A stretch of DNA of 28,804 nucleotides, taken from NCBI GenBank assembly GCA_030612585.1, contig JAUWNP010000038.1:1-28804 (forward strand). The letters are read 5' to 3'. This DNA comes from Anaerolineae bacterium. Its GTDB lineage: Bacteria > Chloroflexota > Anaerolineae > B4-G1. Each line of letters opens with the position of its first letter. Position 1 is the stretch's first letter. Below, in pieces: positions 1-28,804 of this stretch. Position numbers and translations under genes: made by a program. A model generated the notes under the pieces. That model worked only from the letters and a program-made list of their open reading frames with translations, ran no database searches and was not told where the DNA came from.

Positions 1-1
1 A

Positions 2-553
2 GGTTTCAGCGATCCTGTAACCCTTGCCTTGCAAGGTGCACCATCGGGGGCGACTGTCGTTTTTGACCCTAACCCCGCCATCCCGCCAGGCACCAGCCAA
101 TTGCACGTTACCACCACCGCCTCCACCGCTCCTGGAATCTACACCATGACCGTGACCAGCACATCTGGAGTGCTCAACGATACGGCTAACCTGACCCTTA
201 TTGTGGCCTCGGCGGCGCCCAGTTTCACCCTGAGCATCTCCCCCTCAACCCGTATTGCAGGGCCCAACCAGGTGGTCTCTTATACCACGGTTGTTGCCGA
301 GGCAAACGGTTTCAGCCAGCCAGTATCTCTTACAGTCGTGGGACTACCCACAGGCGTAGGCGCAGCCTGGAGCGTCAATCCGGTCACGCCAGGCAATTCT
401 TCGATACTGACCCTCTCCATCCCCGGCAGCCCGTCGTTTGGCAACCGCCTGCTGCAAGTCGTCGGCACCGCCGATATGCAAGTGGTCGCCGAAGAGTTCG
501 AATTAACCATCACCTATCCGTTCAGGGTTTACTTGCCAATAATCCTGAAATAG
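2..553 (+). CDS. C-terminal part of a secreted Ig-like-repeat protein (5' truncated by window)
   Basis: The reading frame is open from the left edge of the window (base 2) to the TAG at 551-553, so the TTG at 29 is not a real start. The visible 183 residues contain about two beta-rich repeats of 90 residues, full of Thr, Ser, Pro and Val, with the G-x-Y-T-M-T-V-T-S-T type strands seen in bacterial Ig-like/COG1470-like surface proteins. There is no catalytic motif. The protein ends in FRVYLPIILK; short hydrophobic YLP-type ends like this recur, as I recall, on secreted Chloroflexota proteins and may be a sorting or anchoring tail (inference). It is separated from the next gene by 159 bases with a large palindrome and is probably a separate transcription unit. 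The function of the missing N-terminal part cannot be judged. Confidence 0.8.
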   Translation, partial: GFSDPVTLALQGAPSGATVVFDPNPAIPPGTSQLHVTTTASTAPGIYTMTVTSTSGVLNDTANLTLIVASAAPSFTLSISPSTRIAGPNQVVSYTTVVAEANGFSQPVSLTVVGLPTGVGAAWSVNPVTPGNSSILTLSIPGSPSFGNRLLQVVGTADMQVVAEEFELTITYPFRVYLPIILK

Positions 554-578
554 GTACAATATAGCCGCCAACGCTCTT

Positions 579-644
579 AGCCCCCGTCCGCGGGGGCGGG
601 TCTGCCAGGGAACTCGCCTATGGGACGCCCCCGAGACGGGGGCT
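579..644. repeat. GC-rich nested palindrome between genes
   Basis: AGCCCCCGTC at 579-588 is the exact reverse complement of 635-644, and CGGGGGCG at 591-598 is the exact reverse complement of 626-633, giving a roughly 18-bp interrupted stem around a 27-nt loop. Each arm can also fold alone (GCCCCC/GGGGGC). It lacks a T-run, so it is not a classical intrinsic terminator. It may be a REP-like element that also limits read-through from the upstream gene. Confidence 0.7.
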
Positions 645-712
645 TGGAGCGATTTGAGGCTAATCTGATATTGTCAAAGCAGTTACGCTGACAGTATTCC
701 TGGAGGCCGTGT

Positions 713-1576
713 ATGACCAATCGTCGTAAGCGTTTTATCCTGGCAGGCATAGTTGCATTCTTGATAATCGGAATAGGAGTTGTGATGATGTGGCCACTTT
801 TTCTGAAAGTGCTTTCTAGGTTACGCACCTATGATCCATTGCCCGCTTATGCCGAGCCGATCGAGTCGGATGGCAGTTATACTAACGTTGTTTTTCTCCA
901 CCATTCCACCGGTCGCGCTTTGATCGCCGAAGGAAACGTCCGCCCACTACTCACTGAACTGGGCTACCAATTCTGGGATCACGGTTACAATCAGAGCGGG
1001 CTGGTGTCTCCCGACGGAACGGCTACAGGTGCTAGTTATCACATCCCAGGCCTTCGGGGTAGGGGCAATACAGATGTTGACGGTCTGGTTGAACTATTCT
1101 CGCAACCTGTCACGGATCCGCCTTCAAACGCTTTCAGCCGCTTGCTACAGCACGAGGTGATCGCTTTCAAATCCTGTTTTCCCAATAGCGCCATCAAGAG
1201 CGACACCATGCAGGAACAATTCCGAGCCTGGTACCTCGAGATGCGCGACGTGGTGGATGAACACCCCAACCGCGTTTTTATCCTCGTCACCAGCCCACCC
1301 TTGCATCCTCTGGCAACGAACCCAGACGAGGCAGCCCGCGCTCGGGCAATAGCCGATTGGCTCAAGTCGGATGCCTACCTGACAGGACATCCCAACCTCT
1401 TTGTCTTCGACTTCTTTGATCTCCTGGCCGATCCCGAGACCAATATGTTGAGCGCCAGGTATCAACTCGATCCTGACGAGCGAAACTCACACCCCAACCG
1501 ATTGGCCAATGAGACGATTGGCCCACTATTCGTGAGATTCATTGATGATGCAGTGCAAACACACAAACAACCCTGA
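713..1576 (+). CDS. Membrane-anchored SGNH/GDSL-like hydrolase, first gene of the ACP-ligase-amidotransferase operon
   Basis: The protein has 287 residues. The ATG at 713 is preceded by GGAGG at 702-706. A basic N-terminus followed by one hydrophobic segment (about residues 8-26) predicts a signal anchor with the rest outside the membrane. The globular part has the layout of a divergent SGNH fold: strand-ending VVFLHHSTG near residue 62 in the position of the GDS block, a mid-protein FKSCFPNS block, a VTSPPLHP segment, and a C-terminal SHPN where the catalytic His of the family usually lies. The canonical GDSL motif is not literally present, so activity is unproven. The next gene starts 19 bases downstream, and the following genes are an acyl carrier protein and an AMP ligase. 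This recalls the Dlt system, where DltD is a membrane-anchored protein of similar fold. A role in transferring or removing an acyl or aminoacyl group on an exported polymer is inferred. Confidence 0.7.
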   Translation: MTNRRKRFILAGIVAFLIIGIGVVMMWPLFLKVLSRLRTYDPLPAYAEPIESDGSYTNVVFLHHSTGRALIAEGNVRPLLTELGYQFWDHGYNQSGLVSPDGTATGASYHIPGLRGRGNTDVDGLVELFSQPVTDPPSNAFSRLLQHEVIAFKSCFPNSAIKSDTMQEQFRAWYLEMRDVVDEHPNRVFILVTSPPLHPLATNPDEAARARAIADWLKSDAYLTGHPNLFVFDFFDLLADPETNMLSARYQLDPDERNSHPNRLANETIGPLFVRFIDDAVQTHKQP

Positions 1577-1595
1577 CAGTGATGGAGTAAGTTCA

Positions 1596-1841
1596 GTGAC
1601 CATAGAAGAGCAAATCAGACAGTACATTACCGATAACTTCCTGTTCAGCGACGACGGCTACCAATTGTCCGATAGTACTCTGTTCCTGGAAGAAGGCATC
1701 GTAGACTCGACCGGTGTGTTGGAGTTGGTGATGTTTGTTGAAGAGACTTTCAACATCACCGTCGAGAACGAGGAGATCGCGCCGGAGAATTTCGACTCCG
1801 TTGCCCAACTGGCGGCGTACGTCCGCCACAAGAGCGCCTGA
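1596..1841 (+). CDS. Acyl carrier protein-like (phosphopantetheine-binding) protein
   Basis: This small acidic protein has 81 residues if the GTG at 1596 is used. That start has GGAG at 1584-1587 and lies after the stop of the previous gene. A longer ATG start at 1542 would overlap the hydrolase and add an unconserved tail. Helix I (TIEEQIRQYITDNF), the acidic loop, and the GIVDSTGVLELVMFVEETF stretch match the ACP/PCP family. The Ser of DST (residue 38) is at the phosphopantetheine attachment position, although the usual DSL is changed to DST. The C-terminal FDSVAQLAAYV helix also fits. It lies directly before an AMP-forming acyl ligase, so it most likely carries the acyl or aminoacyl group activated by that enzyme. 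It is probably a stand-alone pathway-specific carrier and not the housekeeping fatty-acid ACP, because no fab genes are nearby. Confidence 0.85.
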   Translation: MTIEEQIRQYITDNFLFSDDGYQLSDSTLFLEEGIVDSTGVLELVMFVEETFNITVENEEIAPENFDSVAQLAAYVRHKSA

Positions 1842-1914
1842 TGCGGCGGCGGGCGACGGTTGAAACTAACACCTAACCGAAGCCTCGTAGTGGTAGTACC
1901 AGGGAAGGAGTGAC

Positions 1915-3465
1915 ATGAACGTAACCAAGTATGTTTTTGATAACGATGCACCAGACAACAAGGTGGCGTTGCTGACCTCACAGGGGGATTATACTTACGC
2001 CGATCTCAAGCGTGGGGTTAATCGGGTAGCCAACTACCTGGTGCGCCATGGGGCACGCAAAGGCGATCGAGTGGCCTTAATTGCTGAAGCATCATACTTC
2101 TGGGTGGTCACGTACCTGGGCACAATACGCGCCGGGTGTGTTGCAGTCCCCTTGCCTGTCAATATTGACGTCGAAGAATGTGCCTATATCTTGGGGACTA
2201 CTGAATGCACTTGGGGATTCGTGCAAGGCAAGTATGCCCGAGATTACTTATCGTTGTTTAACAAGGATGTAACACTTGTTGTGAACGAGCCTGAGCGTGT
2301 CCCGACAGACCTGGTACGGAAAACGGTTCAGTTTGCCGACATTCCAGCGCAAACTAGTGTGGATTTTGACGCAGATTCGGTCGAAATTGACGAGCGCAAG
2401 GACTTGGCCGCACTGATGTTCACATCAGGCTCTACCGGCAAGCCTCGCGGGGTGATGGTTTCACACCGTAACATCATTGCAAACACGAACTCCATTGTCG
2501 AGTACCTGGGACTCACCCCTGATGACCGTATTATGGCTGTGTTGCCGTTGTACTACTGCTTCGGTACGTCGTTGCTACATACACACTTGCGTGTAGGCGG
2601 TTCGGTTGTGATCAATACAAGATTTGCCTTCCCCAACAACGTACTCAAGCACATGCAAGAAACTCGCTGCTCCGGCTTTGCTGGTGTACCCAGCACGTAC
2701 CAGATTCTATTGCGTAGATCCAGTTTGAAAAAAATGGAATTCCCCAACCTGCGATATGTGCAGCAGGCAGGAGGAAAACTGCCCGACGTATTCATCGCGG
2801 AACTGCGCGAGGCATTGCCGACTACGCGTGTGTTTGTCATGTACGGTCAGACGGAAGCGACGGCACGGCTTTCGTACTTGCCGCCCGAGATGATGGACGC
2901 GAAGTCTGGATCAATCGGAAAGGGCATCCCTGGCGTCAAACTGGAGGTGCTTGACGACAATGATCAACCAGTTCATCCTGGTGCGATCGGCGAGATCGTT
3001 GCTGCGGGCAATAACATCACCCTGGGATACTGGAAAGCGCCTGAAGAAACGAACCAATCGTTCCGTAATGGCAAATTATACACCGGCGACCTGGCCACGG
3101 TAGACGAAGACGGGTACATTTTTGTAGTAGATCGCGCTAAGGACTTTTTGAAGTGTGGCGGTCAACGGGTGAGTTGCAAGGAAATTGAGGGCAAGGTACT
3201 AAGGTTCGAGGGACTGGTTGAGGCAGCGGTGATCAGTCAGCCCGACGACACGCTGGGTGAGGCAGTGCGGCTGTACGTGGTACATCCGGCTGGTGAAGCC
3301 AAGCGTGCTGAATTCGAGCAGTTTTGCGTGGAGACCCTACCCCACAACCTTGTACCGAGGACGATCATCTTCCGAGATAAGTTGCCCAAGAACACCTCTG
3401 GTAAACTGGACAAGTTCGCGCTCAAGGAAGAATACCGCTACGAATCGAAGAAACTTGTGCGGTGA
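1915..3465 (+). CDS. AMP-forming acyl-CoA/acyl-ACP ligase (ANL superfamily)
   Basis: The protein has 516 residues. The ATG at 1915 is preceded by AAGGAG. All core ANL motifs are visible: TSGSTGKPRGVMVSH (P-loop, about residues 175-189), MYGQTEA (about 309), YTGDL (about 389), DRAKDFLKCGG (hinge) and PKNTSGKLDK near the C-terminus with the catalytic Lys (about 497). It should activate a carboxylate as acyl-AMP and pass it to the phosphopantetheine of the carrier encoded 73 bases upstream, or to CoA. The gene order carrier - ligase - amidotransferase resembles exosortase-associated and Dlt-type clusters, but no exosortase or MBOAT gene is in the window. The substrate cannot be read from the sequence. 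The downstream amidotransferase starts after 26 bases, so the genes are probably co-transcribed. Confidence 0.9.
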   Translation: MNVTKYVFDNDAPDNKVALLTSQGDYTYADLKRGVNRVANYLVRHGARKGDRVALIAEASYFWVVTYLGTIRAGCVAVPLPVNIDVEECAYILGTTECTWGFVQGKYARDYLSLFNKDVTLVVNEPERVPTDLVRKTVQFADIPAQTSVDFDADSVEIDERKDLAALMFTSGSTGKPRGVMVSHRNIIANTNSIVEYLGLTPDDRIMAVLPLYYCFGTSLLHTHLRVGGSVVINTRFAFPNNVLKHMQETRCSGFAGVPSTYQILLRRSSLKKMEFPNLRYVQQAGGKLPDVFIAELREALPTTRVFVMYGQTEATARLSYLPPEMMDAKSGSIGKGIPGVKLEVLDDNDQPVHPGAIGEIVAAGNNITLGYWKAPEETNQSFRNGKLYTGDLATVDEDGYIFVVDRAKDFLKCGGQRVSCKEIEGKVLRFEGLVEAAVISQPDDTLGEAVRLYVVHPAGEAKRAEFEQFCVETLPHNLVPRTIIFRDKLPKNTSGKLDKFALKEEYRYESKKLVR

Positions 3466-3491
3466 CCTGACTTAAGCCCCGAGAGAGCATC

Positions 3492-5483
3492 ATGTGCGGC
3501 ATCGTCGGCATCTATAATCTAACCAGACATCACCCCATTGACCAGATGCTGCTGGAGCGTATGCTGGGCCTGATCCGGCATCGAGGCCCGGACGAGTCTG
3601 GCATCTACTGTGACGGATACATCGGTCTGGGGAACACCCGATTGAGCATCATTGACCTCAACACCGGCTCGCAGCCCATTGCCAACGAGGACAAAACAGT
3701 CTGGATCGTCCTCAACGGCGAGATTTTCAACTACGTCGAACTGCGGCCCGAACTGGAGGCACAGGGCCATCGCTTCACCACCACCTCCGATACCGAGGTC
3801 ATCGTCCACCTTTACGAACAGTATGGGCCGCGTTGTGTGGAGCACCTCAACGGGCAATTCGCCTTTGCCATCTGGGACCGGCGGCCCGAGACCGGTGGCG
3901 GCACGCTGTTTTTGGCCCGCGACCGTGTGGGCATCCGCCCGCTGTTTTACACCGTGGCCGATGGCACGCTGGTCTTCGGCTCTGAGATCAAGGCAGTATT
4001 GGCCCACCCCGCCGTCAGCGCCCGGCTCGATCTGGCCTCGCTGGCCCAGGTGTTCACCTTTTGGACGACACTGGCGCCGCGCACCGTCTTTGAGGGCATC
4101 GTCGAGGTACCGCCGGGGCACACCCTTACCGCCCGCGAGGGACAGATCTCGGTGGAACGCTACTGGGGATTGAGTTTCCCGGAGGATGGGAGTGGGGAAT
4201 CGCTCTCCGACGACGAGTACGCCGAGGGGTTGCGAGAATTGCTGGCGGACGCCACTCAGATCCGCCTGCGGGCCGATGTGCCGGTGGGCGCTTACCTCAG
4301 CGGCGGGCTAGATTCGTCCACCATCACCGCGCTCATTCGCAACTACACCAGTAACTACCTCAAGACGTTCTCCATCGCCTTCGCCGATCCGGCCTTCGAC
4401 GAACGGGAGCACCAGGAGCGCATGGTCGAGTTCCTGGGCACCGACCATCGCCGCGTCGAGTGCACCGATGCCGACGTGGGCCGCGTGTTTCCCGACGTCA
4501 TCTGGCACACCGAATGGCCTATCCTGCGCACCTCTCCCGCACCGATGTTTCTGCTCTCGCAGTTAGTGCACCAGGACGACATCAAAGTAGTGCTCACCGG
4601 CGAGGGTGCCGACGAATTCCTGGGTGGCTACAACATCTTCAAAGAGAGCAAATTGCGTCGCTTCTGGGCACGAGACCCAGACTCCGCAATGCGCCCCTTG
4701 CTGCTGAAGCGGCTCTACCCCTACGTGCCGGGGCTAGGCCAGGGGGGCACATTCCTGGAGGCATTCTTCCGCCGGAGTCTGACCGAGACCGAGCGGCTGG
4801 ACTACTCCCACGCCATCCGCTGGTCCAATACCGCACCGCTGCGGCGATTTTTCTCCCCCGAAGCCCAGGCCGCCCTCAACGGCTACGATCCTGTGCCCGA
4901 AGTTATCACGGCGCTCAAACTCCATCCCGCTTTCGAGCGCTGGATGCCGCTGGCCCAGGCACAGTACATTGAGATCACCATTTTTATGTCACAGTACCTG
5001 CTCTCATCCCAGGGCGACCGGATGTTGGCGGCCCATTCGGTAGAAGGCCGTTTCCCTTTCCTGGATCACCGCGTCATCGAGTTCGCCAGCCACATTCCGC
5101 CCCGCCTCAAGATTCGGGGACTGAACGAAAAGTACATTCTCAAGCGGGCCATGCGGGGGATGTTGCCCAAGTCGGTCTATGCCCGGACCAAGAGACCCTA
5201 CCGCGCGCCGATCCACCGCAGTTTCTTTGGCAACGCTCCCTATGACTACGTGCAAGAGATGCTGTCACCGGAAGCGATCCGTGCGGCGGGCTATTTTCAC
5301 CCCCAGGCCGTGGCCCGGCTGGTCAAAAAGGCCCAGGGCGCGCACTCCCTGAGCGAGCGGGATAACATGGCCCTGGCCGGGATACTCTCTACTCAACTTC
5401 TCCATCACCAATTCGTCGAGGACTTTCCAGGCCGACCCATCCCTGCCATCGCCCCTCTTAAACTCCGCCTCGGCCCCACCTAA
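3492..5483 (+). CDS. asnB: Asparagine synthetase (glutamine-hydrolysing)-like amidotransferase
   Basis: The protein has 663 residues and begins MCGIVGIYN. Cys2 becomes the N-terminal nucleophile of the class II glutaminase domain (about residues 2-210). That domain also shows RHRGPDESG, RLSIIDL, NGEIFNY and SDTEV motifs. The C-terminal synthetase domain has the PP-loop LSGGLDSS (Ser270 onward), LTGEGADEFLGGY and EGRFPFLDHRVIEF. Both half-reactions therefore look intact: glutamine to glutamate plus ammonia, channelled to an AMP-activated carboxylate. The substrate may be aspartate, but proteins of this class in polysaccharide and exosortase-type clusters are annotated as amidotransferases of unknown substrate. 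Its place between an acyl ligase and a NadE-like protein suggests a dedicated role rather than housekeeping asparagine synthesis. The NadE-like gene starts 15 bases after its stop. Confidence 0.88.
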   Translation: MCGIVGIYNLTRHHPIDQMLLERMLGLIRHRGPDESGIYCDGYIGLGNTRLSIIDLNTGSQPIANEDKTVWIVLNGEIFNYVELRPELEAQGHRFTTTSDTEVIVHLYEQYGPRCVEHLNGQFAFAIWDRRPETGGGTLFLARDRVGIRPLFYTVADGTLVFGSEIKAVLAHPAVSARLDLASLAQVFTFWTTLAPRTVFEGIVEVPPGHTLTAREGQISVERYWGLSFPEDGSGESLSDDEYAEGLRELLADATQIRLRADVPVGAYLSGGLDSSTITALIRNYTSNYLKTFSIAFADPAFDEREHQERMVEFLGTDHRRVECTDADVGRVFPDVIWHTEWPILRTSPAPMFLLSQLVHQDDIKVVLTGEGADEFLGGYNIFKESKLRRFWARDPDSAMRPLLLKRLYPYVPGLGQGGTFLEAFFRRSLTETERLDYSHAIRWSNTAPLRRFFSPEAQAALNGYDPVPEVITALKLHPAFERWMPLAQAQYIEITIFMSQYLLSSQGDRMLAAHSVEGRFPFLDHRVIEFASHIPPRLKIRGLNEKYILKRAMRGMLPKSVYARTKRPYRAPIHRSFFGNAPYDYVQEMLSPEAIRAAGYFHPQAVARLVKKAQGAHSLSERDNMALAGILSTQLLHHQFVEDFPGRPIPAIAPLKLRLGPT

Positions 5484-5498
5484 CCAATAGGAGAAACT

Positions 5499-6467
5499 AT
5501 GACTTTCCACAAAGACGTTCTCAAAATAGACCCCGCCGCCGTGACCGAAGAACTGGTCGCCAACCTCCGCCGCGATGTGCACAAGACGCTGCGCCGCTCC
5601 GGGGCGGTAGTGGGCATTAGCGGCGGCGTGGACTCGTCAACGGTGCTGGCCCTCTGCGTCCGCGCCTTTGGCCCTAAGCGGGTCGTTGGTGTGATGATGC
5701 CAGAGAAAGACTCCAGCCGCGACAGCATCGTGCTGGCCCGCAAGGTGGCCAGACAGTTTGATGCCGCAACCGTCGTCGAGGACATGACCGGCACATTGGT
5801 GGGCTTTGGCTGCTATGCCCGCCGGGACGAAGCCATCAAGCGCGTCTTTCCAGAATACGACCCCGGCTACAAGGCCAAGATCACGCTCCCAGGCAACGTA
5901 CTGGACAGCGAGACCCTCAACATCTTCTACCTGACAATCATCACACCGGAGGGCGAGGAGAAATCGAAACGGCTCAATCTGCGCGATTACCTGCAGATCG
6001 TGGCCGCATCCAACTTCAAACAGCGCAGCCGCATGAACATGCTCTATTACCACGCCGAGTCGCGCAATTATGCGGTGGTGGGCACGCCGAACAAAAACGA
6101 GCACGACCAGGGTTTCTTTGTCAAGTGGGGCGATGGGGGCTACGACGTGGCCCCTATCCGGCATCTGTTCAAAACCCAGGTCTACCAACTGGCGGAGTAC
6201 CTGGAGGTGCCACTGGAGATCCGCCGGGCCACGCCGACTACCGACACCTACAGCGCCCACAGTTCTCAGGAAGAATTCTTTTTCCGCCTGCCGTTCGAGA
6301 TGATGGATTTGATCTGGTACGCCCAGGAGCACAACGTGCCCACCGCCGAGGTGGCCCAGGTGATGGGCCTCACTGAGGAACAGGTGCGGCGCGCGTTTAG
6401 CGACCTTGAGCGCAAGCGACGTACAACTGAATATCTGCGCATGGTGCCGATTGGATACGGAAGTTGA
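5499..6467 (+). CDS. NAD synthase-like N-type ATP pyrophosphatase (divergent, ammonia-dependent type)
   Basis: The protein has 322 residues and starts at the ATG at 5499 after AGGAG. The PP-loop SGGVDSS (residues 41-47) and the block VVGTPNKNEHDQGFFVKWGDG followed by DVAPIRHLFKTQVYQLAEYL match NAD synthetase (NadE), which adenylates nicotinate adenine dinucleotide and amidates it. There is no glutaminase domain, so it would need free ammonia or a partner. Where housekeeping NadE has a DLWPGQTDE-type loop, this protein has TPTTDTYSAHSSQEEFFF, and it has an extra segment around residues 100-160. I recall similar NAD-synthase-annotated proteins from surface-polysaccharide loci. With a glutamine amidotransferase, an acyl ligase and a carrier in the same operon, a substrate other than NaAD is quite possible (inference). 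A genuine second NAD synthetase remains the alternative. Confidence 0.8.
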   Translation: MTFHKDVLKIDPAAVTEELVANLRRDVHKTLRRSGAVVGISGGVDSSTVLALCVRAFGPKRVVGVMMPEKDSSRDSIVLARKVARQFDAATVVEDMTGTLVGFGCYARRDEAIKRVFPEYDPGYKAKITLPGNVLDSETLNIFYLTIITPEGEEKSKRLNLRDYLQIVAASNFKQRSRMNMLYYHAESRNYAVVGTPNKNEHDQGFFVKWGDGGYDVAPIRHLFKTQVYQLAEYLEVPLEIRRATPTTDTYSAHSSQEEFFFRLPFEMMDLIWYAQEHNVPTAEVAQVMGLTEEQVRRAFSDLERKRRTTEYLRMVPIGYGS

Positions 6468-6536
6468 GCCGGCCGTCTTTCCCGGCACAGGTACTTAAGT
6501 AGGTAGCCAGAAGTCCCTTTCCCCTTATGGGGGCGG

Positions 6537-6646
6537 GTATCTTCTCAAAAAGCTGGGGCGAAAGTAGGTCGGATTTGCTATCCGACCCTGTGGCGGTTAG
6601 CAAAACCGCCCTACGCTGCCCTTGCCCCAAGGTATTGAGAAGATAC
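6537..6646. repeat. Cruciform-like palindromic element with two inner hairpins
   Basis: GTATCTTCTCAA at 6537-6548 is the exact reverse complement of 6635-6646. Inside lie two perfect hairpins: GGTCGGAT/ATCCGACC (6567-6574 and 6580-6587, loop TTGCT) and GGCGGTT/AACCGCC (6592-6598 and 6604-6610, loop AGCAA). The loops are complementary to each other, and a short GTAGG/CCTAC pairing closes the pair. GGGGC near 6555 can pair with GCCCC near 6624. The layout suits a MITE/REP-type mobile palindrome; a structured leader for the downstream methyltransferase is the alternative. The rest of the 264-base gap holds only a GC-rich stretch and the AAAGGAG site of the next gene. Confidence 0.75.
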
Positions 6647-6731
6647 GGGGCGGGATGTGGCGGGGGCAAATGCGTGGGAGCCCGGCCCGCCCGGCCCAGA
6701 ATATTGAGCAGAATGAAAGGAGTGAAACAAG

Positions 6732-7544
6732 ATGGATACGAAGACATGGGTACCTGACGGAACTCCGCTGGACAAGCCCAACCCGGCCCGCATGTACGAT
6801 TACTATCTCGGCGGCTATCACAACTTTGAAATCGATCGTTTGGTGTCCGACCAAATAAACGAGATTTATCCCGATATGGTGCCGAGCGCCCACGCCAACC
6901 GCGCGTTCTTGCGCCGCCTTGTCGAATTCCTGGCCGCACAGGGCGTGGACCAGTTCCTCGACATCGGTTCCGGCCTGCCGACCGTTGGCAACGTCCACGA
7001 GGTAGCCCAGAGAGCCAACCTTGCCGCTCGCGTCGTCTACGTGGACATAGACCCTATCGCCGTGGCGCACAGCCAGGCCATACTGGTAGACAATCCCAAC
7101 GCCGCCGCTATCCAGGGCGATGTCCGCCAGCCGGACTCGATTCTCAATCACGCAACGGTCAAGGAGTTGCTCGACTTCAGCCGGCCGATGGGTATGCTAC
7201 TCCTGACTGTCGTGCATTACGTCGTGGACGACGAGAAGGCGTACGGTGCAGTTCGTACCCTGCGCGACGCACTGGCACCGGGCAGTTACGTCGCCATTTC
7301 GCACTTTTCGTACGAGGGTGTTCCCCGTGAGATCGCCGAGCCGATACGACAACTCGGTGCTCGCTCGGCGATTCCCTCCCAGGCACGCTCACGCGCTGAG
7401 ATTCTGTCATTGTTCGATGGACTCGAATTGGTCGAACCCGGGCTGGTGCGCGCTTCACTGTGGCGGCCGGAAGGGCCCGACGACGTTTTGCTCGATGAAC
7501 CGGAACGAGTTCTTGGCTGGGTTGGAGTCGGGCGTAAGCCATGA
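6732..7544 (+). CDS. SAM-dependent methyltransferase, DUF574/Methyltransf_19 type
   Basis: The protein has 270 residues, with AAAGGAG a few bases before the ATG at 6732. The N-terminal signature NPARMYDYYLGGYHNFEIDR (residues 17-36) is typical of the DUF574 (PF04672) family of S-adenosylmethionine methyltransferases, which are best known from actinobacteria. FLDIGSGLPT (75-84) is the SAM-binding motif I, followed by VVYVDIDPIAV with the acidic residue of motif II. The natural substrate of the family is poorly known. The gene is followed after 82 bases by a histidine kinase and a response regulator on the same strand, so it may be co-expressed with them. A role in signalling or a regulated modification is conceivable but not shown. 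No membrane segment or signal peptide is seen. Confidence 0.85.
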   Translation: MDTKTWVPDGTPLDKPNPARMYDYYLGGYHNFEIDRLVSDQINEIYPDMVPSAHANRAFLRRLVEFLAAQGVDQFLDIGSGLPTVGNVHEVAQRANLAARVVYVDIDPIAVAHSQAILVDNPNAAAIQGDVRQPDSILNHATVKELLDFSRPMGMLLLTVVHYVVDDEKAYGAVRTLRDALAPGSYVAISHFSYEGVPREIAEPIRQLGARSAIPSQARSRAEILSLFDGLELVEPGLVRASLWRPEGPDDVLLDEPERVLGWVGVGRKP

Positions 7545-7626
7545 GGCTTGGATTTGGCAATCCAAGCCGAGCAGGATGAGTAGTTGCCAAACGACAAAGA
7601 AAATAGTACCAGGCGATGAACACACA

Positions 7627-10600
7627 ATGAACGCAGCGGATCGGTCACAACTCCTGCAGGCCCTACACACTCGTCGCGATACGATCGCCGGCAGTTGGTA
7701 CAAAGCCGTCGCACCCACCAGTTTCGTACCCCTCAGCGCGACAGAAGTGCGCCAGCGGTTCATCGAACTGACCGAACAGGCTATCGCGTTTCTGCTCGCA
7801 GAACCGTTCGACCGGCGCCAGGCCGAGGCCATCGGCGCGTCGCTGGTACGCCTCCATTACGTCCAGCCCGAGGCATTGGGCAAGACGCAGGAGGTACTGG
7901 CGCACCGGCTCGTCGAGGGGCTGCCTGCCGACCAGGTTTTTGTCTTACAGCCCCGCCTGGCTGCGCTGCTCAGCGGGTTGGCCGCTGGTTTCTTCCACCA
8001 GGCCCGCGAGACAATGCTGGTTGAGCAAGAGCAAATTCGCAGCGCACTAATCACCGAGCGCAAGCGGGCGGAGGAGACGCTGCAACTGCGCAACCGTGAG
8101 TTGGCATTGCTCAACCAGGTGAGCCAGACGCTCAACTCTACTCTTGACCCGAACCAGGTGTTCGTCGCCATCTTGGAAGCGATGCGCGACCTGATGGGCG
8201 TGAGTGCCTGCTCAATCTGGCTGATTGACCCGGCCAGCGGCGAAATGGTCTGCCAACGGGCCGCGGGTGCCCAAAGCGAAGTGGTGCGCGGCTGGCGACT
8301 AGCGCCGGGAGAGGGGATCGCTGGCTGGGTAGCCCGCCACGGCGAGAGTGTGATCGTGCCAGACACGCGGGAAGACGAGCGTCACTGCAAGAGTGTGGGG
8401 CAGCAGATCGGACTGGAAATCCGCTCCCTCCTCAGTATCCCACTGAAAATCAGGCAGGATGTGATCGGCGTGCTCGAAGCGGTGGATACAGAGGCTGGTC
8501 GTTTCGATGCAACCCACTTGACGTCGCTAGAGCCGCTGGCCGCGTCTGCGGCGCTCGCCATTGAGAATGCGCGGGTATACGAACAAGCGCAGCAGGAGAT
8601 AACCGAGCGCAAGCAGGCAGAAGAGGCGCTGCGGGAATCAGAGCGAAAATACCGCACAACGCTTGATTCGATGGGCGACGCGATACACCTCGTTGGTCCT
8701 GACCTGCGATTTACACTGGTCAACCAAGCCCACCAACAACGGGCTAAAGAATTCGGCTCAGATACGCCGGACTACATCGGCCATACCTTGTTTGAGGTTT
8801 TCCCCTTCCTGGCAGACAGGGCGCATGACAGACTTTGCGCTGAATATGACCAGGTATTCCGCACCGGCGAAACACTTATTACCGAGGAAAGCAGGCCGTT
8901 CGGAGGCACGGATTTTGTCACTGAAGTACGAAAGATACCCATCTTTGAGAAAGGGAGGGTCACACAGGTCGTCACCGTCATACGCGACATCACCGAGCGC
9001 AAGCGGGCAGAGGAGAATCTGAGGAAAACTACCGAGTTGCTACAGAGCATCATGGATAGCGCTACCGAGGAGATGATCATAGCAACTGACCCCACAGGGA
9101 CTATTCTCAGTTGGAACGAGGGCGCCAGGAGGCTCTTGGGTTATGAACCTGAAGAGGTGGTGGGCAAAGAAAACATTCGGATATTCCATACCGAAGAGTA
9201 TCTAGGGTCTGGAGCAATACGCCTGAATATCAAGACCATGATAGCCACCGGGAAGCCACTGATGGAAGAACTCACCTATGTCAGCAAGGACGGCAAGGCT
9301 TTCCCTGCCCAAGAGATTGTGACCCCACGCTTTGACGAAGATGGCGAATTCATAGGTATGCTGGGCTTGTCTCGCGACATCACCGAGCGCAAGCGGGCAG
9401 AGGAGGCGCTGCGAGAGAGCGAGGAGAAGTTGAGGGCGCAGTACAAAGGTATCCCTGTCCCCACTTACACCTGGCAGAGGGTAGGGGATGACTTTGTGCT
9501 GGTAGACTATAACGACGCTGCCGTAGCGATCACCCAGGGCAAGGTTGCTGATCGGGTGGGGACAAAGGCCAGAGATAGATACCAGGATGACCCGGAGATC
9601 CTGGAAGAGTTTTCACGATGCTTCACTGAAAAGACCTGCATTGAACGAGAGATGCTTTATCGGTTCAAGTCTACAGCCGAAAGCAAACACTTTGCGGTCA
9701 AATACGCCTTTGTGCCGCCCGACCTGGTTCTGGTTCACACCGAAGACATCACCGAACGCAAGCAGGCGGAAGAGGCGTTGCGGGAGCATACCGGACGATT
9801 GAAAACCCTGCACGAAATTGACAGCGCCATTCTAGCCGCACATTCGCTGAAGGAGATCGCCCAGGCAGCGCTGCTTCGCATTCGGCAATTGGTGCCCTGC
9901 CAGCGGGCCAGCGTCGTCCTATTCGGCCTGGAAGCCTCTGAGGGCACAATACTTGCCGCTCACGGATACAGTCAGGCTATGCCGGGGGAGGGAGAACGGT
10001 TATCGCTGGGCGCACGGGCGGTCGCCGAACTCCGTCAGGGGGAGGTTTATGTGCTGCATAATCTCCTGGACCTTCCCCAACCACCACCAACCATTCAGGC
10101 CCTACAGGCTGAGGGACTGCACTCCTGCGCCTGTGTGCCCCTCATTTCCCATGGTGAACTGATCGGCTCCCTGAACCTGTGGACGGAAAGCCCAGGCTCG
10201 TTGGCGCTCGAACAGACAGACATCGCCTGGGAGGTGGCCGATTCACTGGCGATTGCCATCCAGCACACGCGGTTGTTCGAGTCGGTCAGGCAGCAGGGAC
10301 AACGGCTCCGTGCCCTGGCTGCACGGCTGGCAGAGACCGAAGAGAACGAGCGACGGCAGATGGCACGGGAGTTGCACGACCAGGTTGGGCAGAACCTGAC
10401 CGCGCTGGGCATCAACCTGAACCTGGTGCAGGCACACATGCTTGAAGAGGCACCGGTGCTGGCGCTTTCCCACCTGGACGATTCGTTGGCCCTGGTAGAG
10501 GAGACAATAGAGCGTACCCGCGACGTGATGGCCAACCTGCGGCCGCCGATGCTGGACGACTACGGGTTGGTGGCCACGCTGCACTGGTACAGTGAGCGAC

Positions 10601-10956
10601 TCGTCTCGTGGGCGGGGCTCTCCGTCACGGTGCATGGTGAGGAACCGGTCCCCCGGCTGGCCGCGCCGGCCGAGAACGCTCTGTTTCGCATCGCCCAGGA
10701 GGCGTTGACCAACGTGTGCAAACACGCACAGGCGACCCAGGTGACCGTGACGGTGACAGCGGACGACGAGGCCGTGTCTCTAGTCGTCGCCGACGACGGA
10801 GTCGGGTTCGACCCCGCGCAACTGACCACGCTGGACGAACGCCGGGGCTGGGGGCTGATGACCATGGCCGAGCGGGCCGAGGCAGTAGGTGGCTCTTGTC
10901 GCATCGAGTCCCGACCCCAGCAGGGCACGCGGGTTATCGTGGAGGTGGCGCGATGA
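7627..10956 (+). CDS. Soluble multi-sensor histidine kinase (GAF-PAS-PAS-PAS-GAF-HisKA_3-HATPase)
   Basis: The protein has 1109 residues from the ATG at 7627. An in-frame ATG at 7576 is possible, while earlier starts would run into the methyltransferase gene. The order is: N-terminal helical domain of unknown type (about 1-135), GAF (about 168-315), PAS (337-452), PAS (468-588), a weaker PAS (598-708), GAF (732-882), a NarL-class dimerisation domain ERRQMARELHDQVGQNL with phospho-accepting His917, and an ATPase domain with RIAQEALTNVCKHA, DDGVGFD and GWGLMTMAERA. No transmembrane segment is seen, so it senses a cytoplasmic signal such as a gas, redox state or small ligand. The sensor domains are joined by almost identical ITERKxAEE coiled-coil linkers. 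Its stop overlaps the start of the response regulator by four bases, which implies a cognate pair and translational coupling. Confidence 0.93.
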   Translation: MNAADRSQLLQALHTRRDTIAGSWYKAVAPTSFVPLSATEVRQRFIELTEQAIAFLLAEPFDRRQAEAIGASLVRLHYVQPEALGKTQEVLAHRLVEGLPADQVFVLQPRLAALLSGLAAGFFHQARETMLVEQEQIRSALITERKRAEETLQLRNRELALLNQVSQTLNSTLDPNQVFVAILEAMRDLMGVSACSIWLIDPASGEMVCQRAAGAQSEVVRGWRLAPGEGIAGWVARHGESVIVPDTREDERHCKSVGQQIGLEIRSLLSIPLKIRQDVIGVLEAVDTEAGRFDATHLTSLEPLAASAALAIENARVYEQAQQEITERKQAEEALRESERKYRTTLDSMGDAIHLVGPDLRFTLVNQAHQQRAKEFGSDTPDYIGHTLFEVFPFLADRAHDRLCAEYDQVFRTGETLITEESRPFGGTDFVTEVRKIPIFEKGRVTQVVTVIRDITERKRAEENLRKTTELLQSIMDSATEEMIIATDPTGTILSWNEGARRLLGYEPEEVVGKENIRIFHTEEYLGSGAIRLNIKTMIATGKPLMEELTYVSKDGKAFPAQEIVTPRFDEDGEFIGMLGLSRDITERKRAEEALRESEEKLRAQYKGIPVPTYTWQRVGDDFVLVDYNDAAVAITQGKVADRVGTKARDRYQDDPEILEEFSRCFTEKTCIEREMLYRFKSTAESKHFAVKYAFVPPDLVLVHTEDITERKQAEEALREHTGRLKTLHEIDSAILAAHSLKEIAQAALLRIRQLVPCQRASVVLFGLEASEGTILAAHGYSQAMPGEGERLSLGARAVAELRQGEVYVLHNLLDLPQPPPTIQALQAEGLHSCACVPLISHGELIGSLNLWTESPGSLALEQTDIAWEVADSLAIAIQHTRLFESVRQQGQRLRALAARLAETEENERRQMARELHDQVGQNLTALGINLNLVQAHMLEEAPVLALSHLDDSLALVEETIERTRDVMANLRPPMLDDYGLVATLHWYSERLVSWAGLSVTVHGEEPVPRLAAPAENALFRIAQEALTNVCKHAQATQVTVTVTADDEAVSLVVADDGVGFDPAQLTTLDERRGWGLMTMAERAEAVGGSCRIESRPQQGTRVIVEVAR

Positions 10957-11606
10957 CCATCACCGTCTTCCTGGCCGATGACCACGCTGTTGTCCGCGAC
11001 GGGCTACGGCTTCTGCTGGAGGAGCAAGGCGACATCAAAGTGATCGGAGACGCAGCCAACGGGCGCGAGGCGGTGCAGCAGGTGGAACAATTCCGCCCTG
11101 ACGTGGTAGTCATGGACATCGCTATGCCCGAACTGAACGGCATTGAGGCAACGCGGCAGATTTGCGAAGCCTGCCCATCGGCCCAGGTCGTCGTGCTCTC
11201 AATGCACTATACAACCGAGCACATCTTTCGGGCGTTGCAGGCCGGGGCGCGCGGCTACCTGCTGAAAGAATCAGCCGGCGTGGAGGTGATCAACGCCGTC
11301 CGCACCGTCCACACCGGCCATCGTTACCTGAGCCAGAAGATTTCGGACAAGGTGATTGACAACTACGTGCGCCAGCGCAAGACCACCGAAACGACGAGCC
11401 CACTGGCGCTCCTCAGCCCGCGTGAGCGGCAAATCCTCCAACTCGTCGTCGAGGGAGAGTCGAGCGCAGAGATTGCCAGCGCCATCTCTCTCTCCCGCAA
11501 GACGGTTGAGACCTACCGCAGCCGCCTGATGCGGAAGTTGGACATCAGCGATCTCCCCAGTCTCGTCAAGTTCGCCATCCGGCAAGGACTGACCCCAGTG
11601 GAATAA
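10953..11606 (+). CDS. NarL/FixJ-family response regulator
   Basis: The protein has 217 residues. The ATG at 10953 lies in an ATGA overlap with the kinase stop, with GGAGG upstream. A frame start at 10716 lies inside the kinase and is rejected. The receiver domain shows the acidic pair D9/D10, phosphorylation site D55 (VVVMDIAMPELNG) and the conserved Lys in GYLLKES. The C-terminal LuxR-type HTH is complete: LSPRERQILQLVVEGESSAEIASAISLSRKTVETYRSRLMRKL. It should be phosphorylated by the adjacent HisKA_3 kinase and act as a DNA-binding regulator. Its targets are unknown. A tandem direct repeat 34 bases past its stop is a possible binding site (inference). After this gene the DNA is gene-free for 480 bases. 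Confidence 0.95.
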   Translation: MTITVFLADDHAVVRDGLRLLLEEQGDIKVIGDAANGREAVQQVEQFRPDVVVMDIAMPELNGIEATRQICEACPSAQVVVLSMHYTTEHIFRALQAGARGYLLKESAGVEVINAVRTVHTGHRYLSQKISDKVIDNYVRQRKTTETTSPLALLSPRERQILQLVVEGESSAEIASAISLSRKTVETYRSRLMRKLDISDLPSLVKFAIRQGLTPVE

Positions 11607-11639
11607 CCAAATCCTCGACCGCCCCTCACCGTCGCCGAT

Positions 11640-11680
11640 TGTCCAACTTTCCCTACACCAAGTGTCAAACTCTCCCTACA
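11640..11680 (+). promoter_or_regulatory. Tandem 18-bp direct repeat upstream of a promoter-like sequence
   Basis: TGTCCAACTTTCCCTACA (11640-11657) and TGTCAAACTCTCCCTACA (11663-11680) match at 16 of 18 positions with a 23-bp period. The second copy touches a GACA-type -35 region of the TATAAT at 11702-11707. This layout suits a pair of regulator sites. Whether the adjacent NarL-type regulator binds them is speculation. Confidence 0.4.
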
Positions 11681-11707
11681 GACAAACAGCGTGGTTTCTG
11701 GTATAAT
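11679..11707 (+). promoter_or_regulatory. Possible promoter with extended -10 TGGTATAAT
   Basis: TATAAT at 11702-11707 has the TGn extension. CAGACA (11679-11684, 4 of 6 to TTGACA) lies 17 bases upstream. No gene follows for 380 bases, so it would drive a short RNA from the palindromic element 11699-11799. The -10 is also the terminal inverted repeat of that element, so it may not be a promoter at all. Confidence 0.35.
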
Positions 11708-11799
11708 TGTTGTGTTGTAAAGAATTAGCCCCGCGTGGCGGCACCACCGGGGCTAGCGGCACCGGGTGGCGGAGCACCCGGTGCGGTTGTATTATACCA
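11699..11799. repeat. Palindromic element with two strong inner hairpins (possible small RNA or MITE)
   Basis: TGGTATAAT (11699-11707) is exactly inverted at 11791-11799. Between them are TAGCCCCG-GTGG paired with CCAC-CGGGGCTA (11726-11738 and 11744-11755, one bulged C) and the perfect 10-bp stem GCACCGGGTG/CACCCGGTGC (11759-11768 and 11775-11784, loop GCGGAG). The design, an outer inverted repeat around two hairpins, repeats that of the 6537-6646 element with a different sequence. No open reading frame in it is credible. Confidence 0.7.
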
Positions 11800-11830
11800 C
11801 AATCTACGGATGTTGCCACCTCCCCGAATT

Positions 11831-11984
11831 CTGGTGATTACCCACATGTCCGAAAGACCTCCGAGGTTTCACTCTCTGCAACAAAACAGCCCACATTTTG
11901 CCCTCGACACGCGGTGCTTTGACATATCACTTGCCCAAAACCTCGGAGGTCTGAGGCGGCAATGAACTTATGGGTAATCACCAG
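11831..11984. repeat. 154-bp nested inverted-repeat element
   Basis: The outer arms CTGGTGATTACCCA (11831-11844) and 11971-11984 are exact reverse complements over 14 bp. The inner arms AGACCTCCGAGGTTT (11855-11869) and 11938-11952 are exact over 15 bp. The 68-bp core has no recognisable gene. This looks like a non-autonomous mobile palindrome. No clear target-site duplication is visible. With the element at 11699-11799 it accounts for most of the gene-free stretch 11607-12086. Confidence 0.75.
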
Positions 11985-12001
11985 GCACCAGGCAATTACG
12001 C

Positions 12002-12030
12002 TTGACACGTGAGAACTTATCTTGTATAAT
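12002..12030 (+). promoter_or_regulatory. Consensus sigma-70-type promoter of the tRNA gene
   Basis: A perfect TTGACA (12002-12007) is followed after exactly 17 bases by a perfect TATAAT (12025-12030). The predicted transcript starts near 12037, about 50 bases before the tRNA. This is the strongest promoter match in the window and suits a stable-RNA gene. Confidence 0.9.
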
Positions 12031-12086
12031 TTCTCATTAGATCGTAGTACGCCAGGTTCTTAGGAAGGGCGTAAGGCCACCCGAAG

Positions 12087-12158
12087 GGCGACGTAGCTCA
12101 ATGGCAGAGCAGGGGACTCATAAGCCCTTGGTTGGCAGTTCAAATCTGCCCGTCGCCA
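12087..12158 (+). tRNA. tRNA with CAU anticodon, probably elongator tRNA-Met
   Basis: This is a 72-nt cloverleaf: acceptor GGCGACG/CGTCGCC (12087-12093 and 12151-12157), D stem GCTC/GAGC, anticodon loop CTCATAA with CAT, T stem GGCAG/CTGCC with loop TTCAAAT, and discriminator A at 12158. CCA is not encoded. The 1-72 pair is G-C, so it lacks the mismatch typical of initiator tRNA. Elongator Met is the likeliest identity; Ile2, in which lysidine modification of CAU reads AUA, cannot be excluded. The anticodon stem is imperfect, with G-U at 27-43 and A-G at 31-39. A consensus promoter lies upstream and a hairpin downstream. Confidence 0.93.
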
Positions 12159-12224
12159 TGTCGTAATCCCTGCACATCCGAGCGATAAAGTACAGAAAAA
12201 GGCACAGAACACTAGAGACCGCCA

Positions 12225-12257
12225 GAAACCGTCGGTGATATGAACACCGGCGGTTTC
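12225..12257 (+). terminator. Hairpin terminator candidate after the tRNA
   Basis: GAAACCGTCGGTG (12225-12237) pairs with CACCGGCGGTTTC (12245-12257) over 13 positions with one G-U, around a 7-nt loop ATATGAA. Only a weak T-rich tail (ATTCTATC) follows, so termination strength is uncertain. It lies 67 bases past the tRNA and before the dnaE promoter. Confidence 0.6.
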
Positions 12258-12360
12258 ATTCTATCAGTGATCCTTACTCAACAACGGTCCACGATTCCGG
12301 GTTGTTATACGCACTGGTCGCAACGACCACCAACGCAGGTTCCCACTAGCCAGAGGTTTG

Positions 12361-12369
12361 TGGTATAAT
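12361..12369 (+). promoter_or_regulatory. Extended -10 promoter of dnaE, implying a leaderless mRNA
   Basis: TGGTATAAT at 12361-12369 is a perfect TATAAT with the TGn extension and no convincing -35. The expected start of transcription, 6-8 bases past the -10, falls at 12376-12378. The dnaE ATG is at 12378, and there is no Shine-Dalgarno sequence. Confidence 0.65.
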
Positions 12370-12377
12370 TCGTGCTG

Positions 12378-15300
12378 ATGTCCGACTTCGTCCACCTCCA
12401 CGTACACAGCGAATACTCGCTCCTCGACGGCCTCAGCAGTTGCCGGGAACTGGCCGAGCGCGCCGTCGAACTGGACATGCCAGCCCTGGCCCTCACCGAC
12501 CACGGCACAATGTACGGCGCGGTCCAGTTCTATAAGGCATGCAAGGCAACCGGCATCAAGCCCATCATCGGGATGGAGACTTATGTGGCACCCCGAGGCC
12601 GCCAGGACCGGGACGCGCGTCTCGACCGCAAGTCCTATCACCTCGTCCTGCTGACCCAGAACGACACCGGCTACCATAACCTGATGCGTCTGGCGACCAT
12701 CGCCCAACTGGAAGGCTTCTACTACAAGCCGCGCGTTGACAAAGAGGTGCTGGCCAAGCACGCCAATGGGCTTATTGTCCTCTCTGGCTGCGGCACCTCC
12801 GAGGTTTCCCGCTTGATCCAGGCCGGCCAACTTGACCAGGCACGCCGCGCCATCGCCTGGTACCACGACGTCTTCCCAGGCCGGTACTATCTGGAACTAC
12901 AGGAACACGACATCCCCGAACTGGCGGAGGTCAACCGCCAACTGCTCGTCTTTGCCCGCGAGTTCGACCTGCCGCTGGTCGCCACCAACGACGTGCACTA
13001 CACCCGCCGTGAAGATGCCAGCACCCACGACGTGCTGCTGTGCATCCAGACTGGCAAGACAACCAACGAACCGAACCGCATGCGGATGGACGGCAACACT
13101 TACTACCTCCGTAGTGCCGAGGAGATGGCCACGCTTTTCTCCGAAGTGCCCCAGGCGCTGACGAACACGCTACGCATTGCGGAGATGTGCGAACTGGAAT
13201 TGGAGTTCGGCCACTACCACCTGCCCCTATTCCAGGTACCAGAAGGATACGACGCGCAGTCCTATCTGCGTCACCTGTGCGAGGAGGGATTACAGCAGCG
13301 GTACGCGGTCATCACACCCCACATCCGCGACCGGCTCGACTACGAACTAGACATCATCCATCAGATGGGCTTCGACACCTACTTCCTCATCGTCTGGGAC
13401 CTGTGCCGCTTCGCCAGGGAGCAAGACATCTGGTGGAACGTGCGGGGGTCGGGGGCCAGTTCCATCGTCGCCTACAGCCTGGGCATCACCAACCTGGAGC
13501 CGCTGCAGCACGGGCTGATCTTCGAGCGCTTCCTCAACCTTGGCCGCGTGACCATGCCCGACATTGACCTGGACTACCCCGACGATCAGCGAGATCAACT
13601 GATCCGCTATACCATCGAAAAGTACGGACAGGAGCAGGTGGCCCAGATCATCACCTTCGGCACAATGGGGGCCAAGGCTGCCATCCGCGACGTAGGACGG
13701 GCGCTCGACTACCCCCTGCCCGACGTAGACCGTATTGCCCGTCTGGTGCCAGCCGGCCCCAAGGTCAAACTGGACCAGGCACTACAAGAAGTCCCTGAAC
13801 TGCGGGAGGAATACGAGACGCAGGAATACATCCAGCGACTGATAAACACCGCGCGGGGTGTGGAGGGCAACATACGCCACGCCAGCACCCACGCCGCCGG
13901 CGTCATCGTCTCCGACGTTCCGCTAGTCGAGTACACACCCATGAACCGGCCCACGCGCGGCGGCGAAGGCAGCGAAATCGGCGTCGTCACCCAGTACGCG
14001 ATGGAGGAACTGGATGAACTGGGGCTACTCAAGATTGACTTCCTGGGCCTCTCCACCCTGACCGTTATGCGCCGCGCCTGTGAACTGATCCGCCAGCGGC
14101 ACAGCGCGCACCTGAACCTGGACAACATCCCCACCGACGACCCGATTATCTACGACCTGCTGTCGCGAGGGGACGTGATGGGTGTCTTCCAGGTCGAAGG
14201 GCAGGGCATGCGACGGGTGCTGATGAAGATGCAGCCTACAGAGTTCGATCACATCATCGCCACTATCAGCCTCTTCCGCCCCGGCCCGATGGAGTATATT
14301 GACGACTACATTGACCGCATGCACGGCCGCAAACCAGTCGAGTACCGCCACCCCAGCCTGGAGCAGATCCTGCAAGAAACTTACGGCATCATTGTCTACC
14401 AGGAACAGATCATCCGCATCCTGGCAGACATTGCCGGCTACACACCGGGCGACGCTGACCTGGTCAGAAAAGCAGTTGGGAAGAAAAAGAAAGCCGCACT
14501 ACTTAAGCATCGTACCTCCTTTGTCAAGGGAGCAGTAGAGCACGGTGGGCTGCCCCACGAGACAGCCAAGGCGATATTCGGCGATATCGAGTACTTCGCC
14601 CGGTACGGATTCAACAAGGCGCATGCGGCTGACTATGCTGTCCTCACCTGCCAGACCGCCTACCTCAAGGCCAAGTACCCGGTCGAATACATGACCGCGC
14701 TGTTGACCGTCGAGCGGCACAACACCGAGAAGATCGGCCTCCTCATTGCCGAGTGCCGTCGTCTGGGGATCGAGGTGCTCCCCCCTGACGTCAACTGCTC
14801 CGGCCTGGATTTCACCATCGAGGAGCAGGCCGATGGGCACCCAGCGATCCGCTTCGGGCTGGGCGCGGTCAAGAACGTCGGCGAAGGACCGGTTGAGACG
14901 ATCATGGCCGCTCGTCACGCAGGAGGCCCTTTCCGTGACCTGGACGATTTCTGCCGCCGCGTGGATCTGCGGCAGGTCAACCGGCGGGCGCTGGAAAGCC
15001 TGATCAAAGTGGGGGCATTGCGGCCCTTCAGCACGCGCTCGCAGTTGCTACCCATCAGCGAACACATCATTGGGCTGAGCGCCAACCTGCACCGCGCCCG
15101 GGACGCGGGCCAGATGAGCCTGTTCGGCAAGGCCACCGGCGTGCACCTGGCGGCCGAAGAGACGCTGTTGCCCCCACTCTCTAAGACACAAGAAGTCCCC
15201 CAGAAGGAGATCCTGACCTGGGAAAAGGATTTGGTCGGCGTCTACATCTCCGAGCACCCGCTGGCACAGGCTCTAATCAGGTTGCGGGACGTCGTGACCG

Positions 15301-15914
15301 CCTACGCCGGGGCATTGAGCGAGGAGATGAACGGACAACAGGTAGTCGTCGTCGGGGCAGTGCAGCGGGCGCGCCGCCACACGACGAAAAAGGGGAATGA
15401 AATGGCCTTCGCGACCCTGGAAGACCTGCAGGGCACCTGCGACGTCGTTGTTTTCCCTCGGGTGTGGGCTAAGACCAAATCCCTATGGCAGCCGGACCGA
15501 GTTCTCGTAGTGGGCGGCAAGGTGGACGCCGGACGACGGAATGAACCGAGCCTGCTATGCAACTGGGCCAAGACCCCCGACGAGGTGACCGTTTCTGCCG
15601 AACAGGATCACGCACCACCCACCCCACCCCTCCCGGCGGGAGAAGGCAGAAATAGGGTGCACACCGTCCGCGTGACGCTGACCCGCAGTGGGGAACAGGC
15701 TCGAGATGTGCAGACGCTGCGCAAGATCCACAGCCTGCTGGTGGGGCACCCTGGCCCGGATCGCTTCGTCATTCACCTGGTCGGCGGCGCGGGCAAGTCG
15801 GCCGAACTGGCGTTTCCGAACGACACAACGCGCTATTGCCCTGAACTGGCTCGGGAACTGGCTGCCATAGTCGGGGCGGAGGCAGTACAAGTAGTGGAGG
15901 AAGGAATACAATGA
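12378..15914 (+). CDS. dnaE: DNA polymerase III subunit alpha
   Basis: The protein has 1178 residues, close to the E. coli DnaE length. The ATG at 12378 gives the usual MSDFVHLHVHSEYSLLDG N-terminus; a GTG two codons earlier is less likely. The PHP domain carries the HVHSEYS and TDHGTMYG motifs. The catalytic aspartates are visible as PDIDLDYPDD (D395, D397) and LLKIDFLGLSTL (D554), and the PFRPGPMEYID-type and GYGFNKAH-type blocks of the palm and fingers are conserved. The C-terminal part has an OB-fold (about residues 980-1065, with GTCDVVVFPRVW). Around residue 1080 a Pro/Gly-rich stretch, PPTPPLPAGEG, looks like an in-frame palindromic repeat insertion. It is the replicative polymerase subunit. 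Its stop overlaps the next gene by ATGA, forming an unusual operon with a tRNA-editing protein and two phosphofructokinases. Confidence 0.97.
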   Translation: MSDFVHLHVHSEYSLLDGLSSCRELAERAVELDMPALALTDHGTMYGAVQFYKACKATGIKPIIGMETYVAPRGRQDRDARLDRKSYHLVLLTQNDTGYHNLMRLATIAQLEGFYYKPRVDKEVLAKHANGLIVLSGCGTSEVSRLIQAGQLDQARRAIAWYHDVFPGRYYLELQEHDIPELAEVNRQLLVFAREFDLPLVATNDVHYTRREDASTHDVLLCIQTGKTTNEPNRMRMDGNTYYLRSAEEMATLFSEVPQALTNTLRIAEMCELELEFGHYHLPLFQVPEGYDAQSYLRHLCEEGLQQRYAVITPHIRDRLDYELDIIHQMGFDTYFLIVWDLCRFAREQDIWWNVRGSGASSIVAYSLGITNLEPLQHGLIFERFLNLGRVTMPDIDLDYPDDQRDQLIRYTIEKYGQEQVAQIITFGTMGAKAAIRDVGRALDYPLPDVDRIARLVPAGPKVKLDQALQEVPELREEYETQEYIQRLINTARGVEGNIRHASTHAAGVIVSDVPLVEYTPMNRPTRGGEGSEIGVVTQYAMEELDELGLLKIDFLGLSTLTVMRRACELIRQRHSAHLNLDNIPTDDPIIYDLLSRGDVMGVFQVEGQGMRRVLMKMQPTEFDHIIATISLFRPGPMEYIDDYIDRMHGRKPVEYRHPSLEQILQETYGIIVYQEQIIRILADIAGYTPGDADLVRKAVGKKKKAALLKHRTSFVKGAVEHGGLPHETAKAIFGDIEYFARYGFNKAHAADYAVLTCQTAYLKAKYPVEYMTALLTVERHNTEKIGLLIAECRRLGIEVLPPDVNCSGLDFTIEEQADGHPAIRFGLGAVKNVGEGPVETIMAARHAGGPFRDLDDFCRRVDLRQVNRRALESLIKVGALRPFSTRSQLLPISEHIIGLSANLHRARDAGQMSLFGKATGVHLAAEETLLPPLSKTQEVPQKEILTWEKDLVGVYISEHPLAQALIRLRDVVTAYAGALSEEMNGQQVVVVGAVQRARRHTTKKGNEMAFATLEDLQGTCDVVVFPRVWAKTKSLWQPDRVLVVGGKVDAGRRNEPSLLCNWAKTPDEVTVSAEQDHAPPTPPLPAGEGRNRVHTVRVTLTRSGEQARDVQTLRKIHSLLVGHPGPDRFVIHLVGGAGKSAELAFPNDTTRYCPELARELAAIVGAEAVQVVEEGIQ
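15612..15660. repeat. Palindromic insertion inside dnaE
   Basis: CTCCC-GGC-GGGAG sits within a C-rich then G-rich stretch, and GCACC (15612-15616) pairs with GGTGC (15656-15660). It encodes PPTPPLPAGEG in the loop between the OB-fold and the C-terminal domain. It resembles palindromic elements that insert in frame into proteins, and the frame stays open. Confidence 0.5.
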
Positions 15915-16402
15915 AAGGCCCAGAGCGTGTACGTGCTGCCCTGAAAACGGCTGGCCTGGACATCAGCATCGTACAGTTGCAAGAGAGCGCTCGCACGGCG
16001 CAACTGGCTGCTGATGCACTCGGCACTACCCTGGGCAGCATCGTCAAGTCGTTGATCTTCCTGGCCGACGGGGAGCCGGTGCTGGTGCTGGTGGCCGGCG
16101 ACCGGCGAGCCGATCCGGCCAGGCTGAAGAGGCTTCTAGGAGCGCGGCGGGTGATGATCGCCGACGCCGAGCGCGTGCGACGGGAGACCGGCTTTAGCAT
16201 TGGTGGTGTACCGCCCATCGGCCACCAGCGTTCACTGCAGACGTGGATTGATGGTTCGCTAGGCCGTTTCGAGACAGTCTACGCAGCGGCCGGTCATCCC
16301 CACGCCGTTTTTCCTATTACCTTTGAGACACTGGTACACATCACGGGTGGTCACGTGGCCGACGTGACAGAGATCCCATCTATGGAGGAAAAGAGAAAAT
16401 GA
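15911..16402 (+). CDS. YbaK/EbsC-type aminoacyl-tRNA deacylase
   Basis: The protein has 163 residues. It overlaps dnaE by ATGA and the next gene by ATGA, and is preceded by GGAGGAA. The fold signature of the YbaK/prolyl-tRNA-editing family is clear: [14 protein letters not shown], then IVKSLIF with the conserved Lys46, [20 protein letters not shown] (residues 94-105), and the late [10 protein letters not shown] segment. Family members hydrolyse mischarged tRNAs, for example Cys- or Ala-tRNA(Pro). The exact substrate cannot be read here. Tight translational coupling with dnaE upstream and a phosphofructokinase downstream has no obvious functional logic and may simply reflect operon compaction. 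Confidence 0.92.
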
Positions 16403-17553
16403 GAATTGGTATTCTGACTGGTGGAGGAGACGTTCCCGGACTGAACCCCTGCATCAAGGCGCTGGTCTGTCGCGCCATTGACGAGGGGCACGAGCCCATC
16501 GGCATCCGCCGTGGCTGGCGCGGCCTCCTCTTTTACAACCCCGACGACCCTGCTGTGTGCGAAGAGTGCCTTCAACCACTCGATAAACTTATAGTGCGCA
16601 CCATAGACCGCACAGGCGGCACCTTCCTGCACACCTCGCGCACCAATCCCAGCCTCGTGCGTCCCTCGCATGCGCCGGACTTTCTGCGTCCCGAGACGGA
16701 ATTGGACGATAGCCAGACGCTCGACTTCACCGACCACGTGCTGAGAGCGCTGGAGCATCTTAAGATTGACGTACTGATACCCATCGGAGGGGAAGATACA
16801 CTGGGATATGGAGCCCGCATCCACCGCGAAGGCTTCCCCGTCATCAGCATCCCCAAGACGATGGACAACGACGTCTTCGGCACCGATTTCTGCATCGGCT
16901 TCTCCACCGCCGTCACCCGCAGTGTGCACTTCATCCACCAGTTGCGCTCCACGGCCGGATCCCACGAGCGCATCGGCGTGGTCGAACTGTTTGGGCGGCA
17001 CTCCGGCGAAACATCGCTCATCTCGGCCTACCTGGCCGGTGTAGATCGAGCCATCATCTCCGAGGTTCCCTTCGACATAGATAAACTGGCCGACCTGCTG
17101 ATGCAGGACAAGCAGGCCAACCCCAGTCACTACGCCATTATGACCATCTCGGAGGGAGCCCACGAGATCAATGGGGAGGTCATTCAGGCCGGTGTGGCCG
17201 ACTCCTACGGCCACAAGAAGTTGGGCGGCGTCGGTGTGGTCACAGCAAAGAAACTGGAGCAGATCACGGGCGTGAAAACGATGTGCCAGGAACTGGCCTA
17301 CCTGATGCGCTCGGGCGCACCGGATGCGCTGGATATTATGGTGGCAGTCAACTACGCCAACACAGCGCTGGACCTGCTCGCCGTCCCCAAGCTTGGGCGT
17401 ATGGTCGCGCTGCGGGATGGACGCTACACCGACGTCTCGGCCGAATCACCGACGCTGGGGATCAAACACGTGGACGTGCGGGCTCTCTACGATGTGGACA
17501 ACTACCGGCCCAAAGTATGGCACGTGCTGAGTAAGCCGATGTTCTTATACTAG
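16399..17553 (+). CDS. Phosphofructokinase-family protein with PPi-type signature residues
   Basis: The protein has 384 residues. The ATG at 16399 overlaps the preceding stop, with GGAGG upstream. The family motifs are [10 protein letters not shown] (7-16), [11 protein letters not shown] (128-138), [13 protein letters not shown] (151-163, catalytic Asp156) and GRHSGETSL. In E. coli numbering, position 104 is Asp (D133 here) and position 124 is Lys (K153 here). That D/K pair marks pyrophosphate-dependent enzymes, whereas ATP enzymes have Gly/Gly. The 20-residue spacing between the two positions is preserved. There is an insertion around residues 44-100 relative to short bacterial PFKs. It probably phosphorylates fructose 6-phosphate, or a related sugar phosphate such as sedoheptulose 7-phosphate, with PPi. 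A second paralogue follows directly. Confidence 0.88.
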
Positions 17554-17561
17554 AGATACTG

Positions 17562-17595
17562 AGAAACCAGGTTTTTCGAAAAAAACCTGGTTTCT
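17562..17595. repeat. Perfect 15-bp hairpin between the two PFK genes
   Basis: AGAAACCAGGTTTTT (17562-17576) and its exact reverse complement (17581-17595) flank the loop CGAA. It fills the 53-base gap between the PFK genes, and the GGGAGG site of the second PFK follows directly. The T-run is on the ascending arm, so it is not a standard terminator. An RNA-processing or stabilising hairpin, or a dispersed palindrome, fits better. Confidence 0.8.
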
Positions 17596-17606
17596 GGGAG
17601 GCTGAG

Positions 17607-18584
17607 ATGAAACGAATCGGCGTGCTGACAAGTGGTGGGGACAACCCGGGCCTCAATCCCTGCATCCGCGCTGTTGTGCGTAAAGGGCTTCACATGGGAC
17701 TGGAAGTGATGGGCATCCGTCGAGGTTACGCTGGCCTGATAGGCGGGGAGATTGACGAGATGGATGCCCGCTCAGTGGGTGGTATCATCGGGCGCGGGGG
17801 CACGATGCTGGGTACCGCCCGTTGCCCTGAGTTCCACGAACCTAAGGGGCGGAGAGAGGCACTGCGCACCCTCAACCGGTTCGGGATAGACGGGCTCGTG
17901 GTCATCGGCGGCAACGGCTCGTTGACAGGTGCGCTGGAACTGTGGCGTATGGACTTCCCGACTATCGGCGTCCCCAGCACCATTGACAACGACGTCAACG
18001 GCACCGACATCGCCATCGGCGTGGACACGGCGCTGAACACCATCCTGGATGCCATAGACAAGATCAAAGACACTGCCTCCTCCCACAATCGAGCCTTTCT
18101 CATCGAGACGATGGGACGCAACTCCGGCTATCTGGCGTTGGTGAGCAGCATCGCCGGCGGGGCAGAACTGGTGCTCATCCCGGAGGTAGAGACGACGTTT
18201 GAGGAGATCTGCCACACGATCGAGGACGCCTACATTCGAGGCAAGGCACACTGCATCATGGTCGTCGCCGAGGGGTGGGAGCCAGGGACGCAGGAGTTGG
18301 TCCGCCAGTTGCACAAGCGCCAGGACCAGGAGGAGTTGGGCTTTTCGGTGCGGGTCACGCAACTAGGGCACGTACAGCGCGGCGGCGCCGCCAGCGCCTT
18401 CGACCGGGTACTGGCCACCCGGCTAGGGGCAGCCGCGGTGCGCGAGCTGAGCGCCGGCAATGGTGGAAATATGGTCGGCTGGGTCAAGAGTGCCATCACG
18501 CTGACACCCCTGGAGAAGGCGGTAGCCTTCCAGAAAACACTCAGCCATGAGTTGTGCAAGTTGGCGAAGATTATGGAGAAGTAG
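17607..18584 (+). CDS. pfkA: ATP-type 6-phosphofructokinase
   Basis: The protein has 325 residues, the standard length of bacterial PfkA, with GGGAGG before the ATG at 17607. The motifs line up with E. coli numbering without gaps: SGGDNPGLN (9-17), GGNGS (101-105) with Gly104, and PSTIDND (123-129) with Ser124 and catalytic Asp127, then MGRNSGYLAL and RGGAASAFDR. Gly104 and a small residue at 124 indicate ATP rather than PPi. Asp103, which normally helps bind Mg, is Asn here. It catalyses the committed step of glycolysis. It is downstream of the PPi-type paralogue and separated from it by a strong hairpin. Its stop is only nine bases from the convergent mutase gene, which leaves no room for a separate terminator. 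Confidence 0.94.
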   Translation: MKRIGVLTSGGDNPGLNPCIRAVVRKGLHMGLEVMGIRRGYAGLIGGEIDEMDARSVGGIIGRGGTMLGTARCPEFHEPKGRREALRTLNRFGIDGLVVIGGNGSLTGALELWRMDFPTIGVPSTIDNDVNGTDIAIGVDTALNTILDAIDKIKDTASSHNRAFLIETMGRNSGYLALVSSIAGGAELVLIPEVETTFEEICHTIEDAYIRGKAHCIMVVAEGWEPGTQELVRQLHKRQDQEELGFSVRVTQLGHVQRGGAASAFDRVLATRLGAAAVRELSAGNGGNMVGWVKSAITLTPLEKAVAFQKTLSHELCKLAKIMEK

Positions 18585-18593
18585 AGGGCGCTC

Positions 18594-20264
<1,671 letters not shown>

Positions 20265-20294
20265 CGTTCAACTCCAGGAGATAACATTGTCACG

Positions 20295-20300
20295 ATTATA
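20295..20300 (-). promoter_or_regulatory. Possible -10 box for the mutase gene
   Basis: On the minus strand TATAAT occupies 20300-20295, about 30 bases before the ATG. No good -35 is seen. A GAAAAC/GTTTTC hairpin with tetraloop GAAA lies just upstream (about 20314-20329). Confidence 0.5.
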
Positions 20301-20350
20301 CCTTGCTTTGGCGGAAAACGAAAGTTTTCGCTTGTCCTTTCGCCCAAGAA

Positions 20351-20378
20351 CCTACCAGTTTCCCAGTTTACCAATGAT
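20351..20378. repeat. Octamer tandem repeat forming the C-terminus and stop of the PstS-like gene
   Basis: Degenerate 8-bp units of the CAGTTTAC/CAGTTTCC type occur in tandem. On the minus strand they encode the final GKLGNW and the stop codon. The same unit family recurs at 22201-22275 and 22717-22805. Confidence 0.7.
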
Positions 20379-21215
20379 GGCCTGCCCGTCCGGTCCGAGC
20401 ACCCACTGGGCAAACTCGCGAGCCTCGCCGGCAGGCTCGGCAGTGGCCGCCAGGTAGAGCGGGCGCGCGAGCGGGTAACTCCCGTCGGAGACAGCAGCCA
20501 GAGTCGGTGAGATTCCCTCCACTGGCAGCACCCGCACGCGGTCATCCACCCGGAATATCGAGACGTAGCCAATACCACCTGGGGTGCGCGCCACGTACTC
20601 GACGACGGCCTCGCTGGAGGGCATCACCACACTTGTGGGCGTGACGTCGTAGTTGCCCAGCACGACGGACTCGAAGGCAACACGGATGCCGGAGCCTTCC
20701 TCGCGGCTGACGGCGGTGAGCACCACCCCAACCCACTCCTGCATCCGGCCCCGGAAGATCTCCTGCAGGTGCGTCAGCCCGATCTCCGTGAGCGGCATAG
20801 CAGGGTAGACGACGACAGCGACGCCGTCGCGGGCGAAGGGTTGTGACCACAACGGCTCCTCACCAGCGACCTCCTCCAGCCACGAGAGCAACGCCAGGTC
20901 CGCCCCACCCTCCCGCAGCGTCCATTCGGCCAGCGCCGAGTTCCAGACTTCGACCTGGACAGTGATCCAGGGATAGGACTCCTCATAGGCGGCGGCCAGT
21001 TCCTCGGCCAGCGGCCCGCAGGCATCGGCTGCGACCAACCGCAGGGCGACGGGCTCACGGGTAACGGTGAGGGGTTGAGGAGTGCAGGCGGCCAGGAGGA
21101 GCAAGAGGCAGGAAGCAGGAAGCAGGAAGCAGGAAGCGCGAAGCAGGGAGCGAAGGGGGTAGGTGGTCAGGAGGAACGCCAGAAACCCTGGCGCAAGCTT
21201 TGTGCGTGTTATCAT
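20352..21215 (-). CDS. PstS-like periplasmic binding lipoprotein
   Basis: The protein has 287 residues. A long hydrophobic N-terminus ends in the lipobox LLAAC (Cys44), predicting a lipoprotein. The mature part has the phosphate-binding-protein layout: VALRLVAADACGPLAEELAAAYEE at the start, LTEIGLTHLQEIFRGRMQEW, the VSREEGSGIRVAFE block corresponding to the phosphate-binding R/SG loop, and GGIGYVSIFRVDDRVRVLPVEG. It probably binds phosphate or a similar oxyanion outside the cell, but no pst permease genes are adjacent. The signal peptide is partly encoded by tandem GCAGGAA heptamers, and the last six residues come from an octamer repeat. The ATG at 21215 lacks a clear Shine-Dalgarno sequence. 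A promoter lies about 100 bases upstream. Confidence 0.8.
   Translation of the reverse strand: MITRTKLAPGFLAFLLTTYPLRSLLRASCFLLPASCLLLLLAACTPQPLTVTREPVALRLVAADACGPLAEELAAAYEESYPWITVQVEVWNSALAEWTLREGGADLALLSWLEEVAGEEPLWSQPFARDGVAVVVYPAMPLTEIGLTHLQEIFRGRMQEWVGVVLTAVSREEGSGIRVAFESVVLGNYDVTPTSVVMPSSEAVVEYVARTPGGIGYVSIFRVDDRVRVLPVEGISPTLAAVSDGSYPLARPLYLAATAEPAGEAREFAQWVLGPDGQAIIGKLGNW
21108..21149. repeat. Heptamer tandem repeat inside the PstS-like signal peptide
   Basis: There are four perfect GCAGGAA copies (21108-21135) and two imperfect ones (to 21149). They encode the LLPASC-like hydrophobic core. A gain or loss of one unit would shift the frame. The same heptamer occurs twice at 27011-27024, and a related stretch lies at 23255-23266. 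Confidence 0.85.
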
Positions 21216-21319
21216 TGATCATCGGGCCGAACGACGATCATCATCACCCGGCTTGTGGTCGGAAGATCCAATCCCACTACCGTTGCACGCTCTTCCATTG
21301 GCTTTGCCTCCGTACTTCA

Positions 21320-21348
21320 ATTATACCGCGTTTCCAAGAGGCAAACAA
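21320..21348 (-). promoter_or_regulatory. Promoter of the PstS-like gene
   Basis: On the minus strand TTGTTT (21348-21343) lies 17 bases before TATAAT (21325-21320). It is placed in the 143-base gap after uppP and would give a 5' leader of about 100 bases, in which no riboswitch-like structure was recognised. Confidence 0.6.
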
Positions 21349-21358
21349 GTTGCGTCGC

Positions 21359-22177
21359 CTACCCCCCTCTTGCCAACGCAACGAGCAGGCAGGCGACACC
21401 CGCGACGGTGCAATAGACGGCGAAGGGATAGAGGCGGTGGCGCTGGAGGTAGCGCAGCAGGAAATGGATACAGCCGAAGCCAACGACACCGGCCGCCACA
21501 AAGCCGACGACGAGCGTCGGTATCTGCGTCGCCAGGTCCCCCATCTGTGCCAAATCCACCACCTTGAGCAGCCCCGCGCCGAGGATGATGGGGGTCGCCA
21601 GGAGAAAACTGAAGCGAGCAGCAGGCTCCCGCCGTAAGCCCCGCGCCAGCCCGGCTGCGATAGTCGCGCCGGAGCGGGAGATGCCGGGAAAGATGGCGAG
21701 TGCCTGGGCCAACCCCACCAGCAGCGCGTCGGGCCAGGCCAGCGTGTCCAGATCGCGCTGGCGGCGACCCAGATACTCGCTGGCGGTCAGGAGTCCCGCC
21801 GTGACCAGCAGGAAGGCGGCCGCTGCGGCGGGCCGGGCAAACATGCCCTCAAAGAAGTCCTCCAGCAGGTAACCGATCAGCGCCGCGGGCAGCGTGCCCA
21901 GCAGGATGAGCCAGGCCAGCCGGGCTTCCGATCTGAGATTTGTTGACTTAAGATTTACGGATTTAAGGGCCGCGCCGACGAGGGAGACCCAATCGTGCCA
22001 GAAGTAGGCGACGACGGCCAGCGCCGTGCCCCAGTGCACGACAGCGTCGAAGGCCAGACCCGATGCAGACCAGCCCAAAAGCCAGGACACAAGCACCAGG
22101 TGGCCCGAACTGCTGACGGGGAGGAATTCAGTTGCGCCCTGAAGGATGCCGAGGAAGAATGCCTGGAAGAAATTCAT
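21359..22177 (-). CDS. uppP: Undecaprenyl-diphosphatase (UppP/BacA)
   Basis: The protein has 272 residues and is very hydrophobic, with about seven or eight membrane segments. It carries both family signatures: GATEFLPVSSSGHL (residues 14-27, with the catalytic Glu17 and the Ser/His cluster) and FPGISRSGATIAAGL (with the conserved Arg). It recycles undecaprenyl pyrophosphate to the monophosphate for cell-wall and polysaccharide synthesis, and gives bacitracin resistance when overproduced. The ATG at 22177 has GGAG nine bases upstream, inside the 3' end of the CapA-like gene, which it overlaps by 50 bases. Residues 71-84 (LKSVNLKSTNLRSE) are encoded by an AT-rich octamer-like repeat in the loop after the second membrane segment. 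Confidence 0.96.
   Translation of the reverse strand: MNFFQAFFLGILQGATEFLPVSSSGHLVLVSWLLGWSASGLAFDAVVHWGTALAVVAYFWHDWVSLVGAALKSVNLKSTNLRSEARLAWLILLGTLPAALIGYLLEDFFEGMFARPAAAAAFLLVTAGLLTASEYLGRRQRDLDTLAWPDALLVGLAQALAIFPGISRSGATIAAGLARGLRREPAARFSFLLATPIILGAGLLKVVDLAQMGDLATQIPTLVVGFVAAGVVGFGCIHFLLRYLQRHRLYPFAVYCTVAGVACLLVALARGG
21926..21967. repeat. AT-rich repeat insertion inside uppP
   Basis: AAATC-containing units of about 8 bp stand out from the GC-rich surroundings. On the minus strand they encode LKSVNLKSTNLRSE in a predicted loop between membrane helices, keeping the frame open. Confidence 0.6.
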
Positions 22178-23270
22178 GGTTTATGCTCCTGGTCGTTCGT
22201 AAATTGGTAGATTGGTACATTGGTTGTAGAGACCGACTACCGGTTTCCCAATCTACCAACTTACCAATGTACCAGCCCTGCGCCAGACGGGCGAGGATGG
22301 CAGCAGAATCCTCGGGACCGGCGGGCACCACGCGGTTCCGTTCCACAACGGTAGGTATGGCCTCGACGGCAACGAAACGGTCGCCTTGCAGCGTGAGACG
22401 CAGGATGGCCCCCTGGCGGCAGTCGGCAGGATAGGGCTGGTCGAACAGGAAGTTGCCCAGGCTATAGGCGACGAGTGTCTCGCCCACCCACTCGACCTGC
22501 TGCAGGACGTGGGGGCCGTGACCGACGATGAGGCCAGCCCCGGCGTCGGCCAGCGTCCTGGCGACGGCCCGTTGGCGCGGGCCGGGCGCGGCCTGGTACT
22601 CGCCCCCCCAATGGATGGAAACGATGACCAGATCGGCCTGCTCCGCTGCGGCGGTCACCGCCTCGGCCACGGCTTCCAGATCGAGGGGCACAGCACTATC
22701 GTCGCAGGCCAGGAAATAGTAGATGGGTAAATGAGTAGATGAGTAATGAGTAAACGAGTACGGTGGTGACCAATCTACCAATTTACCAGTTTCCCAGTTG
22801 ACCAGCCCTGCGATTCCCGTCGCATTCAGCGTCGCAACTGTCTCGGCCAGCCCAGCCTCGCCCGCATCCAGCGCGTGGTTGTTGGCCAGCGAGACAACGT
22901 CGAAGCCGGCCGCGCGCCGGGCGGCGGCCGCCCCCGGCGGTGCTCGCAGGTCGTAGCCGTCACTCACCTGCGGCGCAGTCGTCAACGGCGATTCCAGGTT
23001 GGCAAAGGTCAACTCAGCCCCATCCAGCCAGGGCCGCACCTCAGCGAAGGCGGCCTCCCAATCCCCATCCAGCGCCTGCGCCACCCCACGCCCCAACATC
23101 ACGTCGCCAACGAGGGCCAGCGTAAGAGTCGGCCCTTCGGCTTCCCTTCGGCTACGCTCAGGGCAGGCGCTCAGGACGAGCAGCGCGGGCTCCCCTGGTA
23201 GCAGGAGGAGGAAGAAGTAAATGAGGAATGAGTAGATGAGGGTCGGCAGCCCCATTTCCTGCTTCCTCAT
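22128..23270 (-). CDS. CapA-type (poly-gamma-glutamate capsule/phosphoesterase family) lipoprotein
   Basis: The protein has 380 residues. Conserved CapA/PGA_cap metallophosphatase motifs are LALVGDVMLGRG (51-62), FANLESPLT (89-97), VVSLANNHALDAG (125-137), VIVSIHWGGEY (215-225), IVGHGPHVLQ (248-257) and AYSLGNFLFD (268-277). The N-terminus is hydrophobic and ends in LVLSAC (Cys36), which can be read as a lipobox, so it is probably surface-anchored. Three pieces are repeat-derived: the ACPERSRREAEGP linker (36-47), an insertion at about 155-186 (GLVNWETGKLVDW and following residues), and the C-terminal tail from about 335 (IGKLVDWETG), which runs on over the start of uppP. The ATG at 23270, or an alternative start five codons in, lies within a 14-bp inverted repeat. 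The family is linked to capsule polymers, but its enzymatic role is unsettled. Confidence 0.88.
   Translation of the reverse strand: MRKQEMGLPTLIYSFLIYFFLLLLPGEPALLVLSACPERSRREAEGPTLTLALVGDVMLGRGVAQALDGDWEAAFAEVRPWLDGAELTFANLESPLTTAPQVSDGYDLRAPPGAAAARRAAGFDVVSLANNHALDAGEAGLAETVATLNATGIAGLVNWETGKLVDWSPPYSFTHYSSTHLPIYYFLACDDSAVPLDLEAVAEAVTAAAEQADLVIVSIHWGGEYQAAPGPRQRAVARTLADAGAGLIVGHGPHVLQQVEWVGETLVAYSLGNFLFDQPYPADCRQGAILRLTLQGDRFVAVEAIPTVVERNRVVPAGPEDSAAILARLAQGWYIGKLVDWETGSRSLQPMYQSTNLRTTRSINHEFLPGILPRHPSGRN
22201..22275. repeat. Octamer tandem repeats with inverted arms in the 3' end of capA
   Basis: There are GGTAGATT/GGTACATT-type octamers and, further on, CAATCTAC/CAATGTAC octamers in the opposite sense. 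TTGGTAGATTGG (22204-22215) is exactly inverted at 22248-22259, and GGTACATTGG (22214-22223) is exactly inverted at 22264-22273. On the minus strand they encode the IGKLVDWETG tail and following residues. Confidence 0.8.
22717..22805. repeat. Heptamer and octamer repeat block inside capA
   Basis: Heptamers of the ATGAGTA type (about 22730-22759) are followed by octamers CAATCTAC, CAATTTAC, CAGTTTCC and CAGTTGAC (about 22771-22805). Read on the minus strand, they give an in-frame insertion of about 30 residues in the phosphoesterase domain. Confidence 0.8.
23131..23175. repeat. Palindromic insertion encoding PERSRREAEGP in capA
   Basis: CCTTCGGCTACGCTCAGG-type palindromic DNA on the minus strand encodes ACPERSRREAEGP just after the hydrophobic leader. 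I recall peptides of this kind from dispersed palindromic elements in many GC-rich bacterial genomes. Confidence 0.65.
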
Positions 23271-23304
23271 CTACTCATCTACTCCCTGCTCATCTACTCC
23301 GACA
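23219..23304. repeat. Heptamer-type repeat with 14-bp inverted arms at the DUF3160/capA junction
   Basis: ATGAGTAGATGAGG (23228-23241) is exactly inverted at 23265-23278, flanked by more GAGTAGAT-type units. The block supplies the stop codon of the DUF3160 gene, and the start codon and leader of the CapA-like gene. Confidence 0.8.
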
Positions 23305-25534
23305 CGAAGGAAGCCGTCCACTCCGGTTGGTCAGGCGCTGCACCGGCTGCCAGCATCTCTCGCCACTTCTCGTCGGTCAACCGGTCACTCATCGGCCAGG
23401 GGAACTCGTAGTAGGAGAAGACGCCGCCTTTGGCGATGTGCAGTCCCCCCACGCCGTCCGGCACGGCGACATATATCTCGAAGATATAGCCGGTGCCCTC
23501 CTCCAGCACACTCCCACGGGGATCAGTGGCGACGTCGGCGACGACAGGAGCCTGGTCGTCCTGCTCGAAGAAGGGGCTGCCCTCACCCTCCTGGTCGGCG
23601 GCGGCCAACGTCATCGCCTCCAGTTCGCCCCCGTAGTATTTGATGCGCTCGTAGTCGTCGCTCGTCAGTGGCTCACCGACCAGTTCTCGCTGCGACACGT
23701 CAAGCAGGAAGGTGAGCAAATTGTCCAGCCGCATCAGGTTGGCGTCCGTATTCTCGGTCAGGAGGCCACGGCTCTCCAATCCGTCGCGCGTCATGCGGGT
23801 GAGCGCCAACAGGCGGGCGTAGGCCGCCGGGTTGGGCTCGACCCAGCCATGGGGTGGCTCTGGCGGCGGGCCGCCGCCCATCTCTGCCATGGACTGCTTG
23901 GCATAGAGGATCGTGTCGTGCTTCAGTTCGGTCCAGGAACCCAGTGCAGCGTGCAGGTCTTTGTGCGTCCACGCCTGGGTCTGCATGAAGGCCGGGTACT
24001 GCGATCCCTTTGGTTCCAGCAGCGGCCCGAAGGCATAGAGCCAGGCCCAGTAGAGATTCTGGGTCCAGGAGTCCAATTGCAGTGCCGAGATTTCCCCGCG
24101 TAACTTCGTCATCTGCTCTGGATAGTGAAGGTAGGCCGTTTCGCCCATCCCGTCGAGAATGGAGTAGGCTTCCTCGGAGCCCAGCGCCGCCATCACATCG
24201 AGTCCCTTTGGCAGCCAGCGCTCGTTGCTGAACTCGCCGACCTCGCGCCAGGTGAGTTCGTCGAAGACGTAGGCGTCCAGGACGAAACGCTGGCCCATGA
24301 AGCGGAAGCCTTGCGTCACCTGCTCCTTATCCTCATAGATGTAGACCCACATGGAGTTGATCTGCGGGGGTGGGAGTTGGCGGGCGGCCTCGACGAAGAC
24401 GGCGAATCTCACCTCGTCGGCGATGGCAGAGACTGGGGCATCGGGACCGAAGACGGTGTCCCACAGCGCACCGTACTCGTGGAACCCCAGATCGTCCGCC
24501 TTGCCGACGATGAAGACGGTGGGATCGTAGACTCGCGCCCAGACGTCAGCGCCCGGCTGGCCACCCACGACGACATTGCGCAGGATGTAGGTGATGAGGA
24601 GTGCCATGCGGGTCTCGTCGGGTCTCTGCAGCCGCATGTTGATGCGACCGTACCACATCATCGCGCGGAAGTAACGTTGGAGTTGCTCGCTGCGGGTGTA
24701 GTGGCCCCGGGGGACGTACTGGGAGTAGTCCTCACACATACAGGGCTGGTCGAGGCACTCCGGCGGGGGATCGGGGTCGCAGGGATCGCAGACCTCCGGG
24801 CAATCCTGGCTGAAGATAGGACTGGGGCCCATACCCGCGTGCGCCTCGATCAGTGCCAGTTCACCGTCCACCAGATCGGCCACCTCCGGCGGTGTGACGG
24901 CACCGGGATTGATGAGCGTTTCGGCCACGGCGAAGTAAGCGACGACGCGGCGCGCAACGTCCTCCAGTTCAGTGCCCTGCAATTCGGCGTGGAGAGCCTG
25001 GGCCGACTGCAGACAGGCAGCGGTGAGCACCTCGATCTCCGACGCAAAGTACTCCCGCTCCAGGTCACGCAACATCTTGTCGAAGAGCAGGTGGTAGACG
25101 TGGTAGACAGAATCGGTGGTGACGAAGACGGGGATTTCCTCGTAGCGGGTATTCTCGTAGACCTGGAAGAACTCCAGCCACTCGGCCGGCGCGACGACGA
25201 AGCCATTCTGCGCCATGAGCGCGCTCTGCGCGTCGCTGAACGTGAAGTGCTCGTAGTTGGACAGCGCCGCCAAGTCCACCGGCAGCGCATAGCCGCTATA
25301 GGCTGCGGGCAGACTGACGGGGATCTCGGGGTAGGCGGCGAAGCCCGGCCCGCGCACGTCCGGTGGAGCGGGCGGCGGCGGGGGTGGAGGGATGGTCGGG
25401 ACAGCGGTAGGTGGTGGCGCGGTAGGTGGTGGTGCGGTCGCCGTAGGCGGCGTCGACGTCGTGGGCAGGCCGCAGGCCAGCATGGCGGCGATGAGGGTCA
25501 GCAGTGCGATTACACTTACTCTTGACTTATGCAT
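23294..25534 (-). CDS. DUF3160 lipoprotein
   Basis: The protein has 746 residues. The ATG at 25534 is preceded by an excellent AAGGAGGTG site. The signal peptide ends in AMLAC with lipobox Cys21, followed by a Pro/Thr-rich linker (about 24-60), so the protein is probably tethered outside the membrane. The rest matches the DUF3160 family as I know it: NYEHFTFSDAQ, an FVTTDSVYHVYHLLFDKMLR block near residue 137, LNYWLYAFGPLL-like NLYWAWLYAFGPLL, FMQTQAWTHKDLHAALGSWTELKHDTILYAKQ, and a C-terminal GGVFSYYEFPWPMSDRLTDEKWREML. Its function is unknown. An unusual insert with six cysteines, CPEVCDPCDPDPPPECLDQPCMC (243-265), suggests a metal or disulfide knot. Its stop lies in a tandem repeat 23 bases before the CapA-like gene. 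Confidence 0.9.
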   Translation of the reverse strand: MHKSRVSVIALLTLIAAMLACGLPTTSTPPTATAPPPTAPPPTAVPTIPPPPPPPAPPDVRGPGFAAYPEIPVSLPAAYSGYALPVDLAALSNYEHFTFSDAQSALMAQNGFVVAPAEWLEFFQVYENTRYEEIPVFVTTDSVYHVYHLLFDKMLRDLEREYFASEIEVLTAACLQSAQALHAELQGTELEDVARRVVAYFAVAETLINPGAVTPPEVADLVDGELALIEAHAGMGPSPIFSQDCPEVCDPCDPDPPPECLDQPCMCEDYSQYVPRGHYTRSEQLQRYFRAMMWYGRINMRLQRPDETRMALLITYILRNVVVGGQPGADVWARVYDPTVFIVGKADDLGFHEYGALWDTVFGPDAPVSAIADEVRFAVFVEAARQLPPPQINSMWVYIYEDKEQVTQGFRFMGQRFVLDAYVFDELTWREVGEFSNERWLPKGLDVMAALGSEEAYSILDGMGETAYLHYPEQMTKLRGEISALQLDSWTQNLYWAWLYAFGPLLEPKGSQYPAFMQTQAWTHKDLHAALGSWTELKHDTILYAKQSMAEMGGGPPPEPPHGWVEPNPAAYARLLALTRMTRDGLESRGLLTENTDANLMRLDNLLTFLLDVSQRELVGEPLTSDDYERIKYYGGELEAMTLAAADQEGEGSPFFEQDDQAPVVADVATDPRGSVLEEGTGYIFEIYVAVPDGVGGLHIAKGGVFSYYEFPWPMSDRLTDEKWREMLAAGAAPDQPEWTASFVSE

Positions 25535-25607
25535 CAGGTCACCTCCTTGAGCAGGATACAGGATTTTGAAGAAATCTACCGCTCACCTTCCAATGCCTAC
25601 CGATATA

Positions 25608-26072
25608 CTATGAGCGGAGGTTGGGATTCTCAGTCTCCAGCCCCTCGGCTTGAGCTGCTTTCAGGAGATCATTGTCGGCTACGACAAGGGTGAGCGAGGG
25701 TAGTCGGCGGTCCATCAAGGCGCGGTTGAGACGCAACGCGCAGGCCAGATGCACAGCATCGTAGCCGCGCAACCGATGGCGGCCGGTGAGTTCGATGGCT
25801 TCGTCCACCACGTACTGGTTCACATCCAGCAACAAGTATTGGGTCACAGCATCGGCCTTGAGACCGGTCAGGATCACGTCACCCGTGGCCTGATCTATGA
25901 TCCTGCCTCGGAGTTTACCGGCTACAGCCGCCGCAACCTCAACGAAGCCAATGAGTGCTACCGCGATGACGTGATCAGGCTCACTACACAGCGCCCGCAC
26001 CCATTCAGTGCCAGTCTCGACAGCATACCGCTTAACCAGCGCGCTGCTGTCCAGATAGAATATGACACTCAC
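25608..26072 (-). CDS. vapC: PIN-domain ribonuclease toxin (VapC-like)
   Basis: The protein has 154 residues, a usual length for a PIN toxin. Acidic active-site residues are in place: YLDSSALVK (Asp8), FVEVAAAV (Glu45), GYDAVHLACAL (Asp105) and VVADNDLL (Asp133/Asp135). Such proteins are Mg-dependent RNases that cut tRNA or rRNA when released from the antitoxin. It overlaps the upstream small gene by ATGA, the standard antitoxin-toxin arrangement, and both are under one consensus promoter. The 73 bases between it and the DUF3160 gene contain only the latter's ribosome-binding site. Confidence 0.92.
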   Translation of the reverse strand: MSVIFYLDSSALVKRYAVETGTEWVRALCSEPDHVIAVALIGFVEVAAAVAGKLRGRIIDQATGDVILTGLKADAVTQYLLLDVNQYVVDEAIELTGRHRLRGYDAVHLACALRLNRALMDRRLPSLTLVVADNDLLKAAQAEGLETENPNLRS

Positions 26073-26392
26073 TGGTTATCGGCCCACTGCCGGCTGCGCT
26101 CCTCAATGATCATTTCGCTGAGTGGCTTACCTTTCACCCAAACAGGAGCGCTCCGCTGCTGATCAGAGCCAGCCCGATATCGCGCAACAATGCTCGGATC
26201 CAACTCAACAAGGATTCCTGTCGAGCGCAATGCAGCAAGCACATCTGCCCGGGGTGGGAGAGCGGGAGTTTTCGATTCTGTCTCCCTCTCGACGTGACGT
26301 AGCCCCCACTCCAGGATGCGAGGCAGTTCACCTTGATATGGACGCAGCCGCCGCGCCAGTTCTGACGGCACCTGTACTTGAATTGTCTCCAT
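26069..26392 (-). CDS. Antitoxin-like partner of the PIN toxin
   Basis: The protein has 107 residues. The ATG at 26392 has AAGGAG eight bases upstream. It begins METIQVQVPSELARRLRPYQGELPRILEWGLRHVERE, which fits a ribbon-helix-helix-like DNA-binding start (a short strand followed by two helices). The C-terminal part (GKPLSEMIIEERSRQWADNQ) is charged, as expected for a toxin-neutralising tail. I do not recognise a named family with certainty; the assignment rests mainly on size, order and the four-base overlap with the PIN gene. It probably represses its own promoter, where a GTAT-N8-ATAC symmetry lies between the -10 and -35 boxes. Confidence 0.82.
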   Translation of the reverse strand: METIQVQVPSELARRLRPYQGELPRILEWGLRHVERETESKTPALPPRADVLAALRSTGILVELDPSIVARYRAGSDQQRSAPVWVKGKPLSEMIIEERSRQWADNQ

Positions 26393-26419
26393 CTGTTTTG
26401 CTCCTTCTCGTCAGCCACA

Positions 26420-26448
26420 AGTATAAGTGAAGATACAGTGGTTGTCAA
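26420..26448 (-). promoter_or_regulatory. Consensus promoter of the toxin-antitoxin operon
   Basis: On the minus strand a perfect TTGACA (26448-26443) lies exactly 17 bases before TATACT (26425-26420). The predicted start is about 20 bases before the antitoxin ATG. A GTAT-N8-ATAC partial palindrome within the spacer may be the autoregulatory operator. Confidence 0.85.
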
Positions 26449-26499
26449 ACAGAACAGGTTGAGCAAAGGCGCTGAACACCAAGATGAGAACCAACACTT

Positions 26500-27155
26500 T
26501 CAGCGGACTGCAATATCCAGTATACCGTCATTGTTCCCATCGGTCAAGTGGAGTTGGCGGAAGGTGCCGGGGGGCGAACGGTACTCCAGCGTGAAGCCGA
26601 AGCCGTTCCAGCGCCAGACGTTCACGTGGGTGGCGGGGCCGTCGCGCCCAGCGGCGTAGCCCCCCTCCAGCGTCACTACCTCGTTACACCCATCCCCATC
26701 CACGTCCCCCACCGCCAGCGCCAGGAGCGGCGCAGGCAACGCAGACCCGGCCCAGATCTCGCGTCCATCGTGGGGGTCGAGCAAGATAAGATGACAACTG
26801 TCGCCCGCCGCATCGTGGAAGCCAGCGATGGGACTGGAGACCGGGAGCCAGCGCTGGATGGGCCAGTCGCGCCAGGGCCGCCAGACCAGGAGCACCCATT
26901 CGGGGATCCCATCGTCGGTGACGTCGGCCAATGCTGAAGCGGTGACGCGCCAGGTGGGAGGAACGAGGGTGGGACAAGGAGACACGGGGACAAGGAGAGG
27001 GGGAGAAGAGGAAGCAGGAAGCAGGACGAAGGAGCCATCTTGAAAAACGTAGACCTGCCGGGGGACCAGGCGAGCGGAGCGCGGCAGCAGGGTCAGAATA
27101 ACAACGACAATCGCGGCCAACAAAACGCGGCGTACCATTCGCCTCTCGTCATTAT

Positions 27156-27159
<4 letters not shown>
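26500..27159 (-). CDS. Exported FG-GAP/VCBS-like protein
   Basis: The protein has 219 residues from the ATG at 27159. A start at 27138 (MVRRVLLAAIV, with GAGAGG upstream) is equally plausible, because the first residues MNNDE come from a tandem repeat. One hydrophobic segment near the N-terminus (VLLAAIVVVILTLL) predicts export or anchoring. Three Asp-rich loops typical of FG-GAP/VCBS calcium-binding blades are visible: DVTDDGIPEWVLL, DVDGDGCNEVVTLEGG and DGNNDGILDIAV. The protein is too short for a full propeller and ends right after the last loop. A Pro/Ser/Leu-rich stretch (LLPASSSPPLLVPVSPCPTLVPP) is encoded by low-complexity repeats. Its function is unknown. It lies 24 bases downstream of tgt and may be co-transcribed with it. 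Confidence 0.75.
26971..27031. repeat. Low-complexity repeat inside the FG-GAP-like gene
   Basis: GGGACAAGGAGA occurs twice (26971-26982 and 26987-26998), followed by the heptamers GAAGCAG, GAAGCAG, GACGAAG (27011-27031). It encodes the Pro/Ser/Leu-rich stretch. The heptamer matches the one at 21108-21135. Confidence 0.75.
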
Positions 27160-28488
<1,329 letters not shown>

Positions 28489-28540
28489 TCACCACAACTT
28501 GTCCAGAGTCACCGTCTCTGCCCCGACCTATGGCTCTGTG

Positions 28541-28804
28541 TCAGTTGTAATTCCCCCCTACTGGCAACTCAATGGTGAACGCCGTCCCCTGCCCCACCCC
28601 ACTCTCGACGCCAATCGGGCCGCCGTGGGCCTGCACCAACTGCCGGGCGATGGCCAGCCCCAGCCCGCTCCCTGCCCCACTGGCATGGGAGCGCGACCGG
28701 TCGCCGCGCCAGAAACGGTCAAAAATGTAGGGCAAAGCCTCGGCCGGGATACCCTCGCCGGTGTCACGCACGATGATGCGGACACCGTCGTGAACAGGCC
28801 CTTC
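28541..28804 (-). CDS. Histidine kinase, C-terminal ATPase part (5' end beyond the window)
   Basis: The frame is open to the right edge of the window, so the gene begins outside it. The visible 87 residues are the end of a GHKL ATPase domain: [27 protein letters not shown] (G1 box and F box), [20 protein letters not shown] (G2 box), then [14 protein letters not shown]. This arrangement (FxRFWRGDxSR followed by GSGLGLAI) is typical of membrane sensor kinases of the HisKA/EnvZ-PhoR type, unlike the NarL-type kinase at 7627. The protein ends seven residues after the domain, at a TGA. Its response regulator should lie beyond the right edge. Confidence 0.93.

Follow-up and report, generated by a model that had tools for sequence, protein, structure and literature searches.

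The window, which is the whole stretch of 28,804 nucleotides analysed here, opens with 712 bases of DNA upstream of a compact operon (Table 1). Its five open reading frames, all on the plus strand, follow in the order SGNH, acyl carrier protein (ACP), ligase, AsnB and NadE-like, with intergenic gaps of 19, 73, 26 and 15 bases; the ORF coordinates confirm the five-gene order, on one strand and with gaps of 15 to 73 bases, that an earlier note had described. Just 5' of the operon, positions 29-553 encode the last part of what is probably a secreted protein; it ends in VYLPIILK and has no Pfam match. G+C-rich, repeat-like DNA was noted by eye on either side of the operon (570-640 and 6500-6660). 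The genes downstream encode a methyltransferase, a histidine kinase, a response regulator, DnaE, two phosphofructokinases and others, whose families give no evident connection to the operon. A scan by family of 20 window ORFs found no glycan gene near the operon, no DltB-type MBOAT and no exosortase, and no transferase was seen near the operon in the window.

Table 1. Genes and signals of the operon, in window coordinates.
Feature	Position	Strand	Remarks
GGAGG, ribosome-binding-site-like	702..706	+	Read from the letters before the ATG at 713 (first gene)
SGNH-fold protein, N-terminally anchored, accessory	713..1576	+	Predicted extracytoplasmic O-acyl transferase or esterase
Dedicated acyl/aminoacyl carrier protein	1596..1841	+	GTG start; PF00550, 20.9 bits
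ANL (AMP-forming) ligase, group II	1915..3465	+	PF00501, 268 bits, plus PF13193; predicted carrier loader
AsnB-type glutamine-dependent amidotransferase	3492..5483	+	TIGR01536, 518 bits; glutaminase Cys2 and PP-loop
NadE-like PP-loop protein, NF002048 subfamily	5499..6467	+	Family-specific substitutions; insertion at about 105-158

The carrier that the earlier note called an ACP matches PF00550 just over the cut-off; as a correction, its closest solved relatives are mostly peptidyl carriers, which rank before fatty-acid ACPs. It has a DST motif, and the D-S site is present in all 33 ACP rows from related gene sets (hereafter cassettes). Scores fall under the cut-offs of the DltC family (PRK05087, 30.3 of 68 bits) and of the OlsHI and AmcB families (64.8 of 130 and 45.7 of 80 bits). 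The amidotransferase far exceeds the TIGR01536 cut-off of 267 bits; it has the MCG start that provides Cys2 and an SGGLDSS PP-loop, and of 32 cassette AsnBs, 30 begin with MCG and all 32 have SGGxDS. TIGR03108 is among its best NCBIfam families, at 474 of 817 bits and thus under the curated cut-off. In three Bacteroidota loci a 291-residue gene lies 3' of AsnB (L048:13290-14165, L059:7641-8516 and L064:13117-13992); the L048 copy, over the TIGR00128 cut-off, is fabD, and the gene may be either a housekeeping one or a malonyl loader for the cassette carrier.

The fifth protein has an NAD-synthetase fold with the SGGxDS PP-loop, shares many conserved positions with NadE, and scores 468 bits against NF002048 (PRK00876, an NAD(+) synthase subfamily; cut-off 313). 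NAD and NMN synthetases are closest to it in both fold and sequence (3fiu is an NMN synthetase); GMP synthase and LarE, two related PP-loop enzymes, match the fold as well, at lower Z. Three positions (window numbering) separate 35 NadE-like rows from 35 rows of ordinary NadE: V208 (100%) versus T (97%), Y251 (91%) versus W (94%), and Q257 (97%) versus E (100%), these being positions conserved in the ordinary rows by alignment, with no catalytic role implied. There is in addition an insertion at about 105-158 that comprises a helix plus three strands. Automatic annotation labels this gene and its AsnB neighbour as NAD synthetase and asparagine synthetase, respectively. A separate full-length ordinary NadE is clearly present in 8 of 13 cassette genomes checked, partial in 3 and not seen in 2. 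Because an ordinary NadE coexists with it, and because of its fixed substitutions and insertion, the NadE-like protein is very unlikely to be the housekeeping NAD synthetase, in line with the earlier note.

The first gene's protein gives no Pfam or NCBIfam match, and it belongs by fold to the SGNH/GDSL superfamily. S65, N158 and H260 correspond to the Ser, Asn and His of blocks I, III and V (the block assignment is our own) and are kept in 17 of 17 rows. The Asp of the block V DxxH motif is absent, position 257 being A in 7, P in 5, S in 3 and R in 2 of the 17 rows. DltD and AlgJ were not among the structure matches listed for this protein, an absence that excludes nothing.

Linkage of the genes was examined at 16 loci chosen solely by an NF002048 score over the cut-off, and so independent of SGNH: eight from Chloroflexota, two from Bacteroidota, one from Thermoplasmatota and five from the phylum of the Desulfobacterales genome G327, with the centre genomes G001, G007, G006 and G004, reached through SGNH, omitted. 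In the DNA retrieved for each locus (about 10 kb at most on either side, which is the meaning here of "in the stretch" or "beside"), an ACP is found in 14, a ligase in 13, AsnB in 11 and SGNH in 1 of the 16. At ordinary, low-scoring NadE loci from the Chloroflexota scan, which served as controls, ACP, ligase and AsnB were found at none of 21 within about 1.5 kb each side. The genes are thus conserved together in Chloroflexota and beyond, as anticipated. With phyla named after the titles of the loci through which each centre genome was reached, NF002048 is exceeded in 9 of 301 genomes of Chloroflexota (the phylum of G001), 3 of 70 of Bacteroidota (G007), 2 of 77 of Thermoplasmatota (G006), 5 of 79 of the G327 phylum and 1 of 80 of Actinomycetota (G004). 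One of 14 control genomes, Methanosarcina acetivorans, also lies over this cut-off.

Some gaps in the linkage reflect the sequence at hand: L118 is a 5.3-kb contig on which the ligase is missing for want of sequence, and at L206 (3.9 kb) ACP and ligase are missing likewise. The L204 ligase is split across two ORFs, that of L202 lies 6.8 kb distant, and L209 has its ACP and ligase on the opposite strand. L208 has a NadE-like gene, and 11.4 kb of that locus contained no ACP, ligase or AsnB. At 5 of the 16 loci no AsnB was found, and four of these (L119, L202, L205 and L209) keep ACP, ligase and NadE-like genes; therefore two amidations cannot be general. The firmest association is the trio of ACP, ligase and NadE-like genes, with AsnB usual and SGNH occasional. 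At L152 (4049-7103), which represents a different type of neighbourhood, an AsnB and NadE-like pair follows HPr-kinase-like and NTP_transf_5 genes.

Approached from the other side, genome contigs scanned with the SGNH alignment yielded 211 relatives, of which 80 were kept. All five genes share a locus for 8 of these 80 (L002, L010, L018, L048, L049, L054, L059 and L064), and a NadE-like gene lies near SGNH for 11, several other loci running out at contig borders. Among 50 further SGNH-bearing genomes, six exceed the NF002048 cut-off and one more has a split copy; ligase and AsnB are present at all seven of these loci and ACP at six. As for the five-gene set that the earlier note put forward, four members (ACP, ligase, AsnB and NadE-like) stand as a linked set. 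The SGNH gene, present at a single one of the 16 independent loci, was rejected as a core member, and its product is best read as an accessory to a four-gene core. The protein probably faces outside, where it would have an extracellular role.

Acyl carrier proteins would be unusual in archaea. Thermoplasmatota bins contain ACP, ligase and NadE-like genes at L189 (7503-10333) and L202 (8706-10956), and L202 has two tandem NadE-like genes within a glycan locus. A search with the L202 ACP returned 12 proteins, unnamed or generically named. The cassette is apparently present in some archaea, with mis-binning of these Thermoplasmatota bins a possibility.

A tree of 33 cassette ligases has two deep groups and two long-branched rows (L153 and L018). 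Group I (20 sequences, SMb20650 of Sinorhizobium meliloti included) has F(D/G)YGL, with Asp replaced by Gly in 5 rows, and MYG.TE followed mostly by C or T plus (K/R)R. The 11 members of group II (the window, three Chloroflexota and seven Bacteroidota) have (Y/H)YC(F/Y)G.SLLHTH and MYGQTEATARLS; the window ligase, assigned to this group by the tree, has the pocket signature YYCFGTSLLHTH / MYGQTEATARLSYLPP. The Asp of motif A4 was considered as proof of an amino-acid cargo and set aside as not general, since 5 of the 20 group I rows have Gly there and all 11 of group II have Cys. The nearest relatives of SMb20650 are NRPS adenylation domains (linear gramicidin synthase, 302 bits; 3wvn, 261), and those of the window ligase are malonyl-CoA synthetase and the same NRPS, at about 220 bits. 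TIGR03098 is among the best NCBIfam families of the window ligase, under the curated cut-off at 349 of 592 bits; the group I ligase of L010 reaches 498 of 592.

The ligase gene looks to have been exchanged between cassettes. Genome G314 carries at L001 an ACP 81% identical to that of the window and, on another contig (L151), an AsnB 87% and a NadE-like protein 88% identical, together with a group I ligase only 35% identical. At L112 (4391-7735) two ligases, one of each group, flank the ACP. In the window itself the G+C content is 52% in the ligase gene as against 62% in AsnB and 60% in NadE-like, a contrast to be read with the caveat that SGNH and ACP share the low value of the ligase (52-53%). 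On these grounds of identity, gene arrangement and composition, it looks as if the specificity gene of the window has been swapped, perhaps along with its upstream neighbours.

The four genes also occur in named organisms. A close NadE-like gene is present in 116 records of a plasmid collection, Sinorhizobium accounting for 76, and ACP, ligase, AsnB and NadE-like genes are all present in each of the 10 plasmid loci examined. One of these is pSymB of S. meliloti, where the gene order is asnB-ACP-ligase-nadE. Since no PF00501 gene other than the operon ligase was found on pSymB of strain 1021, the operon must consist of SMb20650/SMb20651 plus asnB and nadE. Passages of PMC7232532 describe SMb20650 as a pSymB-encoded homologue of FadD, cotranscribed with the ACP SMb20651. 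They state that coexpression of SMb20650 with holo-SMb20651 in E. coli gave acylated SMb20651 (earlier work, reference 5 there) and that SMb20650 cannot replace FadD, the fadD defect not being complemented. This reference 5 we take to be Ramos-Vega and others 2009, from passages of PMC9386255 and PMC12794305 that cite the ACP paper. As far as those passages of PMC7232532 go, the orthologue loads its own ACP, in agreement with the earlier suggestion that the window enzyme is not an ordinary fatty-acyl-CoA ligase. Asparagine and NAD are not mentioned in the main text of PMC7232532; because acylation in E. coli is reported without mention of AsnB or NadE partners, carrier loading may precede amidation or be independent of it. 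The S. meliloti set is the same four genes; it differs from that of the window in having a group I rather than a group II ligase and no SGNH gene in the stretch.

The surroundings of the plasmid operons vary. Five operons, which come from plasmids of Sinorhizobium, Mesorhizobium, Nitratireductor and Rhizobium, lie away from glycan genes; the operon is 2.5 kb from minCDE in S. meliloti ml59 and adjoins minCDE in Rhizobium sp. ACO-34A. A gene of 360 residues lies beside the operon in four of the five. These 360-residue genes have no Pfam match, resemble a GNAT weakly (71% probability against the Azospirillum GNAT, over the first half), and have no match among the neighbours at L111, L002 and L018. 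In Azospirillum thermophilum the operon is inside a glycan locus with an O-antigen ligase, glycosyltransferases, a deacetylase and a GNAT gene, and the Roseateles copy has glycosyltransferases nearby.

A more general test of context used the neighbours of 21 cassettes (117 proteins of 175 candidates) and, as controls, 117 proteins from 19 regions, drawn from 13 of the 21 cassette genomes; a twentieth region, L187, lay too near a cassette and was dropped. Neighbour ORFs were called longest first by script, a procedure that makes errors in G+C-rich DNA, to the same degree in both sets. The cassette neighbours include Polysacc_synt_2 (5), Epimerase (5), Bac_transf (4), MBOAT (4), Acyl_transf_3 (3), GNVR (3), AAA_31 (3, Wzc type), SLBB (3, Wza type) and hexapeptide proteins (3), and among the 25 commonest families of the control proteins none of these reaches 3. 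Cassette neighbours are thus enriched in exopolysaccharide and envelope-acyltransferase genes relative to controls, with a possible envelope bias in that 14 of the 21 loci were reached via SGNH (9 directly and 5 from SGNH-bearing genomes) and 7 are wholly independent. Three of these seven have acyltransferases or sugar enzymes adjoining the cassette: FemAB and DegT at L111, Acyl_transf_3 and an epimerase at L113, and a hexapeptide protein at L119. Overall, the transferases of relatives are of the MBOAT (L048, L059 and L154), Acyl_transf_3, GNAT or FemAB kind. The lack of an MBOAT remarked on earlier holds for the window and, given its presence beside relatives, characterises the window rather than the cassettes in general. 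For the 351-residue protein that partners the Bacteroidota MBOAT there is neither a Pfam match nor a clear PDB one. BNR_2 matches 6 of the 117 cassette neighbours and fewer than 3 of the control proteins, and a large BNR-repeat protein recurs by Chloroflexota cassettes (L010:2278-4923, L112:10703-13507 and L113:15196-18006).

Several known systems invite comparison. The Dlt system is made up of the DltA ligase, the DltC carrier, the MBOAT protein DltB, and DltD. The window shares with it an ANL ligase and a stand-alone carrier, and some relatives add an envelope acyltransferase and an SGNH-type protein; the differences are that the window has no MBOAT, that its carrier falls short of the DltC family, and that AsnB and the NadE-like protein have no Dlt counterpart. 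The exopolysaccharide module associated with XrtA/PEP-CTERM, with its TIGR03098 ligase and TIGR03108 amidotransferase, offers a related ligase and AsnB-type enzyme in an exopolysaccharide context, whereas the window is under both cut-offs, shows no exosortase and has a NadE-like gene instead. By the tests made, the cassette works like Dlt and the XrtA-linked carrier modules and is a member of neither. Cispentacin AmcB/AmcH, a carrier and 2-oxoglutaryl-ACP ligase, resembles it as a carrier with an adenylate-forming ligase for a small dicarboxylate; the window carrier is not of the AmcB family by score, and AmcH matched the ligase of L018 only, under its cut-off. Set against NadE and the NMN synthetase 3fiu, the NadE-like protein keeps fold, PP-loop and many conserved positions and departs in its insertion, its V208/Y251/Q257 and its linkage to a carrier and ligase, and in most genomes checked it is extra to an ordinary NadE. 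No published description of the gene set was found in literature on the set itself, on the exosortase kind, on S. meliloti pSymB and on OlsH. The Bordetella wbm O-antigen was considered as a precedent and dropped, passages of two papers giving no carrier or NadE-like gene ("acyl carrier" and "NAD" were sought in one).

We favor, by a slight margin over even odds, a four-gene module for carrier loading and amidation that usually feeds surface-glycan decoration, with the SGNH protein accessory to it. Judging from the S. meliloti orthologue data of others, the ANL ligase would adenylate a small carboxylic or amino acid and load it on the dedicated carrier. From the chemistry of their families, AsnB, drawing ammonia from glutamine, and the NadE-like protein would convert carboxylates of the cargo or acceptor to carboxamides via acyl-adenylates. 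A locus-specific transferase (MBOAT, Acyl_transf_3, GNAT, FemAB or hexapeptide), as gene neighbourhoods suggest, would then pass the group on to a surface glycan or to a precursor of one. In the window the anchored, probably outside-facing SGNH protein is the leading candidate to add an ester-linked group or take it off, and the acceptor there is the least certain step because no glycan gene or transferase is seen nearby. The earlier interpretation in terms of carrier, ligase, amidation and export is supported in part, by the linkage, the altered NadE, loading by the orthologue and the exopolysaccharide loci in which many relatives lie, and neither outcome named there as refuting it has come about; SGNH as part of the core falls away. 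A more specific form, to which we give somewhat less than an even chance, is that an NAD synthetase paralogue has been neofunctionalised and amidates an acid, borne by the carrier, with which surface polysaccharides are decorated, that ligases and transferases are interchangeable and set the group and its destination, and that the module is widespread in bacteria, and in archaea with a carrier protein of its own if the bins are right.

A product of another kind, a small amide that is soluble or excreted (signal, osmolyte or metallophore) with the polysaccharide context incidental or a second use, is unlikely though not negligible. It is suggested by the five rhizobial operons that stand apart from glycan genes, two near minCDE and four with the weakly GNAT-like 360-residue gene, and by the closeness of the S. 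meliloti ligase to NRPS adenylation domains; against it are the enrichment of Wza, Wzc, sugar-transferase and envelope acyltransferase families around cassettes, the location of the Azospirillum and Thermoplasmatota-bin copies within glycan loci, and the glycosyltransferases by the Roseateles copy. Somewhat less probable again is that the NadE-like enzyme makes an amidine, nitrile or substituted amide from an amide or carboxylate rather than a primary amide. Such chemistry has precedents among PP-loop enzymes in WbpG (amidine) and QueC (nitrile), AsnB already provides glutamine-dependent amidation, and the fixed changes, the insertion and the lower-Z matches to GMP synthase and LarE would suit it; yet the nearest relatives in fold and sequence are the amide-forming NAD and NMN synthetases, and several loci keep the NadE-like gene where AsnB was not found.

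Two further readings concern what the operon belongs to. That it is an exosortase A (XrtA)-associated exopolysaccharide module is quite improbable: TIGR03098 and TIGR03108 are among the best families of its ligase and AsnB, and the L010 ligase comes nearer still, but the window scores stay under both cut-offs, no exosortase is among the ORFs scanned and the described XrtA module is not known to include a NadE-like gene. A chance order of an ordinary fatty-acyl-CoA ligase, asparagine synthetase and NAD synthetase, as the automatic names of the last two would have it, has next to nothing left in its favor and is rejected in view of the cross-phylum linkage (0 of 21 controls), the coexisting NadE, the fixed differences and the failure of the orthologue to complement FadD.

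Genes named for housekeeping functions would, on the preferred reading of a carrier-loading and amidation module, form a single module common to uncultured lineages, soil bacteria and root-nodule symbionts, whose key enzyme goes under the name of NAD synthetase in automatic annotation. If true, this would be a clear case of an NAD synthetase paralogue leaving NAD metabolism. S. meliloti 1021 is a genetic model with a half-characterised ligase-carrier pair, in which surface modification or metabolite chemistry is directly testable. PMC10315480 reports that smb20650 is down-regulated under Myxococcus predation.
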